Shown in pieces: positions 1 through 64,000 of a DNA stretch of 64,000 nucleotides (its first letter is position 1; each line of letters begins with the position of its first letter). The notes below the pieces were generated by a model. The model ran no database searches. It was not told the origin of the DNA and saw only the letters and a program-made list of their open reading frames with translations. The position numbers and the translations under genes are program-made. The stretch comes from Nucisporomicrobium flavum (GTDB lineage Bacteria; Actinomycetota; Actinomycetes; Mycobacteriales; Micromonosporaceae), in assembly GCF_016464385.1 (NCBI RefSeq), contig NZ_JADMLH010000001.1:248001-312000 (forward strand). Direction: 5' to 3'.

Positions 1-2
1 CC

Positions 3-266
3 CGCGGGCACTCACCCGGGCCGGGACAGCCCCGCACCGGCGGCCGCGACCTGCGCGACGTGCGGCTCCTGGTCGGCTCGGGCGGGGTACTGCGCCACGG
101 CGGCGGCGACGCCGTGCTGGACGCGGTGCTGGGCGACACGGCGGGCGGCTGGGTCCTCCCGCGGGCCCCGCGCCGGGTGATCGACAGCGAATACGTGCTG
201 GCCGCGGCGGGCCTGCTCGCCGAAGATCATCCCCGCGCGGCGGCGGCGTTGGTGAACGGTCTGTGA
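3..266 (+). CDS. MutL-family protein (glutamate mutase L type), C-terminal end only
   Basis: The gene enters from the left edge in frame and only the last 87 residues are visible. The segment LLVGSGGVLRH followed by a terminal VIDSEYVLAAAGLLA block is the usual C-terminus of the MutL/GlmL family, ASKHA-fold ATPases encoded near adenosylcobalamin-dependent mutases and thought to protect or reactivate them. The glycine-rich LVGSGG stretch fits a nucleotide-binding loop of that fold. The stop lies at the start of a perfect 14-base palindrome (265-278), which may act in termination. Family assignment rests on the tail only. Confidence 0.72.
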   Translation, partial: RGHSPGPGQPRTGGRDLRDVRLLVGSGGVLRHGGGDAVLDAVLGDTAGGWVLPRAPRRVIDSEYVLAAAGLLAEDHPRAAAALVNGL

Positions 267-925
267 CCCCCGGGGGTCGAGTGCGAGACACGCCGAGGAA
301 CGCGACACGCCCAGGTACGGGGACGCCGGTTGACAGGCCGCCGGGGGTGCGGCGTACCGTCGACGGGTCCTGTTTCGGGAAGTGACTGTTGTTCGCTTCG
401 TTCCTTCGCCCACTGGCCACGCGCGGCAGAACCCGACCGCGCGCGCGTACGCCAGGTCCAGGGGGTGGGGGTCGGCGGAGCGGCGCGGACCGGTCGCACT
501 CCCGGTGGGGCCAGCGGTGGAACGAGGCCAGTAGACAACGGCACGACGCGAGCAGCCAGCGCGCGGCGGGTCGGTCCGAAGGTCCCGCGACACACGCCTG
601 GCGCACTGGCCCGGGATGGATCGTGGAAGTGCGATCGGGGGGGGGGGGGGGGGGCCCCGCCCCCGAACCACCCCCCCCCCACCCTGCCCGCCGATGCCGG
701 GGGCCCCGGGCCCGGGTTGGTTTGGTGTTCGCGCGGGGGGGGGGGGCCCGGCCGCCCCCCCCCCGATTCCATCCCCAGCCTCACCTTCCCTGCCTTTCCG
801 CGCCCTTGCATCCTTCCCTGCGTCTTCCTGCCGTCGGCCCGGCTGTTTGCGCTGCTGGCCGGGTTATCCACAGGCCGCGGGTGGGCGCGACGGCTTCGTG
901 ACCCGTGGCAGGTAGCCTTCCGCGG
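267..925. other. Intergenic region with long G and C homopolymer runs
   Basis: This 660-base gap holds no convincing gene. It contains runs of 18 G (637-654), 10 C (671-680), 12 G (735-746) and 10 C (755-764), separated by short GC-only text, then a pyrimidine-rich stretch. Open frames on both strands here are low-complexity shadows. The right end carries the lnt promoter hexamer TAGCCT at 913-918. The homopolymer block could be real structured DNA or an assembly artefact. Confidence 0.7.
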
Positions 926-2551
926 GTGGATCTGTTGACGCTTCAGCCGAGCCCGGCGCCCTCCGACGCCGGCGGGGCGGCACCGCCCGCGCCGCGGCCC
1001 CTGCCGCTGTGGGCGTCCGTACTGCTGGGCCTGGCCGCGGGCGGCGGGCTGCTGCTGGCGTTCCCGCCGTACGGGCTGTGGTGGCTGGCCCCGGTGTCCG
1101 TGGCGCTGCTCGCGGCCGCGACGCACCGGCGGCGGCTGCGCGGCGGGTTCGGCGTCGGGATGCTGGCCGGGCTGGTGCTGTTCGTGCCCCTGCTCGACTG
1201 GACCCACATCGCGGCCGGGTGGCTGCCGTGGATGCTGCTGTCGTTCGCGCAGGCCGCATACCTCGGGCTGCTCGGCCTGGCCTCGGCGTGGCTGTCGCCG
1301 CTGGCCGACCGGGCCCGCGCGCTGTGGCCGCTGCTGACCGGCCTGCTGTGGGTGACGCAGGAGGCGCTGCGCGACCGGGCGCCGTTCGGCGGGTTCCCGT
1401 GGGGCCGGCTGGCGTTCAGCCAGGGTGACGCCCCGGCGCTGCGGCTGGCCGTGCTCGGCGGGGCGCCGCTGGTGACGTTCGCCGCCGCCGCAGCCGGAGG
1501 CGCCCTGATCGCGCTGGCCTGGCGCACGTGGCGGCCCCGCACCTGGTTGCCTGCCACCGGGTTCGCGCTGACCGCGGCCGTGATCATCATCGGGCCGGCG
1601 TTCGTGCCCACGGCGCACCCCGCGCAGCAGACCCGCACGGTCGCGATCGTGCAGGGCAACGTGCCCCGCCTCGGCCTGGACTTCAACGCCCAGCGCGCCG
1701 CGGTGCTGCTCAACCACGTGCGCGCCACCGAGGCACTCGCCGAGCAGGTGCGCCAGGGCAGCCGGCCGAAACCCGAGCTGGTGATCTGGCCGGAGAATTC
1801 CAGCGACATCGACCCGCTGCGCAACCAGGACGCCGCCCAGCAGATCGCCGCCGCCGCGAACGCGATCGGCGTACCCATCCTCGTGGGTGCCGTGCTGCGC
1901 GGCGACGTGCCCGGCGAGATCCGCAACGCCGGCATCCTGTGGATGCCGGTCACCGGCCCGGACCTGGACCAGGTGTACGTCAAACGCCACCCCGTGCCGT
2001 TCGCGGAGTACATGCCGCTGCGCCCCATCGCACGGTACGTGTCCGACAAAGTGGACCTCGTGCAGAACATGGTCGCCGGGGACCATCCGGGCGTCGTGCG
2101 CACCCCCGCGGTCACCCTCGGCGACGTGATCTGCTTCGAGGTCGCGTACGACGACGTCGTGCGCGACACCGTCACCGGCGGGGCGCAGATCCTCGCCGTG
2201 CAGACCAACAACGCCACGTTCAACGAGGCCGAAGCCCGCCAGCAGCTCGCCATGGTGCAGCTGCGCGCGGTGGAGCACGGCCGAGAAGCCCTGATGGTCT
2301 CCACCGTCGGGGTGTCCGCGTTCGCCGCCGCCGACGGCACCGTGCACGGCGCGACCGGCTTCAATGTGGACGCCGTGGTCCTGCATGACATGCGCGTGGG
2401 CGGACCGCGTACGCTGGCCACTCGTCTGGGACATTGGCCGGAGATCGCAGCGGTCGCGCTGACTGTGCTCGCCCTGGCCGCGGCGGCCCCGCTGCGGCGG
2501 CGGCGCAGGAGCGGCACGGCCGCCACAGAGGGAACGACGGAGGAACGGTGA
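926..2551 (+). CDS. lnt: Apolipoprotein N-acyltransferase
   Basis: This enzyme transfers an acyl chain from phospholipid to the N-terminal diacylglyceryl-cysteine of lipoproteins at the outer face of the membrane. The 541-residue protein has an N-terminal set of hydrophobic segments (about residues 25-230) and a C-terminal nitrilase-fold domain. The catalytic triad is visible as Glu290 in WPENSS, Lys353 in VKRHPVPFAEYMP and Cys403 in ICFEVAYDD. A GTG at 905 is in frame, but TAGCCT sits seven bases before the GTG at 926, favouring a leaderless start there. The stop overlaps the ppm1 start (GTGA), so the two are translationally coupled. In Mycobacterium tuberculosis these activities are fused in one polypeptide; here they are separate. 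Confidence 0.93.
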   Translation: MDLLTLQPSPAPSDAGGAAPPAPRPLPLWASVLLGLAAGGGLLLAFPPYGLWWLAPVSVALLAAATHRRRLRGGFGVGMLAGLVLFVPLLDWTHIAAGWLPWMLLSFAQAAYLGLLGLASAWLSPLADRARALWPLLTGLLWVTQEALRDRAPFGGFPWGRLAFSQGDAPALRLAVLGGAPLVTFAAAAAGGALIALAWRTWRPRTWLPATGFALTAAVIIIGPAFVPTAHPAQQTRTVAIVQGNVPRLGLDFNAQRAAVLLNHVRATEALAEQVRQGSRPKPELVIWPENSSDIDPLRNQDAAQQIAAAANAIGVPILVGAVLRGDVPGEIRNAGILWMPVTGPDLDQVYVKRHPVPFAEYMPLRPIARYVSDKVDLVQNMVAGDHPGVVRTPAVTLGDVICFEVAYDDVVRDTVTGGAQILAVQTNNATFNEAEARQQLAMVQLRAVEHGREALMVSTVGVSAFAAADGTVHGATGFNVDAVVLHDMRVGGPRTLATRLGHWPEIAAVALTVLALAAAAPLRRRRRSGTAATEGTTEER

Positions 2552-3357
2552 GCGACGCAGATCCGACGACGACGGGCTCGGAGGGATACCCGGGGGTCGG
2601 CCGCGTGCTCGTGGTCATCCCCACCTACAACGAGGCCGAGAACGTCCGGCTCATCACCGACCGCGTACGCAAGGCCGTGCCGCAGGTCGACATCCTCGTC
2701 GCCGACGACAACTCGCCCGACGGCACCGGCGCCATCGCCGACGAGATCTCCGCCGCCGACGACCACGTGTTCGTGCTGCACCGCGCCGGCAAGGAAGGCC
2801 TCGGCGCCGCGTACGTCGCCGGCTTCGCCTGGGCCAAGGACAAGGGCTACGACGCCGTCGTGGAGATGGACGCCGACGGCTCGCACGCCCCGGAGGAACT
2901 GCCGAAGCTGCTCGACGCGCTGCGCGACACCGACGCCGTGCTCGGCACCCGCTACATCCCCGGCGGCAGCGTGCACAACTGGCCCCTGCACCGCCTGCTG
3001 CTCTCGCGCGGCGGCAACATCTACATCCGCATGGCGCTGGGCATGCCGTTCAAGGACGCCACGGGCGGCTACCGCGCTTACCGCATGCCCGTGCTCGACG
3101 CGATCGACGTGTCGACGGTGGCGTCGCAGGGCTACTCGTTCCAGGTCGAGCTGGCGTGGCGCACGTACCGGCACGGCTTCCGCATGGCCGAGGTCCCGAT
3201 CACGTTCACCGAACGCGAGCACGGCGTCAGCAAGATGAGCGGCAACATCTTCAAGGAGCAACTCCTGCGCGTGACCGTGTGGGGCGCCTCGGCCCGCCGG
3301 GATGCGCTGATGAACAAGCTCGGCCGCAAGCCGAAGCAGCCGTCGACCTGGCCCTGA
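2548..3357 (+). CDS. ppm1: Polyprenol monophosphomannose synthase (Dpm1/Ppm1 type)
   Basis: This family-2 glycosyltransferase makes polyprenyl-phosphate-mannose from GDP-mannose, the donor for protein O-mannosylation and lipoglycan mannosylation. The 269-residue protein shows VVIPTYNEAENV near the N-terminus, the DDNSPDGTG motif, the metal-binding MDADGSH motif and the DATGGYRAYR acceptor-side motif. It lacks the long C-terminal membrane domain of eukaryotic relatives, so it relies on Lnt or other membrane proteins for anchoring. The GTG start overlaps the lnt stop and has GGAGG a few bases upstream. The coupling to lnt suggests that lipoprotein acylation and mannosylation are co-expressed, as in other actinobacteria. 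Confidence 0.92.
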   Translation: MSDADPTTTGSEGYPGVGRVLVVIPTYNEAENVRLITDRVRKAVPQVDILVADDNSPDGTGAIADEISAADDHVFVLHRAGKEGLGAAYVAGFAWAKDKGYDAVVEMDADGSHAPEELPKLLDALRDTDAVLGTRYIPGGSVHNWPLHRLLLSRGGNIYIRMALGMPFKDATGGYRAYRMPVLDAIDVSTVASQGYSFQVELAWRTYRHGFRMAEVPITFTEREHGVSKMSGNIFKEQLLRVTVWGASARRDALMNKLGRKPKQPSTWP

Positions 3358-3636
3358 GCTGACCGGGCTTCCCGCCGGCGTGCCGTCGGTGGGCGCTTGT
3401 CAGTCGCCGCCGTGTCGGCCGCCCCTGCCGGTAGCCCACACCTGTTAGTAGACCGCCGCCCGGCTCCGTGCGTGACCGGGCCCCGGTCGCGTCCCCTCGT
3501 CGCCGCCCGGGCCGTAGCTGCCGCTGCGGCGGCTGGTCGGCGACGGCTCAGCCGTCCCGGGATGGCGCACAGCTTTCGCTCAGCCGGTGCGTGTCATGCT
3601 GGGAGGGTCGGTGTGACACCCGGGAGGGTGATGAGA

Positions 3637-4152
3637 ATGCGTCGGGTCCTGGCCCTGCTCCCCGTGGGGCTGCTGCTGCTCGCGGCGGCCGAGATCGCGC
3701 TGTTCGCCGCGGTCGCCCACGCCCTCGGCGCCGGCTGGGCGGTGCTGCTGCTGGCCGCGTCCAGCGTCGCCGGCCTCGCCCTGCTGCGCCGCGAAGGCAT
3801 CCGCGGCTGGCGATCGTTCCGCGCCGCCGCCGAAGCCGGCCGCCCACCCGGCGCGCAGGTCAGCAACTCCCTGGTCGGCCTGCTCGGCGCGCTGCTGCTG
3901 GCCGTGCCCGGTTTCCTCACCGCGGTCACCGGCCTCGTCCTGATCATCCCGCCAGGCCGCTCCCTGGCCCGCCGCGGTGTGGAACGCGCCGCGGAACGGC
4001 GCCTGTCGGCAGCGGTCGCCGGTGACCTGTTCGGCCCCCGCCACGTCCGCGTCCACCAGTCCGACCCGGTCGACGACCCGGCCCCGGCACCCCGCACCCC
4101 CACCGGCGAAATCATCTCCGGCGAGGTCGTCGAAGGCGACATCGTCCGCTGA
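3637..4152 (+). CDS. fxsA: FxsA-family membrane protein
   Basis: This is a small cytoplasmic membrane protein of the FxsA/UPF0716 family; the E. coli member relieves F-plasmid exclusion of phage T7, and its actinobacterial role is unknown. The 171-residue protein has hydrophobic helices at roughly residues 4-50 and 70-105, containing the family segment SNSLVGLLGALLLAVPGFLTAV followed by IIPPGR, then a charged cytoplasmic tail. ATG codons at 3631 and 3637 are both in frame. The GGGAGG at 3622-3627 is nine bases from the second and three from the first, so 3637 is preferred. It stands alone, 280 bases after ppm1. Confidence 0.86.
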   Translation: MRRVLALLPVGLLLLAAAEIALFAAVAHALGAGWAVLLLAASSVAGLALLRREGIRGWRSFRAAAEAGRPPGAQVSNSLVGLLGALLLAVPGFLTAVTGLVLIIPPGRSLARRGVERAAERRLSAAVAGDLFGPRHVRVHQSDPVDDPAPAPRTPTGEIISGEVVEGDIVR

Positions 4153-4180
4153 GCCCGTGCCGGTGAGCGCGCCCCGGCCG

Positions 4181-4360
4181 CCGCTCAGCATGCGTCCCGG
4201 CCGACCCGGCACACCGCGCCCCATCCGCGCCGCTCAGCGCGCGACAACAGCGGCCGCTCAGCATGCGTCCCGGCCGACCCGGCACACCGCGCCCCATCCG
4301 CGCCGCTCAGCGCGCGACAACAGCGTCCGCTCAGCGCGCGTCCCGGCCGGCCCGGCACCC
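4181..4360. repeat. 73-bp tandem repeat, about 2.5 copies
   Basis: Two nearly identical 73-base units begin at 4181 and 4254 with CCGCTCAGCATGCGTCCCGG; a third, shortened and diverged unit begins at 4327. The array lies in the 474-base gap between the convergent fxsA and rbpA genes and has no spacers, so it is not CRISPR. The remainder of the gap (4361-4626) holds a looser repetition of TTGCTTGCCCACC-like text around 4430-4500 and no credible gene. Confidence 0.85.
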
Positions 4361-4626
4361 AGAGACCGCGCGATTGACGGTCAGCGCGACTTCACCCCGT
4401 CACCCCGACCCGCCGCCCAGGCGAGCCATTGCTTGCCCACCTGGACTGTTGCTCGCCCAGGCCGTTGCTTGCCCACCCGGGCTGGTGCTTGCCCGCCGCC
4501 GCGGCGAGCCGTACTTACCTGCCGCGCCGCTCCTGGGACCAGCCGCTGCTCACCGGGGCCGGGGTCCGGGCACAGCAAATCGCCGCCCCACCGAGTCGGT
4601 GGAACGGCGATCAGGTGTGCCGCGGG

Positions 4627-4965
4627 TCAGCGCCCCCGGCGGGTGCGAACCTCCTGGAGCCGCTCGTTGAGGATGTCCTCCAGCTCCGAGATCGACCGGC
4701 GCTCCAGCAGCATGTCCCAGTGGGTACGCGGCGGCTTGGCCTTCTTCTGCTCCGGCTCGTTGCCGTCGACCAGTCGCGCGACGCTGCCGTCGAACTTGCA
4801 TTCCCAGGTGATCGGCACCTCGGCATCGACGGCGAACGGCACCTCGAACTGGTGACCCTTCACGCACAGGTACTCGCGGGTCTGCCGGGGCGCCAGCTCC
4901 GTGTTGCGGTCGGACTCGTAGCTGACTGCGCCAAGACGGCTGCCGCGCAGCATGCGTTCGCCCAT
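4627..4965 (-). CDS. rbpA: RNA polymerase-binding protein RbpA
   Basis: RbpA is an actinobacterial transcription factor that binds the group 1/2 sigma factor and the RNA polymerase core, stabilises the open complex and affects rifampicin tolerance. The 112-residue length and sequence are typical: an N-terminal tail with MGERMLRGSRLGAVSYESD, a beta-barrel core with cysteines in YLCVKGHQF and WECKFDG, a basic linker, and the C-terminal sigma-interaction helix SISELEDILNERLQEV. The ATG has GGGGAAAG upstream. It is expressed from a sigma-R-type promoter, as known for Streptomyces rbpA, which fits a thiol-oxidative stress role. Confidence 0.96.
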   Translation of the reverse strand: MGERMLRGSRLGAVSYESDRNTELAPRQTREYLCVKGHQFEVPFAVDAEVPITWECKFDGSVARLVDGNEPEQKKAKPPRTHWDMLLERRSISELEDILNERLQEVRTRRGR

Positions 4966-5007
4966 GATCGGCTTTCCCCTCGCTCGTGGTGCTGCTTCCG
5001 TTGGTGT

Positions 5008-5033
5008 AACGAAAGGGACGGCCGCGAGATTCC
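5008..5033 (-). promoter_or_regulatory. Sigma-R/sigma-H-type promoter of rbpA
   Basis: On the minus strand GGAAT (5029-5033) is followed after exactly 18 bases by GTT (5008-5010), matching the published sigma-R consensus GGAAT-N18/19-GTT. It lies 42 bases upstream of the rbpA start. Streptomyces rbpA is an established sigma-R target, so the site agrees with known regulation. The anti-sigma/sigma pair itself is not in this window. Confidence 0.85.
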
Positions 5034-5115
5034 TGGCGACCGCCGTGTGTCGACGGTGTTAACGCTTCGAGCGTAACCGGCACGGCCGCCCATCGGCCGC
5101 CTCAGCCCCGTCCTG

Positions 5116-5135
5116 AAGTGGACCTTGGTCCACTT
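5116..5135. repeat. Perfect palindrome with 9-base arms
   Basis: AAGTGGACC and GGTCCACTT form an inverted repeat separated by TT. It sits in the 350-base region between the start of rbpA and the 3' end of the coiled-coil gene, and is not followed by a T run. It could be a transcription-factor operator for the rbpA side or a simple hairpin terminator for the facing gene. The rest of the interval (5034-5315) shows nothing else. Confidence 0.6.
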
Positions 5136-5315
5136 TACGGGATATTGAGAGACCTACGGATGGTGCGATCCCGGTCACTCGACCGTAAAGCTACCCAACG
5201 GCCGAAACTTCCCCCACCTATCGTCCCCCACCGGCCGCTTCTGAGCCAACCGCACCCACCATCAACCACATCCCACCGTCACCCACCCCGGCAGCGGGGC
5301 TCTGCCGGTGAGCGG

Positions 5316-6584
5316 TCAACGCTTCCCGCCGCCGGATCCCAGCGCCGCGAGCGCCGACGCCAGATCGCTGACCTGCGCCGACAACTGCGCCACCCGGACG
5401 TGCGCGGCGTCGGCGTCCGCGCGGGCCGTCTCGACCCGCCGGCGCAGCTCCTCGGCGTCACGCTCGGCAGCCTCACGCACGGCCGCCACCTCGTCGGTGG
5501 CCCGCGCCACGTCGGCGCGGTCACGCTCGGCGCCGGCCCGGACCTCGTCCACCGTACGCCGCAAAGCTTCCGTATCCGCCTTCTCGCGGCCCAGCTTCGC
5601 GCGTACCGCAGCCATCTCCTCCGCCGCACGCTGCACGTCGGTGCGCGCCGCGTCCCAGCCGGCCTGCGCTGTCGCGAGCTCGCCGGACACCGTGTCGCGC
5701 TCCGCGAGGGCGGTGTCCCGCTCAGCCCGGGCCGTACGCAGCTCCGACAGCGCCTGCTCGAGCTCACGGGCGCGCGTGTCCGCCTCGTGCCGGGTGTCGC
5801 CCAGCTCCCGGCGTACGGAATCGGTCTCGCGCCGGGCCGCATCCAGCTCGCGCCGCAGCTCGTCGGCCTCCCGCCGCGCAGCGTCGCGATCCGCTTCGGC
5901 CTGCACCCGCAGGGCAGCCGCCGCGCTCGCCGTGGCCTGAGCCTCGTCGCGGGCCGCGACCGCCCGCCGGGCATCCGCGGCCGCCGTCTCCGCCAGGCGC
6001 CGCGCCGTGTCCGCGGCCTGCAGAGCGTCATCCCGCTCGGCGCGCGCAACCACCGCCTCCTGCACGGCGGCCCCGGCCGCCTCCGCGGCCCGATCGGCGT
6101 CCCGGCGCGCCTCGTCCCGCTCCGTGTGCGCGGCCGCGACCAGCCGCGACGTCTCGGCACGCACCTCCGCGACCTGACGTTCCACGCCCGCCGGGGACAT
6201 CTCCGCGTGCAACGCCTCGCTCAGCGTCCCGACCAGCTGATCGAGGCGATCCACGACCTCCCACGTCCGCGCGACCTGCCCGGCCAGCCCCGGCGACGAC
6301 CGGTGCCGCATCCGCACGTTGCGCGACGCGCGCTGGCACTCGCCGTCGTTGTCCCGGCAGTACCGGAACGGGCGCCCGGCGGAAGCCCGCTGCGGAACGG
6401 GACGCCCGCAGTGCGCGCACGGCCGCGTCTCCGGCGCCGGCTCGGTGTAGGCGCCGCCGTCGTCGTAGGTCGCCGCGCGGTCGCCGGGCCGATCCGAGTG
6501 GTCCAGCTGGTCGGGGACGGTGACCGTCAGAACGGAACGCGGCTGGACCGGCCGCGTCGTCGTAGAAGCATCGTCGTGTGCCAT
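5316..6584 (-). CDS. Zinc-ribbon plus long coiled-coil protein, function unknown
   Basis: I do not recognise a named family. The 422-residue protein begins with a disordered tail, then a zinc-ribbon-like segment CAHCGRPVPQ ... FRYCRDNDGEC at about residues 55-85, and then about 330 residues of Ala/Arg/Glu-rich heptads made almost entirely of coiled coil, ending in a short Gly/Ser tail. This layout suggests a cytoskeletal, scaffold or DNA-associated protein. A TAGGGT hexamer lies nine bases before the ATG, compatible with leaderless expression. No operon partner is apparent. The coding strand is repetitive, so much of the similarity it may show to other coiled coils would be compositional. Confidence 0.75.
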   Translation of the reverse strand: MAHDDASTTTRPVQPRSVLTVTVPDQLDHSDRPGDRAATYDDGGAYTEPAPETRPCAHCGRPVPQRASAGRPFRYCRDNDGECQRASRNVRMRHRSSPGLAGQVARTWEVVDRLDQLVGTLSEALHAEMSPAGVERQVAEVRAETSRLVAAAHTERDEARRDADRAAEAAGAAVQEAVVARAERDDALQAADTARRLAETAAADARRAVAARDEAQATASAAAALRVQAEADRDAARREADELRRELDAARRETDSVRRELGDTRHEADTRARELEQALSELRTARAERDTALAERDTVSGELATAQAGWDAARTDVQRAAEEMAAVRAKLGREKADTEALRRTVDEVRAGAERDRADVARATDEVAAVREAAERDAEELRRRVETARADADAAHVRVAQLSAQVSDLASALAALGSGGGKR

Positions 6585-6840
6585 CGCGACCCGACCCTAA
6601 CGGCACCCACCGACACTTTCCGGCAACCGCGCCGGTGGCGGAGATCTCCCGCTGGGGTGGGTGGCGCTCCATGAGACACCACCTGCCTTATAGAAGCCAG
6701 CGTCGCGTCGAGCGCGGGCAGCGGGGGCGGGCATCGCATGAGCCGGTCAGCCCTTGGAGCGGCGGGGCGCAACGGCGTGACCGGCCCGCGGGCCCGGGGC
6801 GACCTGGCCGGTTCCGCGGGCCGGAGCGGCCGCAGCCCCG

Positions 6841-6970
6841 TCAGGTCGCGGCGGAAGTGACAGCAGCCGGGTCAGGTCGCAGCGCGGAGGTGGCAGCAGC
6901 CGGGTCAGGTCGCAGCGCGGAGGTGGCAGCAGCCGGGTCAGGTCGCGGCGGGGAAGTGCAGGTGCCAGCG
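6841..6970. repeat. 33-bp tandem repeat overlapping a gene 3' end
   Basis: The unit beginning GTCAGGTCGC occurs at 6841, 6872, 6905 and 6938, with spacings of 31, 33 and 33 bases. The last copy contains the stop codon and final codons of the downstream phosphatase-fold gene (stop at 6938-6940), so the array appears to be a serial duplication of that gene's 3' end. It occupies part of the 350-base gap 6585-6937, where I see no gene. Confidence 0.8.
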
Positions 6971-7489
6971 TCCCGAGCGGTAGGTGAGCCGGGTCAGCGA
7001 CAGCGGCGCGACCTCCAGGTTCCACACCGCTTCGTCCGGCAGGCTCAGGGCGTGCACGAGTGCCGCGCGTACGACGATCGGGTGGGCGACCGCGACGAGG
7101 CGCTGGCGGGCCACCAGGTCCAGCCATTCGCCGACGCGTTCGCGGACCCGGGCCAGGGACTCACCGCCGTGCGGGGCCGCCCGCGGGTCGGTGAGCCACT
7201 GGTGCAGGCCGTCCGGGTCGGCGGCGGCCGCCTCCTGCAGGCTCAGCCCGTCCCAGCGGCCGGCGTCCGGATCGGCCAGCTGCTGCTCCACCGCCGCGGA
7301 GTGTCCCAGCGCCTGCGCGGTCTCGCGGGCCGCGCGTGAGGGTGCGCACACCCAGCGATCGCCGCGGGCGAACGGGGACAGCGCGAGGGCGGCCCGCAGG
7401 CCGCCCTCGTCGATGTCGTCGTCACCGCCGAACCGTGCACCCCGCAGGGCCGCTGTCGGGGCGCAGGCGAGCAGCCGCAGACCGCTCAC
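6938..7489 (-). CDS. Histidine-phosphatase-fold protein of the cobalt/cobalamin operon
   Basis: This 183-residue protein resembles the phosphoglycerate-mutase-like histidine phosphatases, some of which (CobC) act on alpha-ribazole phosphate in cobalamin assembly. Visible family landmarks are the CAPSRAARETAQAL segment (about residues 47-60), the GGESLARVRERV helix and the late VAHPIVVRAALVHAL segment. The N-terminal RHG motif that carries the phosphorylated histidine is absent: the equivalent position reads LLACAPTA, so Arg-His-Gly is replaced by Ala-Cys-Ala. It may have lost phosphatase chemistry. The GTG start overlaps the cbtA stop, placing it third in the riboswitch-controlled cbtB-cbtA operon. 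The 3' end lies within a tandem repeat. Confidence 0.72.
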   Translation of the reverse strand: MSGLRLLACAPTAALRGARFGGDDDIDEGGLRAALALSPFARGDRWVCAPSRAARETAQALGHSAAVEQQLADPDAGRWDGLSLQEAAAADPDGLHQWLTDPRAAPHGGESLARVRERVGEWLDLVARQRLVAVAHPIVVRAALVHALSLPDEAVWNLEVAPLSLTRLTYRSGRWHLHFPAAT

Positions 7490-8274
7490 ACCGGCACTGA
7501 TTCCGTCTTCCCACGCGCCGCGGCCGAACGCGCGGTCAGCCGGGACAACAGCCCCGTGAACGCCAGTCCCAGCCCGGTCCACAGCGTGACCTGCGTGCCC
7601 AGCGAGCTGATCCGGAAGTCCCACAGCAGGCTCGGCGGGAACGTGTCCGGCACCTCGTCGATCGACGGGAGCAGCACGTATCCGACCGTCACGACCAGCA
7701 GAAACGCTCCCACGGCCGCGGTGGCGCGCAGCCACTCCTGCGCGTCCGCGTTCAGCGACCGGGCCGCGACCACCGCGGCCCAGACCGCGACGAGACCGAT
7801 CACCACGATCGACACGTAGCTGATCGTCCGCTGATTGATCGTCGCCGGGTCGCCGACCGCCGGTGGGTTCGGCGGGTACTTCACGAACGGAACGAGCACC
7901 AGGCCCAGCAGCGCCGCGCCGGCCAGGCCGAGCGACGCCCGGGCGTCGCTCGTGCGCAGACGCCGGCGAAGCAACGCGTACGCGGTGGCGAGCAGCCCGC
8001 CCATGGCCACGCCGTACAGGGCCGTGGCCAGGATCAGGCCGCCCTTCTGGCCCTCACGGGAGACCAGCGCGTCCTCACCGTGGTGGTCGTCGCCGGCCGT
8101 GGCACCGTCCGCGTGAGCAGCAGCTTCCTCGATGGCGATGGCCGCGTCCACGTTCCGCTCACCGAACGCGAACGCGAACCCGCCGGCGAGCAGCCCGGCG
8201 ATGAGGCCCGCGAGCAGGCCCCGCAGCAGGATCGCGCCGTACGTCGGCGTGGTGCGCTGTGCCGTCAGTGACAC
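7486..8274 (-). CDS. cbtA: CbtA-family cobalt transporter membrane subunit
   Basis: CbtA is a multi-spanning membrane protein predicted to import cobalt for cobalamin synthesis, always paired with the small CbtB. The 262-residue protein starts with LLRGLLAGLIAGLLAGGFAFAFGE, has a polar periplasmic or cytoplasmic loop with histidines (ADGATAGDDHHGE), then further hydrophobic segments up to about residue 245. The GTG at 8274 lies inside the 3' end of cbtB (10-base overlap), and its own stop overlaps the next gene. The assignment as a transporter subunit is from family knowledge of B12-regulated genes. Confidence 0.88.
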   Translation of the reverse strand: MSLTAQRTTPTYGAILLRGLLAGLIAGLLAGGFAFAFGERNVDAAIAIEEAAAHADGATAGDDHHGEDALVSREGQKGGLILATALYGVAMGGLLATAYALLRRRLRTSDARASLGLAGAALLGLVLVPFVKYPPNPPAVGDPATINQRTISYVSIVVIGLVAVWAAVVAARSLNADAQEWLRATAAVGAFLLVVTVGYVLLPSIDEVPDTFPPSLLWDFRISSLGTQVTLWTGLGLAFTGLLSRLTARSAAARGKTESVPV

Positions 8275-8468
8275 GGCACGCCGAGCAGGTGGCGGCCGTC
8301 GTGCATCAGCTCGTGCAGGTACATGCCGCTGCGCGACACCGCGCCCTGGTCGAAGGCCACCAGGTAGGCGAGGAGCAACAGCCCCACCACCACGGCGGCC
8401 GCCGTCCACAGCACACGGGCGGACACGGCGGGCGGGTTGACCGGGCGAACTGCCTGGACCTTGGGCAT
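8265..8468 (-). CDS. cbtB: CbtB small cobalt-transporter subunit
   Basis: CbtB proteins are about 60-70 residues with one transmembrane helix and a C-terminal histidine motif thought to bind cobalt. Here, in 67 residues, the helix covers about residues 18-42 and the tail reads MYLHELMHDGRHLLGVPCH, giving four histidines. It is the first gene after the cobalamin riboswitch and has AAGGAGG a short distance before the ATG. Confidence 0.9.
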   Translation of the reverse strand: MPKVQAVRPVNPPAVSARVLWTAAAVVVGLLLLAYLVAFDQGAVSRSGMYLHELMHDGRHLLGVPCH

Positions 8469-8494
8469 AACGGATCAGACCTCCTTGCGGGATG

Positions 8495-8620
8495 ACGCGT
8501 CCCGAATCGACAGGCCTGCGACGCGTGAGCGTCCTGACTCACGAACCCTGGACGGATCCGTTCACAGTGGCGCGACCGCACCGGACTTTCACCGGTTTCC
8601 CTCACGACGCCGCAGATGGT
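8495..8620 (-). promoter_or_regulatory. Cobalamin (adenosylcobalamin-class) riboswitch
   Basis: On the minus strand the hallmark B12-box helix ACCGGTGAAAGTCCGGT (8580-8596) is followed by GCGCCACTGTGAACGG (8556-8571), then paired elements leading to the cbtB ribosome-binding site. The order and sequence match the conserved core of cobalamin riboswitches. High cobalamin would be expected to sequester the AAGGAGG at about 8482-8488 and shut off the cbtB-cbtA-phosphatase operon. Outer boundaries are approximate. Confidence 0.9.
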
Positions 8621-8626
8621 CCCCAC

Positions 8627-8656
8627 AACCTAGCGGCGTGCCGGTGAGCCGGTCAA
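8627..8656 (-). promoter_or_regulatory. Promoter of the cbtB-cbtA operon
   Basis: On the minus strand TTGACC (8651-8656) and TAGGTT (8627-8632) are separated by 18 bases, a good housekeeping-type promoter. The predicted transcript start near 8620 falls at the 5' edge of the cobalamin riboswitch, which supports both calls. Confidence 0.7.
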
Positions 8657-8767
8657 TCGCGGCCCAGCTCACACCGAATCTGACAAGGTCATGGCGATCA
8701 TGGCTCGGGGTCACCGCCCGGGCACCGGCTCGGTAGCATCCAACCCGGTCGTTGTACGGGGGTCAGG

Positions 8768-9994
8768 ATGAGAATCAGCAAGGCGTCGATCGTCGTCGCC
8801 GTGGCGGTCACGGCGCTGCTGCCGGGCGCTCCGGCGCAGGCCAAGGCGTACGTGTGCCCCCAGCAGCCCGGCACGGGCAAGGTGAGCGCGGCCACGCCGT
8901 ACGAGACGCAGATGTTCGCGCCCGAGCGGCTGGCACCCTTCGCCACCGGCGCGGGTGTGCGCGTGGCCGTGCTCGACTCCGGTGTGGACGACACCCACCC
9001 GCAGCTGCGCGGGCAGGTCGCGCGCGGCAAGGACTACCTGCACGGCAACACCGACGGCCAGCAGGACTGCATCGGGCACGGCACCGCGGTGGCCAGCATC
9101 ATCGCCGCCCGCCACCTGCAAGGCTCGGGTCTGCAGGGGCTCGCACCCGACGCCACGATCGTCCCGGTGCGCGTCAGCGAGCAGATCCCCACCGCCGACG
9201 GAGCGCCCAGCGGCCCGCAGACCAGCCCCACCACGTTCGCCCAGGCCATCGACTGGGCGGCCAGCCCGACCGGGGGCAACGCCGACGTCATCAACATGTC
9301 CCTGGTGATGACGCAGAAGAACGACCAGGTGCGCGCCGCCGTCGACCGCGCCCTCGGCCGGGGAGTGGTGATCGTCGCCGCGGTCGGCAACGACGGCGAC
9401 GAGAAGGGCCGCAACCTGCCCCCGTACCCGGCGGCGTTCCAGGGCGTGATCGGGGTCGGGGCCACGGACGTCAACGGCATGCGCGGCGACTTCAGCCAGC
9501 ACGGGACATACGTGGACGTGATGGCACCGGGCGTCGACGTCACGGTCGCCGCGCGCCGCGCCGGACACACCAGCGGCAGCGGCACCAGCTACGCCACGCC
9601 GTACGTGTCCGCCACGGCCGCCCTGGTGAAACAGCGCTTCCCGTCGCTCACCCCGGCGCAGGTGGCCCGGCGCATCCTCGCGACCACGGACCCGGCCCCG
9701 GGTGGCGCCCACAGCGAGCAATACGGGTACGGCATCGTCAACCCGTACCGCGCACTGACCGAGACGCTCGGCCCGGACAGCCCAGCGGCGCCGCCACCGG
9801 TGGTCATGCACACCGAGGACCCCGCGGCCGTGGCCCTCGCGGCGCGGCGGGCCGACGCACAGGACATGTCACTGATCGTCGCAGCGGTGGGCGCGGGCGT
9901 GGTGATGCTGGTCCTGCTGCTGGCCGCAGCGGTACGCCACGGCCGACGCCGTGGCTGGCGGCCGCCGGCCCCCGCCGACACGGCCGACGGCTGA
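8768..9994 (+). CDS. mycP: Type VII secretion-associated serine protease, mycosin family
   Basis: Mycosins are membrane-anchored subtilisin-like (S8) proteases that belong to type VII (ESX) secretion systems and cleave exported substrates. The 408-residue protein has a signal peptide (about residues 1-25), catalytic Asp70 in VLDSGVDD, His104 in GHGTAVAS and Ser274 in GTSYATP, an oxyanion region near residue 210 (AAVGNDGD), and a C-terminal transmembrane helix (about residues 366-388) followed by a basic tail. No EccB, EccC, EsxA/B or PPE-like gene is within the window, so it is an orphan here. GGGGGTCAGG precedes the ATG. Confidence 0.9.
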   Translation: MRISKASIVVAVAVTALLPGAPAQAKAYVCPQQPGTGKVSAATPYETQMFAPERLAPFATGAGVRVAVLDSGVDDTHPQLRGQVARGKDYLHGNTDGQQDCIGHGTAVASIIAARHLQGSGLQGLAPDATIVPVRVSEQIPTADGAPSGPQTSPTTFAQAIDWAASPTGGNADVINMSLVMTQKNDQVRAAVDRALGRGVVIVAAVGNDGDEKGRNLPPYPAAFQGVIGVGATDVNGMRGDFSQHGTYVDVMAPGVDVTVAARRAGHTSGSGTSYATPYVSATAALVKQRFPSLTPAQVARRILATTDPAPGGAHSEQYGYGIVNPYRALTETLGPDSPAAPPPVVMHTEDPAAVALAARRADAQDMSLIVAAVGAGVVMLVLLLAAAVRHGRRRGWRPPAPADTADG

Positions 9995-10113
9995 CCGGTG
10001 GGTCAAGCTGGACCGCACGAGGTTCGAACGGCGCGTTGCGATATGTAGCGTCGGCCATCGGTTCCCCGACGGCCCGAGGGGCGTATCTTCGTGCCCGACC
10101 ACGAACCTCGCGT

Positions 10114-11061
10114 GTGAAGAAGCAACTATTGGACCGCAGGCTCGCCCAGATCAAGAGCAAGCTCGCTGCTCTGCCTCCGACAGAGCAGGTCACCCTCGAC
10201 CCTCCGTTGACCGAGCAGCGGGTGTCGGGCTTCGAGGACTCGCACAGCATTCGGTTGCCCGAGGCGTTCCGCCAGTTCATCCTTCATATCGGCCACGCCG
10301 GATACGGCCCGACGTACGGTCTGCTGCCCATCGACAAATGGCTTGGCATGCCCATCGGCGGCAGCAAAGGGCTGGCAAGTCCCTTTCCCTTCGTTCCCGA
10401 CGCCGAGGTGTCGGCACCGGCTGCCAGCGGGATCGACGCCGCCGAGGGCGTCTTTCCTGGTTCGATCACGGTCGTCCACCGGGGGTGTAGCGACTTCACC
10501 CTGCTCGTGGTCACCGGCCCTGGCCGCGGCCGACTCGTCGAGGTCAACGCGGAGGGATTCTTCCCGCCGCGTTTCTCCTCCGACTCCGATTTCCTCGCCT
10601 GGTACGAGCGTTGGCTGGACTTCGTCCTCGCCGGGCACCGTGGTCTGACTTGGTTCGCGGACCAGATGGCGGGCGACGAAGCTGAGCTCGTGGCCACGCT
10701 GGTCAACAGCCCAGTGACGGCCCATCGGCGGGCCGCAGCTTGCACGTTCATCACTTACCCGACGCCGAGTGCGTCACTTCCCGAGGTGCTGGCACAAGCG
10801 CTGCTGGCGGAGCCGCAGGTGACCGTCAAAGAGGCGATCTTGCGCGCCTTGTCCGCCCAGGGCGACTCCGGTCGCGATCTACTACCCACGGCCCTCCCGG
10901 ACCGGGCACCCAGCGTCCGTTCCCTCGCAGCGATTCTCATGACCACGAGCACACGGCAGGGTAGGCGACTGGCGCCCCACCTACGCCGGATCCTCGACGC
11001 CCACCTAGAGGTAGAAACGGACCGTTCTGTGCGCGACACGATCAAGAGTCTGCTCATCTGA
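10114..11061 (+). CDS. SMI1/KNR4-domain protein with helical C-terminal half
   Basis: The N-terminal half of this 315-residue protein (about residues 15-165) matches the SMI1/KNR4 fold, with the signature stretch IRLPEAFRQFILHIGHAGYG and the later DFTLLVVTGPGRGRLVEVN. Bacterial SMI1 proteins are often immunity proteins to contact-dependent or polymorphic toxins, but free-standing members of unknown role are common. The C-terminal half (about 190-310) looks like a set of short alpha-helical repeats of HEAT type. No toxin gene adjoins it. The GTG start is the only in-frame start near the domain boundary; no clear ribosome-binding site is visible. Confidence 0.7.
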   Translation: MKKQLLDRRLAQIKSKLAALPPTEQVTLDPPLTEQRVSGFEDSHSIRLPEAFRQFILHIGHAGYGPTYGLLPIDKWLGMPIGGSKGLASPFPFVPDAEVSAPAASGIDAAEGVFPGSITVVHRGCSDFTLLVVTGPGRGRLVEVNAEGFFPPRFSSDSDFLAWYERWLDFVLAGHRGLTWFADQMAGDEAELVATLVNSPVTAHRRAAACTFITYPTPSASLPEVLAQALLAEPQVTVKEAILRALSAQGDSGRDLLPTALPDRAPSVRSLAAILMTTSTRQGRRLAPHLRRILDAHLEVETDRSVRDTIKSLLI

Positions 11062-11152
11062 GCACCGCCTACCCCGCAGATCCTCGTTCCCGGGCGAGGT
11101 CAGGCTGTTGCCGTCTCTTCGACAGGACCATGATGCCCGGGAGGTCGGCTGC

Positions 11153-11809
11153 TCAGAGCCCGGCCTCCACGACGCCCTCGTCCGCGTTGCCGGCCTGCCC
11201 CGCAGCGCCCGCCGCTCCCTGTACGCCCGCCCTTGTCTGTCCGCCCGCCGCTGCCTGGGCGGCCGCCTCGATCTTTGCCCTGACGGTGGCGCGGGCCGTC
11301 TCGTCCGGCTGTTCCTCGTACTCGGCTGAGACGCCGGTGCGGCCGTCGAGGTGCTCCCGCAGGATGTCCGCCTGGCCGGCGTGCCGGGTGGTGTCCTGCA
11401 GCACGTGGACCATGATGGTGAACAGCTTCACCTCGGGCGTCGGCCACCACGGGACGTGGCCGGGCGCGTCGATCGGCAGCGTCGCGATTGTCTTGTCGGC
11501 GTGGGCCCAGGTGCGCTGGTAGAAGCCGATGATGTCTTCGCGGGTCTCGTCGCCGGTTGCCCACATGTCGCTGCCGTCCGCTTCCCGCCAGTGCGGCAGC
11601 GGCTCCGGGAAGGGGCGGGCGAAGACCTCGCCGAAGTACCAGGCCTCGCAGGTAGCCACGTGTTTGACCAGCCCCAGCAGGTTCGTGCCCGTCGCGGTCA
11701 GCGGACGCCGGATGTCGTACTCGGACAGTCCGTCGAGTTTCCACACCAGCGCCTGACGGGTCCAGGTGAGCTGACGGTTCAGGTACTCCTTCGCCACATC
11801 ATCGATCAC
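11153..11809 (-). CDS. DinB-family (DUF664-type) putative metal-dependent enzyme
   Basis: DinB-fold proteins are four-helix bundles with a three-histidine metal site; actinobacterial members include mycothiol-dependent transferases. In this 218-residue protein the bundle spans about residues 5-165 with the conserved LVWKLDGLSEYDIRRPLT and GTNLLGLVKHVATCE segments; metal-ligand candidates are the His in LVKHVAT, the His in MVHVLQDTTRH and the final His of that helix. After residue 170 comes an Ala/Gly-rich low-complexity tail of about 45 residues that is not part of the fold. GTG at 11809 gives the usual family N-terminus IDDVAKEYL; a GTG at 11833 is a less likely alternative. Confidence 0.85.
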   Translation of the reverse strand: MIDDVAKEYLNRQLTWTRQALVWKLDGLSEYDIRRPLTATGTNLLGLVKHVATCEAWYFGEVFARPFPEPLPHWREADGSDMWATGDETREDIIGFYQRTWAHADKTIATLPIDAPGHVPWWPTPEVKLFTIMVHVLQDTTRHAGQADILREHLDGRTGVSAEYEEQPDETARATVRAKIEAAAQAAAGGQTRAGVQGAAGAAGQAGNADEGVVEAGL

Positions 11810-11910
11810 CGGGATGAGCTTGCCACGCCACACCAAGGGGAATCGCGGGCTTCAGGCCGGGGCCTTTCGGGGGCTGCGCGGCGCCGGGCTTGGGCGGGCT
11901 CCGGTCGGAG

Positions 11911-11968
11911 CGACCGCGACCAGGTCGGGGCGACCGCGACCAGGTCGGGGCGACCGCGACCAGGTCGA
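11911..11968. repeat. 20-bp tandem repeat, three copies
   Basis: The unit CGACCGCGACCAGGTCGGGG is present at 11911, 11931 and 11951, the last copy diverging in its final bases. It lies in the gap between the DinB gene start and the selO stop (11810-12098), which otherwise shows no gene. Confidence 0.85.
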
Positions 11969-12098
11969 AGCGGACCGCCCACGGTTGGCTCGCGCCGAAC
12001 GGCAAAGGACGGGCTACCGGCAGGCGTTCATCGACGCCGTCCCGCATCTGACCACGACCGCCTAGCAGGGCCGTCAGCGAGGCATCACCCCGCGTCGC

Positions 12099-13622
12099 TC
12101 AGGTGCCGCAGAACGTCCGGTACGCGCCGAAGTCCGGCGGTGCCGCGGCCGCGTACCGTTCCAGCCCGTCCCGGCGGGTGAACGGCTCGCGCACCACCTC
12201 CACCAGCCGGGAGAACGGCCCGAGGTCACCCGCGGTCGCCGCGTCCAGTGCTTCTTCGACCAGGTGATTGCGGGGGATGTACAGCGGGTTGATCCGGTCC
12301 ATCGCGTCGGCGTCCGGGGTGAGGGACAGCCAGCGGGACACCCAGTCCTCCATGGCCGCCGGGTCGACCGACAGTGCCCGGACCGGGCCGATGTCTCCTC
12401 GGGCCGCCTCGGCGAGGGCTCGGAAGAACGTGGTGAAGTCGATGCGGCTCTCCTGCAGGGCGGGCAGAAGGTCGTCGACCAGGGCGGACGCCGGCTGTTT
12501 CCCGGTCTCCGGCGGCAGGCCGGGCTCGGCGAGCAGACCGGGCTCGGCGAGCAGACCGGGCTCGGCGAGCAGGCCGGGCTCGGCGAGCAAGCCGAGCTTG
12601 GCGAGCAGGCCCTGCGACCAGGCCCGCGCGTACTGCGGGCGGTATCTGCCCAGCGCCTGCGTGGCGAGCTCGACCGCCTGCTCCTGCTCGTCGTGCAGCA
12701 ACGGCAGCAGCGCCTCGGCGAGTCGGGCCAGGTTCCATTCGGCGACCACCGGCTGGTTCCCGTACGCGTATCGTCCGCCGTGGTCGATGGAGCTGTACAC
12801 CGTCGCCGGGTCGAAGGCCTCCATGAACGCGCACGGACCGTAGTCGATGGTCTCGCCGGAGATCGTCATGTTGTCGGTGTTCATGACGCCGTGCACGAAG
12901 CCGGTGAGCATCCAGCGCGCCACCAGGGCGGCCTGCGCGGCGACCACCGCTTCGAACAGTGCGAGGTACGGCCGGTCCGCCTGCGCCGCGGACGGGTGGT
13001 GGCGGCTGATCGCGTGGTCGGCGAGGCGGCGCAGCAGGCCGGTGTCGCCGGTGGCCCGGGCGTACTGGAAGCTGCCGACGCGCAGGTGGCTGGCCGCGAC
13101 CCGGGCCAGGACCGCGCCCGGCAGCGGGGTCTCGCGGTGCACGGTGCGGCCCGTGGCCACCACCGCCAGGGACCGGGTCGTGGGGATGCCGAGGGCGTGC
13201 ATGGCCTCGCTGATCACGTACTCGCGCAGCATGGGCCCGACCGCGGCGAGCCCGTCGCCGCCTCGGGCGAACGGTGTCCTGCCCGAGCCCTTGAGGTGGA
13301 GATCGCGGCCGTCGGGCAGCTCGCCCAGCAGCAGGGCGCGCCCGTCACCGAGGCGCGGGGCGAAACCGCCGAACTGGTGCCCGGCGTACGCCTGCGCCAC
13401 CGGCGTCGCCCCGGCCGGCACGGCGGTTCCGGTGAGCAGGCCCACACCCTGCGGCGTCCGCAACCACTGCGCGTCAAGGCCCAGCTCGGCGGCGAGCTGG
13501 TCGTTGAGCGCCAGCAGGTGCGGCTCCGGCGGCTCGGCGGCCTGCCAGGCCACGGCCATCTCGGGCAGCTCGTGCGCGAAACGGTTGCCGAGGACGACGG
13601 TCGAGAGGGATGCGATGCTCAC
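12099..13622 (-). CDS. selO: Protein adenylyltransferase SelO (YdiU/UPF0061 family)
   Basis: SelO is a pseudokinase-fold enzyme that transfers AMP from ATP to Ser, Thr or Tyr of target proteins, linked to redox stress. The 507-residue protein shows the family N-terminus, the [20 protein letters not shown] segment, the nucleotide-binding [18 protein letters not shown] region, the active-site [20 protein letters not shown] block and [12 protein letters not shown] near the end. The C-terminus TFCGT keeps the conserved redox cysteine that is selenocysteine in some eukaryotes. Unusual is a run of LAEPGL hexapeptides at about residues 340-366 between helices. TACGGT lies six bases before the GTG, suggesting leaderless expression. 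A divergent promoter serves the next gene. Confidence 0.93.
12524..12600. repeat. 18-bp in-frame repeat inside selO
   Basis: About four copies of an 18-base unit (GGGCTCGGCGAGCAGACC and variants) encode serial LAEPGL hexapeptides in the middle of SelO. Because the unit length is a multiple of three, copy-number change would keep the frame. The insertion falls in a region between conserved blocks. Confidence 0.85.
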
Positions 13623-13662
13623 CCCTCGACCGTACCGGGGGTTGCCTGGTACGCCTGGAGCC

Positions 13663-14184
13663 ATGAACCCCGATGACGTGAGGGCCTGGCTGCGCGAGCG
13701 TGGCGCCGAGACGATCGAGCATCCGGGCGGCACCCTGTACGCGCACCTCGGCCGCATCCATGACCGGCTGGCCGCGCTCGGGCACGACCGGGACGTGTGC
13801 CTCGCGGGCCTGGCGCACGCGGCGTACGGCACCGATGGCTTCGACGTGACGCTGTGCGATCCGGCCGACCGGGAGCCGTTGCGGGCGCTGGCCGGGGAAC
13901 GGGCGGAGGCGCTGATCCACACGTACGGCGGCTGCGACCGCTCGCGTACCTGGGACGGGTTCGGCCGTACGCGCCGAGTCGTGGACCGCTGGATCGGGCA
14001 GCCGGTCGTGCTCGGCGACGCGGACGCGACGGCGTTCGCGGATCTGAGCATCGTGAACGAGCTGGACGTGGCCGAGCAGGACCCGCGCATCGCCGAGCGG
14101 TACGGCGCGTATTTCCGTACGGTCTTCACCTCCTGGCGGGGAATTGCCTCGCCGCGTCTCATGGATGACATCGCTGCGCTCTAG
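13663..14184 (+). CDS. DUF6817-like protein, HD-domain-like fold
   Basis: The 173-residue protein begins [32 protein letters not shown] and contains [15 protein letters not shown], an arrangement with spaced histidines resembling an HD-type metal site (about residues 17, 25 and 51). Streptomyces and Actinoplanes homologues carry the uncharacterised DUF6817 label. Substrate and pathway are unknown. It is transcribed divergently from selO across a 40-base gap and converges on the MFS gene, with stops overlapping by four bases. Confidence 0.72.
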
Positions 14185-15428
14185 GGGTCCGGCAGGTCGC
14201 GCATCCGCGGGACCGGGGAGAACAGGACGAAGAAGACGCCCGCCACCGCCCCCACGGCGCCGATCCACAGTGCCGCGTGCACGCCGATGAGCTCGCCGAG
14301 CACCCCGCCCAGCAGCGCGCCGATCGGGCGTACCCCGTAATTGACCGTGCGTTGTGCGCCCTTGACCAGGGACAGGCGGGACGCCGGGGTGGCCGCCGTC
14401 TGCAGCGAGCCGACCGCGATGTCGAGGATCATCACGCCGATCGCGGAGAGGAACTCCGCGGCGAGCAGCATGCCGATCACCGTCGGGCGGGGGCCGCCGG
14501 CGAGCGGGACCAGCACGAGCGGGAGCGGGAACGCGACGTACCCGAGGACCGTGACCGGGCCGATGCCGAACCGGCGGATGAGCCGGCCGGTGAGCGCCGC
14601 ACCGGCGAGCCCGCCCACGGAGCCGATGCCGACCAGCGCGCCGAGGAGCCCGGGGGAGATGCCCAGTGTCGTGGTCACGTACAGGATCTGCAGGGCGTGG
14701 AAGACGTAGTTGAAGAGGTTCATCGCGGTGACGCCGAGCAGCAGCTGTCGCAGGACCGCGGACCGGGCGATGAACGCCAGCCCGGATCCGATCCTCAGGC
14801 CGCCGTCGTCGCCGGCGGTCACCGCCGTCTCCGGCGGGGCGATCCGGGCCAGCAGCAGAGCCGATCCCAGGTACGAGAGCACGTCGGCGACCAGCGCGAA
14901 CGGCGCGGTCAGCACCTGCACGAGGACGCCGCCCAGGCCCGGGCCGGCCACGTACGACAGGGCGCGGGCGCCGTTGGTCAGCGAGCTGGCGGCGATGTAG
15001 TCGGGCCGGCGCACCACGGACGCGAACAGGCTGCCGTCCGCGACCTCGTAGAAGACGGTGAGCGTACCGATGGCGAACGACAGCGCGCAGAGGTGCCACA
15101 GGTTCAGCACCCCGGCGTACGCGAGGACCGGCACGACCGCGAGCAGCGCCGCCCGGCCCAGGTCCGCGACGATCATGACTCTGCGCTTGTCCGCCCGCCG
15201 GTCCACCCAGGCGCCGGCCAGCAGCGACAGGAAGAGGTTCGGTACCAGGACGGCGGCGGTCAGGTAGCCCATCTCGGCCGGCCCGGCACCGAGGGTGAGT
15301 ACGGCGAGCAGCGGGATCGCGATGAGCGTGACCTGGTCGCCGACGAGGGACACGACGTGCGCGGACCAGTAATGCCGGAACACCCGGTCGCGCAGCAGCC
15401 CGGGTCCGCGCCGGACGGCGGTGGTCAT
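14181..15428 (-). CDS. MFS transporter (drug-efflux-like)
   Basis: A 415-residue major facilitator with about twelve hydrophobic helices; the loop after helix 2 carries the family signature GAWVDRRADKRRVMI. It resembles the actinobacterial 12-helix exporters often annotated as enterobactin/macrolide exporters. The ATG overlaps the stop of the upstream ArsR-like regulator (ATGA), so the two form a regulator-exporter operon and the regulator probably controls the pump. Substrate is not inferable. Confidence 0.88.
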   Translation of the reverse strand: MTTAVRRGPGLLRDRVFRHYWSAHVVSLVGDQVTLIAIPLLAVLTLGAGPAEMGYLTAAVLVPNLFLSLLAGAWVDRRADKRRVMIVADLGRAALLAVVPVLAYAGVLNLWHLCALSFAIGTLTVFYEVADGSLFASVVRRPDYIAASSLTNGARALSYVAGPGLGGVLVQVLTAPFALVADVLSYLGSALLLARIAPPETAVTAGDDGGLRIGSGLAFIARSAVLRQLLLGVTAMNLFNYVFHALQILYVTTTLGISPGLLGALVGIGSVGGLAGAALTGRLIRRFGIGPVTVLGYVAFPLPLVLVPLAGGPRPTVIGMLLAAEFLSAIGVMILDIAVGSLQTAATPASRLSLVKGAQRTVNYGVRPIGALLGGVLGELIGVHAALWIGAVGAVAGVFFVLFSPVPRMRDLPDP

Positions 15429-16000
15429 GCGGCTCCGTCCTCCGGCGCCGGGATCGCCATCTGGACGATGGAGACCGGCCGGGAGCCCTCGGCCCGCGCG
15501 GCCCTGTCCCGGTACGGCGCCAGCAGGGCCTCGACCTGCTCGGTGAGCGCGGTCAGCTGCCGGGCGGTCACGTAGATCATGTCGTCGCCGAAGCCGGCCG
15601 CCGCACGCCACTCGGCCGTCTCGTCCCCGCGCACCGCGAGGTACGCCTCGGCGCGCCGCATGTACTGCCGCAGGATCGCCGCGTTCAGCTGGTCGGCTGC
15701 GGCCTTCGCCTCCGGGTCGTCCGAGTCGTCGGTCCACGAGGTGCTGCCCGCGGTCGCCTGCCAGGGCCGTTCCCGTCCGTCGGCCGCGGGGGCGCGTTCG
15801 ACGAGGCCGTACTTGGCGAGCTGGCGCAGGTGGAACGAGCAGTTCGGCACGTTCTCGTCCAGGGCGGCGGCGCACTGGGTGGCGGTCATGGGCCCGTTGC
15901 GCCGGAGCAGCCCGATGAGGCTGAGCCGCAGCGGGTGCGCGTACGCCCGCAGCGCCCTCGGGTCGCCGAGCTGGATCGTCTTGCGGTCGTCGGTGGGCAT
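15425..16000 (-). CDS. ArsR-like winged-helix regulator
   Basis: The 191-residue protein has an N-terminal winged helix (about residues 10-95): the recognition region reads TATQCAAALDENVPNCSFHLRQLAKYGLVER, typical of ArsR/YcjW-like single-domain repressors. The C-terminal half is a helical domain of unknown ligand. An upstream TTG start is possible but ATG at 16000 matches the domain boundary. An imperfect palindrome at 16009-16033 is a likely autoregulatory operator. It is coupled to the MFS exporter. Confidence 0.88.
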   Translation of the reverse strand: MPTDDRKTIQLGDPRALRAYAHPLRLSLIGLLRRNGPMTATQCAAALDENVPNCSFHLRQLAKYGLVERAPAADGRERPWQATAGSTSWTDDSDDPEAKAAADQLNAAILRQYMRRAEAYLAVRGDETAEWRAAAGFGDDMIYVTARQLTALTEQVEALLAPYRDRAARAEGSRPVSIVQMAIPAPEDGAA

Positions 16001-16008
16001 GACTGTAG

Positions 16009-16033
16009 AGAGTGCTTTAGAAAGCAAACTCTA
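16009..16033. promoter_or_regulatory. Candidate operator of the ArsR-like regulator
   Basis: GAGAGTGCTTT and AAAGCAAACTC flank a two-base centre and match as an inverted repeat at 9 of 11 positions. The site lies 9 bases upstream of the regulator's ATG, where a repressor would block the regulator-MFS transcript. Confidence 0.6.
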
Positions 16034-16131
16034 GCAAGTGGGTTACGCGCGGCATCGCGGACGTCATGCGCCTTAATTACTGGATTGCTAATACCGGTAA
16101 TCCGTTAATACGAAAAACGGACATAACGTGC

Positions 16132-16159
16132 ACACATCATAATGACAGTTATGCGGTCA
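16132..16159. other. Xer-site-like inverted motif in an AT-rich patch
   Basis: CATAA (16138-16142), six bases, then TTATG (16149-16153) gives the arm-spacer-arm geometry of Xer recombination sites. It lies in a patch (about 16050-16185) much richer in A and T than the rest of the window, upstream of an HNH nuclease. It could equally be a dyad operator or promoter element. Confidence 0.35.
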
Positions 16160-16185
16160 CAACATACAAGCTGTATGGTGTCGTG

Positions 16186-16656
16186 GTGTCTGATGAGCAG
16201 GTGTTCTGTGCCAAGTGCGGCGAGACGAAGCCCCGCGACGCGTTCTACAACCAGTTGCACACCACGCTGCCGCGCCGGCCCTGCAAGGCGTGTATCAGCA
16301 GCGACAAGCGGCAGCGGTACGCCGCGAAAGACGGTGACAAGGTCTCGCATGCGCAGGTTCTCCGGGAGAAGTACAACCTGACTCCCGCGGAGTACGAGCG
16401 GATGCTCACCGACCAACAGGGTGTGTGCGCGATCTGCCGCAAAGCCGAGACCGCGCGTGGCCGCGGCGGCGCCCCGAGGCGACTTGCGGTCGACTACGAC
16501 CACCGGAGCGGCAGGGTGCGGCAGCTGCTGTGCCAACGGTGCAACCTGGTCACCTGGGCGGTGGAGGAGAACCCTTCCTTGCTGGACGCGGTACGGACCT
16601 ACCTCGAACGACACACGACGCCGAGCGATCCGCAACCGCACGCGGGAGGCGAGTGA
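16186..16656 (+). CDS. HNH endonuclease of the phage endonuclease VII family
   Basis: The 156-residue protein matches the endonuclease VII-like HNH fold: zinc-binding pairs CAKCGETKPRDAF and CKAC near the N-terminus, then LTPAEYERMLTDQQGVCAIC and the core VDYDHRSGRVRQLLCQRCN (about residues 103-121) with the catalytic Asp-His and a second Cys pair. T4 endonuclease VII resolves branched DNA; free-standing relatives are common in phages and mobile DNA. TATGGT sits six bases before GTG 16186 (another GTG is at 16183). The AT-rich upstream sequence is foreign-looking, supporting acquisition by transfer. Confidence 0.82.
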   Translation: MSDEQVFCAKCGETKPRDAFYNQLHTTLPRRPCKACISSDKRQRYAAKDGDKVSHAQVLREKYNLTPAEYERMLTDQQGVCAICRKAETARGRGGAPRRLAVDYDHRSGRVRQLLCQRCNLVTWAVEENPSLLDAVRTYLERHTTPSDPQPHAGGE

Positions 16657-16712
16657 GGACGCCGGTGGTAATTGCCGACGGTCGTCGGTGGGGAGCCGCT
16701 ACTGTGCCCGCC

Positions 16713-17588
16713 ATGGTGGACGGAGAAGAGCGCTTCGTTGCCTCCGGACCGCTGCGCATCTGGACCGAGCGGTTCGGCGATCCCGGGCGGCCCGCTGTCC
16801 TGATGATCATGGGGTCGGCCGCGCAGGCGATCAGTTGCCCCGACGCGCTGGTCGGGCGGCTCGTCGAGCGCGGCGTTCAGGTGATCCGGTTCGATCATCG
16901 CGACACCGGCCGGTCCAGCGTCGTGGACTTCGACGCTCACCCGTACACGATCGGGGACCTGGCTCGTGACTGCGTGGCGGTGCTGGACGGCTACGAACTC
17001 CGGTCCGCTCATGTCGCCGGCGCCTCCCTGGGTGGCATGCTCGCGCAGTGGCTGGCGGTGCACGCGCCGGACCGGGTCCGGTCGTTGACGGTGATGTCGA
17101 GCTCCCCGATGGGCCACGACCCGCGTCCGGTGTGGGCGCGGGCCCGGGCCGGGGAGCCGGCCGACCCGCACGACCTGCCGCCGCCCTCGCCGGCGTTCCT
17201 CGCGCATCCGGCGGACGGGCTGGCACCGGGGGTGGAGTCCGACATGGCCCTGTTCCGGATCTTCAACGGGCCGGTGCGGCCGTTCGACGAGCCGGCCGCC
17301 CGGGCGATGCTGGAGCTCGCCCTGTCGCGGGCCACCGACCCGGGCGCCGCCGCGAACCATCACCGGGCGGTCTGGCTGCCCGACCCCGGCCTGCTGGCCC
17401 CGCTGTCGTCGATCACCGCGCCGACCACGATCGTGCACGGCGACCAGGACCCGGTCTATCCGCTCGCGCACGGCGAGGCGCTGGCCGCGGCGATCCCGGG
17501 TGCGGTGCTCGAGGTCGTACCCGGGATGGGTCACGCCCTGACCTCACCCGGCCTGCCGGAGCAGATCGCCGACCTGATCCGGCTGTGA
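16713..17588 (+). CDS. Alpha/beta-fold hydrolase
   Basis: A 291-residue hydrolase with the nucleophile Ser in GASLGGMLAQ (about residue 102), an acid in HGDQDPVYP (about 248) and the His in PGMGHAL (about 277). The early FDHRDTGRS motif is typical of the epoxide-hydrolase/esterase-like group that includes RdmC-type methylesterases. Substrate is unknown. TACTGT lies exactly seven bases before the ATG, so the transcript is probably leaderless. It converges on the Nudix gene. Confidence 0.88.
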   Translation: MVDGEERFVASGPLRIWTERFGDPGRPAVLMIMGSAAQAISCPDALVGRLVERGVQVIRFDHRDTGRSSVVDFDAHPYTIGDLARDCVAVLDGYELRSAHVAGASLGGMLAQWLAVHAPDRVRSLTVMSSSPMGHDPRPVWARARAGEPADPHDLPPPSPAFLAHPADGLAPGVESDMALFRIFNGPVRPFDEPAARAMLELALSRATDPGAAANHHRAVWLPDPGLLAPLSSITAPTTIVHGDQDPVYPLAHGEALAAAIPGAVLEVVPGMGHALTSPGLPEQIADLIRL

Positions 17589-17608
17589 CGTGCCCCGGCG
17601 CAGCCCGG

Positions 17609-18112
17609 CTAGAGGCCGAGGCGGACCGGTTGGTCCGGCGCTCCCGCCGTGAGCAGCGCCGTCAGGGGAGTGGCCAGGTCACGGGGCGAGAACAGCTCCG
17701 GTCCCCGGTGTTCCGTGATCTCGGAGAGCCGCCACCAGCGGAACGCCGCGAGGTGTTCCGCGGCGAGTTCGTCGTCCGTCAGCTCGCCGCGCGGCTCGAA
17801 GTGGTTCGTGCGGACGACGAAGTAGTCGTTCATGATGCCGTCGTAGCCCGGCGCGTGGCCGGCGGCGACGACTTCCTGGTGCCAGACGTGCGGTGGGTCG
17901 GCGGTGATCGCCAGACCGGTCTCCTCACGCAGCTCCCGGCGCAGCGCCGTCAGCCGATCCTCGCCGGGTTCGACACCGCCGCCCGGTGCCGCCCAGACGG
18001 CCGTCACCTGCCGCGGCACCACCGGGTGCGGGAAGACGAACCGGCAGAGCAGGACCCGCTCCTGCTCGTCGACGATGATCGCGCGGACCGAGCGGCGCAG
18101 GTTCGGCGTCAC
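17609..18112 (-). CDS. Nudix hydrolase
   Basis: Nudix enzymes cleave nucleoside diphosphates linked to another moiety. The 167-residue protein carries a good Nudix box, GGGVEPGED ... RRELREETGL, at about residues 48-71, preceded by VWAAP. Specificity cannot be told. The GTG start overlaps the stop of a 14-codon upstream frame (GTGA), suggesting translational coupling to that small frame. Confidence 0.88.
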   Translation of the reverse strand: MTPNLRRSVRAIIVDEQERVLLCRFVFPHPVVPRQVTAVWAAPGGGVEPGEDRLTALRRELREETGLAITADPPHVWHQEVVAAGHAPGYDGIMNDYFVVRTNHFEPRGELTDDELAAEHLAAFRWWRLSEITEHRGPELFSPRDLATPLTALLTAGAPDQPVRLGL

Positions 18113-18153
18113 GGCGTGCCGGACGCGGCGGCGAGGTGGATGATGACCGGCAC
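18109..18153 (-). CDS. Possible 14-residue leader ORF of the Nudix gene
   Basis: A TACCCT hexamer (18160-18165, minus strand) is followed after six bases by GTG, opening a frame that encodes VPVIIHLAAASGTP and stops in the GTGA shared with the Nudix start. This looks like a leaderless upstream ORF translationally coupled to the Nudix gene. The alternative is that the true Nudix N-terminus was lost by a frameshift at this junction. Confidence 0.4.
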   Translation of the reverse strand: MPVIIHLAAASGTP

Positions 18154-18200
18154 TGCCGCAGGGTATCAACGGCCGGGAGCGCGGACCGACGATCGCAAGG

Positions 18201-19367
<1,167 letters not shown>

Positions 19368-19374
19368 CTGCGCG

Positions 19375-19782
19375 TCACTCCGTGATCGTGTCGGGGTAGG
19401 CCAGGAACGGGCGCACCTCGATCCATTCGTGGATCGGCTTGCCGTCCGCACCCGGGGCGGCGGACAGCTCCCCGGCCAGGTCGACGGCGCGCTCGTACGT
19501 GTCGACGTCGATGATCATCCAGCCGGCGATGAGGTCCTTGGTCTCGGCGAACGGGCCGTCGGTGACCGGCGGGCGCCCCTCGCCGTCGTAGCGCACGAAC
19601 GTGCCCTCCGGCGACAGCGCCTGGCCGTCGACGTACTCGCCGGTGGTCTCCAGCCGGGCCGCGAAGTCCTGCATGTACTGGATGTGGGCGGTGACCTCCT
19701 CGGGGCTCCACTTGTCCATCGGGACGTCGTTGACCGGCGCCGGCGCGCCGCGGTAGTGCTTGAGCAGCAGGTACTTCGCCAT
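19375..19782 (-). CDS. YciI/DGPF-family protein partnered with ECF42
   Basis: The 135-residue protein has the YciI-related ferredoxin-like fold with the namesake TDGPFAETKD motif (about residues 75-84) and the N-terminal MAKYLLLKHYRG. Such proteins are the usual genomic partners of ECF42 sigma factors and may sense or supply a signal, though the mechanism is unknown. GAGGAGTTCACC before the ATG is a clear ribosome-binding site. It is the first gene of the pair. Confidence 0.9.
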   Translation of the reverse strand: MAKYLLLKHYRGAPAPVNDVPMDKWSPEEVTAHIQYMQDFAARLETTGEYVDGQALSPEGTFVRYDGEGRPPVTDGPFAETKDLIAGWMIIDVDTYERAVDLAGELSAAPGADGKPIHEWIEVRPFLAYPDTITE

Positions 19783-19859
19783 GGTGAACTCCTCGGTGCG
19801 GTACGGCCATTCTTGCCGTGTTCGTACCGGGGACGCAGCCGCCGGTCCGTTCTCGACAT

Positions 19860-20134
19860 CGCGGCGCAAGATTTTTCCCGGACGGGCTGCTCGGGTACGA
19901 CCGGGGCACCCTGGTGATCGAGGACGCCGCGGGCGGCTGTCGCAGTACCTGTTCGACACCACGACCGTCGAGCGGCTGCAGGCGGAGACCGACGTGACGA
20001 ACCTCGCGGCGCAGCGGGTGCTGGAGAAGGCGGGCGTCCAGCGTGAGGGTGTCGCCCGGCACGCGCAGTTCCGCAGGGGCACGTGGCACGACATGGTGGT
20101 CTACAGCCGGCTGCGCGGCGACCCCCGGCCGTAG
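19860..20134 (+). pseudogene. Remnant of a GNAT (RimJ/RimL-like) acetyltransferase gene
   Basis: Two pieces of one acetyltransferase lie in different frames. The first (about 19866-19925) reads FFPDGLLGYDRGTLVIEDA; the second (about 19937-20134) reads LSQYLFDTTTVERLQAETD and ends with the RimJ-like RREGVARHAQFRRGTWHDM-type tail. The acetyl-CoA-binding middle part (the GYW ... GRGYG segment) and a proper start are missing. The simplest reading is an internal deletion with frameshift. It sits between the divergent YciI-like gene and the SDR gene. Confidence 0.7.
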
Positions 20135-20153
20135 GGTCGCCGCGTACGGCCGC

Positions 20154-20861
20154 TCAGGCGGGGACGGTCTGCGGGTAGAAGGCGCTGGGGTCGCCGGCGA
20201 GCGCGGCCTTGACGTGGCGGCTCCAGTCGTCGGCGAGCACTTCGAGCCGGCCGGCCTGCACGCCGTCGAGGGCGGCCCGGACCACCTCGGACGGCGGGAG
20301 CTTGTCGATGTCGAAGCCGGCCATCATGTCGGTGTCGACGGCGCCCATGTGCAGGGCGGTGACGAGGGTGCCGTGCTTGGCGAGCTCGAGCCGTACGCCG
20401 TTGGTCACCGCCCACTCGGCGGCCTTGGCCACGGCGTAGGAGTTGGCGCCGTCGTAGGAGAACCACGACATGGCCGACAGCACGTTGAGGATCGCGCCGC
20501 CGCCGTTGCGTTCCAGCGCGGGCGCGAAGGCGCGGATGACGCTCAGCGGTCCCCACACCATGGTGTCGACCTCGGCGTGCATCTTGACCAGGTCGCCGGT
20601 GACGAGGTTCTGGTGCGCCGACACCCCGGCGTTGTTGATCAGCAGGTTGACGTCGGGGGCGGCGGCCGCCGCGGCGGCGATCGAGGCCGGGTCCGTGACG
20701 TCGAGCGCCAGCGTCCGTACGCCGGGGATGTCGATGCTGTGGGGGTTGCGGGCGGTGGCGTACACCTTCGCGGCGCCGCGCTCGAGCAGATCGAGGGCGA
20801 ACTGGCGGCCGATGCCGCGGTTGGCGCCGGTGACGAGCGCGACCGAACCGGTGATGTCCAT
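20154..20861 (-). CDS. SDR-family oxidoreductase
   Basis: A classical short-chain dehydrogenase of 235 residues: cofactor loop TGANRGIG (about 11-18), NNAG (about 76-79), catalytic Ser in NVLSAMSWFS (about 125), and YAVAK (about 138-142). The N-terminal sequence favours NADP(H) or NAD(H) as in the SDR family; substrate is unknown. AAGGGAGATCC precedes the ATG. The gene is divergent from a MerR-type regulator, whose palindrome lies between the two, so it is likely the regulator's target. Confidence 0.9.
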   Translation of the reverse strand: MDITGSVALVTGANRGIGRQFALDLLERGAAKVYATARNPHSIDIPGVRTLALDVTDPASIAAAAAAAPDVNLLINNAGVSAHQNLVTGDLVKMHAEVDTMVWGPLSVIRAFAPALERNGGGAILNVLSAMSWFSYDGANSYAVAKAAEWAVTNGVRLELAKHGTLVTALHMGAVDTDMMAGFDIDKLPPSEVVRAALDGVQAGRLEVLADDWSRHVKAALAGDPSAFYPQTVPA

Positions 20862-20905
20862 GGGGATCTCCCTTGCTTGTGGTGGGCCAGCGCTACGCTA
20901 AAACC

Positions 20906-20919
20906 TGACGTTGGCGTCA
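20906..20919. promoter_or_regulatory. MerR-type operator between SDR and merR genes
   Basis: TGACG-TTGG-CGTCA forms a perfect dyad in the 100-base divergent interval. On the minus strand the dyad overlaps a TTGACG -35 box, and a TAGCGT-like -10 element lies about 15 bases downstream of the box. This is the architecture by which MerR regulators act. Identification as this regulator's operator is inference. Confidence 0.6.
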
Positions 20920-20961
20920 AGGGCAAGTCAGATGTGACGGGGATCTACCGGAGGGCGTGAC

Positions 20962-21336
20962 GTGCGGATCGGAGAGGTGGCCGCGGCGGCCGGAGTGAGC
21001 CCCCGCGCGCTGCGCTACTACGAGGAGCAGGGGCTGCTGACCTCGCAGCGGCATGCCAGCGGGCAGCGGCACTACGGTCAGGACGCGGTGCAGCGCGTGC
21101 GGTGGATCCAGGCGCTGTACGCCGCCGGGCTCAGCAGCAAGTCGATCACCGGGCTGGTCGGTTGCGTGCACACCGGCGTCGCCACGGACGCGATGCGCGC
21201 CCAGCTCGCCGCCGAGCGGGAACGCATCGACACCCAGATCCGGGACCTGACGCACACCCGCGACCGGCTCGACGCCATCATCGCCGCGGCCGACGACCCC
21301 GACCGGATGCGCGCGTCCTCCGGCTGCGAACTCTGA
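20962..21336 (+). CDS. MerR-family regulator
   Basis: A 124-residue MerR protein with the winged helix RIGEVAAAAGVSPRALRYYEEQGLL (residues 2-26), the second wing region, and a dimerisation coiled coil ERERIDTQIRDLTHTRDRLDAII (about 80-105). The short C-terminus ends in SSGCEL, giving one cysteine besides the one near residue 73, but no clear metal-binding motif. GGAGGG precedes the GTG. It is divergent from the SDR oxidoreductase. Confidence 0.92.
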   Translation: MRIGEVAAAAGVSPRALRYYEEQGLLTSQRHASGQRHYGQDAVQRVRWIQALYAAGLSSKSITGLVGCVHTGVATDAMRAQLAAERERIDTQIRDLTHTRDRLDAIIAAADDPDRMRASSGCEL

Positions 21337-21423
21337 GGTGAACCGATTCCGGGCCCGGGGCGTGTGCAGGAGACAGGGGTAGGCTGCTGCCTTCCGTCAC
21401 CTCCAGGCAAAGGATCGTTCAGG

Positions 21424-23091
21424 GTGTCTCGTCCGCGCCGCGTCGCCGGGTGGATCGCCACCGGTCTCGCCGCTTCCGTGGTCTTCCTGGCGCTGGTCGT
21501 GCCCGACCAGATCACCCGGCTGCCGCCCGGGGCGTCGCCGTGGGCGACGCTGCTGCGCGTACCGCTGGAGGCGCTGGCCGTGGCCGCCGTGCTGCTGGTG
21601 CTGCCGGCGCGGGCGCGGGCGGTCACCGCCGGGGTGCTCGGGGCGCTGCTGGGCGTGCTGACCGTCGTCAAGGTCATCGACCTGGGATTCTTCGCCGTGC
21701 TGTCGCGCCCGTTCGACCCGGTGCTGGACTGGCCGCTGTTCGCCGACGGCTACCGGTTCGTCCAGGGCTCGGCGGGCGGCGGGGCGGCGGTGGCGGCGCT
21801 CGTGGGGGCGATCGCCCTTGCTGTGGCCGTACCTGTCTTGATGGTGTTCGCGGTGCGGCGTCTGGCCGCCGTCGCGGCCCGGCACCGGCACCCGGCTCGC
21901 GTGTCCGTCGGTGTCGCCGCCGTGGCGTGGCTGGCGCTTGCCGTGCTGGGCGCGTCGCTGGTGCCGGGGGTCTACGTCGCCTCCGACAGCGCGGTGGTGC
22001 TGGCCCGCGACAGCGTGCTGACCGTGCCCGCGGCGATCCGCGACAAGCGGGCCTTCACCGCCGAGGTGGCCGCTGACGCGTTCCGGGGCACCGCGCCGGA
22101 GCAGCTGCTCGGCGGGCTGCGCGGCAAGGACGTGATGTTCGCGTTCATCGAGAGCTACGGCCGGTCGGCCATCGAGGATCCCGCGTTGGACACGAGCGTG
22201 CGCGCGGCGCTGACGGCTGGCACGGCGCAGCTGCGCGACGCCGGGTACGCCGCTCGCAGCGGGTTCCTCACCTCGCCGACCGCCGGCGGTGGCAGCTGGC
22301 TGGCGCACTCCACGTTCCAGTCGGGGGTGTGGATCGACAACGAGCAGCGCTACCGCAGCCTGGTCTCCGGCGACCGGCTCACCCTGACCGGCGCGTTCAA
22401 GAAGGCCGGCGCGTGGCAGACCGTCGCGGTCGAGCCGGGTGTCACGTACGCGTGGCCCGAGGCGCAGTTCTACGGCTACGACCGGCTGTACGACTCGCAC
22501 ACGCTGGGCTATCACGGGCCGGTGTTCGGCTGGGGGCCGGTCCCGGACCAGTTCACGCTCAAGGCGTTCACCGACGCCGAGTACGCCCGCCCGGGCCGCG
22601 CGCCGATGATGGCGGAGCTGACCTTCGTCTCCAGCCACACGCCGTGGGCGCCGCTGCCGTCGATGGTCGGCTGGGACCAGCTCGGCGACGGCTCGATGTA
22701 CGCCGCGCAGCACGCCCAGGGGCAGAGCGCCGCGCAGGTGTGGCAGGACCCGGTGCGGGTACGGGCCGCGTACGCCCAGTCGATCACGTACTCGATCGGC
22801 AGCCTGGTGTCGTGGGTGCGGACGTACGGCACGGACGACCTGGTGCTGGTGTTCCTCGGCGACCACCAGCCGGCCCCGGTCGTGGTCGGTGACCGGGCGA
22901 GCCGCGACGTGCCGGTGACGATCGTGGCGCACGACCCGGCGGTGCTGGACCGGGTGGCGTCCTGGGGCTGGACCGACGGGCTGCGCCCGGACCCGCAGGC
23001 CCCGGTGTGGCGCATGGACCAGTTCCGCGACCGGTTCCTCACCACGTTCGCCGCACCCACGGACACCCGGCCGCTGTCGCCGCCCCGGTAA
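21424..23091 (+). CDS. Membrane-anchored sulfatase/LTA-synthase-like hydrolase
   Basis: The 555-residue protein has four or five N-terminal membrane helices (within residues 10-200) and a C-terminal extracellular alkaline-phosphatase-superfamily domain (about 230-540). Visible family landmarks are VMFAFIESYGRSAIED early in the domain, LTFVSSHTPW, and the late metal-binding LVLVFLGDHQPAP. The usual catalytic Cys/Thr position near the start of the domain is not clearly conserved, so activity is uncertain. Related proteins include phosphoglycerol transferases. The GTG start follows a weak ribosome-binding site. Confidence 0.8.
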   Translation: MSRPRRVAGWIATGLAASVVFLALVVPDQITRLPPGASPWATLLRVPLEALAVAAVLLVLPARARAVTAGVLGALLGVLTVVKVIDLGFFAVLSRPFDPVLDWPLFADGYRFVQGSAGGGAAVAALVGAIALAVAVPVLMVFAVRRLAAVAARHRHPARVSVGVAAVAWLALAVLGASLVPGVYVASDSAVVLARDSVLTVPAAIRDKRAFTAEVAADAFRGTAPEQLLGGLRGKDVMFAFIESYGRSAIEDPALDTSVRAALTAGTAQLRDAGYAARSGFLTSPTAGGGSWLAHSTFQSGVWIDNEQRYRSLVSGDRLTLTGAFKKAGAWQTVAVEPGVTYAWPEAQFYGYDRLYDSHTLGYHGPVFGWGPVPDQFTLKAFTDAEYARPGRAPMMAELTFVSSHTPWAPLPSMVGWDQLGDGSMYAAQHAQGQSAAQVWQDPVRVRAAYAQSITYSIGSLVSWVRTYGTDDLVLVFLGDHQPAPVVVGDRASRDVPVTIVAHDPAVLDRVASWGWTDGLRPDPQAPVWRMDQFRDRFLTTFAAPTDTRPLSPPR

Positions 23092-23132
23092 TTGGGGTGT
23101 CGCCGCCGGGTGCGGCGGCTACGGTCTGCGCC

Positions 23133-23489
23133 ATGACGTCTCGCACCATCCGGGTCACCGTCCGCGGCGCCTTCGACGCCCTCACCGACGCCCAGCGCGC
23201 CGAGCTGCTGGCCGCCGCCGCCGAGCACGACGTGGCGTTCGCCGCGTTCACCGCCGACGGGTCGATGACCTACGACATCGCCGCCCGCCCGTTCTTCACG
23301 TTCCGCTACGCCGAGACGGTGGACGAGGAGCGCGACATCCCCGCGGTCACGGCCCGGGCGCAGGCGGCCGCCGAGCGGTGGTGCTCCGCGCGCGGTTACG
23401 GCTTCAAGAACCTCAGCGCGCAGGCGGTGGACCTGTCGCAGACGCCGCTGGGCAGCCGTGGCCGCCGCGAGGCCGCCCGCAACGGCTAG
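23133..23489 (+). CDS. DUF6204-family small protein
   Basis: A 118-residue protein of the uncharacterised DUF6204 family; conserved features are IRVTVRGAFDAL at the start, FFTFRYAETVDEERD in the middle and GYGFKNLSAQAVDLS near the C-terminus. It looks like a compact alpha/beta ferredoxin-like domain. TACGGT lies exactly seven bases upstream of the ATG (leaderless). Its stop overlaps the stop of the convergent aldo/keto reductase gene. Confidence 0.8.
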   Translation: MTSRTIRVTVRGAFDALTDAQRAELLAAAAEHDVAFAAFTADGSMTYDIAARPFFTFRYAETVDEERDIPAVTARAQAAAERWCSARGYGFKNLSAQAVDLSQTPLGSRGRREAARNG

Positions 23490-24337
23490 AGCGCGGCCAG
23501 GTCCGCTTCGCTCAGGCGGAGGGCGCCGGCCGCCATGTTCTGCTCCAGGTGCTCGACGCTGCCCGTGCCGGGGATCGCGAGCACGTGCGGGCCCTGGTGC
23601 AGGATCCACGCCAGCCGCACCTGGTGCTCGGTGACGCCGTGGGCGGCCGCGACGGCCCGCAGCGCCGCGTCGCTCGTCGCCCCGGCCGCCCCCTGCTCGC
23701 GACCCGGGCCGGCGACCGAGAAGTACGGCACGAACGCGATGCCGCGCCGGGCGCACTCGCTCAGCAGCGCCGTGCCGTCCGGGTCGCGCAGGTCGAGGCC
23801 GTACTCGTTCTGCACGCACGCGACCGGGGCGATCGCCTGCGCCTCGTCGAGGTGGCCCGGCCGCACGTTGGAGATGCCCAGGTGCCGGATGAGGCCCTCG
23901 CGGCGCAGCTCCGCCAGCACGGCGAACTGCTCGCCGAGCGAGGCGCCGCGATCGCGCAGCCGCAGGTTGACCACGTCGAGGGCGTCGACGCCGAGGCGGC
24001 GCAGGTTGTCCTCGACCCGGGCGCGCAGCTCGGCCGCGGTGGCCGGCCGGTCGCCGGCGGCGGCGCCGACCTTGGTGGCGATGACCAGGTTCTGCGGGTA
24101 CGGGTTGAGCGCGGCGCGGATCAGCTCGGTGGCGTAGCGCTTCTCGCCCGTACCGACGCCGAGCGTGCCGCCGGGGGACACGTAGAACGCGGCCGTGTCG
24201 ATGTGGTCGACGCCCAGTTCCACCGCGCGGCGCAGCACCCGGATGGCGAGGTCGCGGTCGGGGTTCGCGGTGAGGCGCATGGAGCCGAATCCGAGGCGGT
24301 GCACCGTACGGTCACCGAGCTTCGCGGTGCCGCTCAC
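23486..24337 (-). CDS. Aldo/keto reductase
   Basis: A 283-residue TIM-barrel NADPH-dependent oxidoreductase. Asp and Tyr of the active site are seen in HIDTAAFY (about residues 45-52) and the Lys in VIATKVG (about 86). The fourth residue, usually a His in a VDLYQLH-type segment, aligns with VVNLRLRD and is not His, a variation I believe is usual in this actinobacterial clade. The cofactor end shows LAIPGTGSVEHLEQN. The ATG overlaps the upstream VOC gene stop (ATGA), so the two are coupled. Confidence 0.88.
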   Translation of the reverse strand: MSGTAKLGDRTVHRLGFGSMRLTANPDRDLAIRVLRRAVELGVDHIDTAAFYVSPGGTLGVGTGEKRYATELIRAALNPYPQNLVIATKVGAAAGDRPATAAELRARVEDNLRRLGVDALDVVNLRLRDRGASLGEQFAVLAELRREGLIRHLGISNVRPGHLDEAQAIAPVACVQNEYGLDLRDPDGTALLSECARRGIAFVPYFSVAGPGREQGAAGATSDAALRAVAAAHGVTEHQVRLAWILHQGPHVLAIPGTGSVEHLEQNMAAGALRLSEADLAAL

Positions 24338-24729
24338 GGCTGGATCAGGCCGCGCTCGAGGGCGCTGCGCTCGACGCAGAACTCGTTGCCCTCGGGGTCA
24401 CGCAGGGTGGCCCAGCCCAGCCCGTCGGGGCTGCGGTGATCGTCGTACAGGGTGGCTCCGGCGGCGAGGAAGCGCTGCACGGCCTCGTCGCGGGTGCCGG
24501 CGGGTGGCTGGACGTCGAGGTGGACGCGGTTCTTGCCGGCCTTGGCCTCGGGTACGCGGATGAACAGCAGGCCGGGCCAGCCCGGTTCCGGCGCTTCGAG
24601 CAGCACCTCGTCGTCGCCCGGGGAGTCCTCGTCGCTGACCGGGTAGCCGGTGACCAGGGACCAGAACTGGGCGAGCTGCCAGGGGTCGTGAGCGTCCACT
24701 GTGATGTGACGGACCGGATTGAGGGACAT
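24334..24729 (-). CDS. VOC-superfamily (glyoxalase-like) protein
   Basis: A 131-residue single-unit VOC protein: HITVDAHDPWQLAQFW at the start, GKNRVHLDVQPP in the centre and the terminal RDPEGNEFCVE that marks this group. Related proteins are of unknown function or act in antibiotic binding. TAGGGT lies eight bases before the ATG, so the transcript is probably leaderless. It is divergent from the Clp-N regulator across a 65-base interval that holds two palindromes, so both genes may share that regulator. Confidence 0.87.
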   Translation of the reverse strand: MSLNPVRHITVDAHDPWQLAQFWSLVTGYPVSDEDSPGDDEVLLEAPEPGWPGLLFIRVPEAKAGKNRVHLDVQPPAGTRDEAVQRFLAAGATLYDDHRSPDGLGWATLRDPEGNEFCVERSALERGLIQP

Positions 24730-24744
24730 GGTGGATCACCCTAC

Positions 24745-24793
24745 GCGTCAACCGGTGGTTGACGCAGCCGTCGCGTCAACCTAGAGTTGACGG
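24745..24793. promoter_or_regulatory. Two tandem GTCAAC/GTTGAC palindromes overlapping a promoter
   Basis: The first palindrome is GCGTCAACC-GGT-GGTTGACGC (24745-24765), perfect; the second is GTCAAC-CTAGA-GTTGAC (24775-24791). Between them sits a promoter, TTGACG (24759-24764) and TAGAGT (24782-24787), spaced by 17. The first dyad contains the -35 and the second surrounds the -10, the classic layout for repression of the downstream gene and possibly of the divergent VOC gene. Confidence 0.75.
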
Positions 24794-24794
24794 C

Positions 24795-25475
24795 ATGACG
24801 CAGACCTCGCCGCCCGTGCGGCTCGACGACCTCATCCACAGCATCACCACCAACCGGCCCGACGCCCCGCTGGAGCGGCTCTCGGACGCCGTACTGCTCG
24901 CCGACCACCTCGGCGACCTCGCCGACCACCTCATCGGCCACTTCGTCGACCAGGCCCGCCGCTCCGGCGCGTCCTGGACCGACATCGGCCGCAGCATGGG
25001 CGTCAGCAAGCAGGCGGCCCAGAAACGCTTCGTGCCCAAGGCCGACCTCGACCCGTCGCAGGGTTTCAGCCGCTTCAGCCCGAACGCGCGCACCACCGTC
25101 ACCGGCTCGATGACCGCGGCACGCGCCACCCGGCACCCCGAGATCCGCCCCGAGCACCTGCTGCTGGGGCTGCTCGACGTACCGGACGCCACGGCGCACG
25201 CCGCGCTCGGCGACTTCGCGCGGGTGCGCGAGGCCGCCATGGCCTCGCTGCCGGAGTCGCCGGGCGCCGACATGCCCGAGCTGATCCCGTTCGACGCCCG
25301 CTCCCGCAAGGTCCTGGAGCTGACCTTCCGGGAGGCGCTGCGCCTGGGCGACGACACCGTGGGCACCGCGCACATCCTGCTCGCGCTCATCGAGGAGGAG
25401 CCGCCCGGCGGTGTGCTGGCCGGCCTCGGCATCGACAAGGCCGCCGTGGAGAGCGCCGCTCAGTCCGCCAGGTAG
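24795..25475 (+). CDS. Clp N-terminal-domain protein with N-terminal helix-turn-helix
   Basis: This 226-residue protein has an N-terminal helical region with SGASWTDIGRSMGVSKQAAQKRFVP (about residues 55-80), which looks like a DNA-binding helix-turn-helix, and two Clp_N repeats (about 95-220, with RHPEIRPEHLLLGLLDVPD and GTAHILLALIEEEPP). Actinobacterial proteins of this design are presumed regulators coupled to protein-quality sensing. The promoter places the transcript start within a base or so of the ATG, so the mRNA should be leaderless. The operators flanking that promoter suggest autoregulation. It overlaps the convergent UPF0303 gene by 16 bases. Confidence 0.88.
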   Translation: MTQTSPPVRLDDLIHSITTNRPDAPLERLSDAVLLADHLGDLADHLIGHFVDQARRSGASWTDIGRSMGVSKQAAQKRFVPKADLDPSQGFSRFSPNARTTVTGSMTAARATRHPEIRPEHLLLGLLDVPDATAHAALGDFARVREAAMASLPESPGADMPELIPFDARSRKVLELTFREALRLGDDTVGTAHILLALIEEEPPGGVLAGLGIDKAAVESAAQSAR

Positions 25476-25927
25476 GTCTCGATCGCCTCGACCACCAGCG
25501 CGTGGTCCTCGGCCTGCGGCAGGCCCGACACGGTCACCGCGCCGACCACCCCCACACCCTCCACGCGTACGGGGAAAGCACCGCCGTGAGCCGCATAGTC
25601 GGCCGGGTCCACCCCGTACTTGGCGTCCAGCGCGTCACCCCTCGCCGCGAGCCGGCGCCCCACCAGGTACGACGAGGCCGCGAAGCGTTCCACCACCCGT
25701 ACCTTGCGGGCGATCCAATGGTCGTTGTCGGCCGTGCTGCCCGGCAGCGCGGCGTGGAACAGCTGCTGCGCGCCCCGGCGGATGTCGACGGCCACCGGCA
25801 GCTCCCTGCCGGTGGCCAGGTCCACCAGCAGGCAGCCGAGCTGCCACGCGTCCGCGTTGGTGAACCGGGTGAAGGTCAGCCGCCGCTCCTGCTCCTCGAG
25901 CCGGGCGATGAGATCGTCGTCGGTCAT
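25460..25927 (-). CDS. UPF0303/heme-degrading-domain-like (GlcG/HbpS) protein
   Basis: A 155-residue protein of the UPF0303 branch of the GlcG/HbpS fold. Characteristic stretches are DLATGRELPVAVDIRRGAQQLFHAALPG, the WIARKVRVVERF helix and a final GAVTVSGLPQAEDHALVVEAI. Relatives bind heme or small ligands, but this subgroup's role is not established. The ATG at 25927 is preferred over an upstream in-frame start at 25945 because it begins the conserved domain. Confidence 0.88.
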   Translation of the reverse strand: MTDDDLIARLEEQERRLTFTRFTNADAWQLGCLLVDLATGRELPVAVDIRRGAQQLFHAALPGSTADNDHWIARKVRVVERFAASSYLVGRRLAARGDALDAKYGVDPADYAAHGGAFPVRVEGVGVVGAVTVSGLPQAEDHALVVEAIETYLAD

Positions 25928-25949
25928 GCGCCCATCCTCGCGCACCGGC

Positions 25950-26720
25950 TCAGGCCCGGTACTGGTCGACGCCCAACTTCACGATCAGGGCCAGCACCAC
26001 GACCAGCAGCACCACCCGCACGAAGCCCGAGCCGCGGCGCAACGCCATCCGCGCGCCGAGCACCGCCCCGGCGATGTTGCACACCGCCATGCCCGCGCCC
26101 AGCAGCCACAGCACGTGCCCGGTGGCCCCGAACACCGCCAGCGCGCCCAGGTTCGTACCCGTGTTCACGATCTTCGCCATCGCCGAGCCGTGCACGAAGT
26201 CCGCGCCCACCACCGTGGTGAACGCCAGCACCAGGAACGTGCCGGTGCCCGGGCCGATCAGGCCGTCGTACGCGGCGATCACCCCGCCGGCCAGCGCCAC
26301 CACCGCCACCGTCCGCGCCGGGGTGCGCTTGAGCGGATCGGCGACCAGCCCCATCGCCGGGCGCAGCGTCACGAACAGCGCCACCGCCACCAGCACACCC
26401 AGCACCACCGGCCGGTACGCGGCCGCCGGCACCCGCCCCGCCAGCAGCGCCCCCAGCCCGGAGACCACCACCGCCATGCCGGCCGCCGGTCCCGCCACCC
26501 GCCAGTCCAGCTTCGTGCGCCGCGCGTACGTCACCGCGGCCGTGCTCGTGCCCGCCACCGCCGCCAGCTTGTTCGTGCCCAGCGCCGTGGCCAGCGGCAA
26601 CCCCGGCGCCGCGATCAGCAACGCCGGCAGCAACAGCAGCCCGCCGCCGCCGACGACCGCGTCAACCCAGCCCGCCGCCGTCGCCGCCGTCAGCAAGGTA
26701 ACGACCGAAAGACCATCCAC
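25950..26720 (-). CDS. TauE/SafE-family sulfite/anion exporter
   Basis: A 256-residue membrane protein with about eight hydrophobic helices in two pseudo-repeats. The first repeat has AAGWVDAVVGGGGLLLLPALL and the second AAYDGLIGPGTGTFLVLAF, matching the TauE/SafE signature. Members move sulfite, sulfonates or related anions. The GTG at 26720 gives the usual start; a TTG at 26729 is an alternative. A small membrane ORF ends 19 bases upstream on the same strand. Confidence 0.9.
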   Translation of the reverse strand: MDGLSVVTLLTAATAAGWVDAVVGGGGLLLLPALLIAAPGLPLATALGTNKLAAVAGTSTAAVTYARRTKLDWRVAGPAAGMAVVVSGLGALLAGRVPAAAYRPVVLGVLVAVALFVTLRPAMGLVADPLKRTPARTVAVVALAGGVIAAYDGLIGPGTGTFLVLAFTTVVGADFVHGSAMAKIVNTGTNLGALAVFGATGHVLWLLGAGMAVCNIAGAVLGARMALRRGSGFVRVVLLVVVLALIVKLGVDQYRA

Positions 26721-26738
26721 AGCTGACAAGCATGCCGG

Positions 26739-26825
26739 TCACCCCCGGCGCCGCCGCAACCAGATCCCCGCCGTCCCGATGAGCAGGAACACCGACATCG
26801 CGCAGCAGAACGCCTTGATCAACAC
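26739..26825 (-). CDS. Small single-helix membrane protein upstream of TauE/SafE gene
   Basis: A 28-residue frame from GTG (or TTG three bases on) encodes a hydrophobic stretch, AFCCAMSVFLLIGTAGIWL, followed by RRRRG, an inside-positive single membrane helix. GGAGGT lies five bases before the GTG, a strong ribosome-binding site with no other gene to serve. The end is 19 bases from the exporter gene, so it is probably co-transcribed. Function unknown. Confidence 0.5.
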   Translation of the reverse strand: MLIKAFCCAMSVFLLIGTAGIWLRRRRG

Positions 26826-26861
26826 CGCACACCTCCGGTACCGGGGATAGGCTCTACACCC

Positions 26862-27659
26862 GTGCGCCTGGCCACCTTCAACCTGCTGCACGGCCGCTCC
26901 CTGTCCGACGGCACCGTACACGCCGGCCGGATAGCGGACGCCGTCGCCGACCTCGACGCCGACGTGCTCGGCCTGCAGGAGGTCGACCGCGCCCAGCCCC
27001 GCAGCGGCCACCTCGACCTCACCGCCATCGCCGCCGACGCCCTCGGCGCCCCCGCGCACCGCTTCGCCGCGGCGGTCGCCGGCACACCGGGGGAGACCTG
27101 GCACCCCTGGCAGTCCGAGGACGACAACATCCACCCCCTGTACGGCATCGCCCTGGTCAGCCGCTACCCGGTGCTGCGCTGGCAGATCACCCAGCTGCCG
27201 GCCGCGCCCGTACGCTCACCGGTCTGGGCGCCCGGCCCCGGCGGCGGCCTCATCCTGCTCAAGGACGAACCCCGCGTCATGATCGCCGCCGTCGTCGACG
27301 CCCCTACCGGGCCGATGACCGTCGCCACCACCCACCTGTCCTTCGTCCCCGGCTGGAACGTGCGCCAGCTGCGCGCCGCCGTACGCGCCCTGCGAGCCCT
27401 GCCCGCCCCGCGCATCCTGCTCGGCGACCTCAACATGCCCGCCGGGCCCGTACGCGCCTTCACCGGCTGGCGCAGCCTCGCGCGCCGGCCCACCTACCCC
27501 AGCCCCGCGCCGCGCGCCCAGCTCGACCACATCCTCGCCGACCCCCGCGGCGCCGCCCCGCTCGGCCCGGTCGTGCAGATCCGCACCCCGGCCGTCGCCG
27601 TGTCCGACCACCGGCCACTCGTCGTGCACCTGGACCCGGATCACACCGCCCGCTCGTAG
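26862..27659 (+). CDS. Endonuclease/exonuclease/phosphatase-family protein
   Basis: A 265-residue DNase I-like-fold hydrolase with the expected landmarks in order: FNLLHG (residues 6-11), LQEVDRAQ (about 44-51), THLSF (about 156), GDLNMPAG (about 189), LDHILAD (about 222) and VSDHRPLVV (about 248). These position metal ligands and the catalytic histidines. Substrate could be DNA, phospholipid headgroups or phosphoesters. TAGGCT eight bases before the GTG suggests a leaderless transcript. Confidence 0.9.
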   Translation: MRLATFNLLHGRSLSDGTVHAGRIADAVADLDADVLGLQEVDRAQPRSGHLDLTAIAADALGAPAHRFAAAVAGTPGETWHPWQSEDDNIHPLYGIALVSRYPVLRWQITQLPAAPVRSPVWAPGPGGGLILLKDEPRVMIAAVVDAPTGPMTVATTHLSFVPGWNVRQLRAAVRALRALPAPRILLGDLNMPAGPVRAFTGWRSLARRPTYPSPAPRAQLDHILADPRGAAPLGPVVQIRTPAVAVSDHRPLVVHLDPDHTARS

Positions 27660-28129
27660 ACGATCTCCAGGCCGTCCACCTCGTCCCACTGCTCGCCGAC
27701 CTTCTCGAAGCCGAACGGCGCGATCGTGGCCAGCGACGCCACGTTGTCCGGCCGGATGCTCGCCCGCACCAGGCGCACCCGCGGGTCACCCTCCGCGCGC
27801 CGGATCAGCTCCGCGAGCATCGCCTTCGCGAAACCCTTCCTGCGGTACGCGGGATCCACCCCGTAACCGACCTCCACGCGACCCTCGTCGTCCGGCGGCC
27901 CGTGGAAGCCGCCCGCCCCGACGACCTGACCGTCCACCACGGCCGCCCGGGCGATCCACTCCTCGGCCGCCGGATTCGCCTCGATGTCGCGTACCCGGAT
28001 CTCCCATAGCCACCGCTCACCCAGGATCCATTCGCTCAGCGGATGACCCGCCACCGCGCTCGCCGTGGCGAGGTCCCCGGCGACGAGCGCGCGCAGAGCG
28101 GGCAGCGGCAACGGCACGAAAGTGATCAT
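27641..28129 (-). CDS. GNAT acetyltransferase (RimJ/RimL-like)
   Basis: A 162-residue acetyltransferase with the acetyl-CoA-binding region GYGVDPAYRRKGFAKAML (about residues 88-105) and the terminal SLATIAPFGFEKVGEQ. This subgroup resembles Bacillus ydhI-like or N-terminal acetyltransferases; the substrate is not known. TAGGAT lies six bases before the ATG on the minus strand. The 3' end overlaps the convergent nuclease gene by 19 bases. Confidence 0.87.
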   Translation of the reverse strand: MITFVPLPLPALRALVAGDLATASAVAGHPLSEWILGERWLWEIRVRDIEANPAAEEWIARAAVVDGQVVGAGGFHGPPDDEGRVEVGYGVDPAYRRKGFAKAMLAELIRRAEGDPRVRLVRASIRPDNVASLATIAPFGFEKVGEQWDEVDGLEIVYERAV

Positions 28130-28166
28130 CCGCCGATCCTAGAGGTGTGGCTCACACCGAGATTCG

Positions 28167-28186
28167 TTGTGCACAACTGAGTTGTG
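28167..28186. promoter_or_regulatory. OhrR-type operator
   Basis: Overlapping dyads TTGTGCACAA (28167-28176) and CACAAC-TGA-GTTGTG (28172-28186) lie directly before the TACCGT -10-like hexamer (28190-28195), seven bases upstream of the regulator's ATG. Position and symmetry fit autoregulation by the MarR/OhrR protein that follows; exact OhrR specificity is inferred. Confidence 0.65.
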
Positions 28187-28202
28187 GACTACCGTTCGGG
28201 GC

Positions 28203-28634
28203 ATGCAAGAGAGCACGGGCCTCGAACAGATGATCTGCTTCGAGCTCTACGCCGCCTCCCGGGCCATGACCAGCCTCTACCGGCCCGCCCTCGACGCCGT
28301 AGGCCTCACCTACCCGCAGTACGCGGCGCTCCGCGTCATCTGGCACCGCGGCCGCATCACCGTCCGGGACCTCGGCGCCGCCCTCCACCTCGACAGCGGC
28401 ACGCTCTCACCCCTGCTCAAACGCCTCGAACACCAGGGCCTCATCCACCGCACCCGCGGCACCGACGACGAACGCATCGTCTGGATAACGCCCACCGACA
28501 AAGGCTCCGACCTGCAGCATCGAGTAGCGGACCTGCCCCAGCGCCTGGCCTGCGCCCTCGACCTGAGCGTCGAAGAATTCACCACCCTGCACACCCTGCT
28601 GACCCGCATCCGCGGCGCGGCAACCCTGCGCTAG
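28203..28634 (+). CDS. ohrR: MarR-family regulator, OhrR type
   Basis: A 143-residue MarR protein with the winged helix ITVRDLGAALHLDSGTLSPLLKRLEHQGLI (about residues 47-77) and a wing RTRGTDDERIVWITPT. OhrR senses organic peroxides through an N-terminal reactive cysteine; the cysteine in MICFELYAASRAM (residue 12) is in the right place. It is directly followed by ohr, 12 bases on, which it should repress. TACCGT-N7-ATG suggests a leaderless message. Confidence 0.92.
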   Translation: MQESTGLEQMICFELYAASRAMTSLYRPALDAVGLTYPQYAALRVIWHRGRITVRDLGAALHLDSGTLSPLLKRLEHQGLIHRTRGTDDERIVWITPTDKGSDLQHRVADLPQRLACALDLSVEEFTTLHTLLTRIRGAATLR

Positions 28635-28646
28635 AAGGAGACCACC

Positions 28647-29066
28647 ATGCCGGCTGTCTACACCGCCTCCGCCACCGCCACCGGAGACGGCCGCAGCGGA
28701 CACACCCGCTCCAGCGACGGCGTCCTCGACCTCGACCTCGCCGTCCCCAAGGAGATGGGCGGCCCCGGCGGCCACCTCACCAACCCCGAACAGCTCTTCG
28801 CCGCCGGCTGGGCCGCCTGCTTCCACAGCGCCCTCAAGATCGTCGCCAGCAAGCAGAAGATCCAGCTCACCGACACCGCCATCACCGTCGACGTCGGCAT
28901 CGGCCCCGACGGCAGCGGCGCCTTCGGCCTCACCGCCACGATCGAAGCCGAACTGCCCAGCGTCGACGAGGCCACCGCCCGCCAACTCCTCGACGCCGCC
29001 CACCAGGTCTGCCCGTACAGCAAGGCCACCCGCGGCAACGTCGACGTCACCCTGACCCTGGCCTGA
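28647..29066 (+). CDS. ohr: Organic hydroperoxide resistance protein
   Basis: Ohr reduces organic hydroperoxides with lipoyl-dependent recycling. The 139-residue protein has both catalytic cysteines, Cys58 in GWAACFHSAL and Cys122 in HQVCPYSKATRGN, and the family start PAVYTASATATGDGRSG. AGAAGGAGACCACC before the ATG is a strong ribosome-binding site. It is the second gene of the ohrR-ohr-hydrolase operon. Confidence 0.95.
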   Translation: MPAVYTASATATGDGRSGHTRSSDGVLDLDLAVPKEMGGPGGHLTNPEQLFAAGWAACFHSALKIVASKQKIQLTDTAITVDVGIGPDGSGAFGLTATIEAELPSVDEATARQLLDAAHQVCPYSKATRGNVDVTLTLA

Positions 29067-29077
29067 GAGGACTCCTA

Positions 29078-29896
29078 GTGCCTTACGCAACCTCCGACGG
29101 CGCCGACCTCTACTACGAGGACTTCGGCAGCGGCGACCCCGTCGTGCTCATCCACGGCTGGCCCCTGTCCGGCCGCAGCTGGGAAGCCCAGATCCCCGCG
29201 CTCGTCGCCGACGGCAAACGCGTCATCACCTACGACCGCCGCGGCTTCGGCAAGAGCAGCCAGCCCTGGACCGGCTACGACTACGACACCTTCGCCGCCG
29301 ACCTGCGCGCCCTGCTCGAACACCTCGACCTCACCGGCGTCACCCTCGTCGGCTTCTCCATGGGCGGGGGAGAGGTAGCCCGCTACCTCGGCACGTACGG
29401 CACCGACCGGGTCAGCAAGGCCGTCTTCGCCGGCGCCGTCCCGCCGTACCTCTACAAGAGCGACGACAACCCCGACGGCGCCCTCGACGACGCCACCATC
29501 AAACAGTTCCAGGACGGCGTCACCACCGACCGCATCGCCTTCGTCGACGGCTTCGCCGAGAACTTCTTCAAGGCCGGCGGCACCCTCAAGGTCAGCGACA
29601 ACCAGGTCCGCTACGCCCAGGAACTCGCCCACGTCGCCAGCGCCAAGGGCACCCTCGACTGCATCGCCGCCTTCGGCCTCACCGACTTCCGCGGCGACCT
29701 GGCGAAAATCACCATCCCCACGCTGGTCATCCACGGCGACAGCGACGCGATCGTCCCCATCGAGCACAGCGGCAAGCGCACGGCGGAGAGCATCCCCGGG
29801 GCGAAGCTCGTGGTCATCCAGGACGGGCCGCACGGCATCAACGCCTCACACCCGACCGAGTTCAACGAGGCACTGCTGAGCTTCCTCAACAGCTGA
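29078..29896 (+). CDS. Alpha/beta hydrolase (non-heme chloroperoxidase-like)
   Basis: A 272-residue hydrolase with the nucleophile Ser in VGFSMGGGEVARY (about residue 96), acid in HGDSDAIVP (about 224) and His in DGPHGINAS (about 251); the GPHG ending is typical of the cofactor-free chloroperoxidase/perhydrolase group. The GTG start lies 11 bases after the ohr stop. Its place in the peroxide operon fits a role in peroxide or peroxy-acid metabolism, which is inference. Confidence 0.9.
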   Translation: MPYATSDGADLYYEDFGSGDPVVLIHGWPLSGRSWEAQIPALVADGKRVITYDRRGFGKSSQPWTGYDYDTFAADLRALLEHLDLTGVTLVGFSMGGGEVARYLGTYGTDRVSKAVFAGAVPPYLYKSDDNPDGALDDATIKQFQDGVTTDRIAFVDGFAENFFKAGGTLKVSDNQVRYAQELAHVASAKGTLDCIAAFGLTDFRGDLAKITIPTLVIHGDSDAIVPIEHSGKRTAESIPGAKLVVIQDGPHGINASHPTEFNEALLSFLNS

Positions 29897-29941
29897 CAGC
29901 TCGCCTTTGCGGTTGTCCCGGTCTTCCGGACCCACCGTTTC

Positions 29942-30062
29942 GCGGGGGGGGGGCCCCCCCCCCCCCCCCCCCCCCCCCGGGGGCCCCCCCCCACCCGCCC
30001 CCGCCCCCCCACTTTGGGGCGCCCCCCCCCCCCCGCGGCCCCCCCCCCGCCCGGCTTTCCCC
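29942..30062. other. Second G/C homopolymer block
   Basis: Runs include 10 G (29944-29953), 25 C (29954-29978), 5 G, 9 C and several further C runs of 9-14, with little else. The block lies between the end of the hydrolase gene and the stop of the recombinase gene, and contains no gene. It has the same character as 637-764. A biological poly-C of this length is rare, so an assembly or base-calling fault is a serious possibility. Confidence 0.8.
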
Positions 30063-30080
30063 ACCCGCTACGGTCCCGCC

Positions 30081-31055
30081 TCAGGACAAACGGCCCAGCG
30101 CCCGATTCGTACGGTTCGCCCGCACCGCCGCCCGCTGCTGCGCCGCCGTCACCTCGATGTACCCCTGCGACGTCGTCAACGACGCATGCCCCAGCAACCG
30201 CATGATCTCCGAAGCATTCGCCCCGTCCTCGGCCAGCCGCGTCGCGAACGTATGCCGCAACGCGTGCAACTGCGCCCCCCGCGGCACCCGATCCGACACC
30301 CCCGCCCGCCGGAAACACGACTGCACCAGATACTGCAGCCCACCGCGCCGCAACGGCTCACCACGCCCATCCACCAGCAACGCATCATCCGGCCGCACCC
30401 GCCCGAACCGCACCCGCCGGCTCTCCACGTACCGCGCCACCACCGCATCCAACTCCGGCTCGATCGGCACGGACCGCGGCCGCCCACCCTTGCCCGCCAC
30501 CTCCACCCGCCGCTCACCGGGCCGCCCCACCACCGACCCGGTCCGCAACGCCAACAGCTCGGACAACCGCAACCCGGCACACAACGCCAGAGCCAGCACC
30601 ACCACATCCCGCTCCGGCCACGGATCCCGCTGCCGCTCATCGGCCCGGCTCACCGCCTCCAGCAACTGCTCCGGCGTGTCCTCACCCCGCAGCGGCTTAG
30701 GGGAGGGGACCGACACCCGCGGCTTCCCGACGGCCGGCATCGGATTCCCGGCGACCACGCCGTCGACCACCAGGAACCCGTAGAAGGAGTTCCACGTCGA
30801 CCACGCCCGATACACCGAGGCTGGCGCCCGCCCAGCCGCGAACGCCGCGAACGCCGACCGCAGCGAGCGAGGGGAGAGGTGACCGAGAGTGACATCCTCG
30901 GTGGGGACGTCGAGCGCTCCGGCAACGATGCGCAGGACGGCGGTCAGGTCGCGGCGGTAGGCGAGAAGGGTGTGCTGAGACGGCTTCTGTACGGCACGAG
31001 CACCGAGAAACTCCTCGACCAGCGACTCGACCGAAATGTCTTGTTCATCCTGCAT
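30081..31055 (-). CDS. Tyrosine recombinase of the Xer/phage-integrase family
   Basis: A 324-residue site-specific recombinase with an N-terminal SAM-like core-binding domain (about residues 8-100) and a C-terminal catalytic domain with all active residues: Arg163 (GLRLSEL), Lys189 (GKGGRPR), His264 and Arg267 (HALRHTFATR), His290 (GHASL) and Tyr299 (SQGYIEV). It lacks the arm-binding domain of larger phage integrases, so it is Xer-like in size. The ATG lies inside a perfect palindrome of Xer-site geometry. A TAATAT hexamer five bases before the ATG lies in the same palindrome. No excisionase or cargo is evident. A second, different tyrosine recombinase is at 52684-53652. Confidence 0.92.
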   Translation of the reverse strand: MQDEQDISVESLVEEFLGARAVQKPSQHTLLAYRRDLTAVLRIVAGALDVPTEDVTLGHLSPRSLRSAFAAFAAGRAPASVYRAWSTWNSFYGFLVVDGVVAGNPMPAVGKPRVSVPSPKPLRGEDTPEQLLEAVSRADERQRDPWPERDVVVLALALCAGLRLSELLALRTGSVVGRPGERRVEVAGKGGRPRSVPIEPELDAVVARYVESRRVRFGRVRPDDALLVDGRGEPLRRGGLQYLVQSCFRRAGVSDRVPRGAQLHALRHTFATRLAEDGANASEIMRLLGHASLTTSQGYIEVTAAQQRAAVRANRTNRALGRLS

Positions 31056-31073
31056 AAGGAATATTATGCAGGA
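31048..31073. promoter_or_regulatory. Perfect 10-base inverted repeat with 6-base centre over the recombinase start
   Basis: Arms TCCTGCATAA (31048-31057) and TTATGCAGGA (31064-31073) are exact inverses around GGAATA. Two arms with inner CATAA/TTATG and a six-base centre is the layout of Xer core sites such as dif. The left arm contains the start codon and the centre plus right arm contain a TAATAT -10-like hexamer of the recombinase gene. It may be the enzyme's crossover site, its autoregulatory operator, or both. Confidence 0.8.
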
Positions 31074-31482
31074 AAGTCGCGTCCGTGCGGGGCGCTGGGG
31101 GCAGCGGGTTTCTCCGTGGACTGCCGCCCGTTGGCGCTTTGCGCCGTGTGTTCTCCGCATCTCGCGGGTGGGCGCGTCGGCTTTCACTGATGCGCGGGCA
31201 GTGAGCCGCCTGGGCGGGGGCGTGCGGCAGTCAGGTGCACTGCATTGCGCTGGCCGCGCCGCGACCGGCGGGTCGTTTGTCGAGCAGGTCCGGTGGCCGA
31301 TTCCCGGGACGCAGCTCCCGTGTCCCGGGCCGGTTCTGTCAGAAGCATCCTCCTCAGGTTTCATCCCTGGCCGAGGCGCACCCCTCAGACGTCGGCGGGC
31401 GCGCGGCATCAACGCCGTCCAGGGGGCAGTCCAGCTGTCGCGTCTCGTCGCACTCCCGCGTTTTGAGCCTCCTCCACGCTCA

Positions 31483-31510
31483 GATTGACATAATGTAGAT
31501 TATCGACCAC
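31483..31510 (-). other. dif: dif-like chromosome-dimer resolution site
   Basis: CATAATGTAGATTAT (31489-31503) agrees with the E. coli dif core at 14 of 15 positions. Read on the minus strand, the right arm is TTATGTCAATC, close to the XerD-arm consensus TTATGTNAA, and the left arm ends in CGATAA; the centre is TCTACA. The arms are asymmetric, as expected for a XerC/XerD site. It lies in the 562-base gene-free stretch 31056-31617, which otherwise shows no gene. Being the true chromosomal dif needs genome context. Confidence 0.7.
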
Positions 31511-31617
31511 TTGGTTATCGCGGGATCAGCGCCTCCCGGGCGCCCAGGGACGCTGACGTTCGAGCGCCTCGGCAAATCGATCGCTGAGGCGGCACGGTGC
31601 TCGCTAGGGTCCGCCCC

Positions 31618-32079
31618 ATGCGGCTCGAAGAGATCACTCCGAAGAACTACGAGGCGGCTCTCGACCTGTCGGTGCGCCCCGACCAAGAGGACCTGGTCGC
31701 GCCGGTGGTCAAGTCCCTCGCCGAGGCGTTCGTGTTCTCCGCGTACGCCTGGCCGCGGCTCATCTACGACGGCGAGCGGCTGGTCGGCTTCGTGATGGCG
31801 TTCCTCGACATCCCGTGGAATCCCGACCGCGACCCGTCCGACCGGCGATCCGGCCTGTGGCGCCTCGCCATCGCGGCCGACGCTCAGGGCCGCGGCTACG
31901 GCAAGTTCGCCGTCGAGGCGGTCTGCCAGGAGATCCGCGCTCGTGGCGGCGACCGGGCGTATGTCACCTGGGAACCCCGTGAGGGCGGACCGGAGGGCTT
32001 CTATCTGAAGCTGGGTTTCCGGACGACGGGTGAACGCAGCGGTGGGCAGACAGTCGGAGTGCTCGACCTTCCGTCGTGA
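31618..32079 (+). CDS. GNAT acetyltransferase (spermine/spermidine-like)
   Basis: A 153-residue acetyltransferase with WRLAIAADAQGRGYGKFAVEAV (about residues 80-101), containing the acetyl-CoA-binding Q/RxxGxG/A motif, and a terminal EGFYLKLGFRTTGE that closes the fold. The N-terminal LEEITPKNYEAALDLSV resembles the SpeG/BltD-like or PaiA-like subgroup. Acceptor is unknown. TAGGGT lies exactly seven bases before the ATG. Confidence 0.9.
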   Translation: MRLEEITPKNYEAALDLSVRPDQEDLVAPVVKSLAEAFVFSAYAWPRLIYDGERLVGFVMAFLDIPWNPDRDPSDRRSGLWRLAIAADAQGRGYGKFAVEAVCQEIRARGGDRAYVTWEPREGGPEGFYLKLGFRTTGERSGGQTVGVLDLPS

Positions 32080-32360
32080 CGTGAACGGTCATCCGTAAAG
32101 ATGGCGAGGCCCTCCCCTGGCGTGTGCTCGAGCTCGCCGCGCAGGCCCAGGTCACGGTGGACCGGGTGGAGCGCCGGGGGTGTTGCGTGTGCACACCGAA
32201 CCCCGGACGATCGCCGTCCATCGTTGATCGAGTCGACGCCGATAGGCGTGAGGGTGGTGCTCTCCCCTGCCGAGCTGGCGCAGCTGTCGGGGCTGGGGGC
32301 GATGGTGCGGGACGCCGCCCGCTGAGCGGCTTCGGTGGACGGCAGGGCAGGATCTCGGTC
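32080..32360 (+). other. Gene-poor interval with possible degenerate coding sequence
   Basis: In one frame about 32115-32240 reads like protein (VLELAAQAQVTVDRVERRG), and in another about 32254-32325 reads VVLSPAELAQLSGLGAMVRD and stops. Neither has a start context or recognisable family. This might be a decayed small gene or chance coding-like composition. No other feature is seen. Confidence 0.3.
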
Positions 32361-33119
32361 ATGGCGGAGACCGTAGAGGCTGGGTCCGACACTTTCGTAC
32401 GGTGGATCACCGGGTTTCTGGATTCTCCGTCTCGTGCGGCGGAGGAGTTCTGGCAGGCCGTGACGGGTTCGACGGCGTCGGCGCGGCGGGGGCCGGGTGA
32501 GGCGTTCGCCACGTTGGTGCCCGCCGGCGGTGACGCGTACCTGAGGGTGCAGGTCGTCGGGGACGGCCCGGCGCGGGCCCACTTGGATCTGCATGTCGAG
32601 GATGTGCCGGCGCAGGCGCGCCGGGTGGTGGGGCTGGGCGCGGCTGTGGTGCTGGATGAGGGTGATCTGGTGGTGCTGCGCTCCCCTGCCGGTCTGGCGT
32701 TCTGTCTGGTGCGCTGGCAGGGCGAGCGGGTGCGGCCGGCGCCGGTGGGGGTCGCGGGGGCGCGCAGTCTGGTGGATCAGCTGTGTGTGGATGTTCCGGC
32801 TGCGTCGTTCGACGCCGAGGCGGATTTCTGGGCTTCGGTGACGGGCTGGGCTCGGCGGCGGGGGTCGCGCCCGGAGTTCGATTTTCTGGTACGCCCGGAC
32901 GGCATGCCGTTGCGTCTGCTGCTGCAACGAGTCGGTTCTCCCGTTCCCGGCATGCACTTCGATCTTGCTTGTGAGGACCGGGAAGCCCTGGTGGCGCGGC
33001 ATGTCAATCTCGGCGCGTCGGTGGTGCGGGCGGAGGCTGCGTGGACGACGCTGCGGGATCCGGTGGGGCGGTTCTACTGCGTGACGGACCGGGATCCGGC
33101 GACGGGCCGGCTGGGTTGA
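32361..33119 (+). CDS. Two-domain VOC (glyoxalase-like) protein
   Basis: A 252-residue protein made of two VOC units. The first (about residues 10-115) has FLDSPSRAAEEFWQAVTG and AHLDLHVEDV; the second (about 130-245) has QLCVDVPAASFDAEADFWASVTG and MHFDLACEDREALVARHVNLGA and ends with the group's DPVGRFYCVTDRDP. The VOC fold serves dioxygenases, isomerases and antibiotic-binding proteins; the activity here is unknown. Codon use is noticeably richer in G and T than in the genes to its left. Confidence 0.87.
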   Translation: MAETVEAGSDTFVRWITGFLDSPSRAAEEFWQAVTGSTASARRGPGEAFATLVPAGGDAYLRVQVVGDGPARAHLDLHVEDVPAQARRVVGLGAAVVLDEGDLVVLRSPAGLAFCLVRWQGERVRPAPVGVAGARSLVDQLCVDVPAASFDAEADFWASVTGWARRRGSRPEFDFLVRPDGMPLRLLLQRVGSPVPGMHFDLACEDREALVARHVNLGASVVRAEAAWTTLRDPVGRFYCVTDRDPATGRLG

Positions 33120-33189
33120 CGGGTTCTTGTCGGTGGGTGCTGGTAGAACAGACGACGTTGGAACACACGTACGACAAAGGGGCGATTCG

Positions 33190-34011
33190 ATGGCGGCGGC
33201 GCGGACCGGTGTGCGAGGGCTGAGCGGTGACGACCTGCAGATGATCCGGGACGGGCTGGCGGCCGGGCGTAAACCGCGGGTGATGTTCACGGAGTCGGCG
33301 GGTCAGATCGCGGGTCAGGTGGGTCAGGTGGTGACGCTGGCCGATCCGGCGGAGTCCGACGAGTGGGTGGTGGTGCGGTTCGGCCGTGACGAGTTGCCGT
33401 TCGCGCCGGGTGATCTGCAGGTGGCGCCGAAGGGGGCGGCGGCGCGCAAGGCTGCTCCCCCTCCCCCGGCTCCTCCGGTGCGCGTGGAGCCGGAGTTTGT
33501 CATCGACAAGCCGGTGCCGGTGCCGTCGGGTGCTGCGGGTTCGCGTGCTTCCGGGGCTTCCAGCGCCGGGGCTTCGGGTGGCTCCGGGGCGGGTGTTTCC
33601 GGGGCGGGGGGCCGGTCGGGCGGGGCCGCGTCGGGTGCCGCTGGGGCACCCACGACTGCTTCTGCCAATGCGCCGGCCGCTGCTTCGGCTCCGGCTCCGG
33701 CTCCGCGGAAGGCGCCGGGTCGGGTGGCCAAGCCGAAGCCGCCGCCGGGGTTGACGGTGACGCTGGCGTACACGGACGGCGAGTGGACGGTGGCGGCGAA
33801 TCAGGGCACGAAGGCGTTGGCGAAGCCGTATGTGATCCGTCCGGCCGAGGCGATGCGGATGGTGTCGCTGGTGGACGTGCCCGGGGTGCAGGAGGCGGTC
33901 GAGCAGATCCTGGCGGCGGAGCGGGCGGAGGCTGAGCAGCAGGCGGAGCGGTTACGCGCGGAGCTGGCCGAGATCGAGGCGCGGTTGCAGGAGCTTCGGG
34001 ACGCGGGCTGA
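33190..34011 (+). CDS. DUF6319-like actinobacterial protein with Ala/Gly/Pro-rich linker
   Basis: The 273-residue protein has a conserved N-terminal domain (about 1-85) with LSGDDLQMIRDGLAAGRKPRVMFTES and EWVVVRFGRDELPFAPGDL, a 100-residue low-complexity Ala/Gly/Ser/Pro linker, a small second domain (about 180-225) with PGLTVTLAYTDGEWTVAANQG, and a C-terminal coiled coil (AAERAEAEQQAERLRAELAEIE). The N-terminal domain resembles what databases call DUF6319; my recall of that label is not certain. AAAGGGGCGATTCG precedes the ATG. Confidence 0.72.
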   Translation: MAAARTGVRGLSGDDLQMIRDGLAAGRKPRVMFTESAGQIAGQVGQVVTLADPAESDEWVVVRFGRDELPFAPGDLQVAPKGAAARKAAPPPPAPPVRVEPEFVIDKPVPVPSGAAGSRASGASSAGASGGSGAGVSGAGGRSGGAASGAAGAPTTASANAPAAASAPAPAPRKAPGRVAKPKPPPGLTVTLAYTDGEWTVAANQGTKALAKPYVIRPAEAMRMVSLVDVPGVQEAVEQILAAERAEAEQQAERLRAELAEIEARLQELRDAG

Positions 34012-34326
34012 GCTCGGAGGGCGGCCGGTGGGCGGTCGGTGGGCGGTCCGCGCTTTGCCGGCTTGCTCACCTAGCGGCGGCTTCTGCTGCGTGTCCCCTG
34101 GCCCCGATAGTTTCCCTCCGTTTCGGTCCCTTCCCGCGGTCTCTCCCCGCCGCGCTGCTCCCTGCTGGGCTGCTCCGTGCTGGGCTGATTCCTGCTGGCT
34201 CGCTTCGCGCGGGCGGGACTTGCGGGCGAGGGCTGCGGGGGACCTTGCGGGCGGGGCTTGCGGGCGTCTGCCGGGCCGGTGGCCTGCCCCCTACCGGCGG
34301 CGGTGACGTGCGATCATGGCGCCCTG
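34012..34326. other. Gene-free interval
   Basis: This 315-base stretch has low-complexity TGCTGGGCTG- and CTTGCGGGCG-type repetition at about 34150-34265 and no supportable gene or RNA. It probably contains the promoter of the acyltransferase that follows. Confidence 0.6.
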
Positions 34327-35097
34327 ATGGAAGAAGCGACGTGGCGTGTGCCGGTGGTGTGGCGGGTGCTTCTGCGCCTGTCGCGGCTGCTGGTTCCCTT
34401 GATCTGCCGGCTGCGGGTGAGTGGCCGGGTGCCGGTGGAGCTGCGGCATGGTCCGCTGATCCTGGCGGCCAATCATGTCAGCCCTGTGGACCCGGTCATC
34501 ATGACCGCGGCGTGCAGCATCGCGGGGGTGGCTCCGCGGTTCATGGCGACCGGCGGGTTGTTCGACGCGCCGATCGCGGGGGCGGCCATGCGGGCGTCCG
34601 GGCATCTGCGGGTGGATCGGCACACCGCGCAGGTGGCCGAGGCGTTGCCGAACGCGGCGGCGGCGTTGCGGGCGGGTTCGGTCATCCTCGTGTACCCGGA
34701 GGGGCGCATCGGGCTGGACCCGTGGATGTGGCCGGAGCGGGGCAAGACCGGGGTGGCGCGGATGGCGGCGTTGTCCGGTGCGCCGGTGATCCCGGTGGCG
34801 CAGTGGGGGTCGCATGCGGTGCTGCCGTACACGTCGCCGAAGGACGTGGTGCGGGCCGTGCTGAGGGCGATGGTGCACCGGCCGGTGGTGCAGGTGCGCT
34901 TCGGTGAGCCGGTGGACCTGGCCGAGCTGTCCGGTACGGCCGGGGCGCAGGCGATGCGGGCCACCGACCGGATCGTGCAGGCGATCACCGACACGCTGGC
35001 GCCGCTGCGCGAGGACGAGCCGGAGATGCCGCGGTTCGTGGACCGTACGCGGCCGGTGGACATGTCGAGGGTCCGGCGCCGGCCCCGCGTTCCCTGA
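34327..35097 (+). CDS. 1-acyl-sn-glycerol-3-phosphate acyltransferase (PlsC-like)
   Basis: A 256-residue lysophospholipid-type acyltransferase with the catalytic HX4D motif NHVSPVDP (about residues 56-63) and the acceptor-binding YPEGRIG (about 125-131), plus an N-terminal hydrophobic segment. Such enzymes make phosphatidic acid or, in actinobacteria, acylate other lipids; a role in mannosylated glycolipids is also possible. It is not in an obvious operon. Confidence 0.9.
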   Translation: MEEATWRVPVVWRVLLRLSRLLVPLICRLRVSGRVPVELRHGPLILAANHVSPVDPVIMTAACSIAGVAPRFMATGGLFDAPIAGAAMRASGHLRVDRHTAQVAEALPNAAAALRAGSVILVYPEGRIGLDPWMWPERGKTGVARMAALSGAPVIPVAQWGSHAVLPYTSPKDVVRAVLRAMVHRPVVQVRFGEPVDLAELSGTAGAQAMRATDRIVQAITDTLAPLREDEPEMPRFVDRTRPVDMSRVRRRPRVP

Positions 35098-35240
35098 GCT
35101 GCCCGGCCTCCGTCGGCCGGGACCATTGAGAGCGGCAGCCATCGCGGTCTCGCTCCAGGTCGCACAACCGGGGGTTCGGCGCTGGGACGTCGCGGGGAAT
35201 ACGGTCGCTGCCGGACCTCGTCTGTGGGCAGACTGCGCGC

Positions 35241-35891
35241 ATGTTGCTGACGATCGCCGGTTCCAGCTGCTCCGGGAAAACGACAGCGGCGCGCGCGTGT
35301 GGGTCCATGCCGCGGCTGGTCGTTCACGACTTCGACGAGATCGGGGTTCCCCGCAGCCCGGACGGGGACTGGCGGCAGCGGAGCACGGAGGTGTGGATCG
35401 AGCGGGTGCTGCGGTACCAGACCGATGGCGTCGACGTGGTGCTGACCGGACAGTCGCCGCTGGGTGAGGTGCTGGCCAGCCCGTCGGCCACCGCGCTCGA
35501 CGGGATCGCGGCGTGTCTGGTCGATGTCGATGACGAGGTACGCCTGCGCCGGCTCGACGAGCGGGACCCCGGTAAGTGGGACCGCGACGCTCAGCGGCGG
35601 TTCATCGGGTGGGCGCGGTGGAATCGGGGCCATGCCGGTGATCCGCGGCACCTGCCGGAGGCGATCCGGCCCGGGTGGCGGCGGATGAGGTGGGATCGCT
35701 GGAGCGACTGGACGCACACCGATCCGCGCTGGTCCGTACGGGTGATCGACACGACGGGCCGCGACGTCCGGGAGTCGGCCGCCGACGTCCGGGAGTGGGT
35801 GGTCGATGCTCGCTCGCGGTTCGCCCGTGGGGAGCTGCCCTTGGCGGCCGGTTGGGCGACGCGCGACAGCGGTGGGAGCAGCGGCCGGTGA
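35241..35891 (+). CDS. P-loop kinase-like ATPase
   Basis: A 216-residue P-loop protein with Walker A GSSCSGKTTAAR at the N-terminus (residues 7-18) and a following HDFDEIG that suits an acidic base, like small-molecule or adenylate-type kinases. A lid-like basic region RLDERDPGKWDRDAQRR lies at about residues 103-120. I cannot name the substrate. It is separated from the acyltransferase by 143 bases and probably has its own promoter. Confidence 0.75.
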   Translation: MLLTIAGSSCSGKTTAARACGSMPRLVVHDFDEIGVPRSPDGDWRQRSTEVWIERVLRYQTDGVDVVLTGQSPLGEVLASPSATALDGIAACLVDVDDEVRLRRLDERDPGKWDRDAQRRFIGWARWNRGHAGDPRHLPEAIRPGWRRMRWDRWSDWTHTDPRWSVRVIDTTGRDVRESAADVREWVVDARSRFARGELPLAAGWATRDSGGSSGR

Positions 35892-35930
35892 TGAGCCGGC
35901 GGGGCGGGGAGGAGAACGTGGGGAGCGGCG

Positions 35931-36752
35931 TCACAGGGTCTTGGCGAGGTGGCTGAGGACCTGGACCAGCCCGTACGCCTGCTCCAGGTCGTCCGCGGTG
36001 AAGGACACCGTCCGTGCGCCCGCCGTGCGGCTGACGCCGGGGATCAGCGTGGCCAGGTCGGCCGTTGCCGGGTTGACCAGGTCGACCTGCAGCTCCAGGG
36101 GCCCGGGCAGGTGCTGGACCGGGATCTGGTCGGCGCGGCGTACGGCCTTGGCGGCGGCGCGGTGGATCTGGTCCCGGGCTTCGTCGGGGTGCAGCGCGAT
36201 GGCGGCGCCCTGGCCGAGGGACTGCTTCACGGCGACCGTCGCCGCGGCCGGTACGAGGTCCCGCAGCTCTGCGCAGGCCGCGTCGTCGCCGGTGAGCAGG
36301 ACGACGGGCACTCCGTGGTGGCCGGCGAGGGCCGTGGTCAGGCCGATTTCGCCCAGGGAGCGGCCGTCGAGGCGTACGTCGAGGATGGCGTCGCTGACGG
36401 TGTGGGCGAGCACGGCCGGTCCTGTGCCGGCGCGGGCGTGGTAGCCGATGAGCAGGACCGCTGCGGTGTCGGTGTCCAGGCCGCCCAGCATGCCGTGCGG
36501 GCGGGGTTTGCCGCGGACCAGGCGGGCGCGGCGGTCGAGGTCCTCGGGCAGCAGGTTGCGGTACGGCCCGTGCGCGTCGGCGACGAGGACCGTGGCGGAG
36601 GGTACGGCCTCCAGCACCCCGGCGATGGCCGCGTTGACCTCGGCGGTCATCAGGGCGCGGCCACGTTCGTAGTTGTGGCCTCCGGGGTTGGTCTCGTCCG
36701 GGTGGACGATGCCGGAGATGCCTTCCATGTCGGCGGAGATCAGCACCTTCAT
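35931..36752 (-). CDS. M55-family D-aminopeptidase (DppA-like)
   Basis: M55 peptidases hydrolyse D-alanine-containing peptides and belong to a zinc-dependent decamer family. The 273-residue protein starts with the metal-ligand motif ISADMEGISG (Asp8, Glu10), then VADAHGPYRN with a ligand His near residue 60, IGYHARAG with a ligand His near 104, and conserved HTVSDAILDVRLDG. TATCCT lies eight bases before the ATG on the minus strand. It might process cell-wall D-amino-acid peptides. Confidence 0.9.
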   Translation of the reverse strand: MKVLISADMEGISGIVHPDETNPGGHNYERGRALMTAEVNAAIAGVLEAVPSATVLVADAHGPYRNLLPEDLDRRARLVRGKPRPHGMLGGLDTDTAAVLLIGYHARAGTGPAVLAHTVSDAILDVRLDGRSLGEIGLTTALAGHHGVPVVLLTGDDAACAELRDLVPAAATVAVKQSLGQGAAIALHPDEARDQIHRAAAKAVRRADQIPVQHLPGPLELQVDLVNPATADLATLIPGVSRTAGARTVSFTADDLEQAYGLVQVLSHLAKTL

Positions 36753-36864
36753 CGACGAGCAGGATACGCGAGCCGCCCCGGCGGCGGCGGCGGCGGAAGG
36801 AAGCCGGACCCGGCGATCGGCCGGTTCGGCTGACCGAACGGGCGCTCTGGGCTAAGCAGAGGGG

Positions 36865-37590
36865 ATGGACACGGATGACGCACCGGGCGGACCGCACAGC
36901 GATTCGTTGTTCGAACAGCTGCTCGACGCGGCGCCGGACGCCACCGTCGGGGTGGACCGGGCCGGTTCCATCGTGTTCGTCAACGCTCAAGCCCTCCGCC
37001 TCTTCGGGTACCGGCGTGACGAGCTGCTGGGTGAGCCGATCGAGATCCTTGTGCCGGATGACATGACCCGCGCTCACCGTGGCCTGCGCAAGAAGTACTC
37101 CGCCGCCGCGACGCACCGGGCCATAGGCAGCGGCAACCCCCTGCATGCCCGGCGCAAGGACGGCAGTGTGTTCCCGGCCGAGATCAGCCTGTCCGGGTTG
37201 CAGGCCGGCACCGGGCTGATCGTGTCCGCGGCCGTCCGCGACATCACCGACCGGCTGCACGCCGAGGCGGAGCGGGCCCGGCTGCGGGAGGAGGCGGAGC
37301 GGGCGAAGTTGCAGAACCAGTTGCAGCACGCGCAGCGCATCGAGAGCCTCGGGCAGCTTGCCGGTGGGATCGACCTGCTGCTCACCGATGTGATCATGCC
37401 GCACCTGCTCGGCACCACGCTGGCCGAGCAGGTCACCGCGCTGCACCCCGGGACCCGGGTGCTGTTCATGTCCGGCTACGCCACCCCGGTGCTCGCCGCG
37501 CGGGGGACGCTCGACCCGGCCGTCACCCTGCTGGAGAAGCCGTTCACCCGCGACGAGTTGTGCACCGCCGTGCACCAGGCCCTGCGCTGA
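36865..37590 (+). CDS. PAS-domain protein with truncated receiver domain, from an internally deleted hybrid histidine kinase
   Basis: The 241-residue protein has a PAS domain (about residues 15-130, with DATVGVDRAGSIVFVNAQA), a coiled coil, and then QHAQRIESLGQLAGG, which normally begins the dimerisation/His domain of a hybrid kinase and continues with the phosphorylated His. Here residue 166 jumps directly into IDLLLTDVIMP, the middle of a receiver domain that runs to SGYATPV and VTLLEKPFTRDEL. The His, the ATPase domain and the receiver's acidic start are all missing, but the frame stays open. Probable junction is about 37366. It might still sense and dimerise without kinase activity. Confidence 0.85.
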   Translation: MDTDDAPGGPHSDSLFEQLLDAAPDATVGVDRAGSIVFVNAQALRLFGYRRDELLGEPIEILVPDDMTRAHRGLRKKYSAAATHRAIGSGNPLHARRKDGSVFPAEISLSGLQAGTGLIVSAAVRDITDRLHAEAERARLREEAERAKLQNQLQHAQRIESLGQLAGGIDLLLTDVIMPHLLGTTLAEQVTALHPGTRVLFMSGYATPVLAARGTLDPAVTLLEKPFTRDELCTAVHQALR

Positions 37591-37591
37591 G

Positions 37592-38143
37592 CTATTCGGT
37601 GGTGCGGCGTTGCCTCAGGTAGGCCAGGACGGCTTCGCGGGTCGTCCGGACGCCGAACAGGGCGCGGGCCTCGGCGATGCGGCGGTTGGCCGTGCGCAGG
37701 GACAGAAATTCGGCCGCGGCGGCCGCCGCGATCGTGTCGCCGGCGGCCAGGCGGTCCAGCAGGGCGCGCTGTTCGGGTACGAGCTCAGCGACCGCGTCCG
37801 TGCTGTCGGCCGTGGCCGGGGCGGGTGAGCCGCCGGGCCCGAGGTGGACGGCGCCGAGCCGGCTCAGGTCGTCGACCAGCGCGCGGCCGGTCGGGCTGTC
37901 GGCGTCGCACACGGCCACGATGCCGGCTCCCCGGGCGGCGGCGAGGACCGCGAGGTGCAGGGCGTCCTGGTCGGTGACGCGCCCGTGCAGGACGAGCCGG
38001 TCGGTGCTGACGTCCCAGGTCGCGCTGGGCAGCGCGAACCCTTCCCGGACGGTCCAGCCGTCGCGGGTGAGGCGGCGCACCACGGTGTCGGCGTCGGTGG
38101 TGGAGGCGACGACGTGGCGGGGGGCGTCGGGTTGTCGGGTCAC
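37592..38143 (-). CDS. LuxR-type helix-turn-helix protein
   Basis: A 183-residue protein whose C-terminal 60 residues (LVPEQRALLDRLAAGDTIAAAAAAEFLSLRTANRRIAEARALFGV) look like a degenerate LuxR/GerE DNA-binding domain. The N-terminal part (about 1-110) is an alpha/beta domain with no recognised phosphorylation site. The GTG start overlaps the stop of the large LuxR-type ATPase, so the two form a coupled pair on the minus strand and may act together. Confidence 0.75.
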   Translation of the reverse strand: MTRQPDAPRHVVASTTDADTVVRRLTRDGWTVREGFALPSATWDVSTDRLVLHGRVTDQDALHLAVLAAARGAGIVAVCDADSPTGRALVDDLSRLGAVHLGPGGSPAPATADSTDAVAELVPEQRALLDRLAAGDTIAAAAAAEFLSLRTANRRIAEARALFGVRTTREAVLAYLRQRRTTE

Positions 38144-40608
38144 CGGCCATCCTCACGGTCGGGGAAAGCGGAGGGAACGGGAGCGCGGTCGGGGGCCGGG
38201 GCGTCCTCCAACTGGGTCATGGCGAGCGCCGCGGCTTCCGTACGGGTGCGGGCGCCGAGCTTGCGCATGCCCGCCCGGATGTGGGTGTCCACGGTCTCCG
38301 CGGAGATGCCGAGCTGCCCGGCGATGCGGCGGGTGGGCTCCCCCGCGGCGACCAGGCGCAGCACTTCGGCCTCCCGGCGGGTGAGCTGGGTGCCGGAGCG
38401 GGGGCTGCGGGTGTCGCGGTGCACGTGGTGCCGGCGCAGGCCCCGGCGGGCGCGGCCGGCGAGGACGACCAGTCCGGCGGTGTCGGCGAGCTGTTCGGCC
38501 TGCAGGAGCGCGTCGACCGCGCGGTGCGGGTCGCGGTCCTGCAGGCCGGCGGCGAGCAGGCAGCGGATCTGTTCGCGCAGGGCGGTGCCGGCCCACGCCT
38601 CGGCGGCGGCGGTGAAGCCGGTGCCGGTGGCCCAGGCGGTCAGGGTGCGGCGGGCCGCGGTGGGCAGCGCGGCGGGAACGGCGGGTCCGGGCGCGGGGGC
38701 GCCGGCGTCGTACGCGGCCCAGCGGGCGGTGATGTGGTGCAGGCCGGTGAGCAGCCCGGGCGCCTCGGTGTCCGGGGCGCGGGCGGCGCGGTCGGGCTGC
38801 CCGTCGAGCCAGGCCGCCTCGCGGGCCACCCACGCGGTCGCCGGGTGCGCGGCGTCGGCGCCGAGGCGGGCGCGGGCGGCGGCGAGCAGGCCGGTGTCGG
38901 CCTCGACCAGGGCGGTGGCGGCCAGCGCGTAGCCGCGCGCGTCGGCGGGCAGGGCGCGGTCGGTGAGGTCGGCGCTGCGGCGTACCACGTCGTCGACGGC
39001 GGGGGTGGCGCCGCGCAGCACGTCGGCCCAGTCGGCGGCGGCGAGGAAGCGGGTCTGCCAGCTGTACGCGAGGTCGCCCGCGCAGGCGTCGGCGGCGTGG
39101 CGGGCGGTGGTGGCGGCGTCGTCGAGGCGCCCGTCGGCGGCGAGGTGCTCGACGAGCAGCCAGGCGCTCCACCGGCCGGTGAGCGGGTCGGCGGTGCCGG
39201 CGGCGGCCGCGAGGGCCTGCTCCCAGCCGGGCGTACGGTGCGCGGCGCGCACGGCGGCGAGGGCGGCCGCGACCCCGGGGGCCGGTACGGGATGCCGCGC
39301 AGCGATCTTGTCGGCGGTGTCGAGGGCGCCGGTGGGGTCGGTGGCGAGGTCGGCCAGCAGCAGGATGCGGTCGCGGGCGGCCACCACGGTCGCCGAGGCG
39401 GCGTCGGGCACCGGGCGGACGCAGTCGCGGGCCGCCACCGGGTCGCCGCCCTGCAGCAGGGCCTCCCCGCGCAGCACGTCGGCCTCGACGCCGAGCGGCC
39501 GGGCGGTGGTGAGCACCCGGGCAGCGGCGTGCGGGCGCCCGGCGGACAGCAGCGCGTCGGCGGCGGCGAGGCGTACCCGCGGGTCGACCGTGACGCCGGG
39601 CAGCTCGCAGGCGAACAGCAGCAGGTCGGCACGGTCGCCGCCGCCGGCCCGGTCGGCCGCGGCGAGGGCCCTGCGGTACGCGCCCGGATGGTCCCCGGCG
39701 GCGGCGAGGTGCCGGGCGGCCTCCGCGTCGGGAGTCAGCGCGGCGAGCGCCTGGTGCAGCTCGGTGCGGGCGTCGCCGTCGAGCAGCCCGGCCGCGGTCT
39801 CGGCCAGGTACGCCGACACGGGCACGATGCCGTCGCCGGCCTGCTCGACGAGCCCGGCCTCGTGCAGCACGGCCGCGCCCGGGCCCAGCATCGCCGCGAG
39901 GGCGGGGCGCCCGAGCAGGCCCAGCGCGGCGAGCGCGGTGCGGGCGGGGCGGGGCAGGTCGGCCAGGGCGGTGGCGATCGCGTACGCCACCTGGTCGATG
40001 CCGGTGTCGGCGGCGCCGCGCCCCCCGGCGGCGTGCCGGGCCAGCGCGGTGACCGCCAGGGGGTTGCCGCCGGCGCGGGCCAGTACCGCCGCGAGCGCGT
40101 CGTCGCCGAGGTGCGGTGCGGTGCGCCGGGCCAGCGCCGCCGCGTCGGCCGGGCTCAGCGGCGGCACGTCGAGCCAGGCGGTGGCGGCGGCGCGCAGGGC
40201 GGCGACCGTGTCGGCGCTCAGCCGGTGCGGGGTACGCAACGCCACGACGACGCGTACGTGGGCGGCCAGGTGCGGCAGAGCGGCCAGGGTGGCGGGGTCG
40301 GCGTACTGCAGGTCGTCGAGGACGAGCAGCCCGCCGCGTACCCGGGAGCGCACCGCCTCGGCCAGCAGCGGGACGTCGTGCACGGGCAGGCGAGCCCGCA
40401 CCGCCCGCGACAGGGCGAGGGCGGGCACGGCGGCGAGCATGGCCAGGCCACCGCCGGCGTACGCGGTGCCACCCGCGGCGGCGGCGACGCGGCGCAGCAG
40501 CGTGGTGCGGCCCGAGCCGGGGGCGCCGGTGAGCACGACGAGGCCGGGGCGGCGCAGATGCGCGGCCGCGAGCCCGGCCAGGTCGTGCGATGCCACGCGC
40601 GCCCCCAT
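38140..40608 (-). CDS. Large ATP-binding LuxR-family (LAL) regulator
   Basis: An 822-residue LAL-type regulator. A P-loop, TGAPGSGRTTLLRR, is at about residues 24-37; the B strand LLVLDDLQYADP is near residue 95; the long middle (about 250-700) consists of helical repeats; and the C-terminus has a LuxR/GerE domain LTRREAEVLRLVAAGEPTRRIAGQLGISAETVDTHI at about 735-775. Such regulators often control secondary metabolism or sugar use. The ATG at 40608 precedes the P-loop by the usual distance. It overlaps the next gene (37592-38143). Confidence 0.9.
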   Translation of the reverse strand: MGARVASHDLAGLAAAHLRRPGLVVLTGAPGSGRTTLLRRVAAAAGGTAYAGGGLAMLAAVPALALSRAVRARLPVHDVPLLAEAVRSRVRGGLLVLDDLQYADPATLAALPHLAAHVRVVVALRTPHRLSADTVAALRAAATAWLDVPPLSPADAAALARRTAPHLGDDALAAVLARAGGNPLAVTALARHAAGGRGAADTGIDQVAYAIATALADLPRPARTALAALGLLGRPALAAMLGPGAAVLHEAGLVEQAGDGIVPVSAYLAETAAGLLDGDARTELHQALAALTPDAEAARHLAAAGDHPGAYRRALAAADRAGGGDRADLLLFACELPGVTVDPRVRLAAADALLSAGRPHAAARVLTTARPLGVEADVLRGEALLQGGDPVAARDCVRPVPDAASATVVAARDRILLLADLATDPTGALDTADKIAARHPVPAPGVAAALAAVRAAHRTPGWEQALAAAAGTADPLTGRWSAWLLVEHLAADGRLDDAATTARHAADACAGDLAYSWQTRFLAAADWADVLRGATPAVDDVVRRSADLTDRALPADARGYALAATALVEADTGLLAAARARLGADAAHPATAWVAREAAWLDGQPDRAARAPDTEAPGLLTGLHHITARWAAYDAGAPAPGPAVPAALPTAARRTLTAWATGTGFTAAAEAWAGTALREQIRCLLAAGLQDRDPHRAVDALLQAEQLADTAGLVVLAGRARRGLRRHHVHRDTRSPRSGTQLTRREAEVLRLVAAGEPTRRIAGQLGISAETVDTHIRAGMRKLGARTRTEAAALAMTQLEDAPAPDRAPVPSAFPDREDGR

Positions 40609-40793
40609 CCCGCTGCGCCCCCTGCAGCGTTGCCTTGGCACGAACACGGGATCCGCCCGTGCCCGTCCCCTCGTAGTCTGTGCTGCGGCAGGCGATCCCG
40701 CCCTGCCCGGGTACGGGAAGGGCAACCACCTTTGTCTGCGATGACGGCCGCGGTCAGCACATTCTCCCTGACTGTGTGCTCGGCTGACGAGTC

Positions 40794-42452
40794 ATGACCG
40801 TCGGCCCGCTGTCCGCACGCATGGCAACGCTGTGTGACGAAATCGTCGCCCGGGTCGGCCCGGAGGTCGCCGGCCAGGTGGAACACGTCCGGGAGCGGCT
40901 CGCGGAGCCGTTACGCATCGCGATCGCGGGACGGTTGAAAGCCGGAAAGTCGACACTCGTCAACGCGCTGATCGGCCGCCGGGTCGCGCCCACGGCCGCC
41001 GGGGAGTGCACCCGGGTGGTCACCCGGTTCCGCTACGGCACCGCCGACCGGGTCGACGTGGTGTGCCGCGACGGTGAGCGCCGCAGCCTGCCGCTGGGCG
41101 ACGACGGCATGCTTCCGCAGCGCCTGGGGGTGCCCGCAGGCCGGGTGGCGTACCTGGACGTGTCGCTGACCAGTGAGAAGCTGCGCGGGCTGACCGTGGT
41201 GGACACCCCGGGCCTCGCCTCCACCGACACCGGCCTGTCCGCCCGGGCCGCCGCCGAACTCAGTGAGGCGGGGCACCGGCCGGACACGACCGCACCGTTC
41301 GACGCCGCGATCGACGCCGACTCCGCCTCCGAGGTCGCCGCCGCGGAGGCCGTCGCGTACGTGTTCACCCAGGCCGTCCGCGCCGACGACGTCCAGGCGC
41401 TGGAGGCGTTCCGGTCGGCGTCGGCGCGGCTGGCCTCGAGCCCGATCAACGCGCTGGGCGTGTTCGGCAAGGTCGACACGCTCGTCGGCGGGGCCGCGGA
41501 CCCGTGGCCGGTCGCCGGTCCTCTGGCCGAGCAACAGGCGGCGCTGCTGGCCCGTACGGTGTCCGAGGTCATCCCGGTGGTGGGCCTGCTCGCCGAGACC
41601 GGTGAGGCGGGGCGGCTCACGGCCGCCGACTGCGCCGCCCTGCGGCAGCTGACCACCATCCCGGTCGACCAGCTGCGGGTGCTGCTGGCCTCCGTCGACC
41701 TGTTCCGCACCCGGCCCGCCCCGGTGGAGCCCGCCCGGCGTGAACGGCTGCTGGAGCTGCTCGACCTGTACGGCATCGGCTTCTGCCTGGCGCAGCTGGC
41801 CGCCGACCCGTCGCTGGGCAGCGGCGAGCTGGTGCGCCGGCTGGTGCAGGCCTCCGGATTCCCCCGGTTGCAGCGCACGCTCGAGCAGACCCTGCGGTGG
41901 CGCGCCGACGCGATCAAGGCGGGATGGGCGCTCGCCCGGCTGGAACGCATCGCCGGGCACACCGGTGACCTGCGCGACCGCGAGACGCTGCGGGCGGCCA
42001 CCGAGCGGCTGCTGCGCGAGCCCGCGTACCACCGGCTGCGGCTGCTGGAGGTCGCGCAGCGCGTCGCCACCGGTGCCGTGCCGCTGCCGGTGGCGTGGGA
42101 GCGGGAGCTGACCCGGCTGGCGACCTCCGACGACGCCCGGTGGATCCTGCGGCTGCCGCACGCCGGGCCGGACGAGCTGGCCGCGGCCGCGGTGGAGGCG
42201 GCGGGCCGCTGGCGGGTGTACGCGGTCGCCGGCGCGGCCCCGGCCCAGTCGCGGGTCGCGCAGGTCGCCCACCGCGGCTTCCACCTGCTCGCCCAGGCGA
42301 TCCGCGCCCAGGCCGCAGGAGGAGAAGCCGCGCCCGAGACCCGCGCCCGGGCCGCAGGAGGAGAAGCCGCGGCCGAGACCCGGGCCCGGACGCAAGCGGC
42401 GCAGCCCGGCAGCGACGACGAGACCCGGGTGCAGACGGAGGCCGGACGATGA
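40794..42452 (+). CDS. Dynamin-like GTPase, first of a tandem pair
   Basis: A 552-residue bacterial dynamin-family protein. The GTPase domain has the P-loop GRLKAGKSTLVNALIG (about residues 46-61), switch-II DTPGLASTD (about 138-146) and a probable specificity motif near GVFGKVDTL. The C-terminal half is helical, consistent with the bundle that drives assembly, and the last 60 residues contain two AAGGEAAXETRAR repeats. Streptomyces DynA and DynB pair to stabilise sporulation septa, so a septal membrane role is plausible. Its stop overlaps the second GTPase start (ATGA). Confidence 0.88.
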   Translation: MTVGPLSARMATLCDEIVARVGPEVAGQVEHVRERLAEPLRIAIAGRLKAGKSTLVNALIGRRVAPTAAGECTRVVTRFRYGTADRVDVVCRDGERRSLPLGDDGMLPQRLGVPAGRVAYLDVSLTSEKLRGLTVVDTPGLASTDTGLSARAAAELSEAGHRPDTTAPFDAAIDADSASEVAAAEAVAYVFTQAVRADDVQALEAFRSASARLASSPINALGVFGKVDTLVGGAADPWPVAGPLAEQQAALLARTVSEVIPVVGLLAETGEAGRLTAADCAALRQLTTIPVDQLRVLLASVDLFRTRPAPVEPARRERLLELLDLYGIGFCLAQLAADPSLGSGELVRRLVQASGFPRLQRTLEQTLRWRADAIKAGWALARLERIAGHTGDLRDRETLRAATERLLREPAYHRLRLLEVAQRVATGAVPLPVAWERELTRLATSDDARWILRLPHAGPDELAAAAVEAAGRWRVYAVAGAAPAQSRVAQVAHRGFHLLAQAIRAQAAGGEAAPETRARAAGGEAAAETRARTQAAQPGSDDETRVQTEAGR

Positions 42453-44287
42453 CCGCGACCCGCGAGCTGGCCGGCGTGCTCACCGCCGCCGTCGACGACG
42501 CGCTGGCCGTCGTGCAGGCCGCCGACCCCGACGCCGGTGCGGAGCTGGCCGAGCTGCGCCGCCGCCGGCTGACCCGGCCGTCCATCGTGCTGGTCGGTGA
42601 GACGAAACGCGGCAAGAGCTCGCTGATCAACGCGCTGCTCGGGGTGCCCGGGCTGTCGCCGGTGGACGCGGCCGTCGCCACCGCCGCGTACCTGCACTTC
42701 TCCCCCGGCAGCACGGTGACCGCGACGGCGTACGTGCCGGGCTCGGGGGAACCGGTCGAGTTGAGCGTGGAGCAGCTGGCCGAGTGGGCGACCGGGCGCG
42801 GCGGCGTACGGGCACCCCGGCGCATCGACGTCACCCATCCCGCGCCGCTGCTGCAGTACGTGAGCCTGCTGGACACCCCCGGCGTCGGCGGTCTCGACCC
42901 CGCGCACACCGCCGTCGCGCTGGACGCCGTGGAACGGGCGACCGCGCTGCTGTTCGTGGCCGACGCGTCGGCGCCGCTGTCGCAGCCGGAGCTGGAGTTC
43001 CTGGTCGCTGCGAGCGAACGCGTCGACGCGGTGGTGTTCGCCCTGACCAAGGTGGACGCGTTCGGAGGCTGGCGGCGCATCGCCGAGGACAACCGGGCGC
43101 TGCTGCGGGCCCGCGCGCCCCGGTTCGCGGACGCGCCGTGGTTCCCGGTGTCGGCGCGGCTCGCCGAGATGGCGCTGGCGGTACCCGCCGGGGAGCAGGC
43201 CGCGCTGGTCGACGCGTCACGCATCGCCGAGCTGCAGCACGCCCTGGTGGAGCTGGCCGGGCGCGGGCACCAGCTGCAGCTGGCCAACGTGCTGCGCGCC
43301 GCCCGCGCCGAGCTGGGCCGCCTCGAACAGGCCGCGCAGGACCGGGTCGCCGCCGCCGAGGCCGACCCGGGTGCCACCGCCCGGGTACGGCAGCAGCGCA
43401 GCGCCCTGGCCGCGCGCAAACGCACCGAGTCGCGGCAGTGGGCGCTGCTGCTCAGCGCCGAGACGCAGCGGGCCCGCGTCGAGGTGGTGGGGATGCTGCG
43501 TACCCGCATCGGCGAGCTGCAGCAGCAGGTCGGGGCGCGCATCGACACGCTGCGCGGCGACGGGCTGGCCGCGCTGCCCGACCAGGTGGACGCCGAGCTG
43601 CAGGCGGTGGCCGTACGGCTGTCGCAGGACCTGGAGGCCACGTTCCGGCAGGTCGGCGAGCGGGTGCTGGCGCAGGTGTTCGACGACGAGGAGCTGGCCG
43701 CGGTGCTGGACCGGCTCAACGCCACCCTGCGGCACGCGCTGAGCGCCGGGCCGCCGCGCGAGCACTCACCCGACAACATGCTGATCGCGTTGTCCGCGGG
43801 CGGGATCGCCGTCATGGCCGGCCGCGGCGCGGTGTTCGGCGCGTCGCTGCTCGGCGTGGGCGGCGTGGTCGCCGGTGGCCTGCTGGTGCCGGTCGCGGGG
43901 CTGGGCCTGGGCGTGGCCGCCGGCGGGTACGTGCTGTACCGGCGGCGGGTGCAGTCGGACCGCCAGCAGGCCCGCGCGTGGCTGCGTGAGGTGCTCGGCG
44001 AGGCCCGCGCGGCGTTGCAGGACGAGATCTCGTACCGCTTCACCGACCTGCAGTACGCCCTGGGCGTGGCCGTCGACGACGCCGTGGAGCGGCGCCTGCG
44101 CGACCTGGACGCCCGCATCGCCGAGATCGACGCGGCGGCCGCGGAGGACGCCGCGGGCCGGTCCCGGCGCCGGGCGGCGGCCGCCGCCGAGCTGCAGCAG
44201 GTCCGTGCCCGCGTCAAGCAGGCCGACGACGTTCTCGCCCGGGCCCGTGCCCTGGCGCCCACTCCCACCGGTCCGGAGGAATCATGA
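42449..44287 (+). CDS. Dynamin-like GTPase with membrane segment, second of the pair
   Basis: A 612-residue dynamin-family GTPase with P-loop GETKRGKSSLINALLG (about residues 50-65), DTPGVGGLD (about 142-150) and the specificity-type LTKVDAFG (about 205). A long coiled-coil/helical region follows, then a hydrophobic hairpin (about 450-495, LIALSAGGIAVMAGRGAV and GVVAGGLLVPVAGLGLGVAAGG) suggesting membrane insertion, then a second coiled coil. Both ends overlap neighbours by ATGA, indicating stoichiometric production of the trio. Confidence 0.88.
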   Translation: MTATRELAGVLTAAVDDALAVVQAADPDAGAELAELRRRRLTRPSIVLVGETKRGKSSLINALLGVPGLSPVDAAVATAAYLHFSPGSTVTATAYVPGSGEPVELSVEQLAEWATGRGGVRAPRRIDVTHPAPLLQYVSLLDTPGVGGLDPAHTAVALDAVERATALLFVADASAPLSQPELEFLVAASERVDAVVFALTKVDAFGGWRRIAEDNRALLRARAPRFADAPWFPVSARLAEMALAVPAGEQAALVDASRIAELQHALVELAGRGHQLQLANVLRAARAELGRLEQAAQDRVAAAEADPGATARVRQQRSALAARKRTESRQWALLLSAETQRARVEVVGMLRTRIGELQQQVGARIDTLRGDGLAALPDQVDAELQAVAVRLSQDLEATFRQVGERVLAQVFDDEELAAVLDRLNATLRHALSAGPPREHSPDNMLIALSAGGIAVMAGRGAVFGASLLGVGGVVAGGLLVPVAGLGLGVAAGGYVLYRRRVQSDRQQARAWLREVLGEARAALQDEISYRFTDLQYALGVAVDDAVERRLRDLDARIAEIDAAAAEDAAGRSRRRAAAAAELQQVRARVKQADDVLARARALAPTPTGPEES

Positions 44288-44889
44288 GCGACGAGCACGG
44301 CTGGCCGGAGTTCCACGACGCCGGTCACCACGACGACCCGGGCCACCACGGCTTCGACGACGACGACGGCGCGCACGCCGCCCACGACCAGGTCGACGGG
44401 TGGCAGGACGACGTGGCCGGCGCGGACCACGACGACCTCGACGCGATGGATCACGGCTGGGAGCAGCCGGACCACGCCGAGCCGGAGCTGCCCTCCACGC
44501 ACGACGTGCACGAGGTCCACGACGTGCACGCCGACGCGGACGCGCACGGCGTCGTCGACGTCACCCACGGGCACGAGTTGGGCCCGGTCGGCGCGGACCC
44601 GGACGCCGCGGCGGACCACGGCGACGTCGGCGACCCGGCCGGGGTGTTCCCGCCGGCGCTGGACGTGGGTCCGCTGCCCGAGCCCGTCGACGGGTTCCCG
44701 TGGATCGACACGGGCAGCCTCGGCGCCGTCGACCCGCACGCGATGCCCGCCGACCCGGTCACCGCGGCGGACCTTGCCGGGTACGCGGCCGAGGACCTCC
44801 CGCCGGCCGAGGACCCGTGGGCGCACCTCGCGCAGTCCGAGGACCCGGCGACGAGCGCCCTGGCCCGCTGGTGGCGCGACAACGGCTGA
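44284..44889 (+). CDS. Acidic, histidine-rich protein coupled to the dynamin pair
   Basis: I do not recognise this 201-residue protein. It is extremely acidic with many His-Asp clusters (EFHDAGHHDDPGHHGFDDDD), no hydrophobic segment, and a conserved-looking C-terminal tail ATSALARWWRDNG. The start overlaps the second dynamin gene (ATGA), so it is very probably made with it. A disordered, metal-binding or charge-based partner of the GTPases is possible, but this is inference. Confidence 0.75.
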   Translation: MSDEHGWPEFHDAGHHDDPGHHGFDDDDGAHAAHDQVDGWQDDVAGADHDDLDAMDHGWEQPDHAEPELPSTHDVHEVHDVHADADAHGVVDVTHGHELGPVGADPDAAADHGDVGDPAGVFPPALDVGPLPEPVDGFPWIDTGSLGAVDPHAMPADPVTAADLAGYAAEDLPPAEDPWAHLAQSEDPATSALARWWRDNG

Positions 44890-44974
44890 GCGGTCCGCCG
44901 CAAGGGCCCGCGGATGCTCTAAGCTGCCTGCCGAGCGGCGGGAAATCGCCTGGTCCTGGGAAGGTTTCACAGCA

Positions 44975-46363
44975 ATGGGCGCACCCGCAGATACGCCGGC
45001 CGGAACCGTCGCGCCCACCCCGGCGCGGCGCGAGCGCACCGGCTGGTATTTCTACGACTGGGCGAACTCGGCGTTCTCCACGACCGTCATCACGGTGTTC
45101 CTGGGGCCGTTTTTGACCTCGGTCGCCGAGCAGGCCGCCGGGTGCGCGCTGGGCGCCGACGAGTGCGACGGGCGGGTGCATCCGCTGGGCATCAGCGTCG
45201 CCGCCGGGTCGTACTTTCCGTACCTGGTGTCGCTGTCGGTGCTGCTGACGGTGTTCGTGCTGCCCGTGATGGGTGCGATCGCCGACCGGGCGGAACGCAA
45301 GAAGCCGCTGCTGGCCGCGTCCGCGTTCATCGGGGCCGGCGCGACCGTGGCGATGGCGTTCGTGACCGGCGAGCGGTACCTGCTGGGCGGGGTGCTGTTC
45401 ATCGTCGCCAACGTGTCGTTCGGCGCGTCCGTGGTGGTGTACAACTCGTTCCTGCCGCGGCTGGCCGGGCCCGACGAGCGCGACAAGGTGTCCAGCCGGG
45501 GCTGGGCGCTGGGCTACCTGGGCGGCGGGGTGTTGCTGCTGCTGAACCTGGTGGTGGTGACCGTGCTCAGCGTCGAGGGCGACGACCGGCGCACCCTGGA
45601 CCTGGCGCGCTGGTGCATCGTGTCGGCCGGCGTGTGGTGGGCGGTGTTCACGCTGCTGCCGCTGCGGTGGCTGCGCGAGCACCCGGGCACGGCCGCGGGC
45701 GGCGCGCGCGGCAACGTGCTCACCGACGGGTTCCGGCAGCTCGGGCACACGGTGCGCAGCCTGCGGGCGTACCCGTTGACGTTGTTCTTCCTGGTCGCCT
45801 TCCTGGTCTACAACGACGGCATCCAGACGGTGATCGCGCTGGCCAGCCAGTTCGGCACCGAGGAGCTGAAGCTGGGGCAGAGCACGCTGATCGTCACCAT
45901 CCTCATCGTGCAGTTCCTGGCGTTCGGCGGGGCGCTGCTGCTGGGGGCGCTGGCCGCGCGGATCGGCGCGCGCCGCACGGTGCTGTTCGCGCTGGCGCTG
46001 TGGCTGGTGGTGATCCTGGCCGCGTTCTGGCTGCCGGAGGGTGAGCCGGTCCCGTTCATGTTGCTCGGCGTCGGCATCGGCCTGGTGATGGGCGGCAGCC
46101 AGGCGCTGAGCCGGTCGCTGTTCAGCCAGCTGATCCCAGAAGGCCGCGAGGGCGAGTACTACGGCTTCTACGAGATCAGCGACAAGGGCACGAGCTGGCT
46201 GGGTCCGCTGGCGTTCGGGCTGGTGTACCAGCTGACCGACAGTTACCGCATCGGCATCGTGTCGCTGGTGGTGTTCTTCGTGGCCGGTGGCATCCTGCTG
46301 GCGGCGGTGCCGATGCGCCGCGCCATCGAGGCGGCGGGCAACACCCCGCCGCGGCTGCTGTGA
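44975..46363 (+). CDS. MFS transporter of the Atg22/UMF1-like group
   Basis: A 462-residue membrane protein with about twelve helices. The start GWYFYDWANSAFSTTVITVFLGPFLTSV is characteristic of the Atg22-like MFS group, and GRGEYYGFYEISDKGTSWLGPLAFG-type text near residue 400 is its late signature. Bacterial substrates are unknown. Its stop overlaps an in-frame GTG of the GntR gene, so the two are co-transcribed. Confidence 0.9.
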   Translation: MGAPADTPAGTVAPTPARRERTGWYFYDWANSAFSTTVITVFLGPFLTSVAEQAAGCALGADECDGRVHPLGISVAAGSYFPYLVSLSVLLTVFVLPVMGAIADRAERKKPLLAASAFIGAGATVAMAFVTGERYLLGGVLFIVANVSFGASVVVYNSFLPRLAGPDERDKVSSRGWALGYLGGGVLLLLNLVVVTVLSVEGDDRRTLDLARWCIVSAGVWWAVFTLLPLRWLREHPGTAAGGARGNVLTDGFRQLGHTVRSLRAYPLTLFFLVAFLVYNDGIQTVIALASQFGTEELKLGQSTLIVTILIVQFLAFGGALLLGALAARIGARRTVLFALALWLVVILAAFWLPEGEPVPFMLLGVGIGLVMGGSQALSRSLFSQLIPEGREGEYYGFYEISDKGTSWLGPLAFGLVYQLTDSYRIGIVSLVVFFVAGGILLAAVPMRRAIEAAGNTPPRLL

Positions 46364-46383
46364 GCGCGGAAGGACCGCCGGGC

Positions 46384-46746
46384 ATGGACATCACGATCGA
46401 CGCGGGTTCGCCGGTGCCGCCGTACGAGCAGGTCCGGTTGCGGATCGCGGCGCTGGCCGCCGACGGGACGCTGGCGGCGGGCACCCGGTTGCCGCCGGTG
46501 CGCACGCTGGCCGCGCAGCTGGGCCTGGCGGTCAACACGGTGGCCCGCGCCTACCGGGAGCTGGAGCAGGCCGGGCTGGTGGAGACCCACGGCCGGGCGG
46601 GCACGCTGATCACCGCGGCGGCGGCCGGGACGCCGGTCGCGGCCCGGAAGGCGGCCCAACGGTACGCGGACGAGACAAAATCCCTCGGACTGACACCGCA
46701 GGCGGCCTTGGCGCTGGTCGAGGCCGTTCTCCGCCGTCCGGGCTGA
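46384..46746 (+). CDS. GntR-family regulator (YtrA-like, short)
   Basis: A winged helix of the GntR family with VPPYEQVRLRIAALAADGTLAAGTRLPPVRTLAAQLGLAVNTVARAYRELEQAGLVETHGRAGT, the full DNA-binding domain of this family, and only about 40 further residues, like YtrA-subfamily members. ATG at 46384 has AAGGA ten bases upstream. A GTG at 46360 overlapping the MFS stop would add eight residues and is a serious alternative, since overlapping starts are common here. It may regulate the MFS gene. Confidence 0.9.
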   Translation: MDITIDAGSPVPPYEQVRLRIAALAADGTLAAGTRLPPVRTLAAQLGLAVNTVARAYRELEQAGLVETHGRAGTLITAAAAGTPVAARKAAQRYADETKSLGLTPQAALALVEAVLRRPG

Positions 46747-46755
46747 ACGTCGTGG

Positions 46756-49263
<2,508 letters not shown>

Positions 49264-49324
49264 GTCTCCCCCATCGGCGGCGCGCGACATCAACCGCGGC
49301 CACTGTAGAGGCAACGTGCACGGC

Positions 49325-49525
49325 TCAGGTGGTGGTGACGGTGATCGCGCCGGCGGGGCACATGACGACGGCGCGTTGCAGGAGCTCGGGGTCCACGCCG
49401 TCGGGCTGTGGCTGCAGCACGACGACCACGCCGTCGTCGTCCTGGTCGAAGACGCTGCCCAGGGTCATGACGCAGTTGCCGGCGCCGATGCAGACGTCAC
49501 GGTCGGCGCTCACGCGGGCGCTCAC
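49325..49525 (-). CDS. Ferredoxin (3Fe-4S type) partner of a P450
   Basis: A 66-residue ferredoxin with DVCIGAGNC near residues 10-18 and a late VVMCPAGAI, giving the three cysteines of a 3Fe-4S cluster (the second position of a 4Fe site is not Cys). These ferredoxins donate electrons to class I actinobacterial P450s. The GTG start overlaps the P450 stop (GTGA). Confidence 0.93.
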   Translation of the reverse strand: MSARVSADRDVCIGAGNCVMTLGSVFDQDDDGVVVVLQPQPDGVDPELLQRAVVMCPAGAITVTTT

Positions 49526-50748
49526 CACGTCACCGGCATTTCCGCGAGGCCGTACACGATGGACATCTCCCGTTTGGGCAGCGCGGCCGGGTCGGCGGCC
49601 AGGGCCAGGCCCGGGAAGCGCCGGGCCAGGCGGGTCAGGGCGATGCGCAGCTCGGCGCGGGCCAGGGGCTGCCCGATGCACTGGTGCACGCCGAAGCCGA
49701 ACGCGACGTGCTGGTGCGCCTGCCGGTACGGGTCGAACTCGTCGGCGTCGTCGAACACCTCGGCGTCGCGGTTGGCCAGCGACAGCAGGGCGGTGGCGGG
49801 TTCGCCGGCGCGGATGAGCCGGCCGCCGATCTGCACGTCGCGGATCGCCTGGCGGGGCAGCCCGGTCCGGATGATCGTGAGGTAGCGCAGCAGCTCCTCG
49901 ACGAGGGTGTCGGCGTCCGCGTCGGTGCCGTCGCGCAGCCGCTGCCACACGGCGGGGCGTTGCAGCAGCAGGAGCACGCTGAGCCCGATCATGTTCGCGG
50001 TGGTCTCGTGCCCGGCGATGAGCAGCAGCAGCGCCATGCCGATGAGCTCGCCGATCTCGAGCTCGCCGGTGCGGACCCGGTCGCTGACGAGCCGGCCGAG
50101 CAGGTCGTCGCCGGGGCGGCCGCTGGTGCGCTTGGTCTCGATGAGCCCGCCCAGGTACGCGCGCAGGCTCGTGGCGGCGTCGCGTACGGCGAGCGGGTCG
50201 GCGCCCTGGTCGAGCATGACGGCGCTGCGCTGCTGGAAGAACGCGTGGTCGGCGTACGGCACGCCGAGCAGGTGGCAGATGACCAGCGACGGTACGGGCA
50301 GCGCGAACGTGGCGACGAGGTCGGCCGGCGGTCCGGCGGCTTCGAGGGCGTCCAGGGCGCCGTCGACCACGTCACCGATGAGCGGCTCGATCCGCCGGAC
50401 GTTCTTGATCATGAACTCGGGGGTGAGCATGCGCCGCAGCCGCAGGTGTTCCTCGCCGTCCATGCGGATGAACCCGCCGCGGCGGTTCTGCGGGGTGGCC
50501 GGCGGCGGGGTGCGCAGCAGCGGGAACCCGGGCCGGGTCATGTCGGCGCTGAACGCGTCGGAGCGCAGCATCTGCTTGACGTCGGCGTGCCGGGTGATCA
50601 GCCACGTCCAGCCGCCGGTGGGTAGCCGTACCCGGGTGACGGGCCCGTCGAGGCGGCGCCGGTCGGCCGGGGTCACCGGGGTGAACGGGTCCTCGTCGGG
50701 GCTGCGGAACGGGAACAGCGGGAGGCGGTCGGTCAGCACGTCGGCCAC
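49522..50748 (-). CDS. Cytochrome P450
   Basis: A 408-residue soluble P450 of the CYP105/CYP107-like bacterial type. Landmarks are the I-helix AGHETTANMI (about residues 238-247), ExxR in EELLRYL (about 276-282) and the heme loop FGFGVHQCIG with Cys357. It should hydroxylate or epoxidise a hydrophobic substrate with the adjacent ferredoxin; the substrate is unknown. AGGAG lies seven bases before the GTG. The pair could belong to a small-molecule pathway, but no synthase is nearby. Confidence 0.94.
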   Translation of the reverse strand: MADVLTDRLPLFPFRSPDEDPFTPVTPADRRRLDGPVTRVRLPTGGWTWLITRHADVKQMLRSDAFSADMTRPGFPLLRTPPPATPQNRRGGFIRMDGEEHLRLRRMLTPEFMIKNVRRIEPLIGDVVDGALDALEAAGPPADLVATFALPVPSLVICHLLGVPYADHAFFQQRSAVMLDQGADPLAVRDAATSLRAYLGGLIETKRTSGRPGDDLLGRLVSDRVRTGELEIGELIGMALLLLIAGHETTANMIGLSVLLLLQRPAVWQRLRDGTDADADTLVEELLRYLTIIRTGLPRQAIRDVQIGGRLIRAGEPATALLSLANRDAEVFDDADEFDPYRQAHQHVAFGFGVHQCIGQPLARAELRIALTRLARRFPGLALAADPAALPKREMSIVYGLAEMPVTW

Positions 50749-50848
50749 GGCGGCGCTCCTGACGTTGCGGGGAGTACTGGTTCGCAAGCGCTACGTTAAC
50801 GCCGGATCGGGCATAGGACAACGAATGTCGATGAATCTCCTCGCCCGG

Positions 50849-51787
50849 TCATCCGCGTCGCGCGTGGCCCCGGATCACGAGGATGTGCCACAGGTACTTC
50901 AGCAGCTGCAGCACCGTGGCGTGGTCGCCGAACCCGGCGAAGTCGCCCGTACGGTGGCTGGCCGCGCCGATCACGGCCGCGTCGATCGGGCCGGGGCCCA
51001 GGGCGCGGGCCAGCCGCTCGGCGTCGGGTCCGCGCAGCTGCGCGCCGAACCCGGCGGCGTCCAGCACGAAACCCGGATGCCACTCCAGTGGGGCGATCGT
51101 GGCCAGGTGCCCGGCGGTGGGCGTACCGGCGAATGCGGGGTCGCAGACGATCGCCTCGACGTCGGTGGCCAGGTCGACGCCGCCGTGCACCTGCGCCTCG
51201 ACGTAGTCGTCGAGGGTGCGGCCCGGCTCGCGACGCGGCGCGGTGAGCGCGGCGATCCACTGCGGTGCCGCGGCGGCGTTCACGCCCAGCGCCTGCCCGG
51301 TGCGCTCCACCTGCTCGAGCAGGGCCGCCCAGATGCCGCCGAACGCGTCGGCGGTGCCCACGATCTCCGGTTCGGTGACGCTGTCGCCGTGGCTGTACGT
51401 GGCCCGCTCGGCGGCCGCCGCCCGCAGCCGCAGGTGGCAGCTGCCGAACCGTGGCGCCGCCCCGTCCGGGTGCCCGGCCAGGTTGAGCGCGCCGTACACG
51501 GGCCGCCCGGCGCTGACCTCGCTCGGGTACGCCCCGGCGAACATGCGCTGCTCCCACCGGTCCCGGTCGCCGCCGGGGTACGCGGTGAGCCCGCCGTTGG
51601 AGATCCGCGTCTCGAACTGGCTGCGGTACACACCCTCGGCGGCCAGGTGCTCGGCGACCGTACGCCCGTCGCCCAGCAGCCGGTCCGGGTGGAAGTTGAT
51701 CGTGATCCGGGCCGCCGGCACGGGCAGCCGGCCGGCGGCGCCGAGCGCGCGCACGTGCGCGACCGCCCGCGCCGCCCCCGGGGTCAC
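50849..51787 (-). CDS. DUF3626-domain protein
   Basis: A 312-residue member of the DUF3626 family, with the typical RITINFHPDRLL, LTAYPGGDRDRWEQRMF, and GSCHLRLR segments (the last near residue 120). Family function is unknown; the fold has been suggested to be ADP-ribosyl-transferase-like, which I cannot confirm from sequence. The GTG start overlaps the uppP stop (GTGA), so it is the second gene of that operon. Confidence 0.85.
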   Translation of the reverse strand: MTPGAARAVAHVRALGAAGRLPVPAARITINFHPDRLLGDGRTVAEHLAAEGVYRSQFETRISNGGLTAYPGGDRDRWEQRMFAGAYPSEVSAGRPVYGALNLAGHPDGAAPRFGSCHLRLRAAAAERATYSHGDSVTEPEIVGTADAFGGIWAALLEQVERTGQALGVNAAAAPQWIAALTAPRREPGRTLDDYVEAQVHGGVDLATDVEAIVCDPAFAGTPTAGHLATIAPLEWHPGFVLDAAGFGAQLRGPDAERLARALGPGPIDAAVIGAASHRTGDFAGFGDHATVLQLLKYLWHILVIRGHARRG

Positions 51788-52629
51788 TTCGGGTCGATGG
51801 CGCCGGTCGCCAGCAGCACCATCAGCAGCGCGCCCAGCACCAGCCGGTAGCCGATGAAGATCGAGTACGAGTGCCGGGCGATGAACTTGAGCAGCCACGA
51901 CACCGCGAACCAGCCGACGATGAAGCTGACCACCGTGGCGGTGATCGTGGCCGGCCAGCCGACGCCGCCGTTGGCGGTGGAGATGCCGTCGTACTCCTGG
52001 GCGGTCTGCAGCACGGTCGCGCCCAGCAGCGCCGGGATGCTCAGGAAGAACGACAGTTTCGTCACGGTCACCCGATCGAGGTCGCGCAGCAGGCCCGCGG
52101 TCATCGTCGCGCCCGAGCGGGACACGCCGGGGATCAGCGCCAGGCACTGCACCGTACCGATGATCAGGGTGTCCTTCCAGGTGACGTCCTCCTGGTGGCG
52201 CACCTGGGTGGCGGCGTGGTCGGCGAACCACATCACACCGCTGTAGAGGATCAGCGCGCCCGCGACGAACCACAGGCTGCGCAGCGTGGTCTCGATGGTG
52301 TCCTGGAACAGCAGCCCGATGATGCCGATCGGGATCGAGCCGAGGATGACCGCCCAGCCGAACCGGTAGTCGGCGTTGCCGCGCTGCTCGCTGCTGAACA
52401 CCCCGCGCAGCCACGCCGTGATGATCCGGATCAGGTCGTGGCGCAGGAAGATCACCGTGGCCAGCACCGCGCCGGACTGGATGATCGCCGTGAACGCCGT
52501 GATGTCGGGCGCGTCGATCCGGTAGCCGAGCAGCTTCTCCAGGATGGTCAGGTGGCCCGTGCTGGAGATGGGCAGGAACTCGGTGAAGCCCTCCACCGCG
52601 CCCAGCAGCACCGCTTCGATGATGTTCAA
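51784..52629 (-). CDS. uppP: Undecaprenyl-diphosphate phosphatase
   Basis: UppP recycles the lipid carrier by removing phosphate from undecaprenyl diphosphate, needed for cell-wall synthesis, and gives bacitracin resistance. The 281-residue protein has the active-site motif EGFTEFLPISSTGHL (about residues 13-27) and PGVSRSGAT (about 163-171), each within the multi-helix membrane fold. The ATG starts cleanly after a short gap. It is the first gene of a pair with the DUF3626 protein. Confidence 0.96.
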   Translation of the reverse strand: MNIIEAVLLGAVEGFTEFLPISSTGHLTILEKLLGYRIDAPDITAFTAIIQSGAVLATVIFLRHDLIRIITAWLRGVFSSEQRGNADYRFGWAVILGSIPIGIIGLLFQDTIETTLRSLWFVAGALILYSGVMWFADHAATQVRHQEDVTWKDTLIIGTVQCLALIPGVSRSGATMTAGLLRDLDRVTVTKLSFFLSIPALLGATVLQTAQEYDGISTANGGVGWPATITATVVSFIVGWFAVSWLLKFIARHSYSIFIGYRLVLGALLMVLLATGAIDPK

Positions 52630-52683
52630 CCCAACCCCGTCCCGAGATCGACAGCCCGACCGCGGTCGAGGATAGGGGGTCGC

Positions 52684-53652
52684 TCAGGCGCCGCTGCGAC
52701 GGACCCGCGCCGCCGCGATCGTGTACGCCGGGTCACGGTCGAGGTTGTGCCGGTCCCGGTCGTAGCGGCGGGTGGTGCGCGGATCGGCGTGACCCATCGC
52801 GTCCTGCACGTCTTCGAGGGGCACCCCCTCGGCGCGGGCCGTCGTGGCGAACGCGTGCCGCAGTGAGTGCGGCGACAACCGCTCCCAGCCCGGTACGCCG
52901 GCCTCCCGCGCGAGCCGCCGGACCAGCCGGAACACCGCGTGCCGGTCCAGGCGGGCCCCCGAGGCGGTGACCAGCAGCGGCCCGTCGAGCCGGTCCGCGG
53001 TGGTGCCCTGCGCGGCCGCGCGCTGCGCCAGGTACGCGTCCAAGGTGACCGCGGCGTACGGGGTCAGCGCCCGCCGCCGCGGCTTGCCGCCCTTGCCGAC
53101 GAACCGCACGCTGCGGTGCCCGCGCTCGACCCCCACGTCGGCGACGTCGAGGCCCACCAGCTCACCGACACGCAGCCCCAGGTCGGCCAGCAACGCGATC
53201 GCCGCGTGGTTACGGGCCGCCGCCGCTCCCGTGCCGGCCTGCGCGGCGGCCAGCACCGCGTCGACCTCCTCCGGGCTCAGCCCGACGGTGGCCGAGTGGT
53301 CGCGGGACACGAACGGCCTGTCCGCGCCGGCCACCGGGTTCGCGTCGACCGCCCGCAGTTTGACGAGGAAGTCGTACCAGCTGGACAGCCCGGACAGCTT
53401 GCGCGCCACCGTCGCCGGGGCCAGCTCGGCCGCCTCCAGGCCGCGCGCGTACGCGTTGACGTCCAGGAAGGACGCCCGCAGCGGGTCCACCTCCCGGGCG
53501 GCGCACCACGCCAGCCACGCCGCCACATCCCGCCGGTACGCGTCGCGGGTGTGCACGGACAGCCGCCGGTTCTGCAGCCACGCCTCGGTGACCTGCTCGG
53601 CGCTGCCGCCGACCGCGACCGCGCCGCCGCTCTGCCGGGGTACCAGGGACAT
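52684..53652 (-). CDS. Tyrosine recombinase, XerC/XerD-like
   Basis: A 322-residue site-specific recombinase of Xer size with an N-terminal SAM-like domain (QNRRLSVHTRDAYRRDVAAW) and a catalytic domain having GLRVGEL (Arg), GKGGKPR (Lys), HSLRHAFAT (His, Arg), GHADPRTT (His) and RRYDRDR (Tyr). It resembles actinobacterial integrases annotated as XerC/D or phage integrases. ATG codons at 53652 and 53661 are both in frame. The start lies close to the ABC-F stop, so it may be read from that gene's transcript. It is not adjacent to a site of Xer geometry that I could see. Confidence 0.92.
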   Translation of the reverse strand: MSLVPRQSGGAVAVGGSAEQVTEAWLQNRRLSVHTRDAYRRDVAAWLAWCAAREVDPLRASFLDVNAYARGLEAAELAPATVARKLSGLSSWYDFLVKLRAVDANPVAGADRPFVSRDHSATVGLSPEEVDAVLAAAQAGTGAAAARNHAAIALLADLGLRVGELVGLDVADVGVERGHRSVRFVGKGGKPRRRALTPYAAVTLDAYLAQRAAAQGTTADRLDGPLLVTASGARLDRHAVFRLVRRLAREAGVPGWERLSPHSLRHAFATTARAEGVPLEDVQDAMGHADPRTTRRYDRDRHNLDRDPAYTIAAARVRRSGA

Positions 53653-53665
53653 GCCCGCCATGATC

Positions 53666-55258
<1,593 letters not shown>

Positions 55259-55495
55259 GCAGACCTCCGCGGAAATGCAGACACCGACACGGGTACGGCG
55301 ACCAGCACGCGCGCGGACAGTCAGCGGCGCGTGGCGGGTCGGGTCGGTATCACATGGAAGCGTCGGCTCCTACGGGGTTCGGCGATGCTCATCGGCCACC
55401 CTGCCCGGCTCCGTACCGGCCCGCAACCGCTTTTCCGATGAGCTGCGGCCGCCCACTACCATCCCCCGGGATACAGCGGACACCGGAGGATGGGT

Positions 55496-56029
55496 ATGGC
55501 GGTGCTGACGACAGTGGGACAGGTGGCGGACCGGGCGTCGGAGCTCGGCATCGCCGTAGTGGCCGGGCAGGACGAGGACGACCTGCGCGATCAGCCGGTG
55601 TCCTGCTACGGCGAGGACCTCGCCGGAGCGCTCCTCAGCATGATGGAGGAATGGGGCCCCGGCGTGCGGGTACACCCGAAAGTGGACACCCTCCTGACGG
55701 GCTATCGAGAGCTGTTCGACCGGTTGACCGCCAGCAGCGGAGGCGCGGTGACCATCACCGACGTGGAACTCTTCGAAGAAGCCGGCGATGAGCGCATCCG
55801 GATGCTGGTCAACGACGACGAACTCGTCTGGCATCTGGAGCATCGATCCGACCGGTACATCGACACGCTGATGATCGCCGAGATCGCCGACCGACTGACG
55901 CCGCGCGACAGCACGGATCCGCGGGTTTTCGTCGACATTGCGCACAACGGCGAAGGGTTCGGGCTCATCTTCGCCGATCCGGCGGCCCTGTCGATCCTGC
56001 TCCGGGAACTCGGAATCGAGCACGCCTGA
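55496..56029 (+). CDS. Hypothetical protein
   Basis: Not recognised. The 177-residue protein is acidic, mixed alpha/beta and soluble, with the stretch CYGEDLAGALLSMMEEWGPGVRVHP and a C-terminal FVDIAHNGEGFGLIFADPAALSILLRELG. GGAGG directly abuts an ATG at 55490, but the ATG at 55496 is six bases from it and therefore favoured. It converges on the sigma-factor gene. Confidence 0.75.
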   Translation: MAVLTTVGQVADRASELGIAVVAGQDEDDLRDQPVSCYGEDLAGALLSMMEEWGPGVRVHPKVDTLLTGYRELFDRLTASSGGAVTITDVELFEEAGDERIRMLVNDDELVWHLEHRSDRYIDTLMIAEIADRLTPRDSTDPRVFVDIAHNGEGFGLIFADPAALSILLRELGIEHA

Positions 56030-56081
56030 CGACGGGCCGCCACCGTGACCCGGCGGCGGCCCGTCGTCAGGCTCGTACGAC

Positions 56082-56948
56082 TCAGGCGGCGTACGCCATC
56101 GCCTTGTTCGTGCCCTGCGCGTCCGTCACGGCCAGCCGCGACGCCATCGTCGACCGGCTCGCGATCTGCGCCGCGTACGCCGCCCGGCGCCGCGCCACAC
56201 ACCCGTCACCCTTCGCCGCCGCCGTGTCCTGCTGCTCCATGTGCCGGCCCAGCCCGTCACGCAGCAACGCCAGCGCCTCGGTCCGCAGCTGCGACACCCG
56301 CGACTCGGTCACCCCGAGCTCCGCCGCCACCTCCGACAGCGGCCGCTCCTGCAGGAACGACGCCTCCACCACGAACCGCAGCCGCTCCGGCAGCACCGCC
56401 ACCGCGTCGTGCAGGTACCCGATGCGCTCACGGTGCAGCAGCATCTCCTCCGGGTTCAGCGACGCCTCCGTCACCATGTCCTCAGCCGTGCCCGCCGAGA
56501 AACCCTGCAGCGACAGCACCGCCGCGCGCTGCACGTCGTCATCCACCGCCGCCAGCTCCGAGACACCCACACCCAGCAGCTCCGCCAGCTCCGTCGGGGT
56601 CGGCGTACGCCCCAGCTGAGCGGTCAGCTCCTGCCGTGCCACATCGGCGCGCCGCGCCCGGGCCCGCACCGACCGGCTCGCCCAGTCCATGCCGCGCAGC
56701 TCGTCCAGCAGCGCACCCCGCACCCGGACCGCCGCGAACCGGCCGAACGGGATGCCACGCTTCGCGTCGAACGCCTTCGCCGCCGTCACCAGCGCCGCGT
56801 ACCCGGCCGAGGCCAGATCGTCACGGTGCACATGCGCGGGAACCTTGAACAGCATCTCCCGGACCAGGTGCCCCACCAGCGGCATGTTCTCGCGGATCAG
56901 GCCCTCCAGCTCACGGCTGACAGTCTTCGGCGCGGTCGCTGCGGACAT
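56082..56948 (-). CDS. FliA/WhiG-type sigma factor
   Basis: A 288-residue group-3 sigma factor. Sigma-2 (about residues 15-95) contains AALVTAAKAFDAKRGIPFGRFAAVRVRGALLDELRGMDW, which matches FliA and WhiG, sigma-3 contains ELTAQLGRTPTPTELAELLG, and sigma-4 (about 195-235) has LSEVAAELGVTESRVSQLRTEAL. FliA drives flagellar genes and WhiG drives sporulation genes; in motile-spore actinomycetes either is plausible. An unusual extra tail of about 50 residues, Ala-rich with one Cys, follows sigma-4. GAGGGGG precedes the ATG at 56948. Confidence 0.9.
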   Translation of the reverse strand: MSAATAPKTVSRELEGLIRENMPLVGHLVREMLFKVPAHVHRDDLASAGYAALVTAAKAFDAKRGIPFGRFAAVRVRGALLDELRGMDWASRSVRARARRADVARQELTAQLGRTPTPTELAELLGVGVSELAAVDDDVQRAAVLSLQGFSAGTAEDMVTEASLNPEEMLLHRERIGYLHDAVAVLPERLRFVVEASFLQERPLSEVAAELGVTESRVSQLRTEALALLRDGLGRHMEQQDTAAAKGDGCVARRRAAYAAQIASRSTMASRLAVTDAQGTNKAMAYAA

Positions 56949-57073
56949 CGTGTGTTCCCCCTCGTATCCCGTCTCCCGGTGACGGCTCACCGGCTGACAG
57001 GGGGAACTTTTCGTGTCTCAGGGTGCAACCAGCGGTCACCCACGGTTGCTGATCGGTTGTAGCCGGAAAAAGC

Positions 57074-57781
57074 CTAAAGTGTCAGCAGCCACCCGTTGTC
57101 CCGCGCCAGGCGCACCGCCTCGGCCCGCGTCCGCGCACCGGTCTTCCCGATCGCCGACGACAGGTGATTACGCACCGTCCCCTCCGAAAGATGCAGCTCA
57201 CGGGCAATGTCCGCGACCGTGCCGCCGTCCCGCGCCGACCGCAGCACCTGCGTCTCCCGCTCCGTCAACGGCGAATCCCCCTGCGCCAGCGACTGCGCCG
57301 CCAACCCCGGATCCACCACCCGCAACCCCTCATGCACCCGGCGCACCGCATCCGCCAACTGCCGCGCCGGGGTGTCCTTCACGACGAACCCGCTCGCCCC
57401 CGCGGCCATCGCCTGCCGCAGATAACCGGCCCGCCCGAACGTCGTCACCATCAACACCCGGCACCCCGGCACCGCCCGATGCACCTCCCGCGCCGCCGCC
57501 ACCCCGTCCATCCCCGGCATCTCCACATCCAGCAACGCCACATCCACCGCATGCGCCCGGACCGCCGCCACGACCTCGTCGCCGCGACCCACCTCCGCCA
57601 CCACACACAGGTCCGGCTCCAGATCCAGCAACGCCGCCATCGCACCCCGCACCAGCGCCTGATCATCAGCCAGCAACACCCGGATCACTGAACGTTTTTC
57701 ACCGTGGCGGGGCCGCGCCGGCCCGTCGCCGGTCGACGGGCCGGCGCCCTCAGGCTCGATGTCAGGTTGAAAAACGTTCAC
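57074..57781 (-). CDS. NarL-family response regulator (DesR-like)
   Basis: A two-component response regulator: receiver domain with ADDQALVRGAM and a phosphorylatable Asp in VALLDVEMPGMDG (about residue 85), then a LuxR/GerE domain LTERETQVLRSARDGGTVADIARELHLSEGTVRNHLSS. The GTG at 57781 overlaps the kinase stop (GTGA) and adds about 31 non-conserved residues; a GTG at 57688 gives a conventional N-terminus. Both GTG codons abut copies of an inverted repeat. It is the last gene of the ABC-kinase-regulator operon. Confidence 0.9.
   Translation of the reverse strand: MNVFQPDIEPEGAGPSTGDGPARPRHGEKRSVIRVLLADDQALVRGAMAALLDLEPDLCVVAEVGRGDEVVAAVRAHAVDVALLDVEMPGMDGVAAAREVHRAVPGCRVLMVTTFGRAGYLRQAMAAGASGFVVKDTPARQLADAVRRVHEGLRVVDPGLAAQSLAQGDSPLTERETQVLRSARDGGTVADIARELHLSEGTVRNHLSSAIGKTGARTRAEAVRLARDNGWLLTL
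57689..57780. repeat. 13-base inverted repeat bracketing the response-regulator N-terminus
   Basis: TGAACGTTTTTCA (57689-57701) and TGAAAAACGTTCA (57768-57780) are exact inverse copies 66 bases apart. Each abuts one of the two candidate GTG starts of the response regulator. The arms are far AT-richer than the surroundings. An autoregulatory site pair, a stem in the mRNA, or an insertion scar are all possible. Confidence 0.7.
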
Positions 57782-59169
57782 TCCGGCACCTCCACCCGTA
57801 CGCGGAAACCCGGCCCGTCCGCCCGCCGCCCCACCACCAAGCGCGCCCCCGCAGCCTCCGCCCGGCGCCGCAATCCCGCCAGACCCTGACCGTCCGGCGC
57901 CGGCGGCCCGTCACCCGGACCGTCATCCACGATCTCCACGCTGCCCGGCGACAACCGCACCACACACCGGCTCGCCCCGCTGTGCCGCACGACGTTCGTC
58001 ACCGCCTCCCGGATCGTCCACGCGAACAACTCCCGCACCCGCGTCGGCACCTCATCGGCCGCCCCCGGCAACTCCGCCACCACATGCGCCGCCGCCAGCG
58101 CCGCCCGCGCCGCCGCGATCTCCCCCGGCAACGAGATCCCCCGCACCCCCATCGCCGTCGCCCGCACATCCGACAACGCGTCGCGCGCCAGCACCTCCAG
58201 ATCCCGCAACTCCCGCCGCGCCCGCTCCACATCCACATCCAGCAACCGCTGCGCCAACTCCGCCTTCACCGTCACCACCGTCAGCGAATGCCCCAGGATG
58301 TCGTGCAGATCCGCCGCGATCCGCGCCCGCTCCTGCTGCACCGCCATCACCGCCAGCTCCTCCTGCGCCACCGCCAACCGCGCCTGCCGCTCCCCCGCCA
58401 GCCGCAACCCCCACACCGCCGCCGACCCCAGCAACACCCCCAGCCCGTACCCGTTGTCCTCCCACCCCGGCATCCGCCACGCCAGCACCTCCGCGGCCAC
58501 CGCCAGCGACGCCGCGAACGGCGCCGCCTGCACCAGCGGCAACGACGCCATCGCCGTCGACGCCACATAGACCAGGCAGGTCAGCGCATGGAACCCCGCC
58601 CCCGGCACCTGCGCCACCGTCAACGCCAGCATCGCCGCCAGGCCCGCCCACACCCGCGGCGAACCCCGCAGCCGCGCCTGCCGCGACCCCGCCCGGCTGA
58701 ACCAGCTCACCATCGCCAGGTACAGCGCCCCGAACCCGGCCAGCGCGGCCAGCCCCAGATCACGCTGCCAGTCGTTGCCCCGCGCCGTCAGCGCCGACAG
58801 GTTCTCGCTGAGGTAGAACAGCCACACCGCGGCGAACAACCACCCGAAACGCGCCCGCGGACCCCCCAACGCGACCGTGACCCCCGAACCGCCGGCCCCA
58901 CCCGCGCCGTCGCCGGGCCGGCCGGGGCCGAGGTCGGCGCCGCGAGGGCCGGGGTCGCCGCGGGGGTCGTCGCCCGGGTCTGGGTCGCCGCGGGGGTCGT
59001 CGCCGCCCGGGCCGGAGCCGCGGTCGACGACCCCGGGGCCGCGCGCGCCGTCGCCGTTACCGGGGGCCGGGCGGCCGTCACCGGGGGCCGGGCGGCCGTC
59101 GCCGGGGCGGCCGGGGCCGCCGCCGGCGGTCCCGGCGACGGCAGGCTCGTCGGCGTCGCGGCCGCTCAC
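57778..59169 (-). CDS. Histidine kinase, DesK/NarX-like
   Basis: A 463-residue sensor kinase. The first 100 residues are a Gly/Pro/Asp-rich repeat stretch (GDPRGDPGPRG, GDGRPAPGDGRPAPG), followed by five or six membrane helices (about 105-270), a HisKA_3 dimerisation domain with the phosphorylated His in RIAADLHDILGHSLTVV (about residue 290), and an ATPase domain with REAVTNVVRHSG and VDDGPGDG. The GTG overlaps the permease stop. It should phosphorylate the adjacent response regulator and control the linked ABC transporter. Confidence 0.9.
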   Translation of the reverse strand: MSGRDADEPAVAGTAGGGPGRPGDGRPAPGDGRPAPGNGDGARGPGVVDRGSGPGGDDPRGDPDPGDDPRGDPGPRGADLGPGRPGDGAGGAGGSGVTVALGGPRARFGWLFAAVWLFYLSENLSALTARGNDWQRDLGLAALAGFGALYLAMVSWFSRAGSRQARLRGSPRVWAGLAAMLALTVAQVPGAGFHALTCLVYVASTAMASLPLVQAAPFAASLAVAAEVLAWRMPGWEDNGYGLGVLLGSAAVWGLRLAGERQARLAVAQEELAVMAVQQERARIAADLHDILGHSLTVVTVKAELAQRLLDVDVERARRELRDLEVLARDALSDVRATAMGVRGISLPGEIAAARAALAAAHVVAELPGAADEVPTRVRELFAWTIREAVTNVVRHSGASRCVVRLSPGSVEIVDDGPGDGPPAPDGQGLAGLRRRAEAAGARLVVGRRADGPGFRVRVEVPE

Positions 59170-59951
59170 ACCCGGGCCGTGTCCCGCCGGAACCGCCACA
59201 CCGCGCCCGCCGTGAACACCGACGTCCACGCCAGCACGTTCAATCCCGCCAGCCACAGATTCCCCTCCCGCACCAGCGGATACCGCGCGAGCTCACCCAC
59301 GCCGTACACCGGGGTGAACTTCGCCAGCGTCGCGAACGTCGAACCCATCAGATCCACCGGCACGAACAACCCGCCCGCGAACGCCAGCACCGCCAGCATC
59401 GGACCCAGAATCTGCATCACGTTCTCACTCGGCAACAGATAACCCATGAACAGCCCGAACGCCGCGAACACCAGCGCACACACCCACGCCAGCACCCCGC
59501 ACTCCACCCACGCCGCCGCCGGCAGCTCCGCCCCCGCGAACGCACCCACCACGAACGCCACGGCCACCGACACCGCCCCGATGATCATCGCCAGGACCAG
59601 CTTCACCGCCACGTACGCCACCGGATGCAACGGCGTCAACCGCAACTGCCGGCTCCACCCCGCCGCCCGCTCCACCGACACCATCGCCCCACCGCTCGTG
59701 GTCGCCAGCATCGCCCCGTACACCGCCATGCTCACCAGCACGAAACCCGTCACGTTGCCGCCGCCCACCCGCTCGGTGCGATACGACTCGCTCGTACCGA
59801 ACAGCAGGAAGAACAGCGCCGGCATCACGAACGTGAAGATCACCGTCCGCCTGTTACGCACCAACCGGCGCAACTCCAGCCGGATCATCCCCCACGAGAA
59901 CCCACCCAGCCGGGGCAGACTCCGCTCCCGCACCACAGCAGCCGTCATCAC
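59166..59951 (-). CDS. ABC-2 type transporter permease (DrrB-like)
   Basis: A 261-residue membrane protein with about six helices; the conserved stretches FTFVMPALFFLLFGTSES and SGGAMVSVERAAGWSRQLRLTPL are typical of ABC-2 drug-efflux permeases. GTG at 59951 and ATG at 59948 are both possible; the former overlaps the ATPase stop. Partner of the preceding ATPase. Confidence 0.92.
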   Translation of the reverse strand: MMTAAVVRERSLPRLGGFSWGMIRLELRRLVRNRRTVIFTFVMPALFFLLFGTSESYRTERVGGGNVTGFVLVSMAVYGAMLATTSGGAMVSVERAAGWSRQLRLTPLHPVAYVAVKLVLAMIIGAVSVAVAFVVGAFAGAELPAAAWVECGVLAWVCALVFAAFGLFMGYLLPSENVMQILGPMLAVLAFAGGLFVPVDLMGSTFATLAKFTPVYGVGELARYPLVREGNLWLAGLNVLAWTSVFTAGAVWRFRRDTARV

Positions 59952-60928
59952 CGCACACCCCCCGCACCCTCAACCGCCGTCATCGTCCCGCCCGCACCCG
60001 CCGCATCGTCCGACGTCAACGCCAGGAACGCCTGCTCCAGATTCCGCGACGTGATCTCCAGATCCCGCGCCGGCGTCCGCGACAACAGGAACCGCGCCAC
60101 CGCATCCGAATCCCGGCCCTGCACGTACACCGAATCCCCGCGCACCTCCACCGAATCCACCCCCGGCAACCCCATCAGCGCCGCCTCGTCCGCACCCGGC
60201 CACGTCGCCCGCACCGTACGACCCGACGCCATCGCCTTCACCTGCGCCGCCGTCCCGTCCGCCACCACCCGGCCCCGCCGCACGAACACCACCCGGTCCG
60301 CGTACGCATCCGCCTCCTCCAGGTAATGCGTCGCGAACACCACCGTGCGCCCCGACCGCGCGTCCTCCCGGATCGCCGACCAGAACTCGTGCCGGCCACC
60401 CACATCCATCCCCGTCGTCGGCTCGTCCAGGATCAGCAACTCCGGATCCGGCAACAACGCCATCGCGAACCGCAACCGCTGCTGCTGGCCACCCGAACAC
60501 TTACCGACCAGCCGCCCCCCGATGTCCGCGATCCCCGCCCGCTCCAGCACCTCGCCCACCTGCGACCGCGGCCGCCCGAACAACACCGCCGTCAACCGCA
60601 CCGTCTCCTCGACCGTGTAGTCCTTCAGCAACCCGCCGGTCTGCATCACCGCCGACACCAGCCCCAGCGCCACCGCCTCCCGCGGCGCCCGCCCGTACAC
60701 CCGCACCGACCCCCGCGTCGGTGCCGACAACCCCAGCAGCAGATCCACCGTGCTGGTCTTGCCCGCCCCGTTCGGACCCAGCAGGGCCACCACCTCACCC
60801 GCACCGATCCGCAGACTCACCCCGTCCACCGCGGCGACATCCCCGAACCGCTTCACCACACCGTCCAGCTCCACCGCCGGAACCCCCGACCCGCGAGCCA
60901 CACCCTCACTCACCGCAGCGACTGTCAT
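59948..60928 (-). CDS. ABC transporter ATP-binding protein (DrrA-like)
   Basis: A 326-residue ATPase with Walker A GPNGAGKTST (about residues 52-61), signature CSGGQQQRLRF (about 147-157), Walker B LLILDEPTTGMD and the H-loop ATHYLEEAD. It energises the adjacent permease, probably to export a hydrophobic compound. GAGGGTGG precedes the ATG. It is the first gene of a four-gene coupled operon (ATPase, permease, kinase, regulator), the arrangement of DesKR/LiaSR-like stress-sensing exporters. Confidence 0.93.
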   Translation of the reverse strand: MTVAAVSEGVARGSGVPAVELDGVVKRFGDVAAVDGVSLRIGAGEVVALLGPNGAGKTSTVDLLLGLSAPTRGSVRVYGRAPREAVALGLVSAVMQTGGLLKDYTVEETVRLTAVLFGRPRSQVGEVLERAGIADIGGRLVGKCSGGQQQRLRFAMALLPDPELLILDEPTTGMDVGGRHEFWSAIREDARSGRTVVFATHYLEEADAYADRVVFVRRGRVVADGTAAQVKAMASGRTVRATWPGADEAALMGLPGVDSVEVRGDSVYVQGRDSDAVARFLLSRTPARDLEITSRNLEQAFLALTSDDAAGAGGTMTAVEGAGGVR

Positions 60929-61169
60929 GCCACCACCCTCACCCCACGAACCCCCGCCCACGCAGCACACCCGTCACGACCGGCCCATGACATCCGTCAG
61001 GGGTCCATCGGACGATCGGCCGCTGCCCACAACCACCCACCACCTCCACACTGGACCGGACAGCACCACCGACCACCCGGTGCGGTCCGGCACGACCGCA
61101 CACCCGCCCGGTCACGGCGCGGGACGCAGCCGCGCCGACCGGGACGGCCGCACCGGGCCCCGGTGCACC
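60929..61169. other. Gene-free interval
   Basis: Separates the start of the ABC operon from the end of the minus-strand VOC gene. It should hold the ABC operon promoter, but no clear hexamer pair stands out and no RNA gene is visible. Confidence 0.5.
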
Positions 61170-61583
61170 TCACGCCGCCACGCAGAACTCGTTGCCCTCC
61201 GGATCGGCCATCACCACGTGATGCCCCGCGACCGTCGCCAGCACCCGGCCACCCACCGCCACCAGCGACGCCGCCTTCGCCTCGACCCGCGCCCACGCAT
61301 CCGGCCCCCGCCCCACCCGCACATCCAGGTGCAGCCGGTTCTTCGCCACCTTCGGCTCCGGCACCTCCAGGAACACCAGCCGCGGACCCACCCCCGCCGG
61401 ATCCCGCAGCCACGCCCCGCCGCCCTCGCCCTCCTCCGGCTCCCCGAACGACGCCACCCACTCCTCACGCGTCGCGAACGGCGCCGGCGGCGGCTCGTCC
61501 TCGTAGCCCAGCACCACCTTCCAGAACTGCGCCAACGGTCCCGCCGCCACGCAGTCGAACGTCAGATCCACCCGCAATCCCAC
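61170..61583 (-). CDS. VOC-superfamily protein
   Basis: A 137-residue VOC protein like the one at 24334-24729, with RVDLTFDCVAAGPLAQFWKVVLGY at the start, KNRLHLDVRVGRG in the centre and the terminal ADPEGNEFCVAA of this group. GAGGGGG precedes the GTG. Function unknown. Confidence 0.87.
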   Translation of the reverse strand: MGLRVDLTFDCVAAGPLAQFWKVVLGYEDEPPPAPFATREEWVASFGEPEEGEGGGAWLRDPAGVGPRLVFLEVPEPKVAKNRLHLDVRVGRGPDAWARVEAKAASLVAVGGRVLATVAGHHVVMADPEGNEFCVAA

Positions 61584-61766
61584 GACCCGCCCCCTCGTTC
61601 AGCCGACAGCGAGAGCATCTTCCACCCCGGGTACGACAACCGCCGCCAGGCCAGGAAGACCTTGATTTGTGGCGGGTCGTTGAATTCCTTTTTGTTCTTG
61701 ATCTTTGGTGACGGGGGCGACTCCGCGCACACCCTGTAGAGCGTCCTAGGATGTTACAGGTGCAGA
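61584..61766. promoter_or_regulatory. Upstream region of the siderophore operon
   Basis: AT-richer than its surroundings around 61660-61710. A TAGGAT hexamer at 61747-61752 could be the -10 of the IucA/IucC operon, 14 bases before the ATG. I looked for an IdeR/DmdR1-type iron box (TTAGGTTAGGCTAACCTAA-like) and saw none. Confidence 0.45.
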
Positions 61767-63359
61767 ATGGGCGCCGTGACCCGCGCCGAGCTGCAGGCCC
61801 TGCGACCCGGGCTGGTGGACGCCTACGACCGGGCCCTGCCGCGCGCCCGCGCCGAGATCCTCGCCCGGCTGCTCATCGCCCTGGCACACGAGCCCCTCCC
61901 CGGCACCAGGACGGCAACGGTCGCTCCGGCAACCGAGCCGCCGCTGGGGCGCGGGCCGGCAGCGGGCGCCCCGGCGAACCAGCCCCTGCCAGGGCCGGCA
62001 GCGGGCGCGGCGGCAGCTGAGCCGCTTCCCCGCCCGGGACGGGTCATGCCGGCCGTCACGCCCTTCCAGCCGGTCGCCGCGGGGCTCGCCTGCCGGCTCG
62101 GCCGCGAGACCATCACCGACCCGGTCGTGCTCGTGCGCCGGCTCGGCTGGCCGGAGACGTTCGCCGGCGAGATCGGCAACAGTGTGGTCAACCTCGCCCT
62201 CGCGTACGCGGACCCGCCCCCGCCCACCCCTCGCCCGCTGCTGGACCTGGCCCCGGACCTGGCCACCGTGGAGCAGCTCGTGGCCGACGGGCACCCGCTG
62301 CACCCCTGCTGCCGTACGCGCACCGGGATGAGCGTCGCCGACGTGCTCGCGTACGCCCCGGAGCACCGCCCCACCCTGCGGCTGACCCGCCTGCGCGTCC
62401 CCACCGGACGCTGGTACGGCACCGGGGAACCGGTCCTGCTCGCCCACCCGTGGCAAGCCCGGCATCTGCGGGAGGCGTACCCGTGGCTGCGGCCCGACGG
62501 CGAGACCGGGCCCGTACGCCCGCTGATGTCCCTGCGCACCGTCGACACCGGAGCCGGCCACGTCAAGACCACGGTCGACGTGCAGATGACCTCCGCCGTC
62601 CGTACGGTCTCCCCCGCCGCCCTGCACAACGGCCCGGTCCTGTCCGCGCTGCTCGGGGCGCTCACCGCCGGCCTGCCGCTCACCGTGCTCGCCGAGTCCG
62701 GGGCCGGTGCCGTCCTGGTCGACGGCGAACCCAGCCGCCACCTGGCTCACCTGCACCGGCAGGCGCCACGGCTCGGGCCCGGCGAGACGGTGGTCCCGTT
62801 GGGGGCGCTGGCCGCTGCCGACCCGTACGACGGCCGCCCCCTGCTGCTGCACGCCGCGGCCGACCCGTACGCGTGGTGGCGCGACCTCTGTCACCTGCTG
62901 TTCCCGCCGCTCCTGGCCCTGCTGCACCGCGGCGTCGCGCTGGAGGCGCACGGGCAGAACACGCTCGTCGTGCTCGACCGGGGCCGGCCCACCCGGATCA
63001 TCTACCGCGACTTCGGCGGGGTGCGCGTCAGCCCCGCCCGGCTGCGCGCCGCCGGGCACGACGCCCCGCCGCTGCACGGGGACCTGCCCACGGACGACCC
63101 GCACGAGCTGCGCACCAAGCTCGCCGCCGCCGTGCTGGGCACCGTCGCGCCGCAGCTCATCGCCGTGCTGACCGCCGCCGGCGCCGACCCCGCGAAGCTG
63201 TGGGCCACCGCCGCGGAGGCGATCGCCACGGTCGCCACCCCGGACGCCCGCGCCCTGCTCACCGAGCCGCTGCCGCGTAAGGCCACGACGGCGATGCGGC
63301 TGGCCGACGACCCGCTGGCCGACGTGTGGGCGTACCACGACAACCCCCTCGCCGCATGA
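61767..63359 (+). CDS. IucA/IucC-family NIS siderophore synthetase, first of a pair
   Basis: NRPS-independent siderophore synthetases condense a carboxylic acid with an amine or alcohol using ATP. The 530-residue protein has the N-terminal GNSVVNLALAYADPP region, the active-site HPLHPCCRTRTGMS (about residues 171-184), the ATP-binding region with TSAVRTVSPAALHNGP (about 275) and the late RIIYRDFGGVRVSPARL (about 411). A Pro/Ala-rich insertion of about 40 residues is present near residue 50. The stop overlaps the second synthetase (ATGA). Confidence 0.92.
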   Translation: MGAVTRAELQALRPGLVDAYDRALPRARAEILARLLIALAHEPLPGTRTATVAPATEPPLGRGPAAGAPANQPLPGPAAGAAAAEPLPRPGRVMPAVTPFQPVAAGLACRLGRETITDPVVLVRRLGWPETFAGEIGNSVVNLALAYADPPPPTPRPLLDLAPDLATVEQLVADGHPLHPCCRTRTGMSVADVLAYAPEHRPTLRLTRLRVPTGRWYGTGEPVLLAHPWQARHLREAYPWLRPDGETGPVRPLMSLRTVDTGAGHVKTTVDVQMTSAVRTVSPAALHNGPVLSALLGALTAGLPLTVLAESGAGAVLVDGEPSRHLAHLHRQAPRLGPGETVVPLGALAAADPYDGRPLLLHAAADPYAWWRDLCHLLFPPLLALLHRGVALEAHGQNTLVVLDRGRPTRIIYRDFGGVRVSPARLRAAGHDAPPLHGDLPTDDPHELRTKLAAAVLGTVAPQLIAVLTAAGADPAKLWATAAEAIATVATPDARALLTEPLPRKATTAMRLADDPLADVWAYHDNPLAA

Positions 63360-64000
63360 CTCGCAGCCTGACCGCCCGCCGGCTCGCCCTGCACGCCGCC
63401 CACGCCGGCGCGTCCCTGGCGGTGCACGCCCCGGACCTGCACGACCCGTTCATGGCCACGCTGCCCGAGGCGGCGGACATCGTGGGGCGGCGGCTGCGCG
63501 GCGCGCTCGTGCGGGAGGGGCTGCTGCCGGCCGCGCCGGGCGACCGCTTCCACGCGTTCCACCGCGTCGAGTACGCCCACGCCGGCGCCGACGACCCCGC
63601 GGATCTGCTCCCGGCCGACCTGCCCGGCAACGCGGCCGGCTTCGCCGCCGAGCTGCGCAACGCCGTGGTGAACCTCGCCATCGCCATGGCCCGCCCCGGG
63701 CCCCGCGACGGCGGCGACCCCGACGAGGCCGCCGTCGCCGCGGAACGGCTCGCGGTGGCCGGGCACAACCTGCACCCGTGCGGGCGTACGCGGCTGGGCT
63801 GGGACACCACCGACGTGCTCGAGCACGACCTGGAAGCCGGGCACACCCGCGTGGGGTTCCTCGCCGTCCGCGACGACGTGCACCTGGGCGACGACGTCGG
63901 CGCGGCGCTGCGGGCGGCGTACCCCGAGCTGCCGGAACTGCCACTCGGATACCGGCTGCAACCGGTGCATCCGTGGCAGCGGGACACGGTCCTGCCCGGG
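63356..64000 (+). CDS. IucA/IucC-family NIS siderophore synthetase, second, cut by window edge
   Basis: The 215 visible residues begin at an ATG overlapping the first synthetase stop and show the family N-terminus LRNAVVNLAIAMARPG and the active-site AGHNLHPCGRTRLGW (about residues 138-152), then LGYRLQPVHPWQRD at the edge. The ATP-binding half is outside the window. Two tandem NIS synthetases of this kind typically make a hydroxamate or citrate-type siderophore. Confidence 0.9.
   Translation, partial: MTRSLTARRLALHAAHAGASLAVHAPDLHDPFMATLPEAADIVGRRLRGALVREGLLPAAPGDRFHAFHRVEYAHAGADDPADLLPADLPGNAAGFAAELRNAVVNLAIAMARPGPRDGGDPDEAAVAAERLAVAGHNLHPCGRTRLGWDTTDVLEHDLEAGHTRVGFLAVRDDVHLGDDVGAALRAAYPELPELPLGYRLQPVHPWQRDTVLPG

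Follow-up and report, generated by a model that had tools for sequence, protein, structure and literature searches.

The analysed stretch of 64,000 nucleotides, referred to here as the window, corresponds to C1:248001-312000 of a 9,020,180 bp assembly in 50 contigs. Its central part holds a dif site, a palindromic Xer-type site and a gene for a Xer-like tyrosine recombinase, set among copies of an octamer that all point toward dif:

29365..29372, plus strand: last copy of the octamer CGGGGGAG pointing toward dif on its left (the window has further copies on this side at 14651 and 27088)
30081..31055, minus strand: third Xer-like tyrosine recombinase, 324 aa, with R163, K189, H264, R267, H290 and Y299 present
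31048..31073, no strand assigned: palindromic Xer-type site with 10-bp arms and an exact 6-bp spacer, overlapping the recombinase start codon
31483..31510, minus strand: chromosomal dif, from its uniqueness, presence in relatives, position opposite dnaA and polarity switch
31483-31493, minus strand: XerD-type arm of dif in the XerC-to-XerD reading
31494-31499, minus strand: 6-bp centre of dif in the XerC-to-XerD reading
31500-31510, minus strand: XerC-type arm of dif in the XerC-to-XerD reading
33461..33468, minus strand: first copy of CGGGGGAG pointing toward dif on its right (others at 38338, 42700, 53891, 58120, 58390 and 62609)
52684..53724, minus strand: fourth Xer-like tyrosine recombinase, an open reading frame with a match at C1:300762-301580, in a separate clade

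The 28-bp sequence at 31483-31510, which the initial annotation had marked as dif-like, is present there and reads GTGGTCGATAA-TCTACA-TTATGTCAATC in the standard XerC-to-XerD direction, which is the minus strand. The canonical core claimed for it is confirmed, with the orientation amended to the minus strand: 14 of the 15 bases of the plus-strand sequence CATAATGTAGATTAT equal those of the E. coli dif core. The bipartite 28-bp sequence also fits the dif of the phylum and resembles the Frankia alni dif (CACGCCGATAATGCACATTATGTCAAGT, as quoted in Kono 2011; PMC3025954). A search for CGATAATNNACATTATGTCAA allowing up to three mismatches produced a single occurrence in the window (0 of 100 shuffles), and the genome-wide search proposed at the outset likewise produced a single copy in the whole 9,020,180-bp assembly. 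With up to two mismatches the sequence was found in 91 of the 100 genomes searched (own included), nearly always as one copy each. The genome encodes intact XerC and XerD genes, the former on contig C34 and the latter on contig C26, where XerD is flanked by alanine-dehydrogenase-like and ParA-like genes (neighbours named by eye). The site at 31483-31510 is the ordinary chromosomal dif of an Actinoplanes-type genome, and it is proposed from its sequence to be recombined by XerC and XerD.

That the window would span the replication terminus if this dif were chromosomal is supported by the uniqueness of the site, by its position opposite dnaA and by the polarity of the surrounding octamers. The dnaA-to-dif distance was 0.482-0.529 of the chromosome in every one of 18 relatives with finished or near-finished genomes; 17 of these are genus members and one belongs to the family. 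Here and in all counts below, the genus is taken to be Actinoplanes in the wide GTDB sense, with 60 members including the own genome; its loci are kin, and counts of loci are therefore non-independent. Over ±219 kb on the own contig CGGGGGAG occurs 72 times, 35 to the left of dif and 37 to its right, and every copy points toward dif, with the strand switch located at the site, between 29365 and 33461; the next most polar octamer gave 87:42. Across 53 genus loci, each about 20 kb long, 277 copies point toward dif and none away. The octamer is strictly polar genus-wide, and its copies in the window span 14651-62616. This distribution suggests CGGGGGAG as a candidate FtsK-orienting motif of Actinoplanes, a role that we infer from sequence. 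The octamer GGGNAGGG, the E. coli KOPS, showed no convergent polarity in the own genome. The GC skew suggested as a test at the outset was uninformative for placing the terminus: it was +0.013 on the left and -0.006 on the right, and the cumulative maximum of the stretch lay 21 kb from dif. Copies of CGGGGGAG are absent between dif and the palindrome over 32.8 kb summed over the genus loci, the mirrored interval having 15 copies and the one past the palindrome 10; because these loci form one clade, the motif-free gap is only indicative.

The protein encoded at 30081-31055 retains catalytic residues that are invariant in an 18-row alignment. Its best matches are the XerC and XerD models, at scores far under the equivalog cut-offs (160 bits for TIGR02224, whose cut-off is 335, and 143.5 for TIGR02225, whose cut-off is 329.6). 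In a tree of 78 proteins built with a quick method, the dif-linked and plasmid recombinases lie together on one side of the starred branch, and XerC, XerD and the fourth recombinase each form a separate clade. The scores below cut-off and the separate clade rule out that the adjacent recombinase is XerC or XerD itself: whereas the flagged 28-mer belongs to the XerCD/dif system, the enzyme encoded beside it is only distantly homologous to Xer proteins and has its own clade. The initial annotation had noticed neither this third Xer-like protein nor the link of the palindrome to dif. By profile, its best solved relative is E. coli XerD (1a0p, E 9.8e-30). The profile also matches, over its full length, PDB chain 9i5v_14, labelled as the ribosome-associated translation inhibitor RaiA (E 6.5e-24), which is probably a labelling matter. 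The AlphaFold2 model has a mean pLDDT of 80.5; its catalytic-tyrosine segment falls below 50, and the model was left out of the reading.

Among 17 genomes with the third recombinase, XerD was found in all 17 and a XerC-type protein in 13 (E 1e-30 with the XerD model), the exceptions at this threshold being G010, G015, G022 and G046. In the XerC of an Actinoplanes genome (L256, G035) an insert between residues 139 and 142 splits the match to the XerC of the own genome, which makes a missed match likelier than a loss in these four genomes.

The third recombinase gene adjoins dif in all 60 genus members, that is, the own genome, 52 members with a dif at up to two mismatches and seven with a diverged dif. 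All of the 52 carry the gene (72-97% identical) on the side of dif that has the XerD arm, with transcription pointing away from dif; in the remaining seven the gene is present and a dif of 3-5 mismatches lies 458-625 bp before it. When 20 window genes were followed across the 52 loci, the third recombinase was the only one present in all 52, the runners-up being present in 38 and 37. Outside the Micromonosporaceae (groups of 21, 14 and 3 loci) another shared window gene occurred in a single locus only. At least 80 named loci carry the gene and, among the matches listed, 56 of 80 have a dif (up to three mismatches) within about 5 kb. The genera among these listed matches are Micromonospora, Plantactinospora, Lentzea, Saccharothrix, Amycolatopsis, Saccharopolyspora, Kutzneria, Nocardiopsis, Thermobifida, Kribbella and Stackebrandtia, together with Acidimicrobiia MAGs.

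An even sample of the class contained the gene in 18 of 246 genomes at E 1e-40: the own genome, two of its family, 13 of family f31 and two in which it lies on an f8 contig (199 and 191 kb long). Besides the own genome, 12 of the 15 chromosomal positives have a dif within 5 kb. No dif was recognised anywhere in three gene-bearing f31 genomes (G151, G246 and G310), in which palindrome and gene are separated by 68 bp, 3.8 kb and 1.1 kb, respectively. In a sample of the order 46 of 200 genomes matched, and 20 loci were fetched and examined in addition to the own genome, G190, G291, G066, G067/L197, G309 and G073. Thirteen of the 20 fetched loci have both dif and the palindrome close by, and the other seven lack both out to about 8 kb from the gene. 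The seven Acidimicrobiia loci examined had no dif and no palindrome.

The palindrome reads TCCTGCATAA-TATTCC-TTATGCAGGA on the minus strand and is built of symmetric 10-bp arms ending in ATAA/TTAT around a non-palindromic 6-bp spacer. Its centre is indeed distinct from that of dif, as had been remarked, the two lying 436 bp apart. Its inner form, GCATAA-N6-TTATGC, is present in 51 of the 60 genus members and, among 40 other genomes, in G067; G025 and G043 have it at two places and the remaining genomes at a single one. In nine genus members the palindrome is decayed and the gene kept. A search within 1.5 kb upstream of the gene for at least eight of ten paired arm bases with ATAA/TTAT inside identified palindromes in 53 of 62 loci of the genus plus two, 39 of 86 on other chromosomes and seven of eight on plasmids (L195 standing for L200), in each set with a spacer of 6 only. 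Spacers of 3, 4, 5, 7, 8, 9 and 10 gave none in any of the three sets, and downstream control windows gave none in 54, 81 and 8 loci, respectively.

In the genus the palindrome overlies a -10-like TAATAT and the ATG of the recombinase gene, and since it covers the start codon a regulatory role is possible there. The palindrome could accordingly be an operator at which the recombinase, bound over its own promoter and start codon, represses its own expression, with its catalytic target elsewhere, for example at dif. Both this overlap and the nearness to the gene start in 53 of 62 genus-plus-two loci speak for this explanation. On chromosomes, however, the palindrome follows dif and not the gene. 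Among 148 chromosomal gene loci (L140 and L185 being from the same genome), 123 have a dif and 114 of these also have a palindrome at seven or more of ten paired arm bases, with pairing of at least 8/10 in 104 and at least 9/10 in 73. The median palindrome-dif distances were 488 bp (275-2714) and 425 bp (258-1291); 106 of the 114 loci have the palindrome no more than 1 kb from dif, and all of them have it within 2.7 kb. The gene lies more than 1.5 kb from dif (2-5 kb) at 15 loci (14 genomes), and at every one of these the palindrome is still 282-953 bp from dif; in L184 and L186 it is downstream of the gene.

A prediction fixed beforehand, that the palindrome would be near dif even though the gene is distant, held in nine of 11 genomes, at 280-702 bp from dif. 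These 11, in which the gene is about 7-12 kb from dif (five genomes) or on a different contig (six), were drawn from 17 candidates and had shown no gene within 5 kb of dif; of the other six, G341, G354 and G355 had a dif that close, and in G352, G356 and G357 no plausible dif was seen. The prediction failed in Gandjariella and in one MAG; in the latter dif is 147 bp from a contig end and the palindrome is on a different contig, 1.6 kb from the gene. As a control, 66 dif loci were taken from genomes in which no copy of the gene is linked to dif, and none had a palindrome at 7/10 or better (40 loci of class-sample genomes without a gene match and 26 of order relatives, including G066 and G097 with a homologue elsewhere). 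Of 53 genus-plus-two loci, 52 have the palindrome on the XerD side of dif; in the others it is on the XerC side in 39 and on the XerD side in 22 (n = 61), so that it has not merely been left in one ancestral place. The retention near dif in the nine genomes and at the loci with the gene 2-5 kb away, the downstream positions and the several Nocardiopsis-group loci with the palindrome 304-477 bp before the gene all argue against an operator. Because the palindrome follows dif, a purely regulatory reading is rejected as the main explanation, and we regard it as unlikely.

Ten genus genomes deviate in these sites, and in eight of them (L041, L068, L072, L258, L259, L260, L262 and L263) both sites are altered, dif in its XerC arm. 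Coupled drift of dif and palindrome is only suggestive and corresponds to about three changes on the tree. One way in which the sites could be coupled is a compound locus, at which the third recombinase cooperates with XerC or XerD, either by taking one arm of dif or by synapsing dif with the palindrome. The mostly short distance between the sites (0.25-1.3 kb) and the coincidence of XerC-arm change with palindrome decay in the eight genomes would fit such cooperation, although the coincidence amounts to about three changes on the tree. The spacers of dif and palindrome are, however, unlike in the same genome (TCTACA versus TATTCC here), which makes direct strand exchange between them unlikely. 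A compound locus is thus judged improbable.

Homologues with 36-40% identity occur in 57 plasmid records, from circular plasmids of Mycobacterium, Mycolicibacterium and Rhodococcus. Six of the seven fetched plasmid loci, as well as the G309 contig, have a like-built palindrome before the gene with differing arm letters and no dif, as in TGCTAGATAA-TCTATA-TTATCTAGCA and TCATGGATAA-CATTCG-TTATCCACGA; at plasmid locus L201 no palindrome was found before the gene. To judge from these plasmid sequences, which lack dif, the palindrome also goes with the recombinase. Large plasmids are described in parts of the literature as encoding their own multimer-resolution recombinases (PMC5357621, PMC11724359), and the third recombinase shares with these, as there portrayed, a gene with its own site nearby, whereas the chromosomal copies are positionally tied to dif. 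A plasmid origin of the chromosomal recombinase would be a guess; since the tree is unrooted, it accommodates transfer from plasmid to chromosome and the reverse alike.

These plasmid relatives and their like-built palindromes would also be expected if gene and palindrome were functionless leftovers of a mobile element (an IMEX or an integrated plasmid) fixed beside dif, and IMEX elements are known, from the relevant part of PMC9765430, to integrate near dif. Against a remnant, the catalytic residues are intact and the protein is 72-97% identical across the 52 genus loci, and proximity to dif is kept outside the Micromonosporaceae despite total loss of common neighbours. Leftovers would not be expected near dif once gene and palindrome part. 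Moreover, most genus members have a single palindrome per genome and hence no flanked element. A remnant therefore appears quite improbable. An IMEX proper would require two flanking dif-like sites and variable presence; here one dif and one palindrome are found, and dif is present in all 60 genus members (seven of them diverged) and the palindrome in 51 of 60. The alternative offered by the initial annotation, an extra dif marking a Xer-exploiting element, is accordingly not supported, the dif and the palindrome each being alone and no variable element being flanked.

Two palindrome patterns were found in viral sequences, in 14 and 21 stretches. None of these 35 viral loci has a related recombinase open reading frame nearby, which also counts against a remnant, and a reading of the palindrome as a phage or IMEX site was rejected. 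Three viral contigs (L299-L301) carry a 70% homologue in the chromosomal arrangement of dif, palindrome and gene; they look like host DNA from the border of a predicted prophage.

The best reading of the neighbourhood of dif, on present sequence evidence, would be a single-recombinase Xer system that coexists with XerCD/dif. One recombinase is linked to its own terminus site, as in systems of the XerS, XerH and XerL type. Such systems replace XerCD; here XerD (17 of 17 genomes), a XerC-type protein (13 of 17) and dif are present. In the sections of PMC5357621 and PMC9765430 consulted, XerS/difSL and XerH/difH resemble the present case in that one tyrosine recombinase gene adjoins the terminus site, but they replace XerCD, their arms are imperfect repeats and the difSL centre is 11 bp, whereas the system proposed here would be additional and has symmetric arms and a 6-bp spacer. 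The XerL/dif system of Legionellales, as set out in part of PMC9765430, has a single recombinase and uninterrupted inverted-repeat arms (10 and 12 bp). It is like the system proposed here in that one recombinase acts on uninterrupted inverted repeats, with one XerL plasmid-encoded beside its site; it differs in that XerL is the only Xer system in its host, whereas XerD, a XerC-type protein and dif coexist here and the site is near dif. In the portions of the open-licence PMC literature covered (PMC3025954, PMC8138268, PMC11537254 and PMC5993296 among it) neither a third recombinase nor a second site of resolution next to dif is described, and to that extent the variant would be one not previously described there.

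It is consequently rather probable, though far from assured, that the palindrome and the third recombinase constitute a second, single-recombinase resolution system beside XerCD/dif. The features that point to it are the presence of the parts and their co-occurrence, the links between palindrome and dif and, on plasmids, between palindrome and recombinase, the exact 6-bp spacing, the intact catalytic residues and the single site per chromosome in most genus members. In such a system the third recombinase would bind the palindrome as a homodimer. Replication would yield two copies of the palindrome, one on each sister, and if the sisters had become linked into a chromosome dimer these copies would be paired by two dimers of the recombinase, strand exchange across the 6-bp spacer then restoring monomers. 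Both dif and the palindrome would lie inside the zone of converging motifs of the putative FtsK-orienting type, and since the motifs converge on both sites, DNA translocation at the septum would deliver both; FtsK may then control the second system as well, and its purpose may be dimer resolution. Several observations count against this reading: the three f31 genomes with gene and palindrome in which no dif was recognised, the seven order loci and seven Acidimicrobiia loci lacking both sites, the two failures of the prediction and the nine genus members with a decayed palindrome. Moreover, two resolution systems side by side would cancel each other if both fired, and no mechanism of exclusion between the two was seen.

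The genera in which the gene is found are mostly mycelial, which is why a role of the second system in long multigenomic hyphae or in sporulation can be guessed. The chances are about even for the broader picture, in which many actinomycetes have two systems at one terminus, XerCD working at dif and a homodimeric recombinase of plasmid type at a palindromic twin site a few hundred bp off, and in which the second system may serve hyphae or spores and may have replaced dif in G151, G246 and G310. If true, the arrangement would break the rule of one resolution system per chromosome, would show a route by which chromosomes adopt a plasmid-type recombinase and would provide a natural double system for asking how the number of crossovers stays odd. 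It would also bear on chromosome separation in mycelial bacteria with many chromosomes per compartment. In addition, the analysis offers a candidate FtsK-orienting octamer for Actinoplanes and a possible explanation for the unassigned 'tyrosine-type recombinase' annotated in many genomes.

The fourth Xer-like recombinase lies about 21 kb from dif in the window. In nine genus loci (L044, L048, L050, L059, L069, L078, L079, L080 and L084) it is 2-7 kb from dif.
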